Source of the DNA: an uncultured Acidobacteriia bacterium
GTDB lineage: Bacteria; Acidobacteriota; Terriglobia; Bryobacterales; Bryobacteraceae
DNA length: 64,000 nt
Assembly: GCA_903875575.1 (NCBI GenBank)
Contig: CAIQWJ010000024.1
Span: forward strand, 124,001 to 188,000
Direction of reading: 5' to 3'
The notes beneath the pieces were generated by a model. It ran no database searches. It saw nothing but the letters and a program-made list of their open reading frames with translations, and was not told the DNA's origin. The position numbers and the translations under genes are program-made. Each line of letters opens with the position of its first letter. Position 1 is the first letter of the stretch. This document shows positions 1 to 64,000 of the stretch, one piece after another.

Positions 1-248
1 GCTTGTCGCCAGAACACCGGGTCCATATCGGACCGGAACCGCACCCCGGAGGCTGCCAGATCTGATATCAGCTGATCCGCCGCCGTCGCTCCTGAACGTC
101 TGCAGGCATCATAGTAGACCTCGCACAAATTAGCAGCGTGGGCGTAACAAAGATTAGCCGTGTCCGCCAGTATCGCTTCAACCATTTCACCGCCCGGCTC
201 ACCACTCGCGAATGCAATCATCGCGCTCGCGTCCAGCGTGAAGATCAA
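1..248 (-). CDS. PIN-domain toxin, VapC-like (partial, C-terminus beyond window)
   Basis: Probable ribonuclease toxin of a type II toxin-antitoxin pair. The 82 visible residues begin with the hydrophobic strand and first acidic residue of a PIN fold (LDAS at residues 5-8), with a second acidic residue in the NLCEVYY stretch, typical of VapC proteins. An in-frame stop lies just upstream of the TTG at 248..246, so TTG is the likely start; it overlaps the stop of the antitoxin gene by four bases (TTGA), a usual antitoxin-toxin coupling. The rest of the fold, including the last acidic residues, lies left of the window. PIN assignment is fairly sure; the substrate is unknown. Confidence 0.75.
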   Translation of the reverse strand, partial: MIFTLDASAMIAFASGEPGGEMVEAILADTANLCYAHAANLCEVYYDACRRSGATAADQLISDLAASGVRFRSDMDPVFWRQ

Positions 249-466
249 CGGCCGATTCCCCGGTCCTCACGATTCGTTTCCTCATGCTTCATGCGCAGGA
301 ACTCGTCGACAGGCGTCAACATTCCGGCGTACTTGCCGTAGGAACTGTACCGTGGCTGGTTCAATGGAAGATTGCCTCCCATGAGTGCGTCAACCAGCGC
401 CCGCCGTTCTTCCGGAGTAAGACGGCTTGCTTCATCAAGAATTCTCTCGAGGGCAGATGGAGGCAT
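245..466 (-). CDS. putative antitoxin of VapBC-like pair
   Basis: Small 73-residue protein directly upstream of and overlapping the PIN-domain gene, therefore its likely antitoxin. The N-terminal half (ALERILDEASRLTPEERRALVDALM) looks like the helical segment often found in short antitoxin or addiction-module proteins; the rest is polar and probably disordered. The ATG is preceded by AGGAA at a sensible distance. No clear DNA-binding fold is visible, so the family is not named; the function rests on size and gene order. Confidence 0.6.
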   Translation of the reverse strand: MPPSALERILDEASRLTPEERRALVDALMGGNLPLNQPRYSSYGKYAGMLTPVDEFLRMKHEETNREDRGIGR

Positions 467-653
467 GAAAATGTTCCTGAATCGATTCTACCGCAAATCG
501 GTCCATGCAACCGCCGCTCAGAAGGCGCTCCATCCCCCGTCATGAAACCGTAAGACACCGTTACATCCACCCAAATCCGCCGTCCACCGCCACCCCACTG
601 TTAATATAAAAGTTTGCCGGGAGCCGCCGAAGGCTCTCGTTCCATGAGGTTGA

Positions 654-2441
654 ATGCAGCCATCTGAAACCGGTAATCCGGACTACTTTCACAAGGTAGT
701 GGATTGCCAGTGGGCCTGTCCCGCCCACACCAATGTTCCGGAATACATACGTCTGATCGCCCAGGGCAAGTACGCCGAATCGTACATGCTCAACCGGGCC
801 TCCAACGTGTTCCCCTCCGTTTTAGGACGCACCTGCGACCGTCCCTGTGAACCGGCTTGCCGGCGTGGACGTCTCGAATCCGATAAGCCCGTCGCCATCT
901 GTCGCCTCAAACGCGTCGCCTCCGACCTTCGCGGCGACGTCAGCGACATGCTGCCGAAAATTCCCACAAAGAAGAACGGCAAACGCATCGCTCTCGTCGG
1001 TGCCGGCCCAGCCTCCCTGACGGTCGCTAACGACCTCATGCCGCTCGGCTACCAGGTCACCATCTACGAGCGCTACGGCAAGCCCGGCGGCCTGATGCGG
1101 ACCAACATCCCGTCCTTCCGCCTCCCGGAAAAAGTCCTCATGGACGAGATCAACATGATTCTCGACATGGGCGTCGAAATCCGCTACGATTCGCCCGTCG
1201 AAAGCATGTCCGGTCTGCTGGGCGAAGGCTATGACGCCATCTTCGTCGGCAGCGGCGCGCCTCGCGGCAAGAATCTCGATCTCCCCGGACGCAACGACAC
1301 CGACCGCATCCACATCGGTATCGACTGGCTCGGCTCCGTCGCCTTCGAACACATCGATAAGATCGGCGAAAAGGTTCTCATCATCGGCGTCGGCAACACC
1401 GCCATGGATTGCTGCCGCACCTCGCTGCGTCTCGGCGGCAAAGACATCAAAGTCATGGCCCGCCGCCCGCGCGCATTCTTCAAGGCCTCTCCCTGGGAAC
1501 TGGAAGACGCGGAAGAAGAAGGCGTGGAAATCGTCATCAACCACGCCCCCAAGCGCTTCGTGATCGAAGACGGCAAACTCGTCGGCATGGAGTTCGACCG
1601 GCTCGAATGGGACGAAAAGGCTGAAAAGTCCAAAGTCCTCGAAACCATCATCATCCCCTGCGACGACGTCATTCTCGCCATCGGCCAGGACAACGCCTTC
1701 CCGTGGATTGAGAAGGATCTCGGCATCGAATTCGACAAATGGGGCCTGGCGAAGGTCGACCAGCGTACCTTCATGTGCACCCGCCCCGGCGTCTTCTTCG
1801 GCGGCGACTCCGCATGGGGGCCGAAGAACATCATCTGGGCAGTGGAACACGGCCACCAGGCAGCAATTTCCATCCACAACCATTGCCAGTCGGTCCCGGT
1901 CACGGACCGCCCGGCCCACGGCATGAACCTCCTCAGTATGAAGATGGGGATCAGCGAGTGGAGCTATCACAACGATTTCAACCCTGCCCATCGGCAGAAG
2001 ATGCACCACGTCGATCTCGTGCAGCGCTTCAAAGATCTCAACATCGAAGTCGAACTCGGCTTTGACCTGGAGCAGACCGCGCGAGAAGCGCAGCGCTGCC
2101 TCAATTGCGATATCGAAACCGTCTTCAGCGCACCCAAGTGCATTGAATGCGACGCCTGCATCGATATTTGCCCCGTTTCCTGCCTGACCATGGAGAAGGA
2201 CGGCCCCGAAGAGGAATTGCGCAAGCACCTCACCGTGCCCGCCATCAATCTGGATCAGGCGCTCTTTGCTTCAAAACCCCTCCCGCAAACCGGCCGCCTG
2301 ATGCTCAAGGACGAAGACCTGTGCGTCCACTGCGGCCTGTGCGCGGAACGTTGTCCCACGGCGGCGTGGGATATGCAGCAATTTCAGATTTTCATCTCAC
2401 ACGCCGGTGATCCGGTAACTACACAATGCGCAGCGGCATAA
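654..2441 (+). CDS. NAD(P)/FAD-dependent iron-sulfur flavoprotein, GltD-like (putative KorC-type electron-transfer subunit)
   Basis: 595 residues. It begins with the cysteine-rich domain of glutamate-synthase small chains (Cys residues about 18-70), followed by an FAD site (GAGPAS, residues 116-121), an NAD(P) site (GVGNTAMD, about 246-253) and a C-terminal bacterial ferredoxin domain with two 4Fe-4S clusters (CIECDACIDICP near 495 and CVHCGLCAERCP near 557). It overlaps the next gene, korA, by 16 bases. The context argues against glutamate synthase, since no large subunit is present, and for shuttling electrons between NAD(P) and the adjacent 2-oxoacid oxidoreductase, as in the 2-oxoglutarate:NADP+ oxidoreductases described in aromatic-degrading betaproteobacteria (from memory). 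Family certain, partner inferred. Confidence 0.85.
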   Translation: MQPSETGNPDYFHKVVDCQWACPAHTNVPEYIRLIAQGKYAESYMLNRASNVFPSVLGRTCDRPCEPACRRGRLESDKPVAICRLKRVASDLRGDVSDMLPKIPTKKNGKRIALVGAGPASLTVANDLMPLGYQVTIYERYGKPGGLMRTNIPSFRLPEKVLMDEINMILDMGVEIRYDSPVESMSGLLGEGYDAIFVGSGAPRGKNLDLPGRNDTDRIHIGIDWLGSVAFEHIDKIGEKVLIIGVGNTAMDCCRTSLRLGGKDIKVMARRPRAFFKASPWELEDAEEEGVEIVINHAPKRFVIEDGKLVGMEFDRLEWDEKAEKSKVLETIIIPCDDVILAIGQDNAFPWIEKDLGIEFDKWGLAKVDQRTFMCTRPGVFFGGDSAWGPKNIIWAVEHGHQAAISIHNHCQSVPVTDRPAHGMNLLSMKMGISEWSYHNDFNPAHRQKMHHVDLVQRFKDLNIEVELGFDLEQTAREAQRCLNCDIETVFSAPKCIECDACIDICPVSCLTMEKDGPEEELRKHLTVPAINLDQALFASKPLPQTGRLMLKDEDLCVHCGLCAERCPTAAWDMQQFQIFISHAGDPVTTQCAAA

Positions 2442-4237
2442 ACGATTTTGCATTCAAACTGGCCTCCGTGAACGGGACGGGTTCCGCCAGCTCCAGCATC
2501 CTGCTGATGCAGGCAATCTTCCGGATGGGCGTGCCCGTCTCCGGCAAGAACCTGTTCCCGTCGAATATTCAGGGCCTCCCCACGTGGTATGAAATCCGCG
2601 TGAACAAAGACGGCTATACGGCGCGCGCGCCACAGTACGATCTCATGGTCGCCATGAACGCGCAAACCTATGCCCGCGACGTGGCGGAAGTCCGCTCCGG
2701 TGGCTATCTGGTTTACGATTCCACCTGGCCTCTCGATCCGGATCTGTTCCGTGACGACGTGACGTTCATCGGCGTCCCCCTGGCCCGTCTCTGCAATGAG
2801 AATTTCCAGGGCGCGCGCGAACGCATTCTGGTGAAGAACATCGCCTGTGCCGGTGTCCTCATCGCGCTGCTCAACATTGACGAAGAGATTGTCGAACAGT
2901 TGCTCGACGAAAAATTCAGCAAGAAGAAAGCCCTGCGCGATTCCAACACGAAGGCGCTCCAGCTCGGCCGCAATTTCGTTCGCGAGAATTACTCCTGCCC
3001 CCTGCCCTTCCATCTGGAAAAGATGGATGGCAACAAGGACAAGATGCTGATTGATGGCAACTCCATGGCCGCCCTGGGTGCCATCTACGCCGGTGCCACC
3101 GTCGCCGCCTGGTATCCCATCACGCCCGCTACTTCGGTGATGGATAACTTCAAAAGCTACGCCGATAAGTTCCGCAAAGACAAGGAAACCGGCGAAAGCA
3201 ACTTCATCTTCATCCAGGCGGAAGACGAACTCGCCGCCATCGGCATGGTGATCGGCGCATCGTGGAACGGTGCCCGCTCCTTCACCTCCACTTCCGGCCC
3301 CGGCATCTCGCTGATGAACGAACTGCTGGGTCTGGCTTATTACGCGGAAATCCCGGCCGTCATCGTCGACGTGCAGCGCGTCGGCCCCTCCACCGGCATG
3401 CCGACCCGCACGCAGCAGGGCGACATTCTCGAATGCGCCTACGCTTCGCACGGCGATACGAAACACATTCTCCTCTTCGCAGCGAACCCATCGGAATGCT
3501 TCGACTTCACGGTCCGCGCTTTCGATCTTGCCGAACAGTTCCAGACTCCCGTTTTCATGCTTTCCGATCTCGATATCGGCATGAACGACTGGGTCACGCC
3601 GAAAGTGAAGTGGGACGACAACTACCGCCCCAATCGCGGCCTGGTCCTCACCGCCGAGCAACTGGAAGCGATGCCGAAGTTCCATCGCTACCTGCCGGAA
3701 GAAGGCACCAACGTACCGGCGCGTACCCTGCCCGGCATCCACCCGAACGGCGCGTTCTTTACCCGCGGTTCCGGTCACAACAAGTACGGCGGCTACACAG
3801 AAGTTCCGGCCGAATATCAGGAAGTGATGGACCGCCTGCTCCTGAAGCACAAGGAAGCGGCGAAGTCCGTCCCCCCGGCTGAAATCGTGAAGCGCCCCGG
3901 CGCCACCGTCGGCATCATCTCGCTCGGCGGGTGCGATCCGGCCGTACGCGAAGCCGCGGACATTGCCTCCAAAGAGGGCAACCCGACCGACTACATGCGC
4001 ATCCGCGCTTTCCCCTTCGGCGAAGAAGTGGAAAAGTTCCTGGCCGATCACGAATATTGCTTTATCGTGGAGCAGAATCGCGACGCGCAGTTGCGCACGC
4101 TGCTGCTGCTCGAAACCAACGTGGCAAAAGAAAAACTGCGGTCCGTGCTCAATTACAGCGGCTTCCCGCTGAGCGCCAGAACCGTGCTCGACGCCATTGC
4201 GGCGCAAGTGGAGGAACTCGATGCCGTCAATCGTTAA
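2426..4237 (+). CDS. korA: 2-oxoacid:acceptor oxidoreductase, fused gamma-alpha subunit
   Basis: 603 residues. Residues 1 to about 185 match the gamma (pyruvate/ketoisovalerate oxidoreductase) domain; from about 210 (GNSMAALGAIYAG) the pyrimidine-binding TPP domain of the alpha subunit follows, with the YPITPAT motif typical of 2-oxoglutarate or 2-ketoisovalerate ferredoxin oxidoreductases. The gamma-alpha fusion is the common KorA form. It works with the beta subunit downstream to decarboxylate a 2-oxoacid oxidatively to the acyl-CoA. The start overlaps the flavoprotein gene and the end overlaps korB, so the three are translationally coupled. The substrate (2-oxoglutarate versus branched chain or pyruvate) cannot be fixed from sequence alone. 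Confidence 0.88.
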   Translation: MRSGINDFAFKLASVNGTGSASSSILLMQAIFRMGVPVSGKNLFPSNIQGLPTWYEIRVNKDGYTARAPQYDLMVAMNAQTYARDVAEVRSGGYLVYDSTWPLDPDLFRDDVTFIGVPLARLCNENFQGARERILVKNIACAGVLIALLNIDEEIVEQLLDEKFSKKKALRDSNTKALQLGRNFVRENYSCPLPFHLEKMDGNKDKMLIDGNSMAALGAIYAGATVAAWYPITPATSVMDNFKSYADKFRKDKETGESNFIFIQAEDELAAIGMVIGASWNGARSFTSTSGPGISLMNELLGLAYYAEIPAVIVDVQRVGPSTGMPTRTQQGDILECAYASHGDTKHILLFAANPSECFDFTVRAFDLAEQFQTPVFMLSDLDIGMNDWVTPKVKWDDNYRPNRGLVLTAEQLEAMPKFHRYLPEEGTNVPARTLPGIHPNGAFFTRGSGHNKYGGYTEVPAEYQEVMDRLLLKHKEAAKSVPPAEIVKRPGATVGIISLGGCDPAVREAADIASKEGNPTDYMRIRAFPFGEEVEKFLADHEYCFIVEQNRDAQLRTLLLLETNVAKEKLRSVLNYSGFPLSARTVLDAIAAQVEELDAVNR

Positions 4238-5270
4238 GCCGCGCGTAGCGCATCCCAGCCTGAAGCGGAATGACGTTGGCCTCACGGTCCGTGACTACGA
4301 AGGTCAGATGTCCACCCTCTGCGCCGGTTGCGGTCATGATTCCATTACCGCCGGCATCACCCGGGCGCTGTGGGAACTTTCCATTCCTCCGCACATGATC
4401 GCCAAGATGAGCGGCATCGGCTGCTCGTCCAAAACGCCCACTTACTTCGTGAACGGTGCTCACGGCTTCAACTCCGCGCATGGCCGCATGCCAGCCATCG
4501 CCACCGGCGCCAATGCGGCCAATAAGGAACTGACCTACGTAGGCGTCTCCGGCGACGGCGATTCGCTTTCCATCGGTCTCGGCCACCTGTGCCACGCCAT
4601 TCGCCGCAATCTGAAGATGCTGTACGTCATCGAAAATAATGGCGTCTACGGGCTCACCAAGGGGCAATTCTCCGCCTCGGCCGACGTTGGCACCAAGAGC
4701 AAGAAGGGTGAAGTCAACCTGATGGCCCCTATTGATCCCGTTATGCTCGCTCTCAGCATCGGTGCCACCTTCGTCGCCCGCAGTTTCTCCGGCGATAAAG
4801 AACAGCTGGTGCCAATCCTGAAAGCCGCACTCTCGCATCGCGGCCTCGCTTTGGTGGACGTGATCTCCCCGTGCGTGACCTTCAACGACCACGAAGGCTC
4901 CACTCGCAGCTACATCTACACCCGTCAGCACCTGCATGAGGCGACGGAATCGAACTTCGTCCCGCCAGCCCGCGAAATCGTCGCCGAGATCGCCAGGCAG
5001 GGTGGCACGAATGTCACGATGCATGATGGCAGCGTGATTCACTTCTCGCGCGTGCCAGATAACTACGACGTTTCCGACCGCAAGGCCGCTATGGATTACA
5101 TCCGCGAGCATCCGGCGGAAGTCGTCACGGGTATCCTGTACGCCGATGAAAGCGTACCGGAAATGCACGAGATGAACAAGACCCCGTCCACGGCACTGGC
5201 TCATCTGCCGTACGAAAAGCTCTGCCCGGGTTCGGCAATCCTCGACAAGCTCCAGGCCAGCTACCGCTAA
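4221..5270 (+). CDS. korB: 2-oxoacid:acceptor oxidoreductase, beta (TPP-binding) subunit
   Basis: 349 residues from the ATG at 4221, chosen over an upstream in-frame ATG because GAGGAA sits at 4211-4216. It carries the CAGCGH cysteine motif near residue 34 that helps bind a 4Fe-4S cluster, and the TPP/Mg motif GDGDSLSIG near 111 ending in ENNGVYGLTKGQ. Typical KorB length. It pairs with the fused gamma-alpha subunit just upstream, overlapping it by 17 bases, and completes a three-gene unit with the NAD(P)-binding flavoprotein. No terminator is obvious after the gene. Confidence 0.88.
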   Translation: MPSIVKPRVAHPSLKRNDVGLTVRDYEGQMSTLCAGCGHDSITAGITRALWELSIPPHMIAKMSGIGCSSKTPTYFVNGAHGFNSAHGRMPAIATGANAANKELTYVGVSGDGDSLSIGLGHLCHAIRRNLKMLYVIENNGVYGLTKGQFSASADVGTKSKKGEVNLMAPIDPVMLALSIGATFVARSFSGDKEQLVPILKAALSHRGLALVDVISPCVTFNDHEGSTRSYIYTRQHLHEATESNFVPPAREIVAEIARQGGTNVTMHDGSVIHFSRVPDNYDVSDRKAAMDYIREHPAEVVTGILYADESVPEMHEMNKTPSTALAHLPYEKLCPGSAILDKLQASYR

Positions 5271-5305
5271 ACTGGCTCCCAGCTGAACACTCGAAACAGG
5301 TTACT

Positions 5306-5329
5306 GAGCCGCGACTGTAAAGGAGCGGT
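5306..5329. repeat. dispersed intergenic repeat, GAGCCGCGAC/GGAGCGGT type
   Basis: The string GAGCCGCGACTGTAAAGG followed by AGCGGT lies between korB and the CBS gene. A close copy is at 19592 and a core copy (ACTGTAAAGGAGCGGT) at 28351. It has no coding content. The three copies are all in intergenic DNA. Confidence 0.6.
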
Positions 5330-5483
5330 GCGTAAATTTTTCTTGAGCAGCCGGATCTGATATTCGCGCCGCGACTGCCGGGAGTGGCCTGACGTCTCCC
5401 CGCCCCGAAAAATTAGACCTTGTTTTCAACCTCCAACAGGAGTACTGTTAGCTGGTACTAAGTCCGGTTCACAGGAGGCTGCA

Positions 5484-5933
5484 ATGCCGCTTTCCGATAC
5501 GATTCACGCCGTTCTTTCGCGGAAGGGTTGGGGGATCTACTCCGCCGCACCACACGTTTCCGTCTACAACGCCGTCCAGATGATGGCCGATAAAGACATC
5601 GGTGCTCTCGCCATCATCGGCCCCGACCGCCTGCTCGGCATCTTCTCCGAACGCGACTACGCCCGCAAAATCATCCTTCTGGGCCGATCGTCAAAGGACA
5701 CTACCGTTGGCGAAGTCATGTCGCACCCGGCAACCTCGGTAACTCCTGACGACACAGTGGCCGACTGCCTCCGTATGATGAACACCTACCGTCTGCGTCA
5801 CCTGGTCGTCGTCGAAGGCGGCCGCCCGGTCGGCATGGTCTCCATCGGCGATCTCACCAACTGGATCATGGCTGCGCAGGAGGACATGATCGTCCACCTC
5901 CACGGCTACATCAGTGGGAATTATCTGGGCTAA
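5484..5933 (+). CDS. tandem CBS-domain protein
   Basis: 149-residue protein made almost only of two CBS domains (about residues 12-66 and 76-132), the fold that senses adenine nucleotides or similar ligands. Motifs such as DKDIGALAI, GIFSERDYARK and MSHPATSVTPDDTV are typical. It has a strong SD (AGGAGG at 5474-5479). Stand-alone CBS pairs may regulate a partner enzyme; korAB upstream is a possible but unproven one, 213 bases away. A truncated, decayed copy of this gene lies about 11 kb downstream at 16391, on the same strand. Confidence 0.88.
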   Translation: MPLSDTIHAVLSRKGWGIYSAAPHVSVYNAVQMMADKDIGALAIIGPDRLLGIFSERDYARKIILLGRSSKDTTVGEVMSHPATSVTPDDTVADCLRMMNTYRLRHLVVVEGGRPVGMVSIGDLTNWIMAAQEDMIVHLHGYISGNYLG

Positions 5934-5948
5934 CCGCGCGCCTGGCGT

Positions 5949-7400
5949 TCATCCGAGGCCGAGGTTTCGCACGATCTGCTGAAACCGGGCGTCCGAATGC
6001 AGCGGTTCAAACACCGGGTCCACCTTGACGAACAGAATGTAATAGGGTCGGCTTACCGCCGCCTTCTGCAGATCCGCCATAGCCAAATCTCGTTCGTCGC
6101 GCACCATGTGCCAGACCGCACGTTCGTAGTTATAAGTTGGATTGTCGGCATTCACCGCAATGAGACGTCCGAACGTATCCTGCGGATTTGATCGCCAGAC
6201 ACGGTCGATCCACGCTTCACGCGCCTCATCGGCCCATCCCATCCAGAATGCAGTCGCCGCTCCGCGATCATCCACATACTCGCGATACATGTGCTTCATC
6301 AAATGCGCGCGGGAGCGCCAGTCGATCGCAGGCTCCGAACGGGGATTTATCGCGACGGCCCTGTCCGCGAGCGCAATCGCGTCGTCATAGCGTTTCAGGA
6401 AATACAGTATGCCTGCCTTGTCCGCCAGCGGCCCACTTTCCACCGGAGCCAGCCGAATCGCCTCGTCGATCTCCCGAAGACCCTGGTCTGGATGCCCCAT
6501 CGCAGTGTGATACTGGGCAAGCCAAACGCGGTAGCGCCACACGCTGGGCTCCAGTGTCACAGCTTTGGCCAGCGTTGCCTCTGCCTCCTGGATTTTAAAA
6601 TCCCGAGTACCCAGAACGTACCCCAGCGCCCCCTGGCACCGGCCGCAGTCCGGGTCCCGCCGCACGGCTTCGCGGGCCAGTTGCTGAAAGGTCGACATTT
6701 CCTGACCGGCCACATTGATGATGGGTATCTTCGCTCCACCCCCGAAACGAGCGGAAGCCTCGGCCAGGCCCGCCAGCGCCAGCGCCGAACCCGGTTCCAG
6801 GCTGAGAGCCGAGCGGAATAATTCGTTGGCCTGCGCCAGATGAGGCTCAGAGGCCCGATCAATCAGACTGTACGCTTCAGCGCAGATCGCGGCCACACGC
6901 TCCCCGCGCCGCCAGTGAGACGTACCCCAAATCCCCCCCACGGCGATTGCAACCGCGAGAACACCTGCACCAATCCATCCGATTCGCGATCTTCCGGCCA
7001 CTGGCTCAAAGGTCTTCGCGTCCACCGTGGAATCCGGCGTTACTGCAATATCCGCCGCCCCGCGCTCCGCAACAGAAACGCCCCTCACATCGCCCATCGC
7101 CAGCCGGTAGCCTCTTCCCTGTACAGTCTCCAGCGAATCCGGATCGATTCCCGCGTCTTCGAACAACTTGCGAATTTCAAATACCAGTTGATGAAGAGAC
7201 CCGCTTGAAATCGCCGCCCTGCCCGGCCATACCTGTGCCTGAATTGCGGCACGATCCACCGCCTGCCCCGGCTCCGCCAGCAGCGCCGCCAGTAGTGCCG
7301 CCTGGCGTGGCGTCAGCGCCTGGGCTCCTGAGGGCCCCCGCAATTCCCGCCGTTCCAGGTCCAGTTCTCCGCCAATGAGCAGTATGGTTCTATCAGACAT
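5949..7400 (-). CDS. CadC-like transmembrane winged-helix regulator with TPR domain
   Basis: 483 residues. Residues 1 to about 103 form an OmpR/PhoB-type winged-helix DNA-binding domain (LTPRQAALLAALL ... ETVQGRGYRL). A single membrane segment lies at about 140-165, and the rest is a predicted periplasmic TPR array (for example FRSALSLEPGSALALAGLAEA). This is the CadC/ToxR topology: direct membrane-bound one-component sensing. It is divergent from the PEP-CTERM/collagen operon at 7529, with a shared 128-base promoter region, so it is the best candidate regulator of that operon; this is inference from position. Confidence 0.82.
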   Translation of the reverse strand: MSDRTILLIGGELDLERRELRGPSGAQALTPRQAALLAALLAEPGQAVDRAAIQAQVWPGRAAISSGSLHQLVFEIRKLFEDAGIDPDSLETVQGRGYRLAMGDVRGVSVAERGAADIAVTPDSTVDAKTFEPVAGRSRIGWIGAGVLAVAIAVGGIWGTSHWRRGERVAAICAEAYSLIDRASEPHLAQANELFRSALSLEPGSALALAGLAEASARFGGGAKIPIINVAGQEMSTFQQLAREAVRRDPDCGRCQGALGYVLGTRDFKIQEAEATLAKAVTLEPSVWRYRVWLAQYHTAMGHPDQGLREIDEAIRLAPVESGPLADKAGILYFLKRYDDAIALADRAVAINPRSEPAIDWRSRAHLMKHMYREYVDDRGAATAFWMGWADEAREAWIDRVWRSNPQDTFGRLIAVNADNPTYNYERAVWHMVRDERDLAMADLQKAAVSRPYYILFVKVDPVFEPLHSDARFQQIVRNLGLG

Positions 7401-7441
7401 AGGTGCGCGGATATTTCTTTATCATTTAGTTACACCGCAGT

Positions 7442-7470
7442 CTCAAGTCGTTTTGTATCAGTTGCTTGAG
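7442..7470. promoter_or_regulatory. inverted repeat CTCAAG-N17-CTTGAG in divergent promoter region
   Basis: CTCAAG (7442-7447) and CTTGAG (7465-7470) form a perfect six-base inverted repeat with centres 23 bases apart, about two helical turns. It lies between the divergent starts of the CadC-like regulator (7400) and the PEP-CTERM operon (7529), so it could be an operator for that regulator. Only one copy was seen and short matches arise by chance. Confidence 0.3.
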
Positions 7471-7528
7471 TACGCCTAAGATGTCTCAGGAGAATTTGAG
7501 ATGACAGTCTGGCCGGGCCGGCAGCATA

Positions 7529-8248
7529 ATGGCGATTCGCGCCCCCATGCCCAACAGCCGCCTCGCCCGCCTTGCAGGTTCAATCTGTTTACTTCTGGTC
7601 GCGCCGGTCGTCGCACTGGCTGGCAGCTTCTCATTTGTCGGCAACTTCACAAGCGACGATCAGGTGGAATTCTGGAATTTTTCCGTCTCCTCGGCAATCT
7701 CCATGACCGCTCGTACCTGGTCGTTTGCGGGGGGTACGAATGCACTCGGAGCGCCCATTCCAGGAGGAGGCTTTGCGCCCGTCCTTTCCCTATTTGATTC
7801 CACCGGAATTCTGATCGCCTCCGATCTCGAAGACAGTTCCGGCACTTGCCTGTCACGCGCCACCGACTCTCCCACCGGGGCCTGTTGGGATGCCATCCTG
7901 GACCAGCCCCTGGCAATTGGAAGTTATACCCTGGCACTTTCGGAGGACGACAACACCCCTGTCGGCCCCTCGCTGACGGATGGATTCTCCCAAGCCGGAC
8001 AGGGTAACTTTACCGGCCCAAACTTCGGGCCAGGCATCGGTTCTTTCATCATGAAAGGCTTCTTCCAGCGCTCGAACTTCTACGCCGTGGACCTGACCTT
8101 CGTTGATGGAGCCGCCCCCGGACCGTTGCCTGACTCCAGTGCGCCGGAACCTGGCACCGCATCACTTTGGGCCGCAGGCCTGCTGACCTTTCTGGCGCTT
8201 CGCAGACCAAACGCTTTTCGAAAATCCCTGAGAAGGTCTGACCTGTGA
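7529..8248 (+). CDS. PEP-CTERM exported protein, DVUA0089-like
   Basis: 239 residues: signal peptide (residues 1 to about 31), a beta-rich domain resembling the DVUA0089 family of PEP-CTERM proteins, and a C-terminal sorting signal at about 205-227 with PEP, a hydrophobic helix and a final Arg-Arg. Such proteins are cleaved by an exosortase and linked to extracellular polysaccharide or the cell surface. It is the first gene of a four-gene coupled unit: its TGA overlaps the GTG of the first collagen-like gene. The start is uncertain. ATG 7529 has a weak SD, whereas a strong SD (AGGAG, 7488-7492) precedes an out-of-frame ATG at 7501; ATG 7547 is another option. Confidence 0.8.
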
Positions 8249-10910
8249 CCGGAGGTCTTTCACCTTTGCTCCGTCGCCTCCTCCTGCTTTCAATCATCTT
8301 GCTCCCTGCGCTCGCCCATGCGGGCGACGCACCGCTGACAGGCGATACCTTTATCAACACAGCTCAGCCCGGCGTCAATTCCGGAGCCATCGCCAACCTC
8401 AATGTTGGTTTGGGAAATACCGCGTTGCTTCAGTTCGATCTGAACGCCCTCCCGACGGGCACCACCGGGGCTTCCGTCGCAAAGGCAACTCTGGTGGTCT
8501 TCGTCAATAACATTGTCGGCTCTGGCTTCCTTGACGTGAACCAGGTGAATTCCGTCTGGAATGAATCCACCGTCACCGCCGCCACGGGACCTCTGTTGGG
8601 AGGGTTCGCCGCCGTCAACGGCTCCGTGACCCAGAGCAAAATCTACGTTTCGCTCGACGTCACCACGCTGGTCAGGAACTGGCTGGACGGTTCGGTCGCC
8701 AACAACGGCCTGGCCGTTACCTCCAAGTCGAATGGCTTCCAGGCATTCCTCGACAGCAAGGAAAACACGCAGACCAGTCACGCGCCCCGGCTCACACTCG
8801 AGCTCTACGGGCCTGCCGGCCCGGATGGGAGCCGGGGACTGACTGGCGGGCCGGGGAACGTCGGCCCCTCCGGAGTCACAGGCCTGTCCGGCCCCACCGG
8901 TGCCACGGGGCCAACCGGCAATGACGGAGCACCAGGCTTAGTAGGCAACACCGGAGCAACCGGTGCGGCCGGGGCCCCGGGTCCCAACGGCGGCGCAGGT
9001 AATACGGGCAACACAGGCCAAACCGGACCGCGCGGTGCGAACGGCCCTCCGGGTTCAACCGGCTTCAACGGTGCCCCTGGACTGGCAGGCATAACAGGCA
9101 GCAAAGGGCAGACCGGAGCCACCGGATCCACCGGCAACACGGGTTCCACCGGGTTTACCGGTGTGACCGGCATCACCGGTATCACCGGGCCAGCCGGCAG
9201 CACGGGAGCCAATGGTGCCACGGGCGCAACCGGGACCACCGGAAACACCGGGCTTACCGGAAACACCGGCGCAACAGGAGCGACAGGTGCCAATGGGGCC
9301 ACGGGTGCCAGCCCGATCGGTGCCACCGGCGCCCGGGGTGCCACCGGTAATACCGGCACCAATGGGAACACGGGCGCGACCGGAGCCACCGGCTCCGTCG
9401 GCACCACTGGAGCAACCGGCATCTCCGGATCTCCTGGAGATACGGGCTCCACCGGAGCCACTGGCAGCACAGGCAGTTCCGGCAGCACCGGAGCCACAGG
9501 CCAGACTGGCGTAGCCGGCACACCAGGCCAGACCGGGCAGACCGGCGCGACCGGTGCCACCGGAGCCACCGGAATATCGCCAACCGGAGCAACCGGTGCC
9601 CTCGGCGCAACCGGAGCCACGGGCGCCACCGGTGCCGCGGGGCAAAACGGCGCCACCGGTGCCACCGGAACCTCCGGCGCAACCGGAGCCACCGGCACCG
9701 CGGGAGTGCCCGGCTTGACGGGCAATACAGGAGTGACGGGTTCAACAGGTGCCAACGGTCGAACTGGATCGACAGGCGTCACCGGGGCCACCGGGGTTGC
9801 GGGTGTCACCGGCGCTACCGGCTCCACCGGTGCCACCGGTGCCAGCCCGGCGGGCCCAACCGGGGCCACCGGTGCCAGCCCCACAGGGGCAACCGGCGCA
9901 ACAGGAGCAACGGGTGCAACTGGCGTTGGTGCCACCGGTCCGACCGGGCCGACCGGCACTGCGGGCGCGACCGGATCAACGGGACTCAACACACTGCAGA
10001 TCGGAATTCTGCGTTGGTATGGCGCGATGCAGCCGCCCCCGATTGTGAGTTTCGCTGCCGCCCGAGCCGCCGCGAAATGGCTGATCACGCCACTCCGCGG
10101 GGCAAACGGCGGCTTGTCCGCCGTGGGCGCTGTGGCCGCCGCTTTTGACGGAGCCGATATCTGGATTGCGGGCTCGAGTCTCACCCGGCGGCGTGCCAGC
10201 GACGGAGCCTTACTGGAAACGTATTTTCCGGGCGGTGTACCAACCGGCATCGCCTATGACGGAGCCAACATCTGGCTCACAAGGAACACTGCGACTGGCG
10301 GGGTGGTCAAGTTGCGGGCCAGCGACGGCTCACTGCTCACAACTTTCTCGTCCGGAGGCATCCCGGATGGCATTGCCTTTGACGGGACCAACGTCTGGAT
10401 TGCCAATTCCAATACCCATTCAGTGACGGGTATCCGTGCCTCCGACGGCCTCGTTCAGGGACCTTTTTCTGTTGGCAACAGCCCTTCCGCGCTGGCCTTC
10501 GATGGTACTTCCATCTGGGTTGCCAATTCGGCCGATGCCACGGTAAAACGACTGACTGCATCGGGTTCCGTTGCGGGCACTTTCCCTGTGGGGTCGCAAC
10601 CCTCCGCCCTGGCCTTCGATGGCAGTTCCATCTGGGTTGCCAACTCGGGAGACAATACCGTCACCCGGCTGCGGACCAGCGATGGCGCACTCCTTGGTAC
10701 TTTTTCCGTTGGTACGCGCCCGAAAGGCGTCGTCTTCGACGGCGTGAACATTTGGGTTACCAATTCCCTCGATAACTCCGTCACGAAACTGCGTGCTGAC
10801 GATGGCGCACTGCTCGGCACCTATTCCGTCGGCAGAAGCCCGCTCGGGGCCGCGTTCGATGGAGCCAACATCTGGGTGACCAATAACGGCGACGGGACGG
10901 TGAGCAAACT

Positions 10911-10914
<4 letters not shown>
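8245..10914 (+). CDS. collagen-like protein with DNRLRE and seven-blade propeller-type domains (paralogue 1)
   Basis: 889 residues from a GTG overlapping the upstream stop (GTGA). Order: signal peptide (1 to about 27), a DNRLRE-like domain (about 28-187: [10 protein letters not shown] ... LVRNWLDG ... [15 protein letters not shown]), a collagen-like Gly-X-Thr tract (189 to about 581) with a few breaks such as GASPIG, and a C-terminal domain of exactly seven FDG-x2-IW(V/I) units suggesting a seven-bladed propeller. No cell-wall anchor is visible after the propeller. It is likely a secreted or surface fibre: DNRLRE is found in extracellular proteins and Gly-X-Thr repeats form stable trimers in spore and cell-surface collagens. 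Overlaps paralogue 2 by ATGA. Confidence 0.88.
8809..9990 (+). repeat. collagen-like Gly-X-Y coding tract 1
   Basis: About 391 codons of Gly-X-Y, mostly Gly-X-Thr and Gly-Ala-Thr, encoded by degenerate nine-base units (GGN GCN ACN). Interruptions include GASPIG, GISPTG, GASPAG and GVG. The reverse strand shows long proline/valine ORFs that are artefacts of this composition. Confidence 0.9.
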
Positions 10915-13522
<2,608 letters not shown>

Positions 13523-13526
<4 letters not shown>

Positions 13527-16240
13527 GAATCATCTGCCCCAACACCAGATCCATCGCCCATGCCATTCCCGCACAACTGCTCCGGCTGCTGCCGCTCGCC
13601 CTCGTCGGCGCTGGCCTCGCTCACGCACAGGAAGCCACTCTCGCGGCCGACACCACCATCAATTCCGGCAACCCCACCGTCAACTTCGCAGCTTCCACGA
13701 ATCTGAACATCGGCGGAGGCAACTCAGCCCTTCTCCAGTTCGATCTCACTTCCCTGCCCGCGGGCCTGACCGCCAGTCAGATCGCCAGAGCCAGTCTGAT
13801 CGTCTATGTCAACGGAGTCGGCGCCGCTGGCGCCGTCTCCGTCCAGCAGGTGACCAGCCATTGGACCGAAACGGGTGTGACCTTTGCCAATGCTCCGTCA
13901 GTGGGAACGTTTGTCGCCCAGAATGTCCCGGTCACGGCACGGGCATACCTGTCGGTGAACATGACCGCCCTTGTGAAAAGCTGGGTCAACGGGTTTTCGC
14001 AAAACAACGGCGTCAGAATCACCCCGAGCGCGTCGGCCCCCTCCACTCTTGCCTTTCTCGACAGCCGGGAGAACACGCAAACCAGCCACCCCGCCCGCCT
14101 TCAGATCGACCTTGTCGGCGTCATCGGCAGCACTGGCCCCACCGGCCCCGCCGGTCCCAACGGGCCCAACGGACCGACAGGCATTACCGGCGCAAGAGGC
14201 AATACCGGACTGACCGGTTTCACAGGTGCCACCGGGCCAACCGGACCCAGGGGACCCACGGGAGCCACCGGCCAGACCGGGGCAACTGGCGCAACAGGCA
14301 TCTCGGGCGCGACCGGAGCCACCGGTAACACCGGCCCAACCGGGGCCACCGGTGCAGTCGGCGCGACCGGGCCGGCAGGTGCCACAGGGCAGACAGGAGC
14401 AACCGGCCAAACAGGAGCCGCGGGAGCCACCGGATCACAGGGCTCCGGTGGCGCCACCGGAGCCACCGGAAATACCGGCGCAGCCGGAGCAACTGGCACC
14501 ACCGGTGCCACGGGGCCAACCGGAGCGGCAGGTGCCACAGGTGCCGCTGGCTCAACAGGAACTGCCGGTGCCACGGGAGCAGCCGGAACGACCGGTTCCA
14601 CCGGTGCAACCGGTGCGGCAGGAGCCACCGGTGCCACCGGTGCAACGGGTACCGCCGGAGCCACCGGTTCCACAGGAGCGACTGGTAGCACGGGCGCGGT
14701 CGGAGCAACTGGATCCCCCGGTGTCACCGGTGCCACCGGACAGAAGGGCGGGACGGGTGCGACCGGGAACTCAGGCGCGACCGGAGCGAGGGGCGCCACC
14801 GGGTCGACCGGAAGTCCTGGAGCGACCGGATCAACCGGCAACACAGGCGCTGCCGGATCAACCGGTGCCACCGGAACCACGGGCGCACCCGGGGCCACCG
14901 GCACCACCGGCGCGACGGGATCGACCGGCGCACCCGGTGCCACCGGCACCACTGGTACCACGGGCGGCACCGGCTTGAAAGGCGCGTCAGGGGCGACCGG
15001 AGCGCCGGGCAATACCGGAGCCACGGGGGCAACTGGCGCCAATGGTGCCACAGGTACCGCCGGCACCGCAGGAATCGATGGCAGTGCAGGAGCAACCGGA
15101 AACACTGGCGCAACCGGCGCAACCGGAGCCTCAGGTGCAACGGGAATCACCGGAACCGCGGGGCCAACCGGGGTCACCGGACCCACGGGCACTCCGGGTG
15201 CAACTGGCCTGACAGGAGCCACTGGTGCCACCGGCGCACCGGGTTTCGCCGCCACGGGACCCACCGGGGCCCAGGGACTCGCCGGAACCACCGGGTTAAC
15301 CGGTCCCAGCGTCTTCGCCCTCGCCACTCTCCACTGGTTTGTCAACAACACGAACAGCTTTCCGGTCGGGACTTCGCCCACAGGCGTCGCCTTTGATGGA
15401 GCCAGCATCTGGGTGGCAAATTCCGGCAACAACACCGTCACAAAACTGGGCTCCATCGACGGCGTCCTGTTGGGCACCTTCAGCACCGTACCAGCCGGCG
15501 GTGGCGGCGGTGCCGCAGCCATCGCACATCTCACGGCTCATCCTGCGCCCCCGGCGAATAACCCGCAGACCATTGCGTTTGACGGACTCAACTTGTGGGT
15601 CGTCAATACCAGTGGCGGCAGCCTGGCGAAGATTCAGGCGAGCGATGGCACATTGCTCGGCACCTTCCTCGTTGGCAGTTCACCCACCGCCGTCGCTTTC
15701 GATGGCGTCAACATCTGGGTATCGAATTCCGGCAGTAACACCGTCACTGTCCTGCTCGCCAGCGATGGCAGTTTCGTCAGAAATATCAGTGTCGGAACAT
15801 CCCCGCAAGGTCTGGCGTTTGACGGAACAAAAATGTGGGTGGCCAATTCGGGCGACAACACTGTCAGCATGATTCAACCCTCCAGCGGCGCAATCACGGG
15901 AACCTTCGCCGTCGGTTTGCAGCCCGACGGTCTGGCCTTCGATGGCGCGAACATCTGGGTCACGAACTATGGCGATAACAGCGTGTCCGAACTCAGCGCC
16001 GCCGATGGCACTGCCGCCGGGATATTCTCAGTGGGCAGGCACCCGCTGGGAATCGCTTTCGACGGCTCCAGCATGTGGATCGGCAACTCCGAAGACAACA
16101 CCGTGACGCGGCTGCGCGCCATGGACGGCGCACTGCAGGGAACGGTGTCCGGAGACACCGCACCTCAGGGAGTTGCTTTCGACGGAGTTTCCACCTGGGT
16201 CGTCAACGGCGGCACCTCCGGCGCCGTTTCAAAGCACTGA
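13523..16240 (+). CDS. collagen-like protein with DNRLRE and seven-blade propeller-type domains (paralogue 3)
   Basis: 905 residues from the ATG at 13523, which overlaps the stop of paralogue 2 (ATGA); an open frame extends further upstream but would skip the signal peptide. Order: signal peptide (1 to about 34), DNRLRE-like domain (about 35-200), Gly-X-Thr tract (202 to about 595), and seven FDG-x2-(I/M/L/T)W units (605-905). A Gly/Ala/His/Pro-rich insert lies between blades 1 and 2 (about 650-670). Last gene of the coupled unit; no terminator was recognised after it, and the next 150 bases lead to a decayed CBS gene copy. Confidence 0.88.
14126..15310 (+). repeat. collagen-like Gly-X-Y coding tract 3
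   Basis: About 392 codons of Gly-X-Y, nearly all Gly-Ala-Thr/Gly-X-Thr and less interrupted than tract 1. Prone to slippage and to misassembly because of near-identical nine-base units. Confidence 0.88.
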
Positions 16241-16390
16241 GTTCCAGTCGATCCCCCTGCAGCCGACTTAGCAATTCCTTCGTATCCTTAGATCGAAACT
16301 TCCGGATCTTCCCGCTGCGTCGCCAGTCTCCGCGCCTGCACTTCGGGACTCACTTGACCCCGTCCATCACCGCCACTCCCGCCAGCCGGG

Positions 16391-16601
16391 CCACACGTTT
16401 CCGTCTGCAAAGCCGCACAAATGGCCGTCAAAGACACTGGTGCCATCATCGGCCCCGGACGTCTGTTCGGCATCTTCCCTGAATACAACTACGCCCGCAA
16501 AATCATCCTCATGGGACGTTCCTCAATAGACACCACCGTCGCCGAAGTCATGTCCCACCCGACAAGCTCCGTCACTCCAGACGACACCGCGGCCGACTGC
16601 C
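16391..16601 (+). pseudogene. truncated, decayed copy of the CBS-domain gene
   Basis: Translation gives HVSV, then QM-VKD-TGAIIG, GIFPEYNYARKIILMGRSS and MSHPTSSVTPDDTAADCL, closely matching residues about 25-97 of the CBS protein at 5484. Similarity at DNA level begins abruptly at CCACACGTTTCCGTC and ends at GCCGACTGCC. The first strand and most of the second CBS domain are missing, and a few codons in the GALAIIG region are deleted. The gap 16241-16694 otherwise holds nothing recognisable. It is on the same strand as the intact gene, so the two copies bracket the regulator/collagen island. Confidence 0.75.
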
Positions 16602-16642
16602 TTCTGGCCGGGACGCGCCCTCACCGGAGATCACGGAGAAGA

Positions 16643-16661
16643 CCCCAATCAGGAATCGGGG
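16643..16661 (-). terminator. possible terminator hairpin of the TonB receptor gene
   Basis: CCCCAAT and ATCGGGG form a seven-base stem (one G-T pair) with a five-base loop, 34 bases after the receptor stop on the minus strand. It is followed by a weak TCTTCTCC tract, not a run of T. Confidence 0.35.
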
Positions 16662-16694
16662 CCTACGCTGCATCCTCCGCGAGGCCCCAAAACC

Positions 16695-19463
16695 TCAGAA
16701 CTTCACCCGCAGTTCCACCCAGGCACGCCGCGGCGCTCCGGGCGCAAAAAACGTAACAGCCTGGTTCGGATAGTTTCCCGCCTGCGGCCCCGTTGTGTAC
16801 TGCGCAAACGGTCGCGTCGCCACGCCACCCAGCGAATTGAAACCCGTATCGGCGAGCTGCGCGGCCGTGTAGTATTGCCGATTGAGCAGATTGTCCACCT
16901 GAAAATTCAGTTGCAGGCGCCGGGAAAGATCGTAATGAGCACGGAAGTTGGTGACCTCGTAGCCAGGCGAAACCCCGGGGCCCTGATAGTAGACGCCATC
17001 CGACCGATAGGCGTTATTCTCATTCCCCCGCGCGTACGAGCTCGATGAAATCACTTCGCTCAAATCAAACGCCAGCCGCTTCGTCGCCTGGTATTCGGCG
17101 TGGGCCTTGCCGGATTGTTTCGGAATCAGAGGGATGCGGTTACCCGGGTGTACGTAGATATTTCCGTCCAGTCCCGGATAGCCTGAAAGCGCCGTGTCGT
17201 TGGTATTGTTGGCCGCACCACCCATGACTTCCAGGCTCTGGTAGGTGGCATCGAGGAAGGTGTAGTCCAGACCCCACGTGACGCGCCCCACACGTCCATC
17301 GAGATTTGCGTCCCAGCCTCTGCGCCGCGTCCTGCCGAAATTCTGGAAATATCCGGTACCCAGCGCCACCGACGAAACGAAAAGAATGTCGTTACGGTTC
17401 ACGGACTGGAAGAGACCCACGTTCCAGCTCACATTCTTCGCGAAAGCAAGCTCCGGTCTGCCGCGAAGGCCCACTTCCCACGTATCCGTCACCACCTGCT
17501 CCAGCGGAGGATCGCTTTGCAGCGCGTTCGGCAGGCTGCAGGGATTCGCCGGATCGGAACAGCCGAGTTCGATTGACGTCGGCGCGCGGCTGCCCTGCGA
17601 AAAGCGCGCATACCCGTTCAACTGTGCAATGGGGCTCCATGTCAGCCCGATCGAAGGATTAAAACGCTTGTAAGTATAGTTCGCAGTGAGGGAACCGGGA
17701 CCGGCAACCGGACTCAGGTAATCCGTATTGTTGATCGTGAACTGGTTGTAGCGGCCCGAAAGCGTCAGGTTCACCTTCTTAAACACAGGTAGACTATCGG
17801 TGAAATAAACGCTCCAGTTCGGGCTGGCTCCATGCAGGTTGACGCGCGAATCGACTGGAACGTTCGTGGAACCGTCCTGCCATGCCGCAACGGTCGTGAT
17901 CGTGTGGTCGGGATTGATATAGCCCCACGCCGTGTTCTGCGTAAAATGCACGCTGCCGTGATCGGCGGTCACGCCCACAGACAGCTGATTATTGCCGTTT
18001 CGCATCGGTTTGATCAGCGTCAACTGCGCAGAAAGCCCGTAATCGTTTTGCCGCTCCTTGGAATAGACGGTATCCCCGTCGCATCGTTCGTCGGGATCGT
18101 TCTTCAGCAGAACGTTCGCAATGCAGCGCCAGAACGGAAACGGAGTATTGGCCACCGTGGCGCCGCTCGTCGGGTACCCCGTGTAGCCTGCGGCTTTGAG
18201 GGCCGCCTGCTCCGCCGTGTTCGGCTGGTAGACACTGTTGCCGGACGCGTCGTTGTTATAGTTCGGATTCACAATCTCCGTGCGAATGTTGCGGTACCAG
18301 GCATTCCCGCTGAACGCCAGCGAGGTATTGAAGGTGTGGCGCACCGTCAGATTGAACGAAGGCGACCGGTTGGCGGTCGTATCCGGAAAGGTGTAGCCGC
18401 TCGTATAGTTGGTCGCAAGCAGTCGGTAATCCTGCAGCGCATTCGCGCCGAGCGTGTTGTACGCATAGCTGGTGGCCAGCGCAAGGTCAGTCTTGTCGGT
18501 GCGCCAACCCAGTTTCACGAAGCCCTGCTTCACGTCCGAAGGAGAAGCGATGCGCCAGCCCGATTCATGGAACCCATTGCCTGCCAAAAACCAGTTGAAG
18601 CCCGTCGCCTTGCCGCCGCCCCAGGCGCCCTGCACGTCCTTGCGGCCGCTCGCCCCATAAGTCGCCGAAAGTGCGACCCCGGGATCGCTGACTCCATCTT
18701 TGGTCCGGATCGGCAACGCCCCACCCAGTGTGTTCAGGCCAAAGAGGGGATCCGAACCCGGCACCATCGTGATTTCGGAAATGGCGTTTTGCGGGATCAG
18801 ATCCCAACCCACAACATCGCCAAACGGCTGGTTCTGCCGCACGCCGTCCACGTATACCGAGATGCCTTCCGGAGTTCCAAGAATCGGCGACGCCGTATAG
18901 CCACGGAAATTTACGTCGGCCTGGTACGGGCTTCCCGCCATGTCGTTCAGATAAACACCGTTCAGGCGGCGGTTGGCCAAATCCGTCAGATTGGTTGTGC
19001 CGGTGGCCTCGATATCCGCGGATGTCAGTGATTGAACGGCTCCGGGAACCTGCTCTGCGCTCAGATCGCTGCCCGCGAGCGGAGTCGACGCCACCACATC
19101 CACATGCACGGATTGCGCCCCGATAGACATCGTAATCGTGCTGGAAACAGGCGTCGTCGACGCCACATCGACATATAACGACTCGGCATTAAAACCCCGC
19201 TGCGCGACCTCAACCCGGTATTTTGCGAAAGGCAGACCGGTAAAATCGAATGCACCCTTCGCGTCCGTCTGGAAATTTCGAATCGTCCCTGTGGTACCGT
19301 TTCGCAACGTGCCCGAGGCCTGCATGGCCGCACCGGTGGAATCGTTGACCTGGAGTTTGATCTCGCCGGTGGGCGCTTGCGCCAGAAGCATAGCAGGAAT
19401 ACTGAGGAGGATCAGGAAGGAAACGCGAACACCAGCCACGAAGCTGGTTTTGAAAGAGCCCAT
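16695..19463 (-). CDS. TonB-dependent receptor with N-terminal carboxypeptidase-regulatory-like domain
   Basis: 922 residues: signal peptide (1 to about 28), a carboxypeptidase-regulatory-like beta-sandwich (about 31-115), a plug domain (about 130-245, including LADRRLN-type and VYVDGVRQNQPFGDV segments) and a 22-strand-type barrel ending in aromatic AWVELRVKF, the usual outer-membrane C-terminus. It imports an unknown ligand across the outer membrane. It is divergent from an ECF sigma/anti-sigma pair, a common arrangement for regulated receptors, though this receptor has no obvious N-terminal signalling (STN) domain. No SD: GGAATATACAGT directly precedes the ATG, so the transcript may be leaderless. 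Confidence 0.88.
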   Translation of the reverse strand: MGSFKTSFVAGVRVSFLILLSIPAMLLAQAPTGEIKLQVNDSTGAAMQASGTLRNGTTGTIRNFQTDAKGAFDFTGLPFAKYRVEVAQRGFNAESLYVDVASTTPVSSTITMSIGAQSVHVDVVASTPLAGSDLSAEQVPGAVQSLTSADIEATGTTNLTDLANRRLNGVYLNDMAGSPYQADVNFRGYTASPILGTPEGISVYVDGVRQNQPFGDVVGWDLIPQNAISEITMVPGSDPLFGLNTLGGALPIRTKDGVSDPGVALSATYGASGRKDVQGAWGGGKATGFNWFLAGNGFHESGWRIASPSDVKQGFVKLGWRTDKTDLALATSYAYNTLGANALQDYRLLATNYTSGYTFPDTTANRSPSFNLTVRHTFNTSLAFSGNAWYRNIRTEIVNPNYNNDASGNSVYQPNTAEQAALKAAGYTGYPTSGATVANTPFPFWRCIANVLLKNDPDERCDGDTVYSKERQNDYGLSAQLTLIKPMRNGNNQLSVGVTADHGSVHFTQNTAWGYINPDHTITTVAAWQDGSTNVPVDSRVNLHGASPNWSVYFTDSLPVFKKVNLTLSGRYNQFTINNTDYLSPVAGPGSLTANYTYKRFNPSIGLTWSPIAQLNGYARFSQGSRAPTSIELGCSDPANPCSLPNALQSDPPLEQVVTDTWEVGLRGRPELAFAKNVSWNVGLFQSVNRNDILFVSSVALGTGYFQNFGRTRRRGWDANLDGRVGRVTWGLDYTFLDATYQSLEVMGGAANNTNDTALSGYPGLDGNIYVHPGNRIPLIPKQSGKAHAEYQATKRLAFDLSEVISSSSYARGNENNAYRSDGVYYQGPGVSPGYEVTNFRAHYDLSRRLQLNFQVDNLLNRQYYTAAQLADTGFNSLGGVATRPFAQYTTGPQAGNYPNQAVTFFAPGAPRRAWVELRVKF

Positions 19464-19562
19464 ATACTGTATATTCCTTCACCGTGCCCGCTGTTCACAC
19501 TTTTTCGCCCCGACACGCAAAAAAGCCTGAACAAAGCGCCCTCGGCGGGAATATACAATATG
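19461..19562. promoter_or_regulatory. divergent promoter region with paired GGAATATACA boxes
   Basis: CATATACTGTATATTCC (19461-19477), overlapping the receptor start, and GGAATATACAATATG (19548-19562) are inverted near-copies about 70 bases apart at the two ends of the divergent intergenic region. Each could be a -10-like element or a binding site for the adjacent ECF system. The boxes are seen directly; the role is inference. Confidence 0.4.
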
Positions 19563-19591
19563 AACGCCGAGGCGGAGGAGCGAATTTTAAA

Positions 19592-19615
19592 GAGCCGCGA
19601 CCGCAAGGGAGCGCC
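19592..19615. repeat. dispersed intergenic repeat, second copy
   Basis: GAGCCGCGACCGCAAGGG followed by AGCGCC, a variant of the element at 5306. It lies just upstream of the chosen ECF sigma start, which argues against the longer in-frame start at 19484. Confidence 0.5.
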
Positions 19616-19627
19616 TGTAACCCCAAA

Positions 19628-20218
19628 ATGGCGACTGAAGCTACCAACTCGTTAGCCGGTCTTCCCCTGACGGAAGCCGCTTCTGCCACCCGCCCGTCAC
19701 GGGTCGAAGACGAAGTTCTTTCCCTGTTTGAACAGCTCCGCGCCCCCGTCCTGCGTTACCTGCTGTCATTTCGCCTCCCTGTTTCCGACGCCGAAGAGGT
19801 CCTTCAGGAAGTATTTCTGGCGCTCTTCCGTCATTTGCAGCAGGGCAAATCCCGCGAGAATCTTCAGGGCTGGATATTCAGGGTCGCGCACCACTCTGCC
19901 CTGAAGTGTCGGCTTCGGAGCCGGCGATATGCGGATCGTTTTGTTGAGGTGGAGGGGCTTTCCAATGTGACGGTGGATCCGGCCCCCAATCCCGAGGAGA
20001 GTCTGGCTATCCGTGAGCGTCAGCAGCGTTTATTAGCTGTGGTTCAGGCGTTGCCGGAGCAGGAGCAGTGCTGCCTGTCGCTCCGTGCGGAGGGTCTTCG
20101 TTACCGGGAGATTGCCGGCGTGCTCGGCATATCGCTCGGCGGGGTGGCAGCGTCACTGGAAAAATCGCTGTCGCGACTCATTCGGTCTGAAAAACAGGAT
20201 GCGGCAGAGAAAAGCTGA
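19628..20218 (+). CDS. ECF-family RNA polymerase sigma factor
   Basis: 196 residues from ATG 19628. Sigma-2 region: LRYLLSFRLPVSDAEEVLQEVFLALFRHL and NLQGWIFRVAHHSALK. Sigma-4 helix-turn-helix: LRYREIAGVLGISLGGVAASLEKSLSRL. The upstream in-frame start at 19484 would add 48 residues encoded by a dispersed repeat and was rejected; no good SD is present at either. It is followed after 12 bases by an anti-sigma factor with its own strong SD, forming a sigma/anti-sigma unit divergent from a TonB receptor, its likely but unproven target. Confidence 0.87.
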   Translation: MATEATNSLAGLPLTEAASATRPSRVEDEVLSLFEQLRAPVLRYLLSFRLPVSDAEEVLQEVFLALFRHLQQGKSRENLQGWIFRVAHHSALKCRLRSRRYADRFVEVEGLSNVTVDPAPNPEESLAIRERQQRLLAVVQALPEQEQCCLSLRAEGLRYREIAGVLGISLGGVAASLEKSLSRLIRSEKQDAAEKS

Positions 20219-20230
20219 GGGAGGGTATGA

Positions 20231-21010
20231 ATGTCTGAAAATCTGCATATATCCGAAAGCGACCTGGTCCTGGCCGCCGACGGCGAACTTCCGGCGCGGC
20301 GCAGGGCCGAGGTAGCAGCTCATCTGGAAACCTGCTGGTCCTGCAGGGAGCGAATGTCGACCCTGCAGAATACGATCGTCTCGTACGTTCGCGCCCGCAA
20401 TGTGGAACTCAATGAGCAACTGCCTTCCGCGGACGGACCACGTGCGTTGCTGCGCGCCCGGATGGCGGAGGCCGCAGCTCAGCCCACCCACCGATCGCCG
20501 CTGAGTTTTGAATTCCCTATTGCATCGTTTGGGCGACTGGCTGCTGCCGGTGCCGCTTTTCTCGCGGTCATCGTGGCAGTCCTGGTGATTTTTGGCGGTA
20601 CGGTGAACGCGGAGGGTCCCAAACCACGATCAGGAATTACACCGGGTGAGACGCGGCCAATCACGCTGGAAGAAGTTTGCCTCTATTCCGGAGCCGAGGT
20701 GATTTCCCACGATGTCCCCGAGGCGATGCGCCAGAAAGTGTTCGCCGCCTACGGAATCAAATCCGCGCAGATCAATCAATTCGAGGTGGATTATCTGATC
20801 ACGCCGGACCTTGGCGGCTCGAAATCGATTCGCAACCTTTGGCCGCAGCCCTATTCCGCGCAGTGGAATGCCCGCGTGAAGGACAAGCTGGAGCAGCGGC
20901 TCCACGAACTGGTCTGCAACCGGAGCCTGGACCTGGCAACAGCGCAGCATGATATTGCCGTAAACTGGATCGCCGCATACAAAAAGTACATCGGCGACAG
21001 CTCTCGGTAG
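20231..21010 (+). CDS. zinc-finger (ZAS) transmembrane anti-sigma factor
   Basis: 259 residues. The N-terminal anti-sigma domain contains the zinc-binding H-x3-C-x2-C motif (H31, C35, C38 in HLETCWSC). One membrane segment lies at about 102-124 and the C-terminal half is periplasmic, without a recognised fold. It would hold the upstream ECF sigma factor inactive until an envelope signal releases it. The SD is GGGAGGG, 12 bases after the sigma stop. The periplasmic domain likely sets the signal specificity. Confidence 0.83.
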   Translation: MSENLHISESDLVLAADGELPARRRAEVAAHLETCWSCRERMSTLQNTIVSYVRARNVELNEQLPSADGPRALLRARMAEAAAQPTHRSPLSFEFPIASFGRLAAAGAAFLAVIVAVLVIFGGTVNAEGPKPRSGITPGETRPITLEEVCLYSGAEVISHDVPEAMRQKVFAAYGIKSAQINQFEVDYLITPDLGGSKSIRNLWPQPYSAQWNARVKDKLEQRLHELVCNRSLDLATAQHDIAVNWIAAYKKYIGDSSR

Positions 21011-21036
21011 CGCACCGTTGTCGCTGACGCTTGCTA

Positions 21037-21042
21037 TATACT
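21037..21042 (+). promoter_or_regulatory. -10-like box TATACT before TIGR03435 gene
   Basis: TATACT ends seven bases before the ATG at 21050, with no SD between, as expected for a leaderless transcript. No convincing -35 element was found. Confidence 0.4.
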
Positions 21043-21049
21043 TCCTGAC

Positions 21050-21970
21050 ATGACACGCCCCGTCGTCCTTCTCTTCGCGGCCGCCTGCATGGCGTACCCG
21101 CAGCAGCCGAAGTTCGACGTGGCGTCGGTGAAGCCCGCGGGCGAGTTCATCCCCGGTGCCTTCGGCCGCATAGACGGTGGCCCCGGGACCGCCGACCCGG
21201 GCCGCATCACCTTCACCGGCGTGAGTCTGCAAACTCTTCTGATTTGGGCTTACAACGTGCGTCCGGATCAGATTTCCGGCCCGGCCTGGCTCGATGGTGA
21301 AACTTTCAAATACGCCTATACGATTTCCGCCACGTTTCCAACGCAAACCACGATGGAGCAGTTTCGACCCATGCTCCAGGCTCTTCTGGCGGAACGCTTT
21401 CATCTGACCCTGCACCACGAAACCAGAGGGTTTCCCGGCTATAACCTGGTGCTCGCGCCGGGCGGAACAAAACTGAAAGAAGCGTCACCCGAGGCGTCGC
21501 CCCGCCGTGGCTCCCGCTTCGTGACCCCTCCACCCGATGCCAAACCCGTTGACGAAATCCCCGCCTTGCCGTCGGGCATGGCAAGCGTCACGCGGACCCC
21601 GCCGCGGGGACAATGGGGCACCTTTCGGTCCACGTATCACGTGTCGATCGCCGACTTCCTACGCGGCCTGGGCGCTATGGTCAACGAATCGACCGGCGTC
21701 GAAATGGGCAAAAACGTCCCGCGCATCAACGACAAGACCGGTCTGACCGGAATCTATGAATTCACCCTGGAATTTGCGGGTATTTCGATCATCCCGATAG
21801 TGGAGGAGTCGCCGACAGAAACCGGTGCGCGCGACCCCGGCAACGGCGGCGGCCAAACAATCTTCGTGGCGCTCGAAAAACAACTGGGTCTGAGTCTCGA
21901 AAAAACCCAGTCCGTTCCAGTCGACACCCTGGTGATCGACCACGCCGAAAAAACTCCAGGCGAAAACTAA
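21050..21970 (+). CDS. TIGR03435 family soil-associated exported protein
   Basis: 306 residues with a short signal peptide (1 to about 18) and the family hallmarks: FDVASVKPA at the mature start, ITFTGVSLQTLLIWAYNV, FRPMLQALLAERFHLTLHHETRGFPGYNLVLAPGG, and the end VPVDTLVIDHAEKTPGEN. The family is greatly expanded in Solibacter-like Acidobacteria; its biochemical function is unknown. A second member is at 36900. It lies 39 bases after the anti-sigma gene but probably has its own promoter (TATACT seven bases before the ATG). Confidence 0.9.
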   Translation: MTRPVVLLFAAACMAYPQQPKFDVASVKPAGEFIPGAFGRIDGGPGTADPGRITFTGVSLQTLLIWAYNVRPDQISGPAWLDGETFKYAYTISATFPTQTTMEQFRPMLQALLAERFHLTLHHETRGFPGYNLVLAPGGTKLKEASPEASPRRGSRFVTPPPDAKPVDEIPALPSGMASVTRTPPRGQWGTFRSTYHVSIADFLRGLGAMVNESTGVEMGKNVPRINDKTGLTGIYEFTLEFAGISIIPIVEESPTETGARDPGNGGGQTIFVALEKQLGLSLEKTQSVPVDTLVIDHAEKTPGEN

Positions 21971-21981
21971 GATCGTCCTCC

Positions 21982-23151
21982 ATGCGAACGGTGATGATGC
22001 TCAAGATGATCAGATATTCGTGGTTGGTAGCACCCACGTTGACGATTTTGCTCGGTGTCGCTTTGGTCGGCCAGCCGATTGTGGTGCGCGCCCGAAAGGG
22101 TGATGGAGGGCCAGCGGTCAAAGCAGAGCTCAACGGTCCGTCGTCCATTACGATCGACCCTGAAGGCAATCTCTACGTGTACGAAGGTGTCGGACTCGAC
22201 GTCCGAAGAATTGACGGCCGTACGGGTATCATCACGACGATCCTGACAGGTTGCGTTGAGCCCTGGAAGAAACCTCGTCCGACCGGTTGCCTTCCACCGA
22301 TCGGCAAAATCGGTTTTGATCCTGCCGGTGACCTGCTTCTTTCGGAGTTTACGTATAATCAACTGGTCAAATTCGACTTCTCAAGTCGCTCGCTCAACGC
22401 CGTGGCGGGTAATGGGGACCTGCATTATAGCGGTGACGGTGGGAAGGCCACTGACGCAGGAATCGCGGTGTCCTACTGCTTTTCTCATGACGGACAGGGC
22501 AACCTGTTTGTTTGCGATTCCACTTACCGTATCCGGCGGATGGATGGCCAGACAGGAATTATCGCAACCGTTGCCGGCCACGGTGAGCGAGGTTTTGGTG
22601 GCGATGGCGGCCCAGCTCTCGATGCGAAGTTCGGCGTGCTGGTGAGTATGGCTGTGGACCGGTTCGGAAGTCTCTACGTGGCGGACGACACCAGCAACAG
22701 GATTCGCCGCATAGATAGCCGAACCGGAGTCATCGATTCGTTTGTCGGGGCGGCCGAACCCGCCAAAGGGGGTTCCACTTTCATTCCGTTTGTGGAGTTC
22801 AGCAGGGAAGGTGGACCCGCAGCAATGGCACGCTTCAATAGCCCTCGTTCATTGATCTTTGACCCGAACGGCAACCTTGTATTTGCCCTTCAGGGACGGG
22901 TTTGCAAAATCGACAATCTCGGCAATCTGAAGACAATTGCCGGCACCGGCGAGGATGGATACAGTGGCGATGGCGGAGCGGCGATAAAGGCCCGAATAGG
23001 CCCAAATGGACTCGCCATGGACAAGCGCGGAAATCTGTTTATTGCGGAATATGAAAGCAATCGCATCCGGCGTGTGGACGCACAAACCGGCGTCATTACC
23101 ACCGTTGCAGGGAATGGCCTGCCGCATCGCCCACCACAGTCAATCATGTAG
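21982..23151 (+). CDS. exported NHL-repeat propeller protein
   Basis: 389 residues. After a hydrophobic N-terminus (about 12-30) come NHL-type repeats with motifs such as GDGGPA, AELNGPSSITIDPEGNLYV, VAGNGDLHYSGDGGKA and ADDTSNRIRRID, about six blades. NHL propellers usually bind proteins or carbohydrates; no enzyme motif is visible. It starts 11 bases after the TIGR03435 gene and may be co-transcribed. The function is not recognisable. Confidence 0.82.
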   Translation: MRTVMMLKMIRYSWLVAPTLTILLGVALVGQPIVVRARKGDGGPAVKAELNGPSSITIDPEGNLYVYEGVGLDVRRIDGRTGIITTILTGCVEPWKKPRPTGCLPPIGKIGFDPAGDLLLSEFTYNQLVKFDFSSRSLNAVAGNGDLHYSGDGGKATDAGIAVSYCFSHDGQGNLFVCDSTYRIRRMDGQTGIIATVAGHGERGFGGDGGPALDAKFGVLVSMAVDRFGSLYVADDTSNRIRRIDSRTGVIDSFVGAAEPAKGGSTFIPFVEFSREGGPAAMARFNSPRSLIFDPNGNLVFALQGRVCKIDNLGNLKTIAGTGEDGYSGDGGAAIKARIGPNGLAMDKRGNLFIAEYESNRIRRVDAQTGVITTVAGNGLPHRPPQSIM

Positions 23152-23178
23152 CGCTCATGCTGCCTCATTCCCGATTCA

Positions 23179-23184
23179 TATAAA
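23179..23184 (+). promoter_or_regulatory. -10-like box TATAAA before the cupin gene
   Basis: TATAAA ends nine bases before the ATG at 23194 and no SD is present, so a leaderless or nearly leaderless transcript is likely. Confidence 0.4.
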
Positions 23185-23193
23185 ATCAAACCA

Positions 23194-23631
23194 ATGCACC
23201 CGACTCGAAGAGACCAATTCACGCTCCTGTTACCCGCGCTCGCAGCCATCACCGCAAGCCGCGCCCAGTCCGCAGACCTTCCGACCCTCAAGTCCGTCGC
23301 ACACCGCTTCGATGACCTGCCCTCCCGGCCGAGCGGCAAAAACATCTCCCATGCCATCTTTGACGGACTCACCCACTCCGGCTTCCGCATCGAGGCACAC
23401 GAGACGGAACTCGCACCAGGCGGCGAACCTCACCCGCCGCATCATCACTCGAACGAAGAGATGTTCATGATCGTTGACGGAGCGCTCGATTTCACGGTCA
23501 ACGGCACCACCACGAGACTCGGACCCGGAGGCCTCGGCTTCGCCGGCTCAAACGACGAACACGGAGTCAGAAACCCCTCCACCGACACGAAAGCACGTTA
23601 CTTCGTAGTCGCCTTCGGACCCGTAGCTTAA
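23194..23631 (+). CDS. exported cupin-domain protein
   Basis: 145 residues with a probable Tat-like or Sec signal (MHPTRRDQFTLLLPALAAITASRAQS) and a single cupin barrel. Motif 1, including HPPHHHSNEEMFMIVDG, carries several metal-binding histidines and a glutamate; motif 2 is at FAGSNDEHGVRNPS. It is a small exported metal-binding cupin of unknown substrate. It is convergent with the patatin gene, with a CCGCC/GGCGG hairpin at 23637-23651 between them. Confidence 0.83.
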   Translation: MHPTRRDQFTLLLPALAAITASRAQSADLPTLKSVAHRFDDLPSRPSGKNISHAIFDGLTHSGFRIEAHETELAPGGEPHPPHHHSNEEMFMIVDGALDFTVNGTTTRLGPGGLGFAGSNDEHGVRNPSTDTKARYFVVAFGPVA

Positions 23632-23655
23632 TAACCGCCTGCGAGGCGGCCCTCC

Positions 23656-25878
23656 CTAAAAAAACCGCCCCAGTTGGAAATACCATTTGCGATGTCCCGA
23701 ATCGCCCACGCTGCCCCCCACGAATAACGGCCCCAGCAAAGTCCGCAGCAGCACCCCGGCACTACCGTCCATCGGCAGCGCAGTCGCCTTCACCGCCCCG
23801 TACATTTTCGCCACTTCGTAACTCGCCACCAGGTAAACACGGCCATCGGTAAATGGAGCGGACGCATTGATCTGCTTCATGACTCCCACTCGCGCCAGGA
23901 AGTACTGATTGCCGATCAGTTCGTTCGTGCCATACGCGCTGAGCCTCTGCGGACCACCAAGCCGGAAAAACGGCAGGCCGGAATTGTGCGCGTTGAAAAC
24001 CGTCCCGCTCTCCATGCTCGCGAACACAGTATTCCGCACACCCCACGGCAGGAACGCCTCAGACCCGCCATCAAACACCGGAACGCCCTTCGCGGAATCC
24101 GGATTCGCATCCACCCAACGCAGGTTCGCGTGCGCCCGCATCCCCGAGTGAGGAATGATCTCGTCATCTACCCGATCCAACGCATACGAAACGTGCGCGG
24201 CGCCGTATCGCCCGGAAACCAAAGGAAACACCGCCGGATCGCCCACCCGTGTAATCGTGTGCACATAGCTTGCTTCGTATCCGAACCGAAACTCCCCGGT
24301 ATTCGACAAACTGTATCCCACGTCCACCCCTCCCCCCGCATTGTGTTCGCGATCCACGGCCAGCAGGCGCGAATGTTCATAGAAATCCAGGGCCCGGTTC
24401 TCCGCGAATACGCGCGGCGCCACAAACCAGTTGCTGAGTGGAGCAAAAGGATGAAAGTATTCGCTGCGAACGCCCCAGGAAGAACCCATCATCAGGTCGG
24501 TACGTAATGCAGAGCGAAAGCCGCCGAAATCGGCCGCGGTGATGCGCGCCGTGAAAGACGCCCTCGTATTCAGATAGTCGGAACCATCAATGGCAACGGC
24601 GGGCTGCAGCGTTAGCGGGCGCGAATTGAATCGGTGAACATAGACCGCGAGACCAGTTTTGCCATCACGCTCAATCGCCGCATAAGTGAGATAGGAAAAG
24701 ACCCCCATCCCCTTGATCGTCCGTATCTGCGCCTCCACCCACGCCGGGTCCAGCGGCTTGCCGATCTGCCCGGCGAAATAACTCCCCAGCTGACCCGCAA
24801 GCGCAGTGTTCTTTCCCGCAGCCGTGCCGGGAGACTCATCAAGGCCTTCAATCGTCACGAACACCGGAACCGGCAGCAGCGACTTTCGCCGCATCTCCCT
24901 CTTCTGCACATACGCAAGCCAGTCTTCGTCATCCAGACTGAATTTGGTCAGGACGGCCTTCCGTTTCTCCCCTCCCTCCACCCCCCGGTTCATAATCTCC
25001 TCGGCCCTGGAGAAATCGCCCACGGAATAGCCTGCAAGATTGACCGGCACCACCATATCGGCCAGGTCTATATTGTGACGTTCGTTGGCGATCGTCACCG
25101 CAGTCAGCGAGCGAGTCAGTACGTCAATGGCCGTGTGGGGCGTGTTGGGATCGTACGGATCTCTCGCCATATACACCGCGATCACGATATCCGCGCCCAT
25201 TTCCTTCACAAGGTCCACCGGCAGATTATTGAGCAGACCGCCGTCGACAAATTCCTGCGACGACTGGCCCGCGACGGCTTTGAGCACCGGCGCATAGTAG
25301 CCAGGAATCGACATCGTCGCCCGCAAAGCCCGGTCCAGCGGCCCGCTGGAGAAAACCTGTTGTTTCGCTGTCACCAGATCCATCGCCACGCAGCGGAACG
25401 GTGTGGGTAAGTCATTGAAGCTCGCAATGCCGCCATACGGGAGCGCGATCTCGTTCAGTAAAAGGTCCAGTTCCTGCCCGGAATTCAGCCCGCCTGGAAG
25501 ATCAATCCCGTGGCGCAACCCCAGCACCGTCGTGTTGGCCAGCGTCCGGTCGTCTTCCTTCCGCCGGAATGCAAGGCTCTTGTAATCTGCCTCGCCGTTC
25601 ACCAGCTTGTTCCAGTCAAGGGTGCCGACCTTGCGCCGCATCTCGGCCGCCGTCATCCCCGAAGCATAAAAGCCCCCGACCAGGCCCCCCATACTGGTGC
25701 CTGCGACGTAATCGATGGGAATGTGATGGTCTTCCAGCCATTCGATCAGCCCGACGTGCGCAAGGGCAAGCGCTCCACCGCCCTCAAGCGCCAGCCCGAT
25801 AGTGGGGCGCTTCTGCGCCTGCGCGGGAGACAGAAATGCAAGAGCGAAGCAAGCGCACGCTGCAATAGTTGCTTTCAT
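23656..25878 (-). CDS. patatin-like phospholipase fused to outer-membrane barrel
   Basis: 740 residues from the ATG at 25878, which gives a clean signal peptide (to about residue 22); a TTG 12 codons upstream is open but less likely. The patatin domain has the oxyanion GGGALALAHVG, the nucleophile elbow GTSMGG and the catalytic aspartate in DGGLLNN, all intact. A POTRA-like stretch (about 300-385) and a C-terminal BamA/surface-antigen barrel (to the end, final Phe) follow. This is the PlpD-type architecture, in which a lipase is passed through or anchored by its own barrel. Confidence 0.87.
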   Translation of the reverse strand: MKATIAACACFALAFLSPAQAQKRPTIGLALEGGGALALAHVGLIEWLEDHHIPIDYVAGTSMGGLVGGFYASGMTAAEMRRKVGTLDWNKLVNGEADYKSLAFRRKEDDRTLANTTVLGLRHGIDLPGGLNSGQELDLLLNEIALPYGGIASFNDLPTPFRCVAMDLVTAKQQVFSSGPLDRALRATMSIPGYYAPVLKAVAGQSSQEFVDGGLLNNLPVDLVKEMGADIVIAVYMARDPYDPNTPHTAIDVLTRSLTAVTIANERHNIDLADMVVPVNLAGYSVGDFSRAEEIMNRGVEGGEKRKAVLTKFSLDDEDWLAYVQKREMRRKSLLPVPVFVTIEGLDESPGTAAGKNTALAGQLGSYFAGQIGKPLDPAWVEAQIRTIKGMGVFSYLTYAAIERDGKTGLAVYVHRFNSRPLTLQPAVAIDGSDYLNTRASFTARITAADFGGFRSALRTDLMMGSSWGVRSEYFHPFAPLSNWFVAPRVFAENRALDFYEHSRLLAVDREHNAGGGVDVGYSLSNTGEFRFGYEASYVHTITRVGDPAVFPLVSGRYGAAHVSYALDRVDDEIIPHSGMRAHANLRWVDANPDSAKGVPVFDGGSEAFLPWGVRNTVFASMESGTVFNAHNSGLPFFRLGGPQRLSAYGTNELIGNQYFLARVGVMKQINASAPFTDGRVYLVASYEVAKMYGAVKATALPMDGSAGVLLRTLLGPLFVGGSVGDSGHRKWYFQLGRFF

Positions 25879-25967
25879 AATGGCGAGATATCGCACAAGC
25901 ACTTTGACAGCCAAAGTCCCTGTTTTCCGGCCTCGGAGGTCGATATCCGCAAGTATTGGCAGCCCGG

Positions 25968-27107
25968 CTACTTCGTCACCGGCGTGTAGCCCTGCCAGAC
26001 GTATTCCAGAGCTTCGGGCAGGGTCTGCCGTTTCGTAGCGCCATCGGTATGTCCGGCATTGCGCGCGAAGACGAACTGGTAGTGATAGCCCTTCTCCGCC
26101 AGCACGCGAGCCATGTTCTCATTGGCCTGCACCCAATCGTGCATCCCGTCGCGCACGTAGTAGTTGTCGTGGTCGCCCACTTCCAGCCAAAGACGCAGCG
26201 GCTTCGCCGGACTGTTCGGAATCAGCGTTTCGTGATAACCCCACGCCCCGTGCGGCGTCTCGGGATTCCAGGGCCACTGGTTATTGATGTAGGTGCCCGA
26301 GTAAGTGAGCACGCGATGGTACAGATCCGGGCGATACCACGCCATCCCCATAGCCGCCGAACCACCGGAGCTGCCGCCCATGGTGGCGCGCCCGTCAGGG
26401 TCTCTGGTCAATCTGACGTTGTACTGCTTCTCCACCAGCGGCAGCACTTCCGCTTCCACAAATTCGGCGTACTTTCCCGAAAGCGTGTCATACTCGAGCC
26501 CGCGCTCGCTGCCCTGCGCATCGCCGCCGCCGTTGCCAATCGAGATGGCGATCATCACCGGCACGCGCTTCTGCGCAATGAGGTTATCCAGGCACACGAA
26601 CAGGCCCGCATCAGGTCCATCGGCACCCACAATAAACGGAGCGATGCTGCCGGGCACATACTGTTTGGGGACATAGACCGCGACCCTCCGCATCCATGGC
26701 GCGGGGTGGCTGGTCGGGACCCGGAATTTCGCGGGATCGTCGGGATCAGGCGTGCCCACCGTATTGGGTTCGCGGACAATCCCCGGATAAAACTTGCTGT
26801 CCTTTGACTCCATAGTGAAGTTGTAAACCGTGCCCTTTGGAACGTCTTCCTGCGCGGTCATCTCAGAAGCCGCGGGATGCGTCGGGCCCAGAATGAAGTT
26901 GCCATCTTCCTTCGCGGGAGCGTTGGTCCCGTCGGGCAGTTCTTTGGCAGTGACATACCCGGCTGTGTGGGGATCGCGTGTGGGGTTGGGCGGACGTGGC
27001 TGAGGCCGAGCAGCTCCAGGCGGCAAAGGCGCTTCAGCCGAGGCCTGTTGCGCAGGAGCGAGCGCGGCAAATACCATCAGGCCGATCAGACAGGCGAGAA
27101 CTTTCAT
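25968..27107 (-). CDS. exported esterase of the enterochelin-esterase-like family
   Basis: 379 residues: signal peptide (1 to about 19), a proline-rich linker (25-45), then an alpha/beta-hydrolase esterase domain with the nucleophile in GGSSGG (about 243-248), an acid in LEVGDHD and the histidine near RNAGHTDG. It resembles putative esterase/Fes-like proteins common in Acidobacteria; the substrate is unknown. A second, distant homologue is at 58622. No SD; TATCAT ends six bases before the ATG, suggesting a leaderless start. Confidence 0.83.
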   Translation of the reverse strand: MKVLACLIGLMVFAALAPAQQASAEAPLPPGAARPQPRPPNPTRDPHTAGYVTAKELPDGTNAPAKEDGNFILGPTHPAASEMTAQEDVPKGTVYNFTMESKDSKFYPGIVREPNTVGTPDPDDPAKFRVPTSHPAPWMRRVAVYVPKQYVPGSIAPFIVGADGPDAGLFVCLDNLIAQKRVPVMIAISIGNGGGDAQGSERGLEYDTLSGKYAEFVEAEVLPLVEKQYNVRLTRDPDGRATMGGSSGGSAAMGMAWYRPDLYHRVLTYSGTYINNQWPWNPETPHGAWGYHETLIPNSPAKPLRLWLEVGDHDNYYVRDGMHDWVQANENMARVLAEKGYHYQFVFARNAGHTDGATKRQTLPEALEYVWQGYTPVTK

Positions 27108-27128
27108 TGCGGCATGATATCAGGCAGA

Positions 27129-27181
27129 CGTCTTCTCTGTGCTCTCTGTGGGGCCTCCGTGTTCTTTGTGTGAAATCCGTG
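27129..27181. repeat. degenerate CTCTGTGG/CCGTGTT repeat
   Basis: TCTCTGTGCTCTCTGTGG, then CCTCCGTGTTCTTTGTGTG and ATCCGTGT: a loose member of the dispersed ATCTGTGTTCATCTGTGG family seen at 29752, 30772, 31401 and 38228. Confidence 0.4.
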
Positions 27182-27239
27182 TCCAGTTTAAGCCCGGCTT
27201 GACATGCCTCCGGTGCCCCTCTACGATGGAGGACATACC

Positions 27240-28322
27240 ATGAAAGCATCTTCCCGTCGAGAGCTCCTGGGCAGCATGGCAGCTGTCGCAGCCGGAGCAA
27301 CCATTGCCGGCGTTCATCCGGCTGACGCGCAAACAGCCCGTGTCGCCACGCCGGCGGCCCGCCGCCCCGCTGACGAGCCCTTCGGCTACTGCCTCAACAC
27401 CAGTACCCTTCGCGGTCACCAGATGGACATCGCCGCCGAGATCGCGCTCGCCGCGAAGGTCGGTTTTCACGCCATCGAGCCGTGGACCAATGAACTCGAC
27501 GCTTACGTCCAGGCGGGAGGCACGCTGAAGGATCTCGGCCAGCGTATCAGGGATGCCGGACTCGTCGTCGAAAACGTGATCGCGTTCAACTCCTGGCTGA
27601 GCGATGATGACGCGACTCGCGCCGCTGGCATGGAGACCATCAAACTCAATATGGACAAGGTCGCACAGATCGGCGCGAAGCACATCGCGACGACTCCCGG
27701 CGGCGGTGGTGGCGGCCGCGCCGGTGGCGGTCGTGGCGGTGCAGGGGGCGGCAGCGGTCGCGGCGCCCAGGGCGCAAGCGGGCGTGCCGGCGGAGCCGTT
27801 GCAGGCTTCACCCCGCCGCCGGCTCCGGCACCCGTCAGCCTCGACAACGCGGCAAAGTACTACCGCGAAGCCCTGGACCTCGGACGGAAAATGGGCGTCC
27901 TGCCGCTGTGCGAATTGTGGAGTTCCAACGCAATACTCGGACCCCTCGCGCACGGCGTGTACGTCACCACCGCGGCGGGCGACCCCGACGCGAGTCTCCT
28001 GCTCGACATCGTGCACCTCTATCGCAGCGGGACGCAGTTCGAAGCCCTGCGGCAAATCAACGGAGCGTCCCTGCATATATTCCATGTGAACGACTATCCG
28101 CAGGCTGACGACCCCACCAGGATCACCGACGCCCAGCGGGTTTATCCCGGCGACGGGATCGCGCCGCTCAACACCATCTTCCGTGCCCTGCGCGACAACG
28201 GGTTCCGCGGTTATCTGTCGCTCGAGCTTTTCAACACGGACTACTACAAGAAGCCGGCCGAGGAGAACGCGAAGACGGGGATCGACAAGGTTCGTGCAGC
28301 CGTTAAGAAAGCGCTCGCCTGA
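27240..28322 (+). CDS. exported sugar-phosphate isomerase/epimerase-like TIM-barrel protein with Gly-rich insert
   Basis: 360 residues from the ATG at 27240, preceded by GGAGG. A twin-arginine signal (SSRRELLGSMAAVAAGAT) is followed by an AP-endonuclease-2/xylose-isomerase-like barrel: GYCLNTSTL, KVGFHAIEPW, LCELWS and a metal-ligand-like DIVHLYRSG ... HIFHVNDYP ... LSLELF. A roughly 33-residue Gly/Arg-rich insert lies near 160-192 in a loop of the barrel. It probably acts on a sugar or cyclitol in the periplasm. A related but divergent exported isomerase is encoded convergently at 28524. Confidence 0.85.
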   Translation: MKASSRRELLGSMAAVAAGATIAGVHPADAQTARVATPAARRPADEPFGYCLNTSTLRGHQMDIAAEIALAAKVGFHAIEPWTNELDAYVQAGGTLKDLGQRIRDAGLVVENVIAFNSWLSDDDATRAAGMETIKLNMDKVAQIGAKHIATTPGGGGGGRAGGGRGGAGGGSGRGAQGASGRAGGAVAGFTPPPAPAPVSLDNAAKYYREALDLGRKMGVLPLCELWSSNAILGPLAHGVYVTTAAGDPDASLLLDIVHLYRSGTQFEALRQINGASLHIFHVNDYPQADDPTRITDAQRVYPGDGIAPLNTIFRALRDNGFRGYLSLELFNTDYYKKPAEENAKTGIDKVRAAVKKALA

Positions 28323-28350
28323 TACCAACGCAATCATTGCCTTCCGATGA

Positions 28351-28366
28351 ACTGTAAAGGAGCGGT
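28351..28366. repeat. dispersed intergenic repeat, third copy (core)
   Basis: ACTGTAAAGGAGCGGT is identical to the core of the copy at 5306. It is followed at 28381 by CTTCGCGGCTCAC, where the other part of the element seems displaced. Confidence 0.5.
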
Positions 28367-28424
28367 ACCGAAAACTAACGGCTTCGCGGCTCACTAGTGT
28401 AGTGTCCAAAAATAACTGCGCAGC

Positions 28425-28468
28425 GTGTGGGGCAGGTTTTTAACCTGCTGGCCGGTTTCCAACCGGCC
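28425..28468. repeat. REP-like double hairpin (GTGTGGGGCAGG family)
   Basis: GTGTGGGGCAGG leads into two perfect hairpins: GCAGGTT/AACCTGC (28432-28448) and GGCCGGTT/AACCGGCC (28450-28468). A related element in the opposite orientation is at 60262-60288. It lies between two convergent isomerase genes and may act as a terminator or be a selfish repeat. Confidence 0.6.
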
Positions 28469-28523
28469 TTCTCCTGTGTCAAATAGCCCGACATCCGGTG
28501 CGGATCCTGGCTGAAGCATCGCC

Positions 28524-29603
28524 CTACGCGAGCGCGTCCTTTGCATACTTCACGCACTTCGCGAGTTCCGCTTCCCACGTCGACCCCTCGGGAACCAGGT
28601 ATTCGAACTCGACCCCGGCAGGGATCGCCCACTTGTTGTTCTTCAGCGTCTGCAGCACGTCGCGGATCGGAGTATCGCCCTGACCCCACGGCATGTTCTC
28701 CGAGCCGTCATGGCACACCTTCTTGCGGTCCTTCAGGTGCATGCTGAAGATGCGCGCGTGATGTTTCTCAATGAACGGCACCGGACTGACGCCCGTGCCC
28801 GCCACGTAGTGGCCGATATCGAGCTGAATGCCGTTTCGCGGCGACTGCGCCATCGCGGCATCCCAGGCGGTCATGTTCGCGAGCGTGTGCAGATGATAGC
28901 CGACATTCACGCCGTGCTTCGCCGCCGCTTCGCCGATCCGCTTCGACACCGCCGGGTCACCGGGCAGTTCCATCGTGATCTGTGAAGCGCCCACTGCTTT
29001 GGCGGCGTTGAACCAATACTCGTACTCGCCGTCAGACTGCACCAGGTTCAGTGTGGCGCGGAATGCATAGATTTGTACGCCGGCATCGTTGAACTTCTTC
29101 CGCACTTCGGCAAACCTGCTCATCGGCACGGACGTACGCCACGCCAGGATCTCGTCCGGGGTCTTGGTGGCAGCGCCGCCGCCCGGGGCGGGAGGTGTAC
29201 CAGGCACGCCGTTGACGCACGCAATCGCTCCGGGCGCAGGACTTGTTGCCGGTGCGGCGTTGGCTCCGCGTCCGGCCGCAGCCTGTGCCCCGCCCCCACG
29301 TCCGCCTGCCGCCGCCTGCGGCGCGCCAAGGTAGTTTTCGATCACGCCGGCTGTCAGCTCCGTGTTGCTGACACCCAGTCTCACCAGAGCCTTGAGGGCG
29401 CCCTCAAGATCAGTCGCTTCGGGGCCAAACCGATACGGCGCAAAAATACCAAATGGCACGCCGCCCCATGTTGAATTTGGCTTCGCCTGACCCAACAGAG
29501 ACGCCGGCCTCGTCATCAAGCCCACCGCCGGCACGGCCGCCAGCGCAAGCCTTCCCAATTCGCGACGCGAGTATAGACTCACGCAGTCTTTCTTCCCGCT
29601 CAT
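28524..29603 (-). CDS. exported sugar-phosphate isomerase/epimerase-like TIM-barrel protein with Gly/Ala-rich insert
   Basis: 359 residues with a Tat-type signal (YSRRELGRLALAAVPAV). TIM-barrel motifs: FGIFAPYRFG, LVRLGVSNTEL, ITMELPGD, LDIGHYVAG, FSMHLKDRKK and GVEFEYLVPEG, where metal-ligating Glu/Asp/His are retained. A Gly/Ala/Arg-rich insert of about 50 residues, ending in a proline-rich stretch, sits at about 95-150. The homologue at 27240 is on the other strand, facing it. Likely periplasmic isomerase or epimerase of unknown sugar. Confidence 0.83.
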   Translation of the reverse strand: MSGKKDCVSLYSRRELGRLALAAVPAVGLMTRPASLLGQAKPNSTWGGVPFGIFAPYRFGPEATDLEGALKALVRLGVSNTELTAGVIENYLGAPQAAAGGRGGGAQAAAGRGANAAPATSPAPGAIACVNGVPGTPPAPGGGAATKTPDEILAWRTSVPMSRFAEVRKKFNDAGVQIYAFRATLNLVQSDGEYEYWFNAAKAVGASQITMELPGDPAVSKRIGEAAAKHGVNVGYHLHTLANMTAWDAAMAQSPRNGIQLDIGHYVAGTGVSPVPFIEKHHARIFSMHLKDRKKVCHDGSENMPWGQGDTPIRDVLQTLKNNKWAIPAGVEFEYLVPEGSTWEAELAKCVKYAKDALA

Positions 29604-29617
29604 AAACAGCCCCTCTT

Positions 29618-29643
29618 TCTATGTGAACGCCACGAAGGCCACT
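29618..29643. repeat. possible reverse-oriented copy of the GTGG/TTC repeat family
   Basis: The minus strand reads AGTGGCCTTCGTGGCGTTCACATAG, loosely like the other CTGTGG/TTCATC strings. The rest of the 29604-29859 gap shows no gene. Confidence 0.25.
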
Positions 29644-29751
29644 CAAAGCAGAAACCAGCGCGCCGTTTTAGCCGCCTGTATCCTAACACAGGGCATACCC
29701 AAAAACTAGGGCCCCGGTGTTTCCAACCAGTCCAAAGTGCCTTTGCCTTTA

Positions 29752-29787
29752 TTCGTGTTCATCTGTGTGCATCTGTGGCAAAAGGTT
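29752..29787 (+). repeat. ATCTGTGTTCATCTGTGG-type repeat
   Basis: TTCGTGTTCATCTGTGTG followed by CATCTGTGGCAAAAGGTTT. The second half is nearly identical to the copy at 30772-30800, which shares CATCTGTGGCAAAAGGTTT. Confidence 0.65.
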
Positions 29788-29859
29788 TGGGCCCCCGGAC
29801 GTCGAGGCGCGCCTTCAGCAGGTGGCGTTCACCACGGGCAAGGAATGCCGATTCGAGTG

Positions 29860-30441
29860 TCAAAGACGTGCCAGACTTCCGGCAAGCCAGCGCGGGATAC
29901 GTTGCGCCCGGAAGACGACTTCTCCCTTTTCGGCCTGCAACAGAATCTCGGGCGTTTCCCCCCAGCCGCCGTTCTCGTATACGTAAATCAAATCCATCTC
30001 ACGAATAGCCCGTCACAGGTTGGCCAGGCTCGACTCGTAGATGCCGCGCAATTTCTGCTCCGGCGCGCTGTGGCCTCCCCTGTCGGCCCGCATCTTCACC
30101 CTCTCCAGGTGCATCTCGAAGTTCGGGAGGCCGAGGTAACGCATTTCGATGACGAAACCGGCGCGCCTCGCCAAAGCCGCCTGGTCAAACGTGACCGCGC
30201 TGCGAAGCGTCGTTTGAAAAGCGCAGCTGCTTCGCCCCTCAATGTGAGCGAGCACGAACCGCTCAAACAATGTGCTCACGCGGGCGCGAATGTCGCACGG
30301 AATATCGCTGTACGATCCCTTGTTCAGGGCCGCGGCCTGATCGTCAGCGTTGAAATAGTCCACACCAAAAGCCGCCACCGGAAAGGCTGTAGACTTTCCG
30401 CTTCCGGGCGGACCGGCGACGATGAACATCTTGGGCGGCAT
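29860..30441 (-). pseudogene. zeta-toxin-family gene interrupted by an in-frame TGA
   Basis: The first 142 codons encode a zeta-toxin-like P-loop kinase: Walker A GPPGSGKST at residues 9-17, NADDQAA near 31 and a conserved ARRAGF segment. A TGA at 30015..30013 stops the frame after SSLANL, yet the same frame continues for 50 codons (RAIREMDLIYVYEN, GGWGETPEILLQAEKG, VVFRAQRIPRWLAGSL) to a second stop at 29862..29860. That continuation is the normal C-terminus of the family. The stop fits a CGA to TGA transition. It is preceded by a small antitoxin-like gene. Confidence 0.82.
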
Positions 30442-30534
30442 AAAAAAGAAAAGTAGTCGACACGATCCTTCTGCGCGGCGCGGAAGGCACGCCTTCAGAT
30501 CCGGTTCAAACCCTGCGAACCTGACCGGGTAAAA

Positions 30535-30735
30535 CTATCCGCCGAAGTCCCGATCTGCATCAGCCTGCATGTCTTTGGGCAGATCTGTGCGAATGCGGCT
30601 CCCATCGGGATTGGCAATACCAAGCCTCTCCAACTCCGCCGCCGCCTCTCTGACGCGTTCTCCAGCTGCGGATAAATGCGAATCGATCCTGGGCACCAGC
30701 AGCATCGGCGTTTCGACAGCAGGCATATTTCTCAT
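30535..30735 (-). CDS. small antitoxin-like protein upstream of zeta-toxin pseudogene
   Basis: 66 residues, mostly charged and probably helical (GERVREAAAELERLGI). It precedes the zeta-toxin gene on the same strand with a 93-base gap containing two small inverted repeats (GGTTC/GAACC and GAAGGC/GCCTTC), as in antitoxin-toxin pairs. With the toxin interrupted, this gene may now be an orphan. The ATG at 30735 has only a weak SD; GGAATATA lies immediately upstream. No family is recognised with certainty. Confidence 0.55.
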   Translation of the reverse strand: MRNMPAVETPMLLVPRIDSHLSAAGERVREAAAELERLGIANPDGSRIRTDLPKDMQADADRDFGG

Positions 30736-30771
30736 TATATTCCAAACAAGCAGGTCGATTCGGGTGCCATT

Positions 30772-30800
30772 GATCTGTGTTCATCTGTGGCAAAAGGTTT
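30772..30800 (+). repeat. ATCTGTGTTCATCTGTGG-type repeat
   Basis: GATCTGTGTTCATCTGTGG followed by CAAAAGGTTT. It lies between the antitoxin-like gene and the DUF4440-like gene. Confidence 0.7.
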
Positions 30801-30824
30801 TGGTTTCCCGCTGATCGCAGCCCG

Positions 30825-31265
30825 TTATTGCAGAGTCACAAATAATTCCGAGCGGATCGTCCAGCGCCTCCCGATGGCTCGCCACATCGCAAGATAGGTT
30901 CCGCCAATAACCCGGCTTCCGTCCGGTCGCGTTCCAATCCAGTGGCCATGTTCCGCCGCAAGCAGACCAGTTGCGGAGATCTCAACCTTATCCGGAATGC
31001 GTTCGAAACGAATGGATCTGGGGTCCGCAAAGTCCTGCACAAACAGGTCGATATAGGCCTGGCGCGAAGGGATGAACGTGCCGTCGCCGCTGATCACAAT
31101 GAGGTCGGCGCTCAGACTGGCGGAAAAAGTCGCTATATCGTGATTTCGAATCGCGTCGTTCGACGCCCGTCTCGCAGCCCGTATATCGGATTCAGCAGAA
31201 CTGGTCTGAGCCTGAAGTGCGCTGCAGAGAACGCTGAGTATCAGTACGCTAAGTCTGTTGATCAT
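30825..31265 (-). CDS. exported SnoaL/NTF2-like (DUF4440-type) protein
   Basis: 146 residues from the ATG at 31265, which has GAGAGG upstream; the longer open frame to 31316 was rejected because it would bury the signal peptide (MINRLSVLILSVLCSALQA). The mature part has the cone-shaped NTF2-like pattern: ARRASNDAIRNHDIATFSASLSADLIVISGDGTF, YIDLFVQDFADP, AAEHGHWIG and TYLAMWRAIGRRWTIRSELFV. Proteins of this fold are small enzymes or binding proteins; the substrate is unknown. Confidence 0.78.
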   Translation of the reverse strand: MINRLSVLILSVLCSALQAQTSSAESDIRAARRASNDAIRNHDIATFSASLSADLIVISGDGTFIPSRQAYIDLFVQDFADPRSIRFERIPDKVEISATGLLAAEHGHWIGTRPDGSRVIGGTYLAMWRAIGRRWTIRSELFVTLQ

Positions 31266-31400
31266 CGACCTCTCCGGAGGCATCCACCTGCTGCCAACGT
31301 GATTGAATCGTATCACTCAGTTCGAATCGAAGGCCGATCGCCGCGCCGCTGATGCGGTCCCTCGCGCTCAGCGCTTACCGGGAGGACCCCGAAGTAAGAC

Positions 31401-31427
31401 ACATCCGTGTTCATCTGCGGCGAAAGG
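31401..31427 (+). repeat. ATCCGTGTTCATCTGCGG-type repeat
   Basis: ACATCCGTGTTCATCTGCGG followed by CGAAAGG, directly upstream of the cytochrome/PQQ-propeller gene and inside a longer spurious open frame. Confidence 0.65.
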
Positions 31428-31451
31428 TACTACCGTTATATCATCTCTGAC

Positions 31452-33644
31452 ATGTCCAAATTCACTCGGGCTGGGGGAACCCTGCTGCTTCTCACCGGAG
31501 TCGGTGCCGGTGTTCTCAGGCTGGTGGCTCAGGCCCCGCCCGCTGCCGGCGACGGCGGTCCCAGTTCCGCGCTCTCCCAGTCCGTGCGTCCGTTTCTCGA
31601 AAGAAACTGCATCGCGTGCCACAACACCGGGCTGCCCTCCGGTCAGGTGGATATGCAAAGACTCCTGGCCTCCACAACTTCTCTCCTGGATGACCGCGAT
31701 ACCTGGGACAACATCGCTTTCCGCATGCGGTCCGATCAAATGCCGCCCACCGGAACTCCGCGGCCTCCCAAAACGGAAGTCGATGCGACAGTGGCGACAA
31801 TCACGCGCATTTTGGCCGCCAATCCCCGCCCAACCAGTGCCCCGCCCGTCTTATCCAAAGGACCTTTCACTAAAGATTGGGCAACTTATGCCTACGATGA
31901 GGAACGCACCGGCTGGGCCCGCGGAGAAACCGTAATCACGAAGGACAACGTATCGAAGCTGCAGTTGCTGTGGAAGCTGCAGACGGACGTGAAGCCGGAC
32001 CCCGTAAACCAATACGCCACCATGACCGACCCTCTCGTCATGAACAATGTGCAGACGAAGCAGGGGCCGAAGAAAGTGCTTTATGTCGGTGGCGGCACCA
32101 ACGAACAAAACAAAATTTTCGCCATCGACGCCAACGCGGGAACCATTCTCTGGTCGAAAGACTACCCGAATAAGGCAACCCCCGCGGCCGCGGCCTACGC
32201 TTTCTGCCCGAACAATATGAACGCGACGCCGGTGGTCGATAAGCAGAGCGGAATTCTGTATTTCCTGCCTACCGATGGCAAGCTTCGCGGCGTCAGTCTT
32301 GCCGACGGCGAAGATCGCTTCCCGGCCACGAGCATCGTGCCCACCTTTACCCGCAACTTCAGTCTGAATCTGGTGGACGGTGTGATCTACACCGGCACCA
32401 CGCGTGGTTGCCAGAATGCGACTTCGCAGATCGTGGGCATCGATGTCGCCGATCCCGATCATTTGGTGACGCACTTCTATACGAGTCACGGCAAAGGCTC
32501 CGGCCCGTGGGGCCGCGCCGGTGTCACAAAGACTCCCTTCGGCATCGTGGCGCAAACCGCGGATGGCGCTTACGATCCGGCTTCCGGTCGCTGGGGCAAT
32601 TCGGTGGTGGAACTGGACAGAACCGTTTCCGTCGTCGATTCGTTCGCTCCGCCCAACATGGACTATCTCAATAAGTGGGATCTCGATCTCGGCTCCAGCA
32701 GCCCCATTTCATTTCCTTTTGACGACCGCACCCTGGTGGCATCCACCGCAAAGGAAGGCGTCATTTATCTGTTGGACGCCAAAAACCTCGGTGGCGCGGA
32801 TCATCGCACACCGCTCTACACCTCGCCCCGCTGGTCAAACGACCCGGTGTTGTTCGGCTACAACGGCATGTGGAGCGTGATGTCGACGTGGGTGGATCAG
32901 AAGGGCAAGCGTTGGATCCTCGCGCCTTACTACGGCCCGCCGGCGAAAGACACGATCGGGCTGTTTCCCAAAACTCACGGGCCGACGGTCAATGGGCAGC
33001 TCATGGCCTTCACGGTGGAAGGCACCGGAGCCAAACCGACGCTGGTGCCGCAGTGGGTTTCCGGCGATCTCGATCTGCCTGGCGTAGCAGTGGTCGCCAA
33101 TGGCGTGATTCTCATTCTGGCGAACGGCGATAGAGGCGCAACTCTCGTGTCCGGCGGTGGCGGTCGCGGCGGTGGAGCTGGCGGACCTGCCGGTGGCCGC
33201 GGCGGTTCTGGCGGTGGTCGTGGCGGCTTCGGCGCAGCTGGTGGCAGTGGCGCAGCAGGTGGACGCGGCGGCTTCGGCGCGGCTGGAGGCAGTGGCGCAG
33301 CGGGTGGACGTGGCGGCTTCGGCGCGGTTGGTGGCAGTGGCGCCGGACGCGGCGGTGGCGGTGGACGCGGCGGCAACGCGCTTGAGGCAAGCGTACCGGG
33401 TAATGAGAAGGATGCCGCCTGGCGTGCCATCAATACGCAAAAGGCCGGCCAGCGATATACCGGTGGCCGGGACACGACGCACGCCGTTCTGTACGCTCTC
33501 GATCCCCAGACGGGAGACGAGCTGTATTCCAGCGGCGACGCCATCGATAGCTGGAATCACTATGGCGGTATCGCCGTTTCCGACGGCGTTGTCTACCTGA
33601 GTTCCTGGGACGCGCGAATTTACGCTCTCGGCATTAAGAAGTAA
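31452..33644 (+). CDS. exported PQQ-type propeller protein with N-terminal c-type haem motif and Gly-rich insert
   Basis: 730 residues from the ATG at 31452; upstream in-frame codons lie in a dispersed repeat. Order: signal peptide or anchor (1 to about 27), a short cytochrome-c-like region with CIACH (about 54-58) and an axial-type Met in DQMPP, a PQQ-dehydrogenase-like propeller (WATYAYDEERTGWA ... LYVGGGTNE ... WNHYGGIAVSDGVVYL), and a roughly 75-residue Gly/Arg-rich insert near 560-640 built from a 45-base tandem repeat. It may be a periplasmic alcohol/sugar dehydrogenase or an electron-carrying propeller. PQQ binding is not proven by visible residues. Confidence 0.82.
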   Translation: MSKFTRAGGTLLLLTGVGAGVLRLVAQAPPAAGDGGPSSALSQSVRPFLERNCIACHNTGLPSGQVDMQRLLASTTSLLDDRDTWDNIAFRMRSDQMPPTGTPRPPKTEVDATVATITRILAANPRPTSAPPVLSKGPFTKDWATYAYDEERTGWARGETVITKDNVSKLQLLWKLQTDVKPDPVNQYATMTDPLVMNNVQTKQGPKKVLYVGGGTNEQNKIFAIDANAGTILWSKDYPNKATPAAAAYAFCPNNMNATPVVDKQSGILYFLPTDGKLRGVSLADGEDRFPATSIVPTFTRNFSLNLVDGVIYTGTTRGCQNATSQIVGIDVADPDHLVTHFYTSHGKGSGPWGRAGVTKTPFGIVAQTADGAYDPASGRWGNSVVELDRTVSVVDSFAPPNMDYLNKWDLDLGSSSPISFPFDDRTLVASTAKEGVIYLLDAKNLGGADHRTPLYTSPRWSNDPVLFGYNGMWSVMSTWVDQKGKRWILAPYYGPPAKDTIGLFPKTHGPTVNGQLMAFTVEGTGAKPTLVPQWVSGDLDLPGVAVVANGVILILANGDRGATLVSGGGGRGGGAGGPAGGRGGSGGGRGGFGAAGGSGAAGGRGGFGAAGGSGAAGGRGGFGAVGGSGAGRGGGGGRGGNALEASVPGNEKDAAWRAINTQKAGQRYTGGRDTTHAVLYALDPQTGDELYSSGDAIDSWNHYGGIAVSDGVVYLSSWDARIYALGIKK
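33222..33350 (+). repeat. 45-bp tandem coding repeat (GGFGAAGGSGAAGGR units)
   Basis: Two full 45-base units (33222-33266, 33267-33311) and a third shortened to 39 bases (33312-33350) encode the Gly-rich insert of the propeller protein. The unit sequences differ at only a few third positions, so expansion is recent or maintained. Confidence 0.85.
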
Positions 33645-33661
33645 ACGGAAGGCCCGCCACT

Positions 33662-34303
33662 TCAACGAGAGACAGGCAGCCCGACAACGATGAGCACCGC
33701 GTAGTCCTGCTTGCGGCAGCCAGTCACGACGGGCATGGCTGCCCCTGGATTCACAGGAAAACCAGTGGTCCGAACGTTCGCGGGCGAGCACGAGTTGTCA
33801 GCCGCCTCCGGCTTGTAGCGTGCGGAGCGGCACCCCAGATGGGTCACATCGTAGAGGGTCGCGCCGTCGGCAAGCTCCCACCGCTGATTGCCGTCCTTGT
33901 CCCTCGGCTGAATGGTCAGCACGGTCGTCACCTTGCGGTCGCCCGTGACCAGGTACTTCCCGGGAGGCAGCGGAAAGGTCGGCTTCTCCATGATCAGACC
34001 GTGTTCCTCCAGCCACCAGTCCGCGGCGTCGAATTTCCACTGTGATGGTGCCACGCCGCCGGCCGCCTTCAATTCCGGGTAGCGGTCCAGCTTGCAGCCG
34101 CGCGGACCCGGATCCTGGCTCCAGAGGCCCCATGCCTGCGCGCCGCTGCCGGAGGTGGCCCCGGGCTCTCCCAGGGCCGCGATGTACTGCGGCTCAATGC
34201 GCCTGAACTTCAAAAGATCTGCCCCCTGGCCGACCGCCAACATGACGAATCCCAGGGACAGGAGCCAGCGGCTCACGGACGGTACAAAGTGGTGGACCCT
34301 CAT
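33662..34303 (-). CDS. conserved hypothetical exported protein
   Basis: 213 residues from ATG 34303 (CGGAGC upstream); an in-frame TTG at 34324 is less likely. A hydrophobic N-terminus (about 12-33) is a signal peptide or anchor. The mature part is rich in Trp and Gly, with WGLWSQDPGPRG, WWLEEHGLIMEKP, FPLPPGKYLVTGDR and LYDVTHLGCRSARY, and four cysteines that could form disulfides. Similar proteins occur, from memory, in several Gram-negative soil bacteria without known function. It is convergent with the PQQ-propeller gene, 17 bases apart. Confidence 0.72.
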   Translation of the reverse strand: MRVHHFVPSVSRWLLSLGFVMLAVGQGADLLKFRRIEPQYIAALGEPGATSGSGAQAWGLWSQDPGPRGCKLDRYPELKAAGGVAPSQWKFDAADWWLEEHGLIMEKPTFPLPPGKYLVTGDRKVTTVLTIQPRDKDGNQRWELADGATLYDVTHLGCRSARYKPEAADNSCSPANVRTTGFPVNPGAAMPVVTGCRKQDYAVLIVVGLPVSR

Positions 34304-34370
34304 CTGATTGCTCCGATTGGACAATATGATGACATCCTACAGCACCACACTGCGAATATCCACCCGAGCC

Positions 34371-34727
34371 TCATTGGATCAATTTTCGAAATCTGAGCGC
34401 CCGGTCTGTGAGCACAGCAAAGCCTGCCCTCAATTCGTCGCCGTGCGAACGGAAAGTGGCCGCGACCAGACCGGTCCTGATCTCGGCTTCAACCCCGTCC
34501 AGTCGGACCAACACGACTCCTGCGTGCAGCAGGCCCTGCCGAAAAATCAAATCGCCGAAATCCTTATCCGCAGTCAACAGGACTCGGCCGGAATCGAGGC
34601 TTGTTTCCAAAACCGCCCCATCGTCAATGCCCGGCGATGTCTCGGCGATGTATAGAACGTCGTGCCCGTCTGCGCGCAGCCGGTCGACAATCTCCTTTTC
34701 GACATTCTCGTCCGCGACGATTCTCAC
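34371..34727 (-). CDS. DUF5615 PIN-like toxin
   Basis: 118 residues starting at a GTG that overlaps the stop of the DUF433 gene (GTGA). The N-terminus MRIVADENVEKEIVDRLRADGHDV and LLTADKDFGDLIF carry the acidic residues of the Mut7-C/PIN-like DUF5615 family, which is usually paired with DUF433 as a toxin-antitoxin module. It probably acts as an RNase; catalytic activity is inferred from family. Confidence 0.85.
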   Translation of the reverse strand: MRIVADENVEKEIVDRLRADGHDVLYIAETSPGIDDGAVLETSLDSGRVLLTADKDFGDLIFRQGLLHAGVVLVRLDGVEAEIRTGLVAATFRSHGDELRAGFAVLTDRALRFRKLIQ

Positions 34728-34960
34728 GCCTGAACTTGTTCCATCGGGTAGACAACATCGGCATTCAATACGGCGGCGGCAAAGCCAATGGCGGCTCGGA
34801 TGCCCTCTTCCGTCAGGCTCGGATGTGACTTCAGAATCTGTTCCACTTGCTGTCCGGCCGCGAGCTTCTCCAGGATCAGTTCCACCGTGATCCGGGTTCC
34901 CGCCACGGTCGGCTTGCCCAGCATGATTTTCGGATTCGCGACGATTTTCGCCTGTGGCAT
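34724..34960 (-). CDS. DUF433 antitoxin
   Basis: 78 residues from ATG 34960; the open frame extends to a GTG at 35071 but the family normally begins at this point (MPQAKIVANPKIMLGKPTVAGTRITVELILEKLAAG). DUF433 proteins have a winged-helix-like DNA-binding domain and precede DUF5615 genes; here the two overlap by four bases. No good SD is seen at the ATG. Confidence 0.85.
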   Translation of the reverse strand: MPQAKIVANPKIMLGKPTVAGTRITVELILEKLAAGQQVEQILKSHPSLTEEGIRAAIGFAAAVLNADVVYPMEQVQA

Positions 34961-35231
34961 ATAAATCCAGTCTATCGCGATTTGATCTTCACTCCACGAT
35001 GTCAATCTGCGAAACTGCCCGTTCCCGTCGACTGCGCCGCTGTAAATTTGTCTGTCTATTTGTCTATTCACTGACCCGCACGGAGAGTAGAATAAATAAT
35101 GTTGTCTATAAGGGGTGCATCGGTGCTGGCATACCCGATGGGATGTCTTGCGACTGTGAACTGGTGACCCTCACCCAAACGTGTGGGCACATGTGTTTTG
35201 TCTCACTTTAAATAAGCTGCGAGGTACACAA

Positions 35232-36698
35232 ATGAGAGACGGCGTGTTGGCTCAAAAGTGTGGATTTCTGGTTTTGGCCACTGTCGCGGCCGGCACGGTG
35301 TTCTACCTGTGGGCTGATACGCTGCCTCAAGAGATTCGTCAGGCACTGGATCAATCTGCATCGCTTCCTGTCGAACAAGCTTCAGACTTGATTTTTGCCC
35401 TGGCTGACAGCGGAAGGGTGCCTGCGGACGTCTCGGTCCAGTATCTAACGAGGATCTACAACCGAGCGGACGAGGCCCAGCGAAAACACCAGATTGATCT
35501 CGCGCCGGCGCGTCAAGCGCCTGACAGAGGCCTGGGCTTTTCCCGTCTCCTGTCGATCGCGGGCTTCGACGCGTCGAATATCAGGATCCGCGCGCTGAAG
35601 AGGGTGGGTGTGCACGACCCGGAAGCCGCACGGCGGATGCTGCTCACATTCTCTTACGATTTCCCGACCGACACGGGCTGTGACCGCTTAGATTTTGCAG
35701 TAACCGGAAACAGCTACTACCCAACTCTGTTGGCGATCGCGCCCGCAGAATTCGAGAGCGTCGTCGGACGAGTATCGACACCACAGCAGGCCGCGAGCTT
35801 GTTAAAGGCATTGAAAGATAACAAGAACCTCTCTACGGCACAATTGGGCTACGCCATGGGCTCAATTTCCCGCGCGCTCGACGTTAGCGTGAGTAGCAGG
35901 GTGTTTGCGGGTACGGAGACGACCCTCCAACTGGGAGCGACGGTTGAGGCCATGGTTGGGGAGTCATCCCCTCTCCCCCAAGTGTTCCGGGTGGGTCTCG
36001 CGAAGGCTTGGCTGGAATACGCCAGTCGAGAATTGCGAGTGGAATTATGTAGCGACGGCAAGACGACATCGGCCGGAACGGCTGAAACAGCCGTGGTGAA
36101 CAGAGCGAATCGAATCGCCGACCTGTTGCAACTCGGCCGGATCACGCCTCCGTCGCAATTTAGATACGCTTCTGGCACTTACCAGCCGGGGACCGCTGAC
36201 CCTTTAGATTCGGCGACGGATTCGCTCTACGCTTTGGCCGCAAAATTTAAGACGAGCGGTTCGACTGATCTCCGGGAACGCCTCGTGTCCGAACTCACGA
36301 GATATGCAGGTCAAGATCTGGACGATCCATCGCTGCATCTCGACCGGGGCACGGCCATCTACAGAATGTTCGTCCAGGTGGTGACGGTAATGGAAATTGC
36401 AAAGCAAGTCGACGACAACGAAATGCTCCGATTGGCCGCAAATTCGCTCATCTTACTGCTGGAACGACCGGGTTTTCGCGAAGCCGACCCAGTTGCCTGG
36501 ATCGTTGCAGCACGTTGGACGATTAATCTTTCCAAGAGCCCGAGCGCCGCCCTATCGACCGCAATCAGTCAAAGTTTGACAAACTCCAGACTACAATCGC
36601 TTGCGACGTACAGATTCGTCGACAAGGTGATCAACTTGGTTCCCAAATATCAGACGAACACGCTTCAGTCGCCGCTGGCAGTTATGGGCACCTACTAA
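35232..36698 (+). CDS. hypothetical exported or membrane-anchored alpha-helical protein
   Basis: 488 residues from ATG 35232 with GAGG nine bases upstream. A single hydrophobic segment near residues 11-28 is a signal peptide or N-terminal anchor. The remainder is predicted largely helical, with blocks such as LPQEIRQALDQSASLPVEQASDLIFALADSGRVP that resemble helical-repeat proteins, but I recognise no family or catalytic motif. Codon use is less GC-biased than its neighbours, which may reflect recent acquisition. The surrounding 36699-36899 and 35072-35231 stretches show no further genes. Confidence 0.65.
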   Translation: MRDGVLAQKCGFLVLATVAAGTVFYLWADTLPQEIRQALDQSASLPVEQASDLIFALADSGRVPADVSVQYLTRIYNRADEAQRKHQIDLAPARQAPDRGLGFSRLLSIAGFDASNIRIRALKRVGVHDPEAARRMLLTFSYDFPTDTGCDRLDFAVTGNSYYPTLLAIAPAEFESVVGRVSTPQQAASLLKALKDNKNLSTAQLGYAMGSISRALDVSVSSRVFAGTETTLQLGATVEAMVGESSPLPQVFRVGLAKAWLEYASRELRVELCSDGKTTSAGTAETAVVNRANRIADLLQLGRITPPSQFRYASGTYQPGTADPLDSATDSLYALAAKFKTSGSTDLRERLVSELTRYAGQDLDDPSLHLDRGTAIYRMFVQVVTVMEIAKQVDDNEMLRLAANSLILLLERPGFREADPVAWIVAARWTINLSKSPSAALSTAISQSLTNSRLQSLATYRFVDKVINLVPKYQTNTLQSPLAVMGTY

Positions 36699-36899
36699 GC
36701 AAACTTGTGACGGTCGCCGAGGCCCAGTTCCAGATGCCGTGCCTTGAGTGTGCCCGCAACGGTCGAGGTGATGTGTGGGCTCTCTCGCCGTCTTGGGTAA
36801 AATGCGGATAAGTCATGGCCAAGCGACATTTTCTAAAACAAGGCTGAGGTCTACATGCATCGGGAATTGAAACCGGCGCGGCGCCCGCGCACCGCCTTT

Positions 36900-37709
36900 C
36901 TAATTTTCCGATGGTTTTTGGGCCGAATCGATCACGATGGTTTCTACAGGCCCGCGGCCGGGCACGAGTTTTAAGCCAATTTCCTGGAGCGACGTGATGA
37001 TCGACGCCACGACATCGGGCCGCGACTCAGGCGATACGTCTGCCGCATATTCGTATTGGAAATCGAAGAAGCCATTGATGCCCGTCTGATCAAAAACAGG
37101 CTGTTCAAGGAAGGGACTTAAATTCGCGGCGAGAGCCGGCATCGACACATGGTGCCCGGCAATTCCATCCCCGCTAATTCCTCCAAGATGCGGGCCGCCA
37201 ACCCACGAAAAATCCGGATCCGTGTACTTCGAATTCTCAAGTTTCAGCGGTTTGCTTCCTCGTGTCAGGAAATAGACTCTGCCTTCCCGAACCTCGCGGT
37301 GATATTTCAATTGGAATCGATCCTCAAGAAGAGTCAGCAGCATGTGCCGTTGAAGGGTGTTGAGCGCAAGTCCGTCGGTTGGGTACAGCTTGTCGGAGTC
37401 CGGCGAGGCGGCAGGTTTGGCTTCGATGTCGTATTGCTCAGAATGCCCCCATGCAGGTCCGCCAGACACTTGAAAGTACTGCACGCTGAGTGCCCGCATG
37501 AGCAGGACATCAAGAGTTTGATGGCCCAAGCGGTCGCGACCGCCGGGATAGGTGAAATACCCCATCATGCCTTTGGGCCCGGACAGCTTAATCGACACAA
37601 CTTCAAACGCAGGCCGACTGCCCGCAGATTGAGTTGAGGACTCCTGTGGCAAAAGCAGACCTCCGAATCCCGATGTCAATACGACCAATACTAAAAGTCT
37701 TCCCAACAT
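36900..37709 (-). CDS. TIGR03435 family soil-associated exported protein (second copy)
   Basis: 269 residues from ATG 37709, chosen because GGAGGT lies just upstream and the signal peptide (MLGRLLVLVVLTSGFGGLLL) follows; the open frame continues upstream as a spurious extension. Family motifs: FEVVSIKLSGPKG, LMRALSVQYFQVSG, LTLLEDRFQLKYHREVREGRVYFLTRG and the end VETIVIDSAQKPSEN. It diverges strongly from the copy at 21050, so it is not a recent duplicate. The function of the family is unknown. Confidence 0.87.
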   Translation of the reverse strand: MLGRLLVLVVLTSGFGGLLLPQESSTQSAGSRPAFEVVSIKLSGPKGMMGYFTYPGGRDRLGHQTLDVLLMRALSVQYFQVSGGPAWGHSEQYDIEAKPAASPDSDKLYPTDGLALNTLQRHMLLTLLEDRFQLKYHREVREGRVYFLTRGSKPLKLENSKYTDPDFSWVGGPHLGGISGDGIAGHHVSMPALAANLSPFLEQPVFDQTGINGFFDFQYEYAADVSPESRPDVVASIITSLQEIGLKLVPGRGPVETIVIDSAQKPSEN

Positions 37710-37880
37710 GCGACCTCCACCTACAGATTCTAACTGAAAAGACCCCGATCCAAGTCTCGGGACGAAGGCAAAACACCTCCGCCAGCTCGGCTGGCACGGC
37801 ACATCAACGTTACATACGAAGGCGCGCACCCACATCCTAAGATATGGCCACCGCGCCATGTTGAGCCTGAAAGATATCGT

Positions 37881-38024
37881 CTAACTCTTAGTGCCACATC
37901 CGCCGCGGAAGCCGTTAGGCACCGACGGAATGCAACTGCACGCAATCCCGCCATCCGGGTTGTACCGGGATGTGTCATCTGCCTCAGTATAGGTGATTTT
38001 CGGGCAACCGCCCCACGCGCGCAC
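37881..38024 (-). CDS. possible small Cys-rich ORF (47 aa), doubtful
   Basis: From a GTG at 38024 the frame reads RAWGGCPKITYTEADD, then SRYNPDGGIACSCIP and VPNGFRGGCGTKS, with four cysteines. No SD and no known relative are recognised; a stop lies 18 bases upstream. The region 5' of it in another frame has a longer open frame, so this could also be the remains of a frameshifted gene. Confidence 0.25.
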   Translation of the reverse strand: MRAWGGCPKITYTEADDTSRYNPDGGIACSCIPSVPNGFRGGCGTKS

Positions 38025-38227
38025 AACGGGCCTGTTCTACGCTCCGGCTCAGGTAGTTTAACCCCGCTGAAATCTTTTCCATCCCCCGTTGTGGCGCACA
38101 GCCCTTCTGAGTGCTGTCGATTTTCATCAATCAAATCATAAACATACGAAAATCCACACTCCGCGCCATGTTACAACTTTCATATGATACCTCCACGGAA
38201 ATCCGTCACCATCCGCCGCATTTCCGG

Positions 38228-38257
38228 ATCTGTGTCCATCCGTGTTCATCTGTGGCC
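38228..38257 (+). repeat. ATCTGTG..ATCCGTGTTCATCTGTGG repeat
   Basis: ATCTGTGTCCATCCGTGTTC followed by ATCTGTGGCC; two overlapping units of the dispersed family. It is upstream of argC. Confidence 0.65.
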
Positions 38258-38356
38258 ATGTCATTCTTCACTCCACCCGATTTTCCCCCAAAAAAACGCG
38301 GGGACAACTAGATCCTGGGAACATGCTGATAAACAACCACTTAACAGTTTTCCACA

Positions 38357-38438
38357 ACCCGGGAATAACCCGGCAAAACCCGGGAAACAACCCGAGAAGA
38401 CCCGGAAATCGGGTTCGACGCACCCCGGAACCCGGCAC
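38357..38438. repeat. helically phased ACCCGGGAA repeat array
   Basis: Units ACCCGGGAA (38357), ACCCGGCAA (38368), ACCCGGGAA (38378), ACCCGAGAA (38390) and ACCCGGAAA (38400) start 11, 10, 12 and 10 bases apart; two weaker units (ACCCCGGAA 38422, ACCCGGCAC 38430) follow. The spacing puts them on one face of the helix. TTTTCCACA (38348-38356), one base off a DnaA box, directly precedes the array. Confidence 0.6.
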
Positions 38439-38508
38439 CTCCCGACGTCCCACCCGCCCAAAAACGGTAAACGGAGAACGCTAAACGGTCAACGAACGCA
38501 CCACGCGC

Positions 38509-38546
38509 GTGTTATATTTATTCATAGCACTGCATATTTAATCATA
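38509..38546 (+). promoter_or_regulatory. predicted tandem ArgR (ARG box) operator at argC
   Basis: Against the core consensus TGAATWWWWATTCA, GTTATATTTATTCA (38511-38524) matches 11 of 14 and TGCATATTTAATCA (38531-38544) 12 of 14. As 18-base boxes they are separated by two bases, close to the usual three-base spacing of ArgR/AhrC tandem boxes. TATTTA at 38535-38540 is also a possible -10 box for a leaderless argC transcript; box 2 occupies the space where an SD would be. No argR gene is in the window. Confidence 0.55.
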
Positions 38547-39553
38547 TGAAATACTCCGTTGGTATCGTAGGCTTCTCCGGCTACAGCGGCGCCGAAGCGG
38601 TCCGCATCCTCTCCCGCCACCCCCATTGCGAGCCCGTTCTCCTCTCTCATCGGGCGGACAACGATGGCGCGAAGCTCATCCGCAAACCAACCATCCGCCG
38701 CGCCCACGCCGGCCCCGAATCCGTCGCCACCGAAGGCCTCTCCGCCGTCCTGCTCGCCACCCCGCATGACGTTTCCATGGAGCTCGCCCCCCAGTTCCTC
38801 GCCGCCGGAGCCATCGTCGTCGATCTCAGCGCCGCCTTCCGGCTCGAAACGCCCGAGAAATACCTGCACTGGTATAAAGAGGAGCACACAGCCGCCCACC
38901 TGCTCCCGGACGCCGTCTATTCCATCCCGGAATTCCACCGCGCCAAAGCTCACAAAGCGCGCCTCATCGCCAACCCCGGCTGCTACCCCACCGCCGCCAA
39001 TCTCGCCATCCGACCCCTCGTCGAAGCCGGCCTCATTGACCGCGCCGCCGGCATCGTTTGCGACGCCAAGAGCGGCGTCAGCGGCGCGGGCCGCAAAGCG
39101 ACCCTCAAGAACAGCTTCTGCGAAGTGACCGAAAACTTCTCGGCCTACTCGATCCTCAAGCATCGCCACGTCCCGGAAGTTCTCATGGTCAGCGGCCTCA
39201 CAGAGCCCGAATTCAGCTTCACCGCGCAGCTCATCCCCATTGATCGCGGCATTCTGGAGACCATCTACTTCCGCCTCGCGAAATCCGTCACCGCCGCCGA
39301 AATCATTGCCGACGTGTACCAGAAACACTACGCCCATGAGCCCTTCGTCCGAATCCATGAGGCCGGCAACGTGCCCGATCTGCACAGCGTCGCCCACACC
39401 AACTTCTGCGACATCGGCGTCGTGGCCGATCCCGCCACCGGCCGCTGCGTGGTGGTCTCTGCCATCGACAATCTGGTGAAGGGCGCCGCCGGACAGGCGA
39501 TTCAGAATCTGAATCTCGCGCTCGGCATCGAAGAAACAGCGGGGTTATTGTAA
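38546..39553 (+). CDS. argC: N-acetyl-gamma-glutamyl-phosphate reductase
   Basis: 335 residues. N-terminal NAD(P)-binding fold (GIVGFSGYSGAEAVRIL), the catalytic cysteine in NPGCYPTAANLAI (about residue 147) and the later motifs GVSGAGRKA and FCEVTENFSAY identify ArgC, which reduces N-acetylglutamyl phosphate to the semialdehyde in arginine synthesis. Length is normal. No SD precedes the ATG. It is the first gene of argC-argB-acetyltransferase; argB follows after five bases. Confidence 0.95.
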   Translation: MKYSVGIVGFSGYSGAEAVRILSRHPHCEPVLLSHRADNDGAKLIRKPTIRRAHAGPESVATEGLSAVLLATPHDVSMELAPQFLAAGAIVVDLSAAFRLETPEKYLHWYKEEHTAAHLLPDAVYSIPEFHRAKAHKARLIANPGCYPTAANLAIRPLVEAGLIDRAAGIVCDAKSGVSGAGRKATLKNSFCEVTENFSAYSILKHRHVPEVLMVSGLTEPEFSFTAQLIPIDRGILETIYFRLAKSVTAAEIIADVYQKHYAHEPFVRIHEAGNVPDLHSVAHTNFCDIGVVADPATGRCVVVSAIDNLVKGAAGQAIQNLNLALGIEETAGLL

Positions 39554-39558
39554 TTCCA

Positions 39559-40341
39559 GTGAAAGCACTCATCAAAATCGGCGGCAGTCTGCTCGATGAC
39601 GCCACGTCGCGCCACGGTCTCGCGCGCCAGATCGCCGCGGTTTCCGCCAGCGGTATTCAGGTCACCGTCGTCCACGGCGGCGGCAAACAAATGACGCGCT
39701 TCCTCGAAGAACGCGGCATCAAGAGCACGTTCGTGCGCGGCTTGCGGGTCACTAACGATGAAACGATCGACGCCGTCCTCAAGGTGCTCGCTGGCAGCGT
39801 GAATACGCAACTCACCGCGGCGCTCTGTGCAGCGGGCGCTCGCGGTGTCGGACTCACCGGTATCGATTCCGGTGTTGCCCTTGCCGATCAGCTCGATCCC
39901 GAACTCGGTTTCGTCGGTCGCGTGACCTCTTCCGATCCCGCGCTGCTGAACACGCTCACCGTAGCGGGCTATATGCCCGTGGTGGCCTGTGTAGCAGGCG
40001 GCGCGAAGGGCGAAGTCTTCAACGTGAATGGCGATTCCATGGCCGTAGCCGTCGCTTCTGCCTGGAAGACCGACCGGCTTGTCTTCCTCACCGACGTGCC
40101 CGGCGTTCTCGACGCCACCAAGACCATTCTGCCCGTCCTCACCGTTGCCGATTGCGCGAAGCTCATTGCCGACGGCGTCGCCACCGGCGGCATGCAGGCC
40201 AAGCTCGACGCCGCTACGAACGCAGTCACCCACGGAGTCGCCGAAGTGCGCATCGTGCGCGGCTCGGATCCCGATATCGTCGCCCGCGTCTTTGCGGGTG
40301 AAAACGTCGGCACCAGAATCATCGCGGGAGATCGATCATGA
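39559..40341 (+). CDS. argB: acetylglutamate kinase
   Basis: 260 residues from a GTG at 39559. Amino-acid-kinase motifs: KIGGSLLDD (ATP-binding lysine and glycines), VHGGGKQMTRFL, NVNGDSMAVAVASAW, LVFLTDVPGVLD and GGMQAKLDAA. It phosphorylates N-acetylglutamate, the step before ArgC. The stop overlaps the next gene's start (ATGA). The short N-terminus, without the helix that binds arginine in hexameric ArgB, suggests the arginine-insensitive, E. coli-like dimeric form, so feedback control may lie at the acetyltransferase. Confidence 0.93.
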   Translation: MKALIKIGGSLLDDATSRHGLARQIAAVSASGIQVTVVHGGGKQMTRFLEERGIKSTFVRGLRVTNDETIDAVLKVLAGSVNTQLTAALCAAGARGVGLTGIDSGVALADQLDPELGFVGRVTSSDPALLNTLTVAGYMPVVACVAGGAKGEVFNVNGDSMAVAVASAWKTDRLVFLTDVPGVLDATKTILPVLTVADCAKLIADGVATGGMQAKLDAATNAVTHGVAEVRIVRGSDPDIVARVFAGENVGTRIIAGDRS

Positions 40342-40940
40342 TCAGTGCCCTGACGCCTGAAGACGTTCAGTACGCCACCGTATCGAACAAGAACATCGAG
40401 ATTCGCAAAGCATCCATGCAGGACATCCCTGCCCTGCTCAACCTGATTAACGGCTACGCCGCGAAGGGCGTCATGCTCCCGCGCACCGAGTTCGAAATGT
40501 CGGAGAACATGCGCGACTTCATGGTCGCCTACGATGGCAACGTCCTCGCCGGCTGCGGTGCCATGCACTTCTACTCGCCGACGATGGGTGAAGTCCGCTC
40601 GCTCGCCGTCGCCGAAACCCACAAGAAACACGGCATCGGCCGACTCATGGTCGACGCGCTGGTCTATGAAGCGAAGATGTACGGTCTCGATGCCGTCTTC
40701 GCCTTCACCTATGTGGATGGCTTCTTCGCCAAAGCCGGCTTCCACACCGTGGAACGCGGCGAACTGCCACTCAAAGCGTGGAAAGACTGCCTGCGTTGCC
40801 CGAAGTTCCAGGCCTGCGATGAAATCGCCGTCGTCAAGGTCCTGCGCCCACAGCGTTGGGAGCAGAAGCAGCCCAATTACCCGCCCGTGCTGGGCGTCGA
40901 AGATGGCAACGTTGTCCTCTTGCCCATCCTGAAGAACTAA
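40338..40940 (+). CDS. GNAT N-acetyltransferase, ArgA-like N-acetylglutamate synthase
   Basis: 200 residues, ATGA overlap with argB. A single GNAT domain: IRKASMQDIPALLNLINGYAAKGVMLPRTEFE, acetyl-CoA loop VAETHKKHGIGRLMVDALV (about 94-112) and FFAKAGFHTVERGELPLKAWKDCLRCPKFQACDEIAV with two cysteines typical of short ArgA-type synthases. It lacks the kinase-like regulatory half of classical ArgA. Context in an arg cluster makes N-acetylglutamate synthase the best call; GNAT fold certain, substrate inferred. Confidence 0.85.
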   Translation: MISALTPEDVQYATVSNKNIEIRKASMQDIPALLNLINGYAAKGVMLPRTEFEMSENMRDFMVAYDGNVLAGCGAMHFYSPTMGEVRSLAVAETHKKHGIGRLMVDALVYEAKMYGLDAVFAFTYVDGFFAKAGFHTVERGELPLKAWKDCLRCPKFQACDEIAVVKVLRPQRWEQKQPNYPPVLGVEDGNVVLLPILKN

Positions 40941-40949
40941 GATAATCCC

Positions 40950-42122
40950 ATGGATACGAAACTCAGAGCCTGGTGGTCACACCGTCAGGGACTCGATGGC
41001 AGTCTCGTGGGCAAAACGGCGCGCGAGGCGCTGAACCACAGCGGTTGGTCGCGCTCGGTAGGCGGCGCGAGCCCGTATCTGACGCTGCTCGGCCGCACCG
41101 GTCTGAGACGCGCCGAGATCGACGCCGATCTCGCCAAACAGCAGATTCACGAACTCCCCTCCGCCCGTGGCTGCACCTACGTTGTTCCCGCCGAGGACTA
41201 CGCGCTGGCTCTCAAGGTCGGGCAGAACTTCTCCACCAAAACAGAAATCGCGACAGCCAAAAAGCTCGGCGTGACCGATGCCGAAGTCTCGAAACTCAAA
41301 GCCGCTGTCCTCAAAGCCCTCGCCTCAGATCCGCTCGACACCGATGCCATCAAGACAGCAGTAGGCCCTGACGCACGAAGCCTCGGCCCCGAAGGGGTGA
41401 AGAAGGGCCTCGCGACCACATTGCCGCTCGCGCTGGGTATTCTACAGTCCGAAGGCGAGATCCGTCGCATCCCCGTGAATGGCCGCATCGACCAGCAGCG
41501 CTACAAATACACACTCTGGAAACAGAACCCGCTCGCGAAGTGGAAACTCGATACCGACGCCTCCTTCACCGAACTGGCCCGCCGCTACTACAAATGGATC
41601 GGCGTGGCATCCATAGCCGAATTCCAGTGGTTCTCAGGCCTCGGCGTGAAGGCTGCGAAAGCAGCCACCGATCCGCTGAAACTGGTCTCCGTCCAGGGTG
41701 ACCTCATGGCCACGCAGGAAGACGCCGAAGCCTTCGCCAAATTCCAGGTCCCGAAAAAGCCCCACTACGTCCTGACCGGCACTCTCGACAACATAGCTCA
41801 TCTGCGACGCGCCACCTACAGTCTGATCGCAGACGAAGATGCTGTAGGAGATCTCGCGCCTGGTCCCGGTTCGTTGATGGAAATCTCCAGCCACCTGATC
41901 TTAGACCGGGGTCGCATCGTCGGTCGCTGGGACTTTGACGTCGAGACCGGCACTATCGCCTGGGATTCCTTCGTCAAGACCGATGCTTCCCTCAAAGAAG
42001 CGGTAGCGATGACGGAAGCCTACATCCGCGAAGACCTCGGCGACGCGAGAACCTTCAGTCTCGACAGCCCCAATTCCCGCGCCCCGCGCATCGCCGCCCT
42101 GCGCAAAGCCGGAGGCCAATAA
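40950..42122 (+). CDS. winged-helix DNA-binding protein, AlkZ/YcaQ-like DNA glycosylase family
   Basis: 390 residues with the HTH_42/DUF1006 pattern of AlkZ-type proteins: an N-terminal tandem winged-helix region (LTLLGRTGLRRAEIDADLA, LPSARGCTYVVPAEDY), the repair-type middle (RRIPVNGRIDQQRYKYTLW, LARRYYKWIGVASIAEFQWFSGL) and a C-terminal GSLMEISSHLILDRGRIVGRWDFD. AlkZ removes DNA crosslinks or alkylated bases. The N-terminus differs from E. coli YcaQ and resembles the broader Acidobacterial branch, so glycosylase activity is uncertain. It starts nine bases after the acetyltransferase and one base before the next gene. Confidence 0.75.
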   Translation: MDTKLRAWWSHRQGLDGSLVGKTAREALNHSGWSRSVGGASPYLTLLGRTGLRRAEIDADLAKQQIHELPSARGCTYVVPAEDYALALKVGQNFSTKTEIATAKKLGVTDAEVSKLKAAVLKALASDPLDTDAIKTAVGPDARSLGPEGVKKGLATTLPLALGILQSEGEIRRIPVNGRIDQQRYKYTLWKQNPLAKWKLDTDASFTELARRYYKWIGVASIAEFQWFSGLGVKAAKAATDPLKLVSVQGDLMATQEDAEAFAKFQVPKKPHYVLTGTLDNIAHLRRATYSLIADEDAVGDLAPGPGSLMEISSHLILDRGRIVGRWDFDVETGTIAWDSFVKTDASLKEAVAMTEAYIREDLGDARTFSLDSPNSRAPRIAALRKAGGQ

Positions 42123-42123
42123 T

Positions 42124-43056
42124 ATGCCCACCGCCTTCCTCGCCGACCAACTCGCGAAAGACCACGCCACTCCCGCCGCGCATCCCGAGTCCCCCGCCCG
42201 CTGGGACGCCGCTCTCCGAGGCCTCGGCGACGCACCGCTCACTCCTGCCCCGCCCCGAGACGCCACCCACGAAGAACTCCTGCTCTGCCACACCCCGCAC
42301 TACCTCTACACCGCACGCCAGGACGTCCAGGCCGGACTCGATCAACTCTCCACCGGCGATACCGACATCTGCCCGCGTTCCTGGGACGTAGCCCTGCGCG
42401 CCACCGGCACATGTCTCAACGCCGTCGACCTCGTCATGAACCGCGAAGCCTCCAACGCGTTCTGCATCGTCCGTCCGCCCGGCCACCACGCCTCCGCCGG
42501 CCGGGGCATGGGCTTCTGCCTCTTCAACAACGTCGCCATCGCCGCTCGCTACGCGAAGCAGAAGTACGGACTTGATCGCGTCCTCATCGCCGACTGGGAT
42601 GTCCACCACGGCAACGGCACCCAGGACATTTTCTACGACGACCCCTCGGTCTTCTTCTTCAGTACTCACCAGTCCCCCTGGTATCCAGGTACAGGCGCAG
42701 CGAGAGAGCGAGGCGAACACGAAGGCATCGGCACCACGATGAACTGCCCCTTCCCCGCTGGCGCCGGAAGCGACGAAATCCTCGGTGCCTTCCGCACCCG
42801 CCTGCTCCCGGAAATGCACACCTTCCGACCCGATCTGGTGCTGATCTCCGCCGGCTTCGACTCCCGCGCGGGCGATCCCCTCGGCCAGTTCCTACTCAGC
42901 GATGCCGATTTCGCTGAGATGACCGGCCTGCTCATGGAAGTCGCCGATCAATACAGTCAGGGTCGCGTGGTCTCGGTCCTCGAAGGCGGCTACAACCTCG
43001 ATGGCTTAACCAAAGGAGTCGCCGCACACACCAGCGCGCTCAGCGGAACAAAGTGA
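42124..43056 (+). CDS. histone deacetylase-like (HDAC/AcuC/AphA) amidohydrolase
   Basis: 310 residues with the complete class II-type deacetylase motifs: FCIVRPPGHHA (two active-site histidines, near 120), GFCLFNNVAIAARYA, metal-binding DWDVHHGNGTQDIFY and FSTHQSPWYPGTG, and the second aspartate in LVLISAGFDSRAGDPL. In bacteria such enzymes deacetylate polyamines, acetoin-pathway proteins or small amides. The substrate is unknown; following an arg cluster and an AlkZ-like gene it may be co-transcribed with them. Its end overlaps the ThiE-like gene on the other strand by 17 bases. Confidence 0.88.
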   Translation: MPTAFLADQLAKDHATPAAHPESPARWDAALRGLGDAPLTPAPPRDATHEELLLCHTPHYLYTARQDVQAGLDQLSTGDTDICPRSWDVALRATGTCLNAVDLVMNREASNAFCIVRPPGHHASAGRGMGFCLFNNVAIAARYAKQKYGLDRVLIADWDVHHGNGTQDIFYDDPSVFFFSTHQSPWYPGTGAARERGEHEGIGTTMNCPFPAGAGSDEILGAFRTRLLPEMHTFRPDLVLISAGFDSRAGDPLGQFLLSDADFAEMTGLLMEVADQYSQGRVVSVLEGGYNLDGLTKGVAAHTSALSGTK

Positions 43057-43558
43057 TGCCAGCCACGCCAGCCGCACCTGCTGCCACGCAAAAAGGAGTG
43101 TTCTCCTCCGTGATACCGCCCAGCGCAATGACCGGAATCTTCGCATCAGCAGCAATAGATCGCAACGCCTCCAGCCCCAGCGGCGGCCGATCCAGTGGCT
43201 TCGATAAAGGTGCGAACACGGGAGCGAGCACCACGTAATCCGCCCCCTCCGCAGCCGCCCGATGGACCGCCTCAGCCGAGTGGCAAGCCACGGTAATGAG
43301 GAAGCCCTTCGGCGCGATCGGTCGAATCACCTCGGGCGAAAGCGAGTGATCCCGCAGGTGCACCCCGGCCGCCCCGCAGGCGATCGCAACATCGGCTCGA
43401 TCATTGACCAGTACGCGAGGCCCACCCTGCTGCACCAACCCGCGGACACAATCCGCCAAAGCCCGAACGCTCAGCCCAGGCTCGCGGACCTGAATGAAAT
43501 CAACCTCTGCAGCAACTTCAACCCGGCCTGACCCATCGGTGATCTGGATACGAATCAT
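43040..43558 (-). CDS. ThiE/TenI-like thiamine phosphate synthase-family protein
   Basis: 172 residues, shorter than normal ThiE (about 210). TIM-barrel motifs are present: DFIQVREPGLS, RVLVNDRADVAIACGAAGVHLRD, VACHSAEAVHRAAAEGADYVVLAPVF and PVIALGGIT. The first strand is reduced, and the pyrophosphate-binding region differs (PLSKP for the usual TKP/TK), so it could be a TenI-like or altered enzyme. The ATG overlaps the stop of the LPG-synthase-like gene (ATGA), putting it last in a lipid-type operon, an unusual place for a thiamine gene. Confidence 0.75.
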   Translation of the reverse strand: MIRIQITDGSGRVEVAAEVDFIQVREPGLSVRALADCVRGLVQQGGPRVLVNDRADVAIACGAAGVHLRDHSLSPEVIRPIAPKGFLITVACHSAEAVHRAAAEGADYVVLAPVFAPLSKPLDRPPLGLEALRSIAADAKIPVIALGGITEENTPFCVAAGAAGVAGITLFR

Positions 43559-44571
43559 GGCTTCGGGCTCTTGTGATTCTCATGTGCCATCTGGGCGTGA
43601 CGCACCAGATCCTTCAGATTGAAACCAGCCATCGCCACCGAGATCGCCCCGCCCACAAGACCCGGCAACGTGAGAAAGGCGAACAGCAACTCGGCCAGGA
43701 TCTTCGCATCCGGCGCTTCGGTGAAGAAGTGCCGCAACGCGTAAATGGTAGTCGCCTGGAACGCGCCCACGGCTGCTGGCGCAGTAGGCACCAGCGTCCC
43801 CACGTTCTTGACGATGAGCAGGAAAGACATCTGCCCAAAGTTGAAGTAGAAGTTATCCGCCCGCGTGATCGCCCAGATCGCCAGCACCTGCATCACCCAG
43901 TAGATGCCGGATGACACCATGACAATGCGCAGTTCGCGCCAGTTGGCCAGATTGTGGATCTCGTCCAGGAAGTGGACGAACTTCGCACCCCACGCGGTGT
44001 TGCTGATGAACGTGTGTGCGTCATGGCGGCGGAATAAGACCCAAAGCAGCAGCAATGCCAGCCCGCCCACCACCGCCGCGTAAATCACCATCACGCTGGT
44101 GACCGCGCCAATCCCCTCCACTGTCCACGCCGTCACCAGGTAGAGCAGTACAATCCAGATCCCATCCATTACTCGCAGAATCACCTCCGCGGTGATGACG
44201 AGCGGCAAATGAATATCGCTCTTGTAAGAAAGGAGGAAGCAGCGGACCACTTCGCCGGCGCGCGCCGGTATCAGGTCGTTGACAAAGAGTCCTGCGAACA
44301 CCGACTGTACCGCCGCGCCAAGCGAGGGTTCTCTCGCTGGCTTGAGAAGCTGCTGCCATCGCCACGCGTCCAGTACGAACGAGCCGGTTTCAATCACCAC
44401 CGCCAGCGAGAGCCACCACCAGCCCAGAGTTCGCAGATGCTCACCGAGTTGCGCCAACGGAAAGTGCGCGAATGCCCACCAAAGCGATGCCAGAGAGATG
44501 CCGTACCCAAGCGTGGGTACAAGCCAGTTGGAAACTTTTCGCCCTGCCTGCGGTACTTCGACCGTGTTCAT
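43555..44571 (-). CDS. lysylphosphatidylglycerol synthase-like transmembrane protein
   Basis: 338 residues from ATG 44571 (an upstream extension would add 86 non-family residues). Eight or so membrane segments and conserved blocks LGWWWLSLAVVIETGSFVLDAWRW, FVNDLIPARAGEVVRCF and PAAVGAFQATTIYALRHF match the UPF0104/LPG synthase transmembrane family, without the C-terminal aminoacyl-transferase domain. Such flippase-like proteins probably move lipids or lipid-linked products across the inner membrane. It lies directly downstream of a GtrA-like gene. Confidence 0.82.
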   Translation of the reverse strand: MNTVEVPQAGRKVSNWLVPTLGYGISLASLWWAFAHFPLAQLGEHLRTLGWWWLSLAVVIETGSFVLDAWRWQQLLKPAREPSLGAAVQSVFAGLFVNDLIPARAGEVVRCFLLSYKSDIHLPLVITAEVILRVMDGIWIVLLYLVTAWTVEGIGAVTSVMVIYAAVVGGLALLLLWVLFRRHDAHTFISNTAWGAKFVHFLDEIHNLANWRELRIVMVSSGIYWVMQVLAIWAITRADNFYFNFGQMSFLLIVKNVGTLVPTAPAAVGAFQATTIYALRHFFTEAPDAKILAELLFAFLTLPGLVGGAISVAMAGFNLKDLVRHAQMAHENHKSPKP

Positions 44572-44573
44572 GG

Positions 44574-44975
44574 CTAGCGTCCAGTGCGGACACTCACATG
44601 ATAGCCCGGACCTGCGCGATGAGCAAAGACCCAGCGTGAGGCAAGCGCGAAGTTCGCGAACGATGTGAGCGAAATCGCCGCCAGATTCGACGGCACAGGC
44701 GGCAGCCCAAACGCCCCGGCGAAGATCCGCATGAGGATCAGATTCGAGATCATCGCGAGCAGGCCATTCGATAGATGGAAGCGCCAGAGCCCGCCGCGAT
44801 GCCCCGCCCACGTCCACCGGCAGTGCCACGTGTAGTTGTGGAGCACCGCCGCCTCAATCGCGAGCGGCGTGGCAAGCAGATAGTTCATCCTGAAACGCAG
44901 CAGCAGAGCGAGCACCGCCAACTGCACGCCGGCACCCATGATGCCGACGGCATTGAACCGCAGCCAGGTTTTCAT
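44574..44975 (-). CDS. GtrA-family small membrane protein
   Basis: 133 residues from ATG 44975, preceded by GGAGA; the long upstream open frame is spurious. Four hydrophobic segments with the family's VQLAVLALLLRF, YTWHCRWTWAGH and FANFALASRWVFA motifs identify GtrA/DPMS-like proteins, which flip undecaprenyl- or dolichyl-linked sugars. Genes for a phosphatidyltransferase and an LPG-synthase-like protein on either side point to assembly or transfer of a lipid-linked sugar or head group. Confidence 0.82.
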   Translation of the reverse strand: MKTWLRFNAVGIMGAGVQLAVLALLLRFRMNYLLATPLAIEAAVLHNYTWHCRWTWAGHRGGLWRFHLSNGLLAMISNLILMRIFAGAFGLPPVPSNLAAISLTSFANFALASRWVFAHRAGPGYHVSVRTGR

Positions 44976-44980
44976 GTGTT

Positions 44981-45670
44981 TTATCTCCGCGATGGCTCTT
45001 CGCGATACAGTTGCCGAGTGTGCTTCACGGCGGCCTGAAGCAGGATGACAAACAGTGCACAGGCTCCGATGCCGAAGCCGAGATCGAACAGCAGGAAGCG
45101 ATGGCCCGCAATCACGGCATCGGGCCTGCGCAGCGCGAACAGGTTGCCCGCGATCAGCAGAATGCGAAGCTCCGTCGGCCCGAAATTCCAGTAAGAGAGA
45201 TGAAACACGCCGACCGCGTAAGTGGCAAGGTAAATCTCGATCGAGAGCAGCAGGTACACGATGAGAAACACACCTGCCACCATCGGCGAGATAAAGCCGG
45301 AGAACGCCATGCCGGTCATGAGGGCGGACATCCCGATCGCATCGAGGATGTGATCCACATAGAAGCCGTAGCGCGGACGCTGGCAATCACGGACACGCGC
45401 GAGTGTGCCGTCAAGCGAGTCGCCAAACCAGTTGATGATGAGCAGGGGAATGACCAGCAGTAGCCCAACCGGATTGAACAGTGCATAGCCGTAGCTGGCC
45501 CCGGCCGCCAGGAGCGCGATGAAGCCGAGCGCGGTGAGGTGATCAGAATTCACCCCGGCGGGAAGCCGCTGAGCAATTGCGATGAGGGTGCGTTTCTCTG
45601 CAGCCGCCAGCAGGCTGGTGTGCGACCGATGGGCTGGCTTGAAGGTGGGTTTGGTGGTAGTGGTCGTCAT
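44981..45670 (-). CDS. CDP-alcohol phosphatidyltransferase
   Basis: 229 residues with several membrane helices. The catalytic motif D-x2-D-G-x2-A-R-x8-G-x3-D-x3-D is complete, starting at GDSLDGTLARV (about residue 84) and ending YGFYVDHILDA. Such enzymes transfer a phosphatidyl group from CDP-diacylglycerol to an alcohol such as glycerol phosphate, inositol or serine; the acceptor is unknown. First gene of the minus-strand operon with GtrA, LPG-synthase-like and ThiE-like genes. Confidence 0.88.
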   Translation of the reverse strand: MTTTTTKPTFKPAHRSHTSLLAAAEKRTLIAIAQRLPAGVNSDHLTALGFIALLAAGASYGYALFNPVGLLLVIPLLIINWFGDSLDGTLARVRDCQRPRYGFYVDHILDAIGMSALMTGMAFSGFISPMVAGVFLIVYLLLSIEIYLATYAVGVFHLSYWNFGPTELRILLIAGNLFALRRPDAVIAGHRFLLFDLGFGIGACALFVILLQAAVKHTRQLYREEPSRR

Positions 45671-45722
45671 GCCTTAACGACGCACGAGCGATTATGAAGT
45701 TTCTTTCATTTACGAAGAGTTA

Positions 45723-46886
45723 CTACGCCGCGAGTGGGTTAAGATGTCGCTTCGCTCTGCGCTCACGCCACGACCAGAGTCTTCGCAGACTCAACGACAC
45801 TCCGGTATACACCAGAAACACGCCACCCAGGCTCCCAAGCATCGCAATGGTCTGCCCCCACTGGCCCCAAAGCTCGCCCGTGTGTGCGAACCGATATACG
45901 CCCCTGCCCTGAATCGGGTTGGGAGTCTGGAAGGCTAACTCCTCACCGGAGCGCGCCAGTTGCAATCGCGACGCGGTGCCGCCCTTGATCAGACCATAGC
46001 CTGTCGGGTCGATGGTGAAGATCACGGACGACACGAAGGAATCGGGAATTGTGAAATCGATCGACTTCCAGTCCGGAACCCTCAACTTGGCCCGCTCCAC
46101 CAGCACATTGAGACCAGCCACTCTGACATCGAAGGGATCGCGTTCCCCTCCACTCGCGTCCCGCAACGGCGGAAGGCCCGGTGGCTCCGGCTGAACCAGG
46201 GCGACGGCTTTCACCGTTGCCTGATCTGCCCAGCGATAAGACATGGCAACACCCGACCAAACCATCACCGCCAGCGGGACCAGCGCCCAGATGCCGATGA
46301 CGTTGTGCCAGTTGAAGTCTCGCGCCTTCCCTGCCAGCCCTGGTCGAAACAGGAGCACTGCTTTAACGTGACGCCACGTCCACTTTCTCGGCAGCCAGAG
46401 ATAGAGTCCGACCACGATGCTGACGAAAGACACGAAGTTGCCTGTATCGATCAGGGTCATGCCAAGATGATTACTCGCGTTGATACCCATGGCCGTATGC
46501 CAACTCATCGTCTTTGCGAAAAAGCCGAAGACTTCGCGCGAGGGACGTCCGAGGACTGCCCCGGTATAAGCGTCGGCGTAGACCGTGCCTGCGCGCTTTC
46601 CCAGATACACATCCACTGTTGCGCGATCTCCAGGACGGATCGTGATGGCCTGTGGCGAGGCTTCCGCGTTCTCCCGAACTCGTTCGGCAAGCACGTCGAT
46701 CGGCAAAGGCTTCGCGCCCGGCGCTGGGGGCACCGATGACAATCCCCAGTGGTTCAGCATCGACTCCAGTTGGGGACGATACGCTACCAGAATCCCGGTC
46801 ACACACATGACCAGAAATACGATCCCTGCCGCCAAACCCAGAGAGAGATGGATCCAGAAAAAGGCCTTTCGGATTCGCTCGCTCAT
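45723..46886 (-). CDS. PepSY-associated transmembrane protein
   Basis: 387 residues from ATG 46886. Four membrane segments with motifs IHLSLGLAAGIVFLVMCVTGILV, MSWHTAMGINASNHLG, DFNWHNVIGIWALVPLAVMVWSGVAMSY and FAHTGELWGQWGQTIAMLGSLGG fit the PepSY/PiuB-like family, often linked to iron or flavin reduction at the inner membrane. It overlaps the preceding gene by one base (TAATG), so the two are coupled; both could be controlled by the divergent two-component system. Confidence 0.83.
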   Translation of the reverse strand: MSERIRKAFFWIHLSLGLAAGIVFLVMCVTGILVAYRPQLESMLNHWGLSSVPPAPGAKPLPIDVLAERVRENAEASPQAITIRPGDRATVDVYLGKRAGTVYADAYTGAVLGRPSREVFGFFAKTMSWHTAMGINASNHLGMTLIDTGNFVSFVSIVVGLYLWLPRKWTWRHVKAVLLFRPGLAGKARDFNWHNVIGIWALVPLAVMVWSGVAMSYRWADQATVKAVALVQPEPPGLPPLRDASGGERDPFDVRVAGLNVLVERAKLRVPDWKSIDFTIPDSFVSSVIFTIDPTGYGLIKGGTASRLQLARSGEELAFQTPNPIQGRGVYRFAHTGELWGQWGQTIAMLGSLGGVFLVYTGVSLSLRRLWSWRERRAKRHLNPLAA

Positions 46887-47680
46887 TATTGTGCTCGCTG
46901 CTTCAGGGTGTAACCCTGGGGAACCTGAAACAATGACGCCGCTGGTGCCGTGCGCTTGATATTCGTGAGCGTGTGGATGGTCTGTCCGCTTACCGTGTCG
47001 CTGTGAGCGGACTTCAGGTCGACTCCCAGGTCCACCGAAACCCAACGCTCATCGACCGTCGCGCCGTTCGCCGCTGTCACCGTGTTGCGAGACGCATGCA
47101 CGCTGAAACCGTTGAGCGTCTGGATGCCAAGGTCTTCATGCTTGCGCGCGCCCTGATTCTGTGCACCGCCACCTTCGCGCCGTTCGCCCTCACCACCACT
47201 GCCACCACCCTCACGACGTTCCCCCGCGCCACCGCTACCGCCACCTTCAACTCGTTCACCTTCACCTCGTCCACCTTCACCGATGCCGCCGCCCTCCCGG
47301 CGTTCGCGTTCCCCGCCGCCACCGCCACCACCGCTTCGCCCCGTTCCTGCGCTCGGCAGCGCCTCGCGGTAGGCAGTCTTCGTCGATGGGTCCAGTTCGT
47401 ACAGCACGCCTGCCACTGGATCGGAGATCGTGATCGCCGTCCGTTTGGCGTTGCCACCTGTCGGATCGGCGTACGTCACCTCGCGCCGTGTGCGACCCTT
47501 GCTATCGCGATAAATGTGCGCCGTCGAGACGACAGTAGTTTTATTTGACCGGATCTGCTCCGTCTTCTCGTCCGCGGAATACGGCTGTATGCCATTCGCG
47601 GCCGGTGCCTTCGGAGCGGTCTGCGCGATCAGGCCAACGGCCGTCGCGAAAGTGATGAACGTCAGAAAAACTCTCTTCAT
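46886..47680 (-). CDS. exported protein with Gly/Arg/Glu-rich insert, unknown function
   Basis: 264 residues from ATG 47680 with a signal peptide (MKRVFLTFITFATAVGLIA); the open frame extends further upstream without support. The N-terminal half is beta-rich (AHIYRDSKGRTRREVTYADP, ITISDPVAGVLYELDPSTKTAYR). A 70-residue low-complexity insert of Gly, Arg, Glu and Ser occupies about 130-190. The C-terminal part (LGIQTLNGFSVHASRNTV ... VSVDLGVDLKSAHSDTVSGQ) resumes the beta pattern. It probably acts in the periplasm with the PepSY protein it is coupled to. Confidence 0.7.
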   Translation of the reverse strand: MKRVFLTFITFATAVGLIAQTAPKAPAANGIQPYSADEKTEQIRSNKTTVVSTAHIYRDSKGRTRREVTYADPTGGNAKRTAITISDPVAGVLYELDPSTKTAYREALPSAGTGRSGGGGGGGERERREGGGIGEGGRGEGERVEGGGSGGAGERREGGGSGGEGERREGGGAQNQGARKHEDLGIQTLNGFSVHASRNTVTAANGATVDERWVSVDLGVDLKSAHSDTVSGQTIHTLTNIKRTAPAASLFQVPQGYTLKQRAQ

Positions 47681-47790
47681 ACTTACCAATCTGCACGAAT
47701 TCGCGAAGCCAGTCACGTTAAGGAGTGTTATGAGATTCCCCATACGGCTGCGGTCCGGCTTCAGGTCCGATAAGCTTGAGATGAAAAAGG

Positions 47791-49467
47791 GTGCAGACTC
47801 AGAGCTTGCAGACAAAGACGCAGCCACGGCTCGAAGTGGCGCTCCTCATACTCGTCGGATTAGCCGCCGCCGGAACCATCTGGCTGCAATACCGCTGGAC
47901 TGACGAACTCGACCGCGCCGAGCGTTCCCGTTTGCGCGGCAATCTGGAAGGCTATGTCCGTCGAATTGTGCGCTCGTTCGACCACGAGATCCAAACCGCC
48001 TGCCGCGCGCTGCTGCCGGACGCCGGCGAGATCAAGGCAGGCGGAACGGCGGCCGCTCACCGAACTCGCTACGTCAAATGGGTTTCTGACGCAAGCGTAG
48101 CGGGGCTTTTTCAACGCATCGAAGTTGCAATCCCGGAACACGGCGAACTCCGCCTCTACGTGCTGGATTCAGATGGCCAGATGCAGCCTTCCAACCGGCC
48201 GACAGGGCGGGAACCGCTTCGCGCCTCGATGTTGCAGCGCATTGCGGGCGAGGGACCCGTGCCAACTATACCGGCGGACTCGGATCTGATTGAGTTTCCT
48301 GTAACCGAAGACCAGGGCAGGAATGGGGGAGCGAAGCTGGAGTGGATGATCTTCGAAGTGAACCGGGACTTTATTCGTAATCGTTTTCTGCGGGGGATCG
48401 CAGCAGAATATCCGGAGATTGACATATCGGTGACCCGGACCGGCGCGCCACAGGACGTGATCTTCTCTACGCGTCGGGATGGCTCGCCGGTTCTGTCGGG
48501 TGCCGATCTTACGGCTGGGTTGTTCAGCCCAAATCTCGTCGCCAAGGCCGGAATACGGCCAAAGCAGGAGCTCACGGACCCCGGAAGAGAGCACCAGGAG
48601 CTGGCCGGAGCGGCGCGGTGGGTGCTGGCGGTCCGTCATCGGTCCGGCTCGCTCGAAGCGGCAGTGGCAAACGCGAAGACCCGAAATCTCCTCATCTCTC
48701 TTCTCCTCACGGGACTGCTGGCCGGCACCGCCTCGGCCCTGGTGCGCGTCACCGCCCGCTCGCGGCGTCTGGCGGACATGCAGTTTCGTTTCGCCGCCGG
48801 CGTGTCCCATGACCTGCGAACTCCGCTCACCGCGATCCGTGGCGCCGCATACAATCTGGCAAACGGGATGATTCAGGACCCCGGCGCAGTTCAGCGCTAC
48901 AACCGGTTGATCCTGCGAAACGCCGACGAACTCACCTGCATGGTGGAGAACGTACTCGCGTATACTTCGACGCTGCAGGAAACGAAAGAAAAGGTACGTG
49001 AGCCTCTCAGTATCTCCGCCCTACTGGAGCGGACCGCCGCCGGCATGGCATCCGAGATCGAAGCGGCGGGGTGCAGGATCGAAATGGAAATCGCGTTCGG
49101 ACTGCCGTCAGTAAAGGGAGATGCGTTGTCCCTGGAACAGGCGTTTCGCAATCTCATCGGCAATGCTGTTCGGCACGCGGCCGCAGGTCGATGGATCGGC
49201 GTGGCGGCGTCTGCCAGCGAATCCGGAGTGACCGTTCAGGTCAGCGACCATGGGCCCGGCATACCTGAAGACGAACAGGAGCGGATCTTTGAGCCGTTCT
49301 ATCGCGGCGAGCAGGCACGAACCGGAAGAAGCGGCGGTACGGGTCTCGGCCTGAGTCTCGCACGCAACACCATTCTGGCTCACGGCGGGAGTATCAGGGT
49401 AAGGAGCTCGCCCGGTGAAGGCGCAGACTTCACCATCTGGTTCCCGGACGCACAGGATATCGGATGA
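47791..49467 (+). CDS. sensor histidine kinase
   Basis: 558 residues. An N-terminal membrane segment (about 15-32), a periplasmic sensor region (about 35-290), a second segment (about 300-320), a dimerisation domain with H-box FAAGVSHDLRTPLTAIRG, and an ATPase domain with N-box LSLEQAFRNLIGNAVRHA, G1 VSDHGPGIPEDEQERIFEPFYRG and G2 GGTGLGLSLARN. The start is a GTG at 47791 with AAGG close by; a better SD (AAGGAG, 47720-47725) precedes an out-of-frame ATG at 47730. Its stop overlaps the response regulator start (ATGA). Confidence 0.88.
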   Translation: MQTQSLQTKTQPRLEVALLILVGLAAAGTIWLQYRWTDELDRAERSRLRGNLEGYVRRIVRSFDHEIQTACRALLPDAGEIKAGGTAAAHRTRYVKWVSDASVAGLFQRIEVAIPEHGELRLYVLDSDGQMQPSNRPTGREPLRASMLQRIAGEGPVPTIPADSDLIEFPVTEDQGRNGGAKLEWMIFEVNRDFIRNRFLRGIAAEYPEIDISVTRTGAPQDVIFSTRRDGSPVLSGADLTAGLFSPNLVAKAGIRPKQELTDPGREHQELAGAARWVLAVRHRSGSLEAAVANAKTRNLLISLLLTGLLAGTASALVRVTARSRRLADMQFRFAAGVSHDLRTPLTAIRGAAYNLANGMIQDPGAVQRYNRLILRNADELTCMVENVLAYTSTLQETKEKVREPLSISALLERTAAGMASEIEAAGCRIEMEIAFGLPSVKGDALSLEQAFRNLIGNAVRHAAAGRWIGVAASASESGVTVQVSDHGPGIPEDEQERIFEPFYRGEQARTGRSGGTGLGLSLARNTILAHGGSIRVRSSPGEGADFTIWFPDAQDIG

Positions 49468-50150
49468 AGGCCCGCATTCTCATCGTGGAGGATGCGCCGG
49501 ACGTCCAAATGATCGTTGCCGACCTCCTTCGCGCGCACGACCATGACGTGGTTGTTTGCAGTACCGGGGAGGAAGGTTTCCGGCTGGCCGGCGAACAGCC
49601 CTTCGACCTGCTCATCATGGACGTCATGCTGCCCGGAATGGACGGCTTTGCTCTATGCCACGCAGTGCGCGATCGCGGATTCGCGGGAGCCATCCTGATG
49701 CTCACGGCACGAACCCTTGTAGATGATCGGGTCAAAGGGCTCCGCTCCGGTGCCGACGATTACCTGATCAAACCCTTCGATTCCAATGAACTCGTCGCGC
49801 GGGCGGATGCGCTGCTGCGGCGATTGGGACGGAAGTCAACGAGTGCAGCCGGGCATTTTCAATTCGGCGACGTGATTGTCGATTCCGAGCGCAGGGAAGT
49901 TTCGCGCGCCGGTCGCCCTGTCAAGCTGGCGGCCCGGGAACTGCTTCTGCTACGCGAACTGATGGAACACCAAGGAGAAGTTCTGTCGCGTGAAACACTA
50001 CTGGCCCGGATCTGGCACGACCAGCCATTCATTGGTCCACGCACTGTCGACGTTCACATCGCGTGGCTTCGGCAAAAGCTGGAAGAGAATCCGCAGTCGC
50101 CAAGGTACATCGTGACGGTTCGCGGCGAAGGCTACTACTTCCAGATTTAG
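49464..50150 (+). CDS. OmpR-family response regulator
   Basis: 228 residues. The receiver domain has the acidic pocket (IVEDAPD), the phosphorylated aspartate in LLIMDVMLPGMDGF (Asp at about 53), and Thr and Lys switch residues (ILMLTART, YLIKPFDSNELVAR). The C-terminal winged-helix domain has AARELLLLRELMEHQGEVLSRETLL and the DNA-recognition segment GPRTVDVHIAWLRQKLEENP. Coupled with the kinase upstream. The divergent PepSY/Gly-rich pair is a possible target. Confidence 0.92.
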   Translation: MKARILIVEDAPDVQMIVADLLRAHDHDVVVCSTGEEGFRLAGEQPFDLLIMDVMLPGMDGFALCHAVRDRGFAGAILMLTARTLVDDRVKGLRSGADDYLIKPFDSNELVARADALLRRLGRKSTSAAGHFQFGDVIVDSERREVSRAGRPVKLAARELLLLRELMEHQGEVLSRETLLARIWHDQPFIGPRTVDVHIAWLRQKLEENPQSPRYIVTVRGEGYYFQI

Positions 50151-50704
50151 ATTTCCGGCATTCGGCGACGACGCCAGGCGAACAGCAACTTTCGCCCCGA
50201 CAGGAACACGGTTCCGAAGAATACCGCGAGGCTGATCGCGATCACGCTGAGCTGCCGCTGCTTCGAGATTCCGCTGGGGAAAGACGAGATGCCGGGATCG
50301 ACGTCCGTCTGGATCACGAGGGATATCGGAGCCGGTGGCGCGCCGCGTTCGTTGAGAATCAAAACGCGGTAGCGGCCTGGCTCTTCGATCATCTGATGAA
50401 AGCCACCTGACGCCGAGGGCGTCGTCGCCGCCAGTGTTTCATAGGGACGCTGGTGAGCAAACAGTCTGAAATCGCTTTCGGAAACCAGTTCCACGTGAAC
50501 GGTGGGATTGCCGCTGATCACTTCGAAATGGCAATCAATCGACGTCGGCGTCTTCTTCACCACCACGGGAACCCAGCGGAAATCCTGAAGGACGAAGACT
50601 TCAGATGGCCCCGGCGGTTCGGCAGGCGCCTGAATGGGTGCTCCGGGAAGTGCGTAAGCCGCCAGCAGCAGGACTGCGATCTTCGTTATGCCGGAGAAAT
50701 TCAT
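50147..50704 (-). CDS. hypothetical exported protein with C-terminal membrane helix
   Basis: 185 residues: signal peptide (1 to about 25), a beta-rich periplasmic part (VFVLQDFRWVPVVVKKTPTSIDCHFEVISGNPTVHVELV), a C-terminal membrane helix (about 152-172) and a basic tail RRRR. Type I membrane topology with a small external domain of unknown role. The ATG overlaps the stop of the amidohydrolase gene (ATGA). Its own end overlaps that of the response regulator gene on the other strand. Confidence 0.68.
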   Translation of the reverse strand: MNFSGITKIAVLLLAAYALPGAPIQAPAEPPGPSEVFVLQDFRWVPVVVKKTPTSIDCHFEVISGNPTVHVELVSESDFRLFAHQRPYETLAATTPSASGGFHQMIEEPGRYRVLILNERGAPPAPISLVIQTDVDPGISSFPSGISKQRQLSVIAISLAVFFGTVFLSGRKLLFAWRRRRMPEI

Positions 50705-52188
50705 TCGCTGAAAACTATTCTCCCGCCGACTACTGTCTTCGTCACATGCACGTTGCGAAGCCGTTCGACGGGAATCGTCATGATGTCGTCAGAGAGAATG
50801 ACGAAGTCGGCCAGTTTACCGTTTTCGAGCGAGCCTCTGTCCTTCTCGGCGAACGCCGCATACGCGCCTTCAATAGTGAACGCCCGCAGTGCTTCCTCAC
50901 GCGACATCCGCTGTTCCGGGAACCAGCCGGCATCGGGATGGTTGTCCTTGTCTTGTCTGGTCACAGCCGCATGAAAGCCCCACAGCGGATTCGGGCTCTC
51001 CACCGGGAAATCGGAGCCGGCCGGCACGTGCACACCGAGGTGCAGCAGCGTTTGCCATGCATATGCGCCCTTGACTCGCTCGGGACCCAGACGGTCCGCA
51101 GCCCATGGCATATCGCTGGTGGCATGGGTGGGCTGCATCGAGACGAGGATTGAATACTTCGCGAACGTCGCGAAATCGGAAGGCGCAATGATCTGTGCAT
51201 GCTCGACCCGGAAGCGTTTGTCGTTGGTGCCCTTGAGCGCTGCCGCGTAGGATTCCAGCACCATGCGATTGGCAGCATCGCACGGTTCCAGCAAAGACGC
51301 CCCGCGCGAACCGAGCGCGCCATAACTCCCGAACTCCGGCGTACGCTTCAGCCAGTCATCCATATAGGGACCGGGGCCGTAGATCATCGCATAAACCCGA
51401 ATCGGCATCTCACCTTGACGCGCGAGTTTCCGATAGGCTTCCACTTCGCCCTTGCCGACGCCCGCGTCGTCCACGGCTGTGAGACCAAACCGTGCGCACT
51501 CTTTCATGGCCAGGCGAAGGCGGCGTTCAATCTGGGCGGGTGAATCCGGAGGGATCTTGCTTTGGATCAATCCCTGCGCGTTGTCGAGAAAGACACCACT
51601 GGGGCGGCCATCGGCGCCCTTCAGGATCTTCCCGCCAGGAGGATCAACGGTGGCTGTCGTCACGTCCGCAAGTTCCATGGCGCGGGCGTTCGCCCAGACC
51701 GCGTGACCGTCTACCCGCGAAAGCGCCACCGGATTGGCGGGTGCGGCGGCGGAGAGCGACGCGGACGACGGAAACTGCTTCGTCGCCCAGAGGTTCTGAT
51801 CCCACGCGCGACCCTGTATCCATTCGCCCGGCTTCAGATTGCGGGCCGCTGCGCGAACCTTGTCGGCAATCTCCTGCTCGGAAGTCACTCCGCGCAGATC
51901 CAGCGTCTCCAGCGCCGCGCCGAGCGAAAGCATGTGCCCGTGGGAGTCGATCAGGCCGGGGACAACGGTGCCACCGTGGGCATCGATCACCTTCGTCGAT
52001 GGCCCGATGAGCTTCGAGATGTTATCGGAGACGGCGACGATGCGTCCCTGCCGAACGGCCAGCGCTGAGGCCACTGGTTGCTTTGGATTGACTGTGTAGA
52101 CACGCGCGTTCGTGACGGCAAGGTCCGCCGTCTGCGCAAACAACGCAGGGATAACGAGTAAGACTGCACTCAGCCGGTGAATTCGCAT
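50701..52188 (-). CDS. exported YtcJ-like amidohydrolase
   Basis: 495 residues with a signal peptide (1 to about 19). Amidohydrolase motifs: the metal-binding DSHGHM (about 84-89), RVDGHAVWANARAMELADV, RVEHAQIIAPSDFATF and the acid in AGSDFPVESPNPLW, as in YtcJ/amidohydrolase-3 proteins. It probably hydrolyses an amide or similar bond in the periplasm; the substrate is unknown. It starts six bases after the M1-like gene stop, and its end couples to the small membrane protein. Confidence 0.85.
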   Translation of the reverse strand: MRIHRLSAVLLVIPALFAQTADLAVTNARVYTVNPKQPVASALAVRQGRIVAVSDNISKLIGPSTKVIDAHGGTVVPGLIDSHGHMLSLGAALETLDLRGVTSEQEIADKVRAAARNLKPGEWIQGRAWDQNLWATKQFPSSASLSAAAPANPVALSRVDGHAVWANARAMELADVTTATVDPPGGKILKGADGRPSGVFLDNAQGLIQSKIPPDSPAQIERRLRLAMKECARFGLTAVDDAGVGKGEVEAYRKLARQGEMPIRVYAMIYGPGPYMDDWLKRTPEFGSYGALGSRGASLLEPCDAANRMVLESYAAALKGTNDKRFRVEHAQIIAPSDFATFAKYSILVSMQPTHATSDMPWAADRLGPERVKGAYAWQTLLHLGVHVPAGSDFPVESPNPLWGFHAAVTRQDKDNHPDAGWFPEQRMSREEALRAFTIEGAYAAFAEKDRGSLENGKLADFVILSDDIMTIPVERLRNVHVTKTVVGGRIVFSE

Positions 52189-52194
52189 CCGGCG

Positions 52195-54156
52195 CTAAAC
52201 CGCGTCTTTGCCTTTTTCCGAATACGGCTTTTGCAGGTACTTCGAAACCTCATCCTGCGCGCCCTGCGTGTTGTCCCGCGTGCGCTGCGCCTGGGTGTAT
52301 TCGTTCACCGCGCGATCCCGCTGACCCGTTATATCGAACACCTTGCCCAGATAAATGTGCGCCCAGACTTCCACCCATTTGGGGTTGTTATCGCCATTCA
52401 GCGCCTCTCGAAACTCGTTCGCCGCCGACTGGTAACTGTGCTGGAGGAAGAACACCTCGCCCACCCGGTAGTGCGCCATCGAGCTCGTCTTCTGGGTATC
52501 GAGCGCCCTCTGGTACTGCTTCAGCGCTTCCGAGAACTCGGCCACCTGCACGAACTGTTCGCCCTTGCGGATCGCCACATCCACGCGCATCTGCGGATTC
52601 AGGTGCAGCACCTTGTTACCCGCGTCGATGGTCACGGTCTTCGGCTTGCCGAACGTGTCCACCGAGAACTCCGACGACGTGCCCATCACTTCCACGCGCT
52701 TCTCTTCCGGATTGCCATCGGTCTCAATCTTCAGATCCACCGGCATCCGGAAAGTATCCAGATCCTGCGAGATCTTGCCCTGCACGCGGAAACCCTTCGT
52801 AGTGCGGAAAATCGTGTAATCGAGCTTGAACTCCGGCGCGGCATTGTTCTCCACCCACTGGATGAAGAAGTAGCGCAACTCCTCGCCCATGGCGGCCTCG
52901 CAGGAAGCGCGGAAATCGGCGGTAGTGACAGACTGCCACGCCTTATCCTTCATGAAAGCCTTGATTGCGGAGAAAAACTTCTCATCGCCCATGGTGCTGC
53001 GCAGCATCCCCATCACGACCGCGCCCTTGCTCGCGCTCAGCGCCCAATACTCCGGCGAATAGTCTTCCAGGCGGCTGGTCTGGATCATGGGAACGTCATC
53101 CACCGTGAGCGACGTCACTGCCGTATCGTGCATGCGCTGCTCAATCGCGGCAGCACCTTTGTCATGCTCCACCCACAGCGCCTCGGCGTACAACGCCATG
53201 CCGTTTTCCAGCCAGATGTGATTACGATTGACGGGCGAAACATCCACCTCCCACCACTGACGTGCGATGTTGTTGGCCAGAACATTCGTATTCACGTCCT
53301 TCGCGATTGCGCGCGGCGCGAGGAAAAGCAGCCCCGGCGCGGCATAGCCGTTCGGCGCGCCATCGGCAGTCTCCACCACGGTCATGTTCGCGTAAGGAGC
53401 CAGCCCGAATAACCCGGTGAAGTGCGTCATCATCTGCGCCGTCATCTCGCCATACGCATTGGCGAATTCTGCCTGCGGGCCGCGGAACCAGAGCGTGGTG
53501 GTGGTGCCATCCGTCTGAGTCTTCACCGGCTGACCCTTCACCACCGCGATGTTGCCGGGGAACGAGGGCTTCGTGAACTCGTACGTAAACACCGTCCCCG
53601 CGCCCGACGCTGCCGCAGAACTCCCCAGACCGCTGCCGATGACCTGATAATCCTGCGGCACGGTGATGTGCATGGTGGCGGTAAAGCGATCCGCCGTGTA
53701 CCCGCTGATGGGGAACCAGCGGGAAGGATACAGCAGAAACGCGTAATCATTCTGTATAGCGGCAAACTTGATGCCGTAAATGGGCGACTCTTCCTCGCCT
53801 GACAGACGACCATCGTAGACGAACGTGATGGTGGTCATCTGGCCGCGCGGCAGCGTGCCGGGGAACGTGACTCGCACCGTGTTTTCGGCCTGATTGCGCG
53901 ACGAATTCAGCGGGGTGCCGCGGGCGTCCGTGATCTGCGAGATGTTCAGGTTGTTGTTGAGTTCGAAGGTGGCGGAGTTGGCCTGATCATCCAGTTCCGC
54001 GAAGCGTACGGCCACGCGCGCATTGAGGGTCTGGGTGGCGGGGTTGATCTGGGCGTCGATGGTGTAGCCATCCACGTCGATATGCGTCGCCGGACTTTGG
54101 GCAAACACCGGTATCGCGGCGGTCGCCGCCAGGATCGTTACCAATAGTCTTTTCAT
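52195..54156 (-). CDS. M1-aminopeptidase-like protein lacking the zinc site, with C-terminal TPR-like region
   Basis: 653 residues from ATG 54156, which has GAGAGGT upstream and a signal peptide (1 to about 19). The M1 fold is recognisable: N-terminal beta domain, TVVETADGAPNGYAAPG (in place of GxMEN), catalytic helices around NNIARQWWEVDVSPV and IWLENGMALYAE, and YWALSASKGAVVMGML. The HEXXH histidines are N and R, the downstream Glu is N (WLENG for WLNEG), and the catalytic Tyr before KGA is Ala. It is therefore almost certainly not an active peptidase. A C-terminal helical repeat region (about 545-640) follows. The gene couples to lpxB by ATGA. Confidence 0.85.
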   Translation of the reverse strand: MKRLLVTILAATAAIPVFAQSPATHIDVDGYTIDAQINPATQTLNARVAVRFAELDDQANSATFELNNNLNISQITDARGTPLNSSRNQAENTVRVTFPGTLPRGQMTTITFVYDGRLSGEEESPIYGIKFAAIQNDYAFLLYPSRWFPISGYTADRFTATMHITVPQDYQVIGSGLGSSAAASGAGTVFTYEFTKPSFPGNIAVVKGQPVKTQTDGTTTTLWFRGPQAEFANAYGEMTAQMMTHFTGLFGLAPYANMTVVETADGAPNGYAAPGLLFLAPRAIAKDVNTNVLANNIARQWWEVDVSPVNRNHIWLENGMALYAEALWVEHDKGAAAIEQRMHDTAVTSLTVDDVPMIQTSRLEDYSPEYWALSASKGAVVMGMLRSTMGDEKFFSAIKAFMKDKAWQSVTTADFRASCEAAMGEELRYFFIQWVENNAAPEFKLDYTIFRTTKGFRVQGKISQDLDTFRMPVDLKIETDGNPEEKRVEVMGTSSEFSVDTFGKPKTVTIDAGNKVLHLNPQMRVDVAIRKGEQFVQVAEFSEALKQYQRALDTQKTSSMAHYRVGEVFFLQHSYQSAANEFREALNGDNNPKWVEVWAHIYLGKVFDITGQRDRAVNEYTQAQRTRDNTQGAQDEVSKYLQKPYSEKGKDAV

Positions 54157-55328
54157 TCGGACCTCTCCCAAACTTTCTCTACGGCGTCGGCTGCTGCCTG
54201 AATGGCATCCATGCCTCCGTCGCTTAACGCCGACGCATTTGCCCGGCCGCCTAACGCGGCCGCGACTCCCGCCAACTCTTCTTTCATTTTCGCTCTATTC
54301 GGGCTGCCGTCAAGTAACAGGCCCGCTTCGGCGGCGATTCGCTCACCCGTCATGTCGTCCTGAATCAGTTCCGCGACGATCTTCCGCCCGGCAATCAGGT
54401 TCACCATCGAGTAAAACGGCACCTTCACGAGCGGCTTCCCGATCGCGTACGTGAGCCCCGTCACCTTATAGAAGGTCACCATCGGCGCGCCGAGCAGGGC
54501 TGCTTCCACGGTGACGGTGCCGCTGGCGGCGAGCGCGAGATCACAGTGCGCCATGGCATCCCAGGCCTCGCCGGCGATGGCGCGGATGGGACTGCCCGCG
54601 AGCGGCGCTTCGAACAGGGCGGTGCCGCAGTGGGGCGAGGCGGGGAGGATGAAACTGAGGGCGCGGCCCTGCTGCATCAATTCCGCGGCGCGTACCAGCG
54701 GGGGGATGTGGCGCAGAACTTCGCTCGGACGGCTGCCAGGTAGCACTGTTACGAGTGGACGGTCCGTGGGCAGATTGTGTTTCCGGAAAAATTCCTCGCG
54801 GGTGAGGCGGGGCCGGACGCGCCCGGCGAGCGGGTGGCCGATATAGGTGACCGGGACGCCGCGCTCGCGGAAGAAGGCCTCTTCGAAGGGGAAGATGCAG
54901 AGCAGGCGGTCGATGATGCGGCGCATGGTTTTGACGCGGCCTTCGCGCCAGGCCCAGACCTGGGGGGCGACCAGATAGACGACGGGGATGCCCAATTTCT
55001 TGAGTTTTTTAGCGACGCGGAAGTGGAAATCCGGGGCGTCGGTCAGGATGGCGAGGTCGGGCTTTTCGCGGGCGGCGGCGGCGATGAGTTCGCGGAAGCG
55101 GCGGTAGATGCGGGGGAGGTGGGCGACGACTTCGGCGATGCCGACTACGGCGAGATCTTCGGCGCGGATGACGGGGCGGAGGCCGGCGTCGCGGAGGTGG
55201 GCACCTGCGCAACCGAAGAATTGGGTGTCAGGCCAGCGGCGGCGGAGTTCGGTGAGGAGGAGGGAGGCGTAGTAGTCCCCGGAGGCTTCGCCGGCGGAAA
55301 TCAGGATGGATTTGGGGGGACGGGGCAA
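54153..55328 (-). CDS. lpxB: lipid-A-disaccharide synthase
   Basis: 391 residues. N-terminus ISAGEASGDYYASLLLTELR is the hallmark of LpxB; GIAEVVAHLPRIYRRFREL, DAPDFHFRVAKKLKKLG, IPVVYLVAPQVWAWR, YIGHPLAGRVRP, VTVLPGSRPSEVLRHIPPLVRAAELM and ALAASGTVTVEAALLGAPMVTFYKV complete the family. It joins two acyl-glucosamine precursors to make lipid A, confirming a Gram-negative outer membrane. Its stop overlaps the M1-like gene start. Other lpx genes are not in the window. Confidence 0.93.
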   Translation of the reverse strand: MPRPPKSILISAGEASGDYYASLLLTELRRRWPDTQFFGCAGAHLRDAGLRPVIRAEDLAVVGIAEVVAHLPRIYRRFRELIAAAAREKPDLAILTDAPDFHFRVAKKLKKLGIPVVYLVAPQVWAWREGRVKTMRRIIDRLLCIFPFEEAFFRERGVPVTYIGHPLAGRVRPRLTREEFFRKHNLPTDRPLVTVLPGSRPSEVLRHIPPLVRAAELMQQGRALSFILPASPHCGTALFEAPLAGSPIRAIAGEAWDAMAHCDLALAASGTVTVEAALLGAPMVTFYKVTGLTYAIGKPLVKVPFYSMVNLIAGRKIVAELIQDDMTGERIAAEAGLLLDGSPNRAKMKEELAGVAAALGGRANASALSDGGMDAIQAAADAVEKVWERSE

Positions 55329-55417
55329 GTATTTAGATTAGCGGGTTGGGGGGCGGAGTTGTAGAGATGAGCTTTTGATCCGTTACCCGTAATCGCAACT
55401 GTCACCTTACGGCAGAT

Positions 55418-55591
55418 TCACGTCTCCATGCCCGGGGCTCCCTCCGGGATTGTGTCGACCCATACCCACGCTTGTACATATGCGCCGCCGCTCGCCCCGA
55501 TCGAGACTGCTGCGTCATCGTCTACTTCAAGTGCGCCCTCGCAGTGATACAATTCCCTGGCCCGCTCCCGAAACCACACGTCGTTCTTCAT
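55418..55591 (-). CDS. small conserved hypothetical protein
   Basis: 57 residues from ATG 55591, with a strong SD (AAGGAGAG) close upstream; the open frame extends further but the SD fixes this start. The sequence MKNDVWFRERARELYHCEGALEVDDDAAV then IGASGGAYVQAWVWVD resembles short proteins seen, from memory, near other accessory genes in Acidobacteria and Proteobacteria. No function is known. Confidence 0.7.
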   Translation of the reverse strand: MKNDVWFRERARELYHCEGALEVDDDAAVSIGASGGAYVQAWVWVDTIPEGAPGMET

Positions 55592-55637
55592 GAGTTCTCT
55601 CCTTCCAGACTGTTTCGAACAGGCAATATTTTTAGGT

Positions 55638-56637
55638 TTAATCGACGAGTCCAAAAGACTCTTCGATGACCACTTTTGACAATCTGAAACCATCTATAAG
55701 GACAATCGGATTCTTGCCGGCCTCGCTTGCCTCATTAATAGCGGCTCTTGAGAAGTGGCTGGTCGTGACAACAGCACCTCTGGCGAATGGCTGTAAACTG
55801 CCTCGCAGTTCAGCAACTTCCTTCCGACCTACCGAGTGCAGCCACCGTTTTGCCTGCACTTGAAACATCGTGTTTGAAAGCAACCACATCCGCTGGCCTG
55901 CTCGGGCGTTCACATCGACTCCGCCGTCCGCACTGTACTTAGTGACACAGACGTCTGCAAACCCGCAATGAACCAACAGATCTTTGATAAATAATTCAAA
56001 CCGCCTCGGCTCCAAGGCAAGCAGTTTGCTCCGAAGCTGCTCGATCTTTACGACGTCGTCGGCTGGTCGATTACCCTCCCTTACGATTTCATCGTCATCG
56101 GAATCCCCAGCACTGAGCAACCTGGAAGCAGATAACACCTCCGCCGAGACAGCACCGTCAAACGCAATCGGCACAAGAAGCGGCTCATCGTGGATCTTGA
56201 ATTCAAACAACCAGACGTCGCGAACGTTGCCCTCGGCGTCCAACTGTGCATCAGGATAGTGGCCGCAAGTATTCAAGTAGCCCCAAATACTTCCACCGTT
56301 CCGGGCCAACGGTCTTGTCTCGTCTGTTTGCGATCAGCGTGAAGCCATGGATGGGAAAATTCAACTCCTTTTGTTGAATCAGCCGTCTGTTCGCACCCGA
56401 CAGCGTCTGTGCGCCGGTTTTCCCGGCGGCAGTATATATAAGCGCTCCGCTTTCCAGCCGGTCATGGTAGGGATTCTCTCCTGCACCATGTAAACCGCCC
56501 GCAGAGGTCATAATCGCAGCCCTGGTAGGAAAGCCGGCCCGCACGCGCAAACGTATCCCACCCGCATTGGAGACTTCGAGTGACTTCAGGATTTCTTCAT
56601 TCGAATACAGATTCCCGACGATGAGTTTCTCTATCAT
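55638..56637 (-). pseudogene. type IV-like restriction endonuclease (SRA-like reader plus Mrr nuclease), frameshifted
   Basis: Two overlapping frames join into one protein of about 333 residues. The upstream frame (56637-56251) has an N-terminal SRA/PUA-like reader (GALIYTAAGKTGAQTLSGANRRL, YLGLLEYLR) that then goes out of frame to PLS-stop. The downstream frame (to 55638) continues HYPDAQLDAEGNVRDVWLFEFKI and ends in an Mrr-type nuclease with VDVNARAG ... FQVQAKRW ... GAVVTTSHF. Removing one C from the run CGGCCAC at about 56260-56266 restores the frame, so this looks like a single-base insertion or a sequencing error. Residues typical of Mrr (D, QVQAK) are kept. Confidence 0.78.
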
Positions 56638-56864
56638 TGCCCAAGCCCAGGCAGCAGTTGCTGCTCTAACGTATACGGTGGCTGCAAGAGGCTCGTGGAG
56701 CCCTCGCCCAGTAAGGCGTCAGATATCAACACAGCCACCTCCCGCAATCTTCTACCCGATTGCATCGAATTCATTATGCGTGATCGTACCAGATCCGAGA
56801 GACGAGTCAGAGGGCCCCGCGAATGGATGCTGCTCATACGCTCGAAACGTTGAACGGTTGTCAA
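56634..56864 (-). CDS. hypothetical small protein coupled to the restriction gene
   Basis: 76 residues by TTG at 56864, ending in an ATGA overlap with the restriction enzyme start. The sequence MTTVQRFERMSSIHSRG ... LRRLREV-like ... YTLEQQLLPGLGQ matches nothing I know. It could be a small partner, the tail of a larger decayed gene, or an artefact; ATG or TTG codons further in (MSSIHSRG) are possible starts. The overlap is the only strong support. Confidence 0.4.
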   Translation of the reverse strand: MTTVQRFERMSSIHSRGPLTRLSDLVRSRIMNSMQSGRRLREVAVLISDALLGEGSTSLLQPPYTLEQQLLPGLGQ

Positions 56865-56983
56865 AAGGATCGGTGCGTTTCCTGTTACCCATGACTAATG
56901 AGTTCGTATGCGCAGAATATCCGCTTTGTCATGATGGATAGGTATCGCCAGACATTGGTGGGCGACCGTTAAGCGGGCAGGAT

Positions 56984-57265
56984 ATGAGCAAACCGGAAAG
57001 TTACGCGAGTGTTTGGGACGCGATTGCGGATACCCCGGAACAGGCGGCAAACCTGAGATCGCGGGCTGAACTGATGCAGAAGATCACCGCACTGGTGAAA
57101 CAGCATGGCTGGACGCAGGCGGAGGCGGCCAGCCGCTGCGGTCTGACTCAGCCGCGAATCAACGATCTGCTGCGTGGCCGGGTTTCCAGGTTTTCGCTGG
57201 ACGCGCTGGTGAACATTGCGACCGCACTGGGGTGGCGCGTCCGTTTCGATCTCGAAGCCGCGTGA
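56984..57265 (+). CDS. XRE-family helix-turn-helix protein, HigA-like
   Basis: 93 residues with a central XRE-type helix-turn-helix: LVKQHGWTQAEAASRCGLTQPRINDLLRGRVSRFSLDALVNIATALGW. The N-terminus (ESYASVWDAIADTPEQAANLRSRAELM) is typical of XRE antitoxins such as those partnered with HigB/Gp49-like toxins, but no toxin gene is adjacent. It may be an orphan antitoxin or a stand-alone repressor. Confidence 0.82.
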   Translation: MSKPESYASVWDAIADTPEQAANLRSRAELMQKITALVKQHGWTQAEAASRCGLTQPRINDLLRGRVSRFSLDALVNIATALGWRVRFDLEAA

Positions 57266-57330
57266 TCTGGCGGCAAGGTGCCGGCCACGATTTGGCAGCC
57301 ATATAATGTGCATTTTTCAGCTAACTATGC

Positions 57331-57336
57331 TATACT
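57331..57336 (+). promoter_or_regulatory. extended -10 box (TGCTATACT) before RHH gene
   Basis: TGC followed by TATACT in the AT-rich stretch 57300-57350; expected transcription start near 57343, about ten bases before the ATG. A -35 match is weak. Confidence 0.5.
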
Positions 57337-57352
57337 AATTCTGTAGACACCT

Positions 57353-57565
57353 ATGCCGGCGCGAAAAACAATGACGCTGAACCTGACCGAGGCGGAGATG
57401 GACGCCTTGGAATCGCTTTGCAAACAAAAAGACTTAAGCAAAACGGCCGTGCTGCGGCAGGCTCTTCGGCTTTACCAACTGCTGGACACAAGGCTGGCCC
57501 AGGGGGATAGCGTCTTCTTCGAAGAGAAGGACAAGAAGAACCGTTCGGAGCTAGTGGTTTTGTGA
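57353..57565 (+). CDS. ribbon-helix-helix (CopG-like) protein, probable antitoxin
   Basis: 70 residues: TMTLNLTEAEMDALESLCKQKDLSKTAVLRQALRLYQLLDTRLAQG fits a ribbon-helix-helix DNA-binding domain. Its reading frame continues, after a single TGA, into the GNAT-like coding region, so the two are in the same phase with no overlap. RHH antitoxins commonly neutralise GNAT toxins such as TacT and AtaT; this pairing is inferred. Confidence 0.82.
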   Translation: MPARKTMTLNLTEAEMDALESLCKQKDLSKTAVLRQALRLYQLLDTRLAQGDSVFFEEKDKKNRSELVVL

Positions 57566-57619
57566 GGTGCACCCGTCTTCCTGCTCCATCGGGCGGCGAA
57601 CGAACTGGTTGGGGCGAGT

Positions 57620-58168
57620 TTGATCGATGGCGTTCCGGCTGCGGCCGTGGCGGAGGCGGAGCGCGAATGGAAGGCGGTTCGGGAGCGCGCCGGCTTTGAA
57701 GGTGAACGCCTGCCTGGCTCGGCGGGATTACAGCATAGTCACTGGGATTGGGATCGGAAGCATCGCTCTACGAAAGGGTTGCTGGCCTACCGGATGTTGG
57801 GAATTGAGTGCAATGGTCAAATGCAGGGGCTGATGCTGCTCAAAATGGCTGGCTGCAATGCCCGCTTGCCCGAACAGGCGGGGAAGGATCTGGTGTATGT
57901 CGACTACATCGAGGCAGCGCCGTGGAATCTGAAGAGCGTGGTTGCTCAGCCCCGATTCGGGCTGGTCGGCGTGGTGCTGATTGCGGCAGCCATTCAGAGC
58001 AGTAAGGAGAACGGATTCAAAGGCAGGATTGGGTTGCACTCGCTGGGGCAGGCCGAGGCGTTCTATCGCGACAAGTGCCGGATGACGGAGCTTGGGGGCG
58101 ACCCGGAGAAGCAGGATTTGGTTTATTTCGAAATGAACGCGGCACAGGCCGATAAGTTTGTTAGATAG
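57620..58168 (+). CDS. GNAT-like protein, putative toxin partner of the RHH protein
   Basis: 182 residues from TTG 57620 (GGGGCGAG upstream). A GNAT-like fold is suggested by VYVDYIEAAPWNLKSV, GLVGVVLIAAAIQSSKENGFKGRIGLHSLGQAEAFYRDKCRMTELGG, which resembles acetyl-CoA loop and helix patterns of N-acetyltransferases. No ATG or GTG precedes it in frame after the RHH stop at 57563-57565. The pair may be a TacT/AtaT-like toxin-antitoxin module, but no toxin signature beyond neighbourhood is visible. Confidence 0.65.
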   Translation: MIDGVPAAAVAEAEREWKAVRERAGFEGERLPGSAGLQHSHWDWDRKHRSTKGLLAYRMLGIECNGQMQGLMLLKMAGCNARLPEQAGKDLVYVDYIEAAPWNLKSVVAQPRFGLVGVVLIAAAIQSSKENGFKGRIGLHSLGQAEAFYRDKCRMTELGGDPEKQDLVYFEMNAAQADKFVR

Positions 58169-58182
58169 ATAGGAGAAGGAAT

Positions 58183-58353
58183 ATGAAACTCCCTTTAGAT
58201 CGTGAGTGGTACCTTCAACGTGCAGGCGAAGATGAGCCGATTGACATTGCGGCGGGGTCGATCGCTGGCCCGGGGGCGAGGGACTCCGCGAATGGCGCAG
58301 AGAGCGGAATTCAGGCTCGTACCGCCGGCGCTGGCGGCGGTACGGGCGATTAG
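58183..58353 (+). CDS. small hypothetical protein (56 aa)
   Basis: ATG 58183 with a strong SD (AGGAGAAGGA, 58171-58180), 14 bases after the GNAT-like gene. It encodes MKLPLDREWYLQRAGEDEPIDIA then AGSIAGPGARDS ... AGAGGGTGD, acidic then Gly/Ala-rich. No family is recognised; it could be a third member of the RHH-GNAT unit. A DUF2442 gene follows. Confidence 0.5.
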   Translation: MKLPLDREWYLQRAGEDEPIDIAAGSIAGPGARDSANGAESGIQARTAGAGGGTGD

Positions 58354-58361
58354 CTGAGGTT

Positions 58362-58607
58362 GTGATCACTTCCCATCCTGATTCCGGCGAGCGCGTGCGG
58401 AACGTGCACGTCACAGAGGACACGCTGGCGGTTGACCTTGCCGACGGACGCACGATTATTGTTCCGCTGGCGTGGTATCCACGGCTGCTGAATGCTACAG
58501 CCCAACAGCGCGCCCACTGGAAGGTCAGCGGCGCAGGTTATGGAATTCACTGGCCGGAGATCGACGAGGACCTGAGTTCGGAAGGTTTGCTGCGGTATAT
58601 TGGCTGA
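58362..58607 (+). CDS. DUF2442 domain protein
   Basis: 81 residues from a GTG at 58362. The pattern DTLAVDLADGRTIIVPLAWYPRLLNATAQQRAHW and GIHWPEIDEDLSSEGLL is the DUF2442 signature. These small proteins usually accompany DUF4160 proteins, perhaps as toxin-antitoxin partners, but no DUF4160 gene is adjacent here (the preceding 56-residue ORF is unrelated in length). It ends 14 bases before a convergent esterase gene. Confidence 0.83.
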   Translation: MITSHPDSGERVRNVHVTEDTLAVDLADGRTIIVPLAWYPRLLNATAQQRAHWKVSGAGYGIHWPEIDEDLSSEGLLRYIG

Positions 58608-58621
58608 ACGAAATTCCCCCC

Positions 58622-59926
58622 CTACCACGCCTCCCGATTCGTCACACTCACCCGGAACATCGGCTTGGCGCGCTCCGCATCCTCCATCTGGTAAACCTGC
58701 TGCGTCTTCGCCGGGTCATAATCCCGCCACAGCCACGTGAGCGATTCCGGCAAATCCAGCGCGCCCTGCGCAATCGCGTGCATGCTCACGCCAAACCGGA
58801 AATGGAAATCGTACCCGCGCAGCTTCAGACTGTTGGCCAGTTGAATATTGTTCAGTGGCCAGCTGCCGGTGTTGTTCTCCATATCGTCCGACCCGTCCGA
58901 CATCCACACCCGCAGGTTCTTCTTCGCCTCCCGCCGCACGCGATGCGCCACAATGTAGCCGCCATCCTCGTTCTTCTCCGGATGCCACTGGATCGCCGTA
59001 TAGCTGCCGATGTGCGATAACACGCGGCTGAACTGATCTGGATAATACCAGGCCACATTCATGGCACAAATCGCGCCAGACGACGCCCCCGCGATGGCGC
59101 GCGAATAGGCATCCTTGCGGACCTTGTAAGTCTTCTCCACATCGGCCAGGACTTCGTCCAGAAGGTATTTGCCGTAGCGGTCTGACGCCGTATCGTATTC
59201 AATGCTGCGCATGGCGGCCCCAGGTCCGGTAGCCTCCGGCCCGCCCGTGCCCGGCTGGATCAGGACGTGAATCATCGGCGGAATCTTCTTCTGCGCCACC
59301 AGGTTATCGGAAACGATCTGCAAACGCAGCCGCATCAGGTCCTGATTGCCGACAATCGTCTCGCCATCCTGCCAGACCATGAGCGGCGCGCCGTTGACAA
59401 GGTCGGCACCCGGGTTCACGTAGACCCAGTAGTTCGATTGCATCCCGGGATACACTTTGCTCACCAACGTCTTGCGCTCGCTCAGCTTGCCGCGCGCGAC
59501 GCCGGGCTGCGGGTAAGAGTCGGGGTTATAGCCGGCCACCTGATAGGCGCCGAGCTCGCGGCCATTGGCGAAATAGTGGTACTGGTGGGTGGTGCCGAGG
59601 CGCAGCATCTTCAGCAGGTACCAGTAATTGGTGCCCGCGACGCGTTTCATGGGGACGGGCGCTTCGCTATCGATGACGACGGTGGCATCGGACGGGGTTT
59701 CGACGGCGAACAGGAATTCCTGACCCCAGACCGCGACGCCGTCGCGCCCGGCGAGTTCGGGGAGGCGATAACCGAAGGCGTCTTTGCGGGCGAGGAGTTC
59801 GGCGAGGCGGGGGGAATCGGCGCGGGCTGCTTCGATGAGGTCCTGAAGGGGATTGGGGGACGGAGTGGTTTGGGCAAAGAGTACCGGCAGGCAGAAGAAG
59901 GTGATGGCGATGGTGCGTTGGAGCAT
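58622..59926 (-). CDS. exported esterase of the enterochelin-esterase-like family (second copy)
   Basis: 434 residues: signal peptide (1 to about 18), an N-terminal beta-sandwich (VAVWGQEFLFAVETPSDATVVID), then a Fes/esterase alpha/beta-hydrolase with the nucleophile in IAGASSGAICAMNVAWYYPDQFSRVLSHIGSY, and probable acid/histidine near WMSDGSDDMEN and FGVSMHAI. It is a distant homologue of the esterase at 25968. No SD; TAGAAT ends seven bases before the ATG. Confidence 0.8.
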   Translation of the reverse strand: MLQRTIAITFFCLPVLFAQTTPSPNPLQDLIEAARADSPRLAELLARKDAFGYRLPELAGRDGVAVWGQEFLFAVETPSDATVVIDSEAPVPMKRVAGTNYWYLLKMLRLGTTHQYHYFANGRELGAYQVAGYNPDSYPQPGVARGKLSERKTLVSKVYPGMQSNYWVYVNPGADLVNGAPLMVWQDGETIVGNQDLMRLRLQIVSDNLVAQKKIPPMIHVLIQPGTGGPEATGPGAAMRSIEYDTASDRYGKYLLDEVLADVEKTYKVRKDAYSRAIAGASSGAICAMNVAWYYPDQFSRVLSHIGSYTAIQWHPEKNEDGGYIVAHRVRREAKKNLRVWMSDGSDDMENNTGSWPLNNIQLANSLKLRGYDFHFRFGVSMHAIAQGALDLPESLTWLWRDYDPAKTQQVYQMEDAERAKPMFRVSVTNREAW

Positions 59927-59976
59927 GGAATGGATTCTATCGCTTTCGGCGAGGGATAGAATAGTGGAAAGAAAGA

Positions 59977-60240
59977 ATGACGAGGCTCACCGACAAAACG
60001 CGCGCGCTGGAACGGGTCATGGAAATCGCGGAGCGAATTTCGTCCCTGCCAGTCCTCGATCCGCGAACGCCGGACGAGATCATCGGATACGACGAGCACG
60101 GCATTCCTGCCACTGAGCCGGATCCGCAAGGACGTGCGGACCGGAAGAGCATGGCGCAACTGTTTGCGGAATCCCCGTTCAACGGACTCAATATGGGTTT
60201 TGAACGAGAATTGGACTGCGGTCGCGACGTCGACCTCTGA
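59977..60240 (+). CDS. VapB-like antitoxin protein, apparently orphan
   Basis: 87 residues. The segment RALERVMEIAERISSLPVLDPRTPDEIIGYDEHGIP matches the C-terminal half of VapB antitoxins, while the C-terminus SMAQLFAESPFNGLNMGFERELDCGRDVDL resembles a different short antitoxin tail, as in AbrB-like VapB proteins. The usual N-terminal DNA-binding half is missing. No toxin gene follows; an inverted repeat comes next. Confidence 0.65.
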   Translation: MTRLTDKTRALERVMEIAERISSLPVLDPRTPDEIIGYDEHGIPATEPDPQGRADRKSMAQLFAESPFNGLNMGFERELDCGRDVDL

Positions 60241-60261
60241 ATAATCGCCTCGCTCTGACTT

Positions 60262-60288
60262 GGCAGGCAAATCGCCTGCCCCACACTT
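60262..60288. repeat. REP-like hairpin (GGCAGGC/GCCTGCC)
   Basis: GGCAGGC (60262-60268) and GCCTGCC (60274-60280) form a seven-base stem with a five-base loop, followed by CCACACT. Read on the minus strand this is AGTGTGGGGCAGGC, related to the element at 28425. It follows the VapB-like gene and may help end its transcript. Confidence 0.55.
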
Positions 60289-60350
60289 CATGACTTGCCT
60301 GTTACAATCAGGTCGTTCCATTCGTTGCATAATTCCTTAACAATTCAAAG

Positions 60351-61169
60351 ATGCCTTCACCCCGTAAAGCCTCTCCACGCAAGACCGGCGCACTGAAAGC
60401 CCCGGCTATCGAGCTCCCCGTCCGGGACACTCACGCGGGGTCCACTATTGAAGAGCTCGCGCGTCGGCTGCGCCCGGAATTGACGCCCCTCAACAAGCAG
60501 TTCGCCTGGCATCCGCTGTTCCCCATCGCCGAAGAAGACCAGCGTCAGTACCTGCAGGACCCGATCGAGTCCCTTCCCGCTGCGGCGCTGGCACTGCTGC
60601 CGAAGATCGCCGTCGTGCTCGCTCCTTATCTGGAAAAAGGCACCGGTCAGGCGGGAACAATCGTTGTGGATACCAAGCCGTCGGAAGCGAAACTGGCACT
60701 CTCCGCCCGCGTAGAAGGCCCGGGATTTGCCACCCTGTTTTTCACCGTGAAGGGCGAGCAGGTTGCCGATTATCATTATTTCTTCTACGACGAACTCTCC
60801 GCCCTGCTTTCGCACAGCTGGCCGAAGAAAACGATGGACATATGGCACGCGCTGCTCCGCGAGGAGCTGAGCGCCGAAATCCACGGCGAAGTGGACGAGC
60901 GTAGCTGGCGGCAGAAGCAGGCGCTGCTGCGGCGGCCGATGAATGCGCGTCGTGACGGCAAGCCGTTTCGCGAGTATGCACGGCAGTCGTTTGAAGATAC
61001 GATGACGCTGTATCTGCACGGGATTTGCTGCGATATCGACGTGGATACGGGCCCGCGTCAGTTGCCAAGCCGATGTTTGCGCAAGCGTCTGGAACTGCTG
61101 AAATCACTGTTCCCGCCGCCGGATGGGCGCGGCGTTTTTCCGGAAGATCTAAAGGAAAAGCGGAAGTAG
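60351..61169 (+). CDS. conserved hypothetical cytoplasmic protein
   Basis: 272 residues, basic N-terminus (MPSPRKASPRKTGALKA), no signal peptide or membrane segment. Mixed alpha/beta sequence including VVLAPYLEKGTGQAGTIVVDTKPSEAKLALSARV and YLHGICCDIDVDTGPRQLPSRCLRKRLELLKSLFPP with several cysteines. I do not recognise the family. Upstream CATAAT at 60330-60335 is a possible -10. It is followed 150 bases later by a DEAD-box helicase, with no clear operon link. Confidence 0.65.
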   Translation: MPSPRKASPRKTGALKAPAIELPVRDTHAGSTIEELARRLRPELTPLNKQFAWHPLFPIAEEDQRQYLQDPIESLPAAALALLPKIAVVLAPYLEKGTGQAGTIVVDTKPSEAKLALSARVEGPGFATLFFTVKGEQVADYHYFFYDELSALLSHSWPKKTMDIWHALLREELSAEIHGEVDERSWRQKQALLRRPMNARRDGKPFREYARQSFEDTMTLYLHGICCDIDVDTGPRQLPSRCLRKRLELLKSLFPPPDGRGVFPEDLKEKRK

Positions 61170-61318
61170 ACGAGCTATTACAAACGCCGCAAAACATTTC
61201 ACCACCCCGTTGTGGTAAACTAATCTTGTATACGAAGTTGATCCGCGCTTTCCCTTTCCGTAGTCTTTGCACCATCTGTGGATCTCGCCGATTTTTTCCT
61301 GTACCAAAAAACCAATAG

Positions 61319-62614
61319 ATGACAACTTTTTCAGATTTAATAGCATCACCCGTCCTGCGCAAGAACCTGGCGTCGGCGAAATTCGTTGAGCCCACGCCGA
61401 TCCAGGCGCAGGCTATTCCCCCCGCTCTTCTAGGCCTCGACATTGTTGCTACCGCCCAAACGGGCACCGGCAAGACGCTGGCCTTCTCGCTCCCGATTAT
61501 TGAACTCCTGGGACGGGCCGCGCTTGACAAACAAACGCAGAGCAATAAACCGCAGGCGCTGGTCCTCACTCCGACCCGCGAACTGGCAATCCAGATTTAC
61601 GAAGCTTTCACCGCGATTTCCGCCAACACCGGTCTTCGGGCCGCGGTTGTCGTCGGCGGTATGAGTGAACAGAAGCAATTGCAGGCAATCAAGCGCGGCG
61701 TACAGGTCGTTATCGCGACCCCCGGCCGTTTGTGCGATTTCCTCAAGCGGAGGCTGGTCGCACTCGACTGCGTGAAAATCGCCGTCCTCGACGAAGCGGA
61801 CCGCATGCTGGACATGGGTTTCATCCCCGATGTGGAACGCATTCTGCGTCTCACGGCGGAAGATCGTCAGACCCTGTTCTTTTCGGCCACTTTCGAGACG
61901 GGTGCCACCGCGGCGCTGATCTCCAAGCACATGAAGAATCCGACCCGCATTACGGTCGGCTCCACCACCAAGCCTGCGGAAAACATCGAAATGCATGTTT
62001 ACCAGGTGGATCAGGACCGCAAGCTCGGCCTGCTCAACAGCCTGCTGAAAACGCAGCAGGGTTCGTTCCTGGTTTTCGCCCGTACCAAGCACGGCGCGGA
62101 AAAGCTGGCAAAGAAGCTGGCCATCGGTGGCGTGAAATCGACCGCGATTCACGGTGATCGTTCGCAGAATCAGCGCAACTCCGCACTCAAGGGTTTCCAG
62201 GACGGGCAGTATCGCGTTCTGGTTGCAACTGACGTGGCGGCGCGCGGCATTCACGTGGACAACATCGCTCACGTGGTCAATTACGATCTGCCGCAGGCTC
62301 CGGAAGATTTCATTCATCGCGTCGGCCGTACAGGACGCGCGGGTCAGGCCGGCGTGGCTTCCACGTTTGCTACCAGCGCCGAACGCAATGGCATTCGCGC
62401 GATTGAACGCACGCTCAAGATGACGCTCACGCGCCGCGAACTCCCGGAAGGGATCGTGCGCGAGGATCGTTCGGCCGCTCCGGTCATTGAAATGCCGAAG
62501 CGCCACGGCGCCTATGCGCATGAGGCCAATGTGGCGGCGAAGAAGTTCGGCAACAGCAAGCCGTCGTTCTCGTCGTTCAAGCCGCGTCGCAGCCGTTTCG
62601 CAGCGGGAAGATAA
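61319..62614 (+). CDS. DEAD-box RNA helicase, RhlE-like
   Basis: 431 residues with all core helicase motifs: Q motif (FVEPTPIQAQAIPPALLG), AQTGTGKT (about 48-55), PTRELAIQ, TPGRLCD, DEAD (in VLDEADRMLDMGF), SAT, VFARTKHGAEKLA, DVAARGIHVDN and HRVGRTGRAG. The C-terminal tail is basic (SFKPRRSRFAAGR), as in RhlE-type proteins acting in ribosome assembly or RNA turnover. It ends in a strong intrinsic terminator (62647). The gene is monocistronic. Confidence 0.93.
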   Translation: MTTFSDLIASPVLRKNLASAKFVEPTPIQAQAIPPALLGLDIVATAQTGTGKTLAFSLPIIELLGRAALDKQTQSNKPQALVLTPTRELAIQIYEAFTAISANTGLRAAVVVGGMSEQKQLQAIKRGVQVVIATPGRLCDFLKRRLVALDCVKIAVLDEADRMLDMGFIPDVERILRLTAEDRQTLFFSATFETGATAALISKHMKNPTRITVGSTTKPAENIEMHVYQVDQDRKLGLLNSLLKTQQGSFLVFARTKHGAEKLAKKLAIGGVKSTAIHGDRSQNQRNSALKGFQDGQYRVLVATDVAARGIHVDNIAHVVNYDLPQAPEDFIHRVGRTGRAGQAGVASTFATSAERNGIRAIERTLKMTLTRRELPEGIVREDRSAAPVIEMPKRHGAYAHEANVAAKKFGNSKPSFSSFKPRRSRFAAGR

Positions 62615-62646
62615 TACAGCTTTCAGCGATCCGCTGTCAGCCTTCA

Positions 62647-62685
62647 GCGCCCAAACCGGAGATTTCCGGCTTGGGCGCTTTTTTT
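62647..62685 (+). terminator. intrinsic terminator of the DEAD-box helicase gene
   Basis: GCGCCCAAACCGG (62647-62659) and CCGGCTTGGGCGC (62666-62678) form a 12-pair stem with one mismatch and a six-base loop, followed by seven T. The clearest terminator in the window. Confidence 0.92.
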
Positions 62686-62711
62686 GTGCGTCCGATTATT
62701 TGAGCTCGACC

Positions 62712-63686
62712 CTATTTGAGATCAACCCAGGTGATGCCGGTCAGGCTTCCCTGCCCTGTCAGGATCGTGTGGCTGTCGGAACCATCGAGCTTCGCGCTGT
62801 AGACATTGCCGCCGAGATCGGTGTAATACATGCGGCCGCCTTTGAGATCGAGCGCGAGGCCGATACCTTCTTTGAGGCCACCTGTGAGGATCTGCAGATC
62901 CTTTCGCGCCTTCGGCTGCACGCCGGCGGGCGGATCCATCGGCGCGCGGTTCACGGTGTTACCTGCGGGCGGATCGCCGCGGTCGGTCCAGTACATGGTA
63001 CGGTGGGCGAGATCCAGATCCATGTCGATGGGTTCCGGCAGCGCGTCGAACAGGAGTTCGATGTCTTTCCTGTTGAGCGCGGTCTGCCCTTTCGGGATTT
63101 CGAGATTGGCGCGGAAGATGCGACCATCGCCGCCGCTGCCCTTTTGGGTCCAGTAAACTTTGCCGCCGTCGATATCGAGCGCGATGCCAACGCACCAGTT
63201 CGTGGCGTCTTTGCGAGCCGCGTCACCCTGCGCGGTTTCGACGAGCGTTTCGATATTGGAGCCGTCGATATTGGCGCGCATGATGCGCATGCCTTCGCGA
63301 TCTGACCAGTAGAGTTTGTTGTGTTTGGAATCGAGCTTCAGTTGCTTGGGCGTCCAGGTGCCGGCCCTGGGCACGATGGTAGTGAGGTTGCCGCCATCGA
63401 GATCGGAACGTTCGATAGTGCCGTCGTTCGCGCTGACGTTGCCCATGTTGGTCCAGTAGATTTTCTTCGACGCAGTGTCGACCACGATGCCGTCGGGACC
63501 GGCGTTGCGGCCAGGGACGAGGACCTTGAGGTCGGAGCCATCGTCATTGACCGAGACGACGCGACCGCCACCGCCAATGCTCAGAAAGAAGAGGCGACCT
63601 GTGTGGGCGGGGTTCGGCGTATTCTCGGCGGCGAAAAGTAATGTGGTCAGGGCGAACAGAGCCGCGATCCGGTAGTGGGAAAACAT
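62712..63686 (-). CDS. exported YWTD/LDL-receptor-like propeller protein
   Basis: 324 residues with a signal peptide (1 to about 20). YWTD-type beta-propeller repeats are visible: KIYWTNMGNVSANDGTIERSDLDG, KLYWSDREGMRIMRANIDGSNIETLV, KVYWTQKGSGGDGRIFRANL and TMYWTDRGDPPAGNTVNRAPMD. Such propellers often bind proteins; bacterial members are common in Planctomycetes and Acidobacteria (from memory) and are frequently mislabelled as dehydrogenases. TATACT ends nine bases before the ATG, with no SD. Confidence 0.85.
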   Translation of the reverse strand: MFSHYRIAALFALTTLLFAAENTPNPAHTGRLFFLSIGGGGRVVSVNDDGSDLKVLVPGRNAGPDGIVVDTASKKIYWTNMGNVSANDGTIERSDLDGGNLTTIVPRAGTWTPKQLKLDSKHNKLYWSDREGMRIMRANIDGSNIETLVETAQGDAARKDATNWCVGIALDIDGGKVYWTQKGSGGDGRIFRANLEIPKGQTALNRKDIELLFDALPEPIDMDLDLAHRTMYWTDRGDPPAGNTVNRAPMDPPAGVQPKARKDLQILTGGLKEGIGLALDLKGGRMYYTDLGGNVYSAKLDGSDSHTILTGQGSLTGITWVDLK

Positions 63687-63704
63687 GGTGAAGCCAGTAT
63701 ACGC

Positions 63705-64000
63705 CTATTTGGCAGGGCGCGGATTTGCGCTGGGAACTGTCGGCAGTAACGGCGGTACCCCGGCTTCCAGCAGCTGCCGAACGGTGACGGATTTGCCGCG
63801 ACGCGTCGCTTCTTTGAGGATTGCTGTTGCTGCCGGCGATTGGAAGTTGAAGTGGTTGTCGCGAAGGACCTGGACCAGGCCTTCGTCGCCGTCGATCCAG
63901 CGGTTGGTGCCGGCCAAGGCGTCGACTTCGTCCTCCAGGTCCTTGATAACCGCTGGCATTCCAACCGAGGCACCGACATAATCTATGATCTTCTTTGAAT
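63705..64000 (-). CDS. C-terminal part of an ankyrin-repeat-like protein (partial)
   Basis: The frame is open to the right edge of the window; 98 residues are visible. The sequence SKKIIDYVGASVGMPAV ... AGTNRWIDGDEGLVQVLRDNHFNF, then AILKEATRRGKSVTVRQLLEAGVPP fits one ankyrin repeat (RGKSVTVRQLLEAGVPP) after less regular repeats. The ATG at 63959 is internal, so the start lies outside. Stop TAG at 63707..63705. It ends 18 bases beyond the propeller gene start. Confidence 0.6.
   Translation of the reverse strand, partial: SKKIIDYVGASVGMPAVIKDLEDEVDALAGTNRWIDGDEGLVQVLRDNHFNFQSPAATAILKEATRRGKSVTVRQLLEAGVPPLLPTVPSANPRPAK

Follow-up and report, generated by a model that had tools for sequence, protein, structure and literature searches.

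A tandem operon of three predicted propeller-headed, collagen-like proteins and a DVUA0089-family protein in an uncultured Acidobacteriia bacterium

Organization of the locus

The window, a stretch of 64,000 nucleotides, comes from an uncultured Acidobacteriia bacterium of the family Bryobacteraceae. The host is a soil-type bacterium. The genes and features of the locus are as follows.

5484..5933, plus strand: intact CBS-domain gene, left edge of the block
5949..7400, minus strand: regulator with Trans_reg_C profile match and TPRs, CadC/HilA-like layout
7401..7528, no strand: intergenic region between the divergent regulator and operon, scanned for promoter motifs
7529..8248, plus strand: DVUA0089-family protein of 239 aa (NF038127 profile), PEP-CTERM-like tail read by eye
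8245..8248, plus strand: GTGA stop/start overlap of the PEP-CTERM-like gene and C1, from the sequence
8245..10914, plus strand: C1, 889 aa; DNRLRE 32-185, collagen 189-582, linker ILRWY, seven-unit propeller
10911..10914, plus strand: ATGA stop/start overlap of C1 and C2, from the sequence
10911..13526, plus strand: C2, 871 aa; DNRLRE, collagen 196-585, linker LLRWY, seven-unit propeller
13523..13526, plus strand: ATGA stop/start overlap of C2 and C3, from the sequence
13523..16240, plus strand: C3, 905 aa; DNRLRE, collagen 199-596, linker TLHWF in a predicted helix, predicted seven-bladed propeller
16385..16602, plus strand: truncated copy of the CBS gene, right edge of the block, by alignment to the intact gene

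Four genes on the plus strand (7529-16240) form an operon, divergent from the regulator, and the initial annotation was right that they are joined by overlaps, GTGA at 8245 and ATGA at 10911 and 13523. The coupling is real, and the equimolar synthesis that was read into it may follow. By eye, C1, C2 and C3 each begin with a signal-peptide-like start; an earlier ATG at 13361 is listed for the C3 reading frame, and the signal-peptide-like start comes after the ATG at 13523. A promoter-like match (10/12) lies at 7501-7530 on the plus strand, and the region scanned holds three such matches against 1.7 expected.

Regulator and operon are bracketed by the two CBS copies, which are identical in 182 of 227 alignment columns (80%). 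In one relative (G012), whose korB-CBS genes lie on a 6.5 kb contig, neither the regulator nor the PEP-CTERM-like gene follows CBS. Insertion by way of the flanking CBS copy was considered; the CBS duplication is real, and the insertion mechanism could not be demonstrated.

The regulator shares with CadC/HilA-type regulators an N-terminal Trans_reg_C domain (51.6 bits) and one hydrophobic, probable membrane segment (by eye only), and differs from them in its TPR-containing C-terminal part and in falling short of the HilA and CadC equivalog cut-offs. A profile built from its single sequence matched nothing next to the related DNRLRE modules that were fetched and gave one match, to the TPR region, near a propeller pair (L073, 2.4e-07), so conservation of the regulator with the module is not supported. 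With a wHTH-like gene following in one relative (L085, by eye), and with fusions of wHTH and propeller domains (L145 by eye, L146 by Pfam), a regulatory tie is conceivable.

Domain architecture of C1, C2 and C3

All three large proteins match the DNRLRE/CBM96 profile (48.8-65.7 bits; cut-off 26) and the collagen profile PF01391 (170-194 bits), and each carries seven DG...W repeats. Profiles and repeats thus confirm the threefold order that had been read from the translations, a DNRLRE domain, roughly 390 collagen-like residues and a seven-unit propeller. Since the profile matches lie far over the curated cut-offs and the model of the C3 propeller is confident, the architecture is not a product of chance.

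The predicted DNRLRE structure (pLDDT 92.0) matches 8wab (2.7e-9) and 7vbo (5.6e-8) in Foldseek; at the sequence level, the DNRLRE profile gave chance-level matches only against PDB sequences. C1-C3 therefore resemble the chondroitin-sulfate-binding 8wab and the alginate-binding 7vbo in profile score above cut-off and in predicted fold. The alginate groove of CBM96 is basic, formed by Lys10, 22, 25, 27, 31 and Arg36 in the available part of its description (PMC9971899), and, by a Lys/Arg count confined to the N-terminal 36 domain residues (none in C1 and C3, one Lys in C2), it has no obvious counterpart in C1-C3. In the DNRLRE tree C1-C3 group together with support that is not strong (79/86), and in a wider tree C1 and C2 pair at 86/69 while C3 falls in a polytomy, which leaves an origin of the three by duplication in a single lineage less than firm. 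Their propellers do not group in the propeller tree, where support is low.

AlphaFold2 models the C3 propeller with high confidence (pLDDT 92.4, pTM 0.88) as 28 strands, or 7 x 4, in a ring closed by the N-terminal strand. The nearest solved structure, 1l0q (E 9.4e-19), is also the best PDB sequence match (1.6e-39), and the proposed propeller fold is upheld. We read the heads as seven-bladed YVTN-type propellers, predicted by the model for C3 and suggested for C1 and C2 by their seven DG...W repeats. Their closest likeness is thus to propellers of archaeal surface-layer proteins (1l0q), from which they differ in being joined to collagen by an LxxALLRWYxxN-type helix. This helix (residues 4-14 of the model) was considered as a collagen-specific neck, a doubtful role given that propeller-only proteins keep the motif and that model confidence is 64-69 there. 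Loop variability is 2.39 bits on the top face of the propeller versus 0.90 on the bottom, and among C1-C3 the top loops vary at 36 of 44 positions and the bottom loops at 21 of 50.

The collagen spans of C1, C2 and C3 are 394, 390 and 398 aa, or 128, 130 and 132 triplets, with threonine in the Y position in 81/128, 93/130 and 88/132 and with five, no and one interruptions, respectively. Long Gly-X-Y runs and by-eye signal peptides qualify all three, on sequence grounds, as bacterial collagen-like proteins. They share with Scl1/Scl2, BclA and Lcl, as far as these are covered in the available part of PMC8968730, the succession of N-terminal domain, long Gly-X-Y region and C-terminal head, and also a Thr-rich Y position. 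They depart from Scl and Lcl in their scores, which reach 125-170 bits where the equivalog cut-offs are 325-500, and in having no LPxTG motif, and from the whole group in the propeller head, the putatively exosortase-linked partner and the matched chains in tandem.

The DVUA0089-family protein and its module in relatives

Most PEP-CTERM-type families are of unknown function. The protein at 7529-8248 had been called a PEP-CTERM surface protein; it belongs to the DVUA0089 family (NF038127, 120.7 bits, 6.9e-35), and its C-terminus reads by eye as PEP, a hydrophobic stretch and a basic tail. No PEP-CTERM model matched it at E 0.01, so the sorting signal is a by-eye assignment. The tails of the DVUA0089 proteins of paired relatives are plainer. 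As had been asked of the genome, an exosortase is present (C72 match, 243 bits; TIGR02602, 184.9 bits, cut-off 105.55), adjoined by an EpsI gene (TIGR02914). The system resembles known PEP-CTERM/exosortase systems in the tail read by eye and in the exosortase and EpsI genes, and differs in that the collagen partners C1-C3 have no visible sorting signal, their C-terminal ends being propellers. The DVUA0089 protein is a probable exosortase substrate and probably pairs with the collagen chains or anchors them.

A first scan of named genomes with the DVUA0089 protein gave no matches. Across 237 genomes of the bacterial family, 34 of 89 DVUA0089 places (29 genomes) have a DNRLRE match no more than 1.4 kb away, where about 0.07 pairs would be expected by chance, assuming 5,500 genes per genome. 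The link between a PEP-CTERM-like protein and DNRLRE-collagen proteins first noticed in the window is therefore far more general. DVUA0089 is upstream and co-directional in 28 pairs, three are DNRLRE-first and three divergent. Collagen is present in 32 of the 34; one paired DNRLRE gene, in L371, lacks a six-triplet run of collagen. The heads vary, and among these pairs propellers are found only in the window. For the remaining 55 of 89 places, some of them at contig ends, no DNRLRE match falls inside the 1.4 kb range, and the partner is thus not an obligate one. The window operon is an extreme member of this DVUA0089/DNRLRE-collagen module, of which relatives have simpler forms. We found no description of the module in the literature searched, nor experiments on any of its members.

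The ordered domain combination is not unique to the window, since DNRLRE-collagen-propeller proteins occur in five other genomes. Collagen-propeller proteins, single or tandem, are spread over several phyla. Arrays may consist of two, three or four genes, and tandem propeller genes without collagen also exist (three in L238, two in L211/L073). Collagen-propeller and propeller-only genes stand alone elsewhere, which the initial annotation had named in advance as refuting its reading.

A phage tail collar domain is fused to DNRLRE-collagen in L304, and a collar-domain gene comes next after the pair in L319 of G026, as would suit fibres of phage tails or tailocins instead of cell-surface stalks. 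We regard such an origin as highly improbable, given the signal-peptide-like starts of C1-C3 (by eye), the pairing with a PEP-CTERM-like protein, and operon neighbours that are metabolic-looking, CBS and TonB-receptor-like (the first and last by eye).

Stalk length and chain identity

Stalks encoded in the same array are closely matched in length. The median log ratio is 0.025 for 17 array pairs of the propeller set versus 0.62 for 658 non-array pairs whose propeller identity is comparable, with 5'-cut proteins, those of <8 triplets, weak propellers and duplicates left out. For the DNRLRE set it is 0.047 (16 array pairs) versus 0.69 (1,068), after removal of 23 genes that were truncated at a contig end, short or lacking a usable run, and again 0.047 when the neighbours in G155 are added (19 array pairs); the tandem DNRLRE genes of L373 count as an array in the 19-pair test and not in the 16-pair test. 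Permutation matched the observed values in 0/20,000 trials in each of the three tests, which cover six, five and eight arrays, share the window and G606, and use pairs that are not independent. Stalk length is otherwise labile, with 35, 78 and 83 triplets at 88-92% DNRLRE identity; two members of the lability control, L034 (frame-shifted) and L308 (whose collagen is divided by a longer gap), inflate the spread of that control, and the 35/78/83 comparison is independent of both.

Recent duplication or gene conversion was considered as the source of equal stalks and set aside, as 15 of 17 array pairs have no in-register similarity of their collagen parts (z <3), the exceptions being L216 at z 7.8 and a single pair of L112 at z 3.3. 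The window stalks have none (z 0.8-1.7). Within a later set of six array pairs, G238_2/3 (z 4.0) and G142_1/2 (z 2.9) indicate that some shared ancestry persists there. The matching lengths suggest that chains were selected either for a common triple helix or for heads held at one height.

Two relatives, G142 and G238, each have one PEP-CTERM-like gene followed by three uninterrupted chains of 42/41/44 and 42/42/44 triplets. Chain identity is kept by position: first-position chains of G142, G238, G276 and G273, from three genera, form one clade (100/95), second-position chains of the same genomes another (99/85), and third-position chains of G142 and G238, from two genera, a third (99/93). The first chain of G273 has 59 triplets, and in both G273 and G276 the second gene is truncated at the end of its contig. 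The window chains lie outside these clades, and their orthology to positions 1-3 is unsupported.

The available part of PMC8968730 describes the collagen-like proteins of prokaryotes as homotrimeric. We lean slightly towards three separate homotrimeric adhesins that arose by tandem duplication, with diversification of the heads as the sole selected feature and equal stalks as a matter of display height or a leftover of duplication. Most DNRLRE places are solitary (94 of 128 in the family share their contig with no other, though neighbours may lie hidden beyond contig ends), propeller genes occur in tandem without collagen, variability is concentrated on the propeller top face, and the stalk interruptions are mismatched. 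Homotrimers by themselves leave unexplained the positional orthology of tandem chains across genera and the equality of length despite lost in-register similarity.

Those two observations are what argues for the heterotrimer of the initial annotation, in which C1-C3, made in step by coupled translation, would enter one mixed triple helix and carry three different propellers per rod; three distinct window chains of 128/130/132 triplets and the matched, uninterrupted sets of G142 and G238 add to it. The same mismatched interruptions, the variable array size (two, three or four genes), the many solitary DNRLRE places and the position of the window chains outside the clades speak against it, and equal length may be inherited or mean equal display height. 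Length matching and positional identity in relatives thus lend it partial support, and we hold the mixed helix to be a tentative, rather unlikely reading. Equally speculative is its extension to the relatives, whose three matched positional chains (A, B, C) and exosortase substrate might form one mixed triple helix, of which the window operon would encode an enlarged version, each chain having ~130 triplets and each rod three different propeller heads. Co-assembly of C1-C3 is possible.

Collectins have a helical neck, and C1q has three different chains. C1-C3 recall these animal proteins in joining a collagen stalk to globular binding heads; they differ in an unrelated propeller head, and mixed trimers in bacteria are a proposal only.

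Proposed function

On balance, we think that the operon makes exosortase-linked, trimeric collagen-stalk adhesins with diversified heads. The DVUA0089/PEP-CTERM-like protein would be exported, processed by exosortase and retained at the cell surface, and C1-C3 would be exported by the signal peptides read by eye. The N-terminal DNRLRE/CBM96-like beta-sandwich may tether them, with either surface polysaccharide or the PEP-CTERM-like protein as the attachment point. Some 130 Gly-X-Thr-rich triplets could then form a trimeric rod, ~110 nm long if fully extended by standard collagen geometry, which a short predicted helix would connect to the seven-bladed propeller; loop variability suggests that one variable propeller face binds ligands. 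Duplication at the window locus probably gave rise to the tandem genes, and their heads have diversified.

The module proposes a partner for a PEP-CTERM-type family, and the collagen stalks of these bacteria bear exchangeable heads, among them propellers, the collar domain and other small domains. If the mixed helix were true, a compact operon with three matched chains would allow the assembly of mixed-chain collagen to be tested in a bacterial model, and bacteria might make mixed-chain collagen as animals do.

Organization of the operon

The four co-directional genes and divergent regulator described in the initial annotation were recovered at the positions it gave:

5949-7400, minus strand: divergent regulator with Trans_reg_C and TPR domains
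7529-8248, plus strand: PEP-CTERM-like gene, DVUA0089 family
8245-10914, plus strand: C1, DNRLRE-collagen-propeller protein
10911-13526, plus strand: C2, DNRLRE-collagen-propeller protein
13523-16240, plus strand: C3, DNRLRE-collagen-propeller protein

Successive genes overlap at GTGA (8245, PEP-CTERM-like gene/C1) and at ATGA (10911, C1/C2; 13523, C2/C3). The first protein was assigned to the DVUA0089 family by NF038127 (6.9e-35), and its PEP-CTERM-like tail was recognised by eye and by no model. An exosortase, sought in the 5.98 Mb genome of the window (G000), is present and adjoins an EpsI-family protein. C1, C2 and C3 share one domain order: a signal-peptide-like start (by eye), a DNRLRE/CBM96 domain, a collagen-like part of 394, 390 and 398 residues, respectively, a linker (ILRWY, LLRWY and TLHWF) and seven DG...W repeats. 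Threonine occupies 81/128, 93/130 and 88/132 of the Y positions.

A CBS-domain gene (5484-5933) has a truncated copy at 16385-16602 (80% nucleotide identity, 227 columns), so that a duplication flanks the block of regulator and operon on both sides. In G012, korB-CBS lies on a 6.5 kb contig without the regulator or PEP-CTERM-like gene. Four G000 contigs, C40, C94, C78 and C72 (loci L027, L033, L035 and L037), stop within collagen-coding repeats, which leaves the number of its collagen genes uncertain.

A conserved two-part module

Of 19 genomes in the genus, 10 contain DNRLRE matches, and G000 has 14 of these. Across the 237 genomes of the family, DVUA0089 was found at 89 places in 63 genomes and DNRLRE at 128 places in 49. 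Of the 89 DVUA0089 places, 34 (29 genomes) have a DNRLRE match no more than 1.4 kb away, against a chance expectation of about 0.07, taking 5,500 genes per genome. The DVUA0089 gene is upstream and co-directional in 28 pairs, downstream and co-directional in 3 and divergent in 3. When all 34 were scanned, collagen followed the DNRLRE domain in 32; the other two are a gene without a run of six triplets (L371) and a mere stub at a contig end (L370). No propeller was found in the 33 paired loci other than the window, at least seven of which have lost the head to a contig end; in one of them, L304, the head is a collar domain. The conserved unit is thus the PEP-CTERM-like partner with DNRLRE-collagen, and the propeller head is, by this comparison, a variation of the window's lineage. 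The DNRLRE row nearest C3 belongs to a single-gene module in G204 (53% identity).

At six loci (L040, L308, L309, L312, L314 and L318) a DVUA0089 domain opens proteins of about 1,440-1,700 aa, which in L308 and L309 are divergent from DNRLRE-collagen genes.

The propeller in other genomes

A profile of the three linker-propellers matched 69/121 relatives at 1e-12, 21/237 family genomes at 1e-30, 26/399 class genomes at 1e-40 and 17/396 phylum genomes at 1e-40, these sets overlapping. A propeller scan of named genomes covered the best 78 loci among the matches listed, from several phyla. The propeller stands alone, behind collagen, flanked by collagen on both sides or behind other domains. Outside the window, the matches listed show the complete DNRLRE-collagen-propeller order in five genomes: G438, L221, G033, where both of the genes that have it lie at contig ends, G606, where two stand in tandem, and G009, whose protein has a long extra C-terminus. 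Collagen-propeller genes form tandem arrays in G227 (four and three), G140 (three), G606 (two) and L216 (two); tandem propeller genes without collagen occur in L238 (three) and in L073/L211 (two; one and the same contig).

In L145 (5942-7720) and L146 (8681-10651) a winged-helix-type regulator start, confirmed by Pfam as Trans_reg_C in L146 only, is fused to the same DG-propeller; these are possibly CadC-like sensors borrowing an adhesin head fold. L172 (5678-8864), from a MAG labelled Deltaproteobacteria/Myxococcota, holds what may be a further coupled collagen pair: a frame of 640 aa carrying 87 collagen triplets, which shares 11 nt with a collagen-propeller frame.

Predicted structures

The proposed propeller fold was borne out by an AlphaFold2 model of the C3 linker and propeller built with 56 sequences (pLDDT 92.4, pTM 0.88), in which 28 strands form seven blades of four and the N-terminal strand completes the last blade. 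The linker is modelled, at lower confidence than the propeller, as a helix across the LxxALLRWY-type motif. The top Foldseek match is the archaeal surface-layer YVTN propeller 1l0q (9.4e-19), on which sequence search agrees (1.6e-39). The C3 DNRLRE domain, predicted with seven sequences (pLDDT 92.0), has a modelled fold resembling that of 8wab, a module that binds chondroitin sulfate (2.7e-9), and that of 7vbo, the founding member of CBM96 (5.6e-8).

Among 56 propellers, loop variation reaches 2.39 bits on one face, whose loops we take to be DA and BC, versus 0.90 on the other. C1-C3 differ at 36/44 loop positions on the variable face and 21/50 on the other. This pattern fits a diversifying binding face.

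Stalk length and chain identity

Collagen lengths are closely matched within arrays. In six collagen-propeller arrays the median log ratio was 0.025 over 17 within-array pairs, versus 0.62 over 658 non-array pairs restricted to the same propeller identity range, and the observed mean was reached by 0/20,000 permutations. The DNRLRE set gave 0.047 over 16 pairs versus 0.69 over 1,068 (0/20,000), and 0.047 over 19 pairs (0/20,000) with three G155 neighbour pairs added. Exceptions are one G227 gene (23 versus 15-16) and G198 (10-15). Elsewhere length is labile, with 35, 78 and 83 triplets in genes of 88-92% DNRLRE identity, and in-register collagen similarity is at chance level in the window (z 0.8-1.7) and below z 3 in 15/17 array pairs; in the related operons, G238_2/3 rises above this level (z 4.0) and G142_1/2 comes close to it (z 2.9). 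Matched stalk length therefore looks maintained rather than freshly copied, although the arrays are few and pairs inside an array are not independent. The G155 locus (L373) groups seven DNRLRE genes, one cut, over about 20 kb, six having very short collagen stretches of 7-14 triplets.

In two relatives a single PEP-CTERM-like gene accompanies a tandem of three DNRLRE-collagen genes, which have 42, 41 and 44 uninterrupted triplets in G142 and 42, 42 and 44 in G238, where the PEP-CTERM-like gene is last. At least two such collagen genes are present in G276 and in G273, where a contig end truncates the second. A tree of 57 DNRLRE rows places the first genes of these four genomes (three genera) in one clade (100/95) and their second genes in another (99/85); a further clade unites the third genes from G142 and G238 (99/93). 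Chain identity is thus conserved by position in the related operons. C1-C3 stand outside these clades.

One mixed rod or three homotrimers

Positional identity would be predicted if different chains form one complex, though also if three homotrimers are co-expressed. The initial annotation had read the gene coupling as suggesting equimolar synthesis, compatible with a heterotrimeric fibre with propeller heads. The related operons lend this some support through their positional chains, and we rate a heterotrimer higher for G142 and G238 than for the window. C1-C3 themselves fall outside the positional clades and have five, no and one two-residue interruptions, respectively, so that in a mixed rod the chains would lose register unless such mismatches can be accommodated. 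Arrays of two and four genes also occur, and 94/128 DNRLRE places are alone on their contig, which speaks against a mixed rod and suggests homotrimers as the default. A single mixed rod of C1, C2 and C3 seems rather unlikely to us.

Implications for surface biology

The DNRLRE domain received its name in PMC2447325, and CBM96 is described in PMC9971899. No description of the module was found in titles or abstract openings of the open-licence papers that our searches listed, and excerpts of PMC3174227 and PMC3192720 hold nothing bearing on it. By likeness to BclA, for which glycosylation is reported (PMC8968730), one may guess that the threonine-rich repeat is glycosylated. The divergent regulator may act on the operon. 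The exosortase would process the PEP-CTERM-like protein, with retention at the cell surface; the collagen chains would form trimers, and the variable propeller face would bind a ligand.
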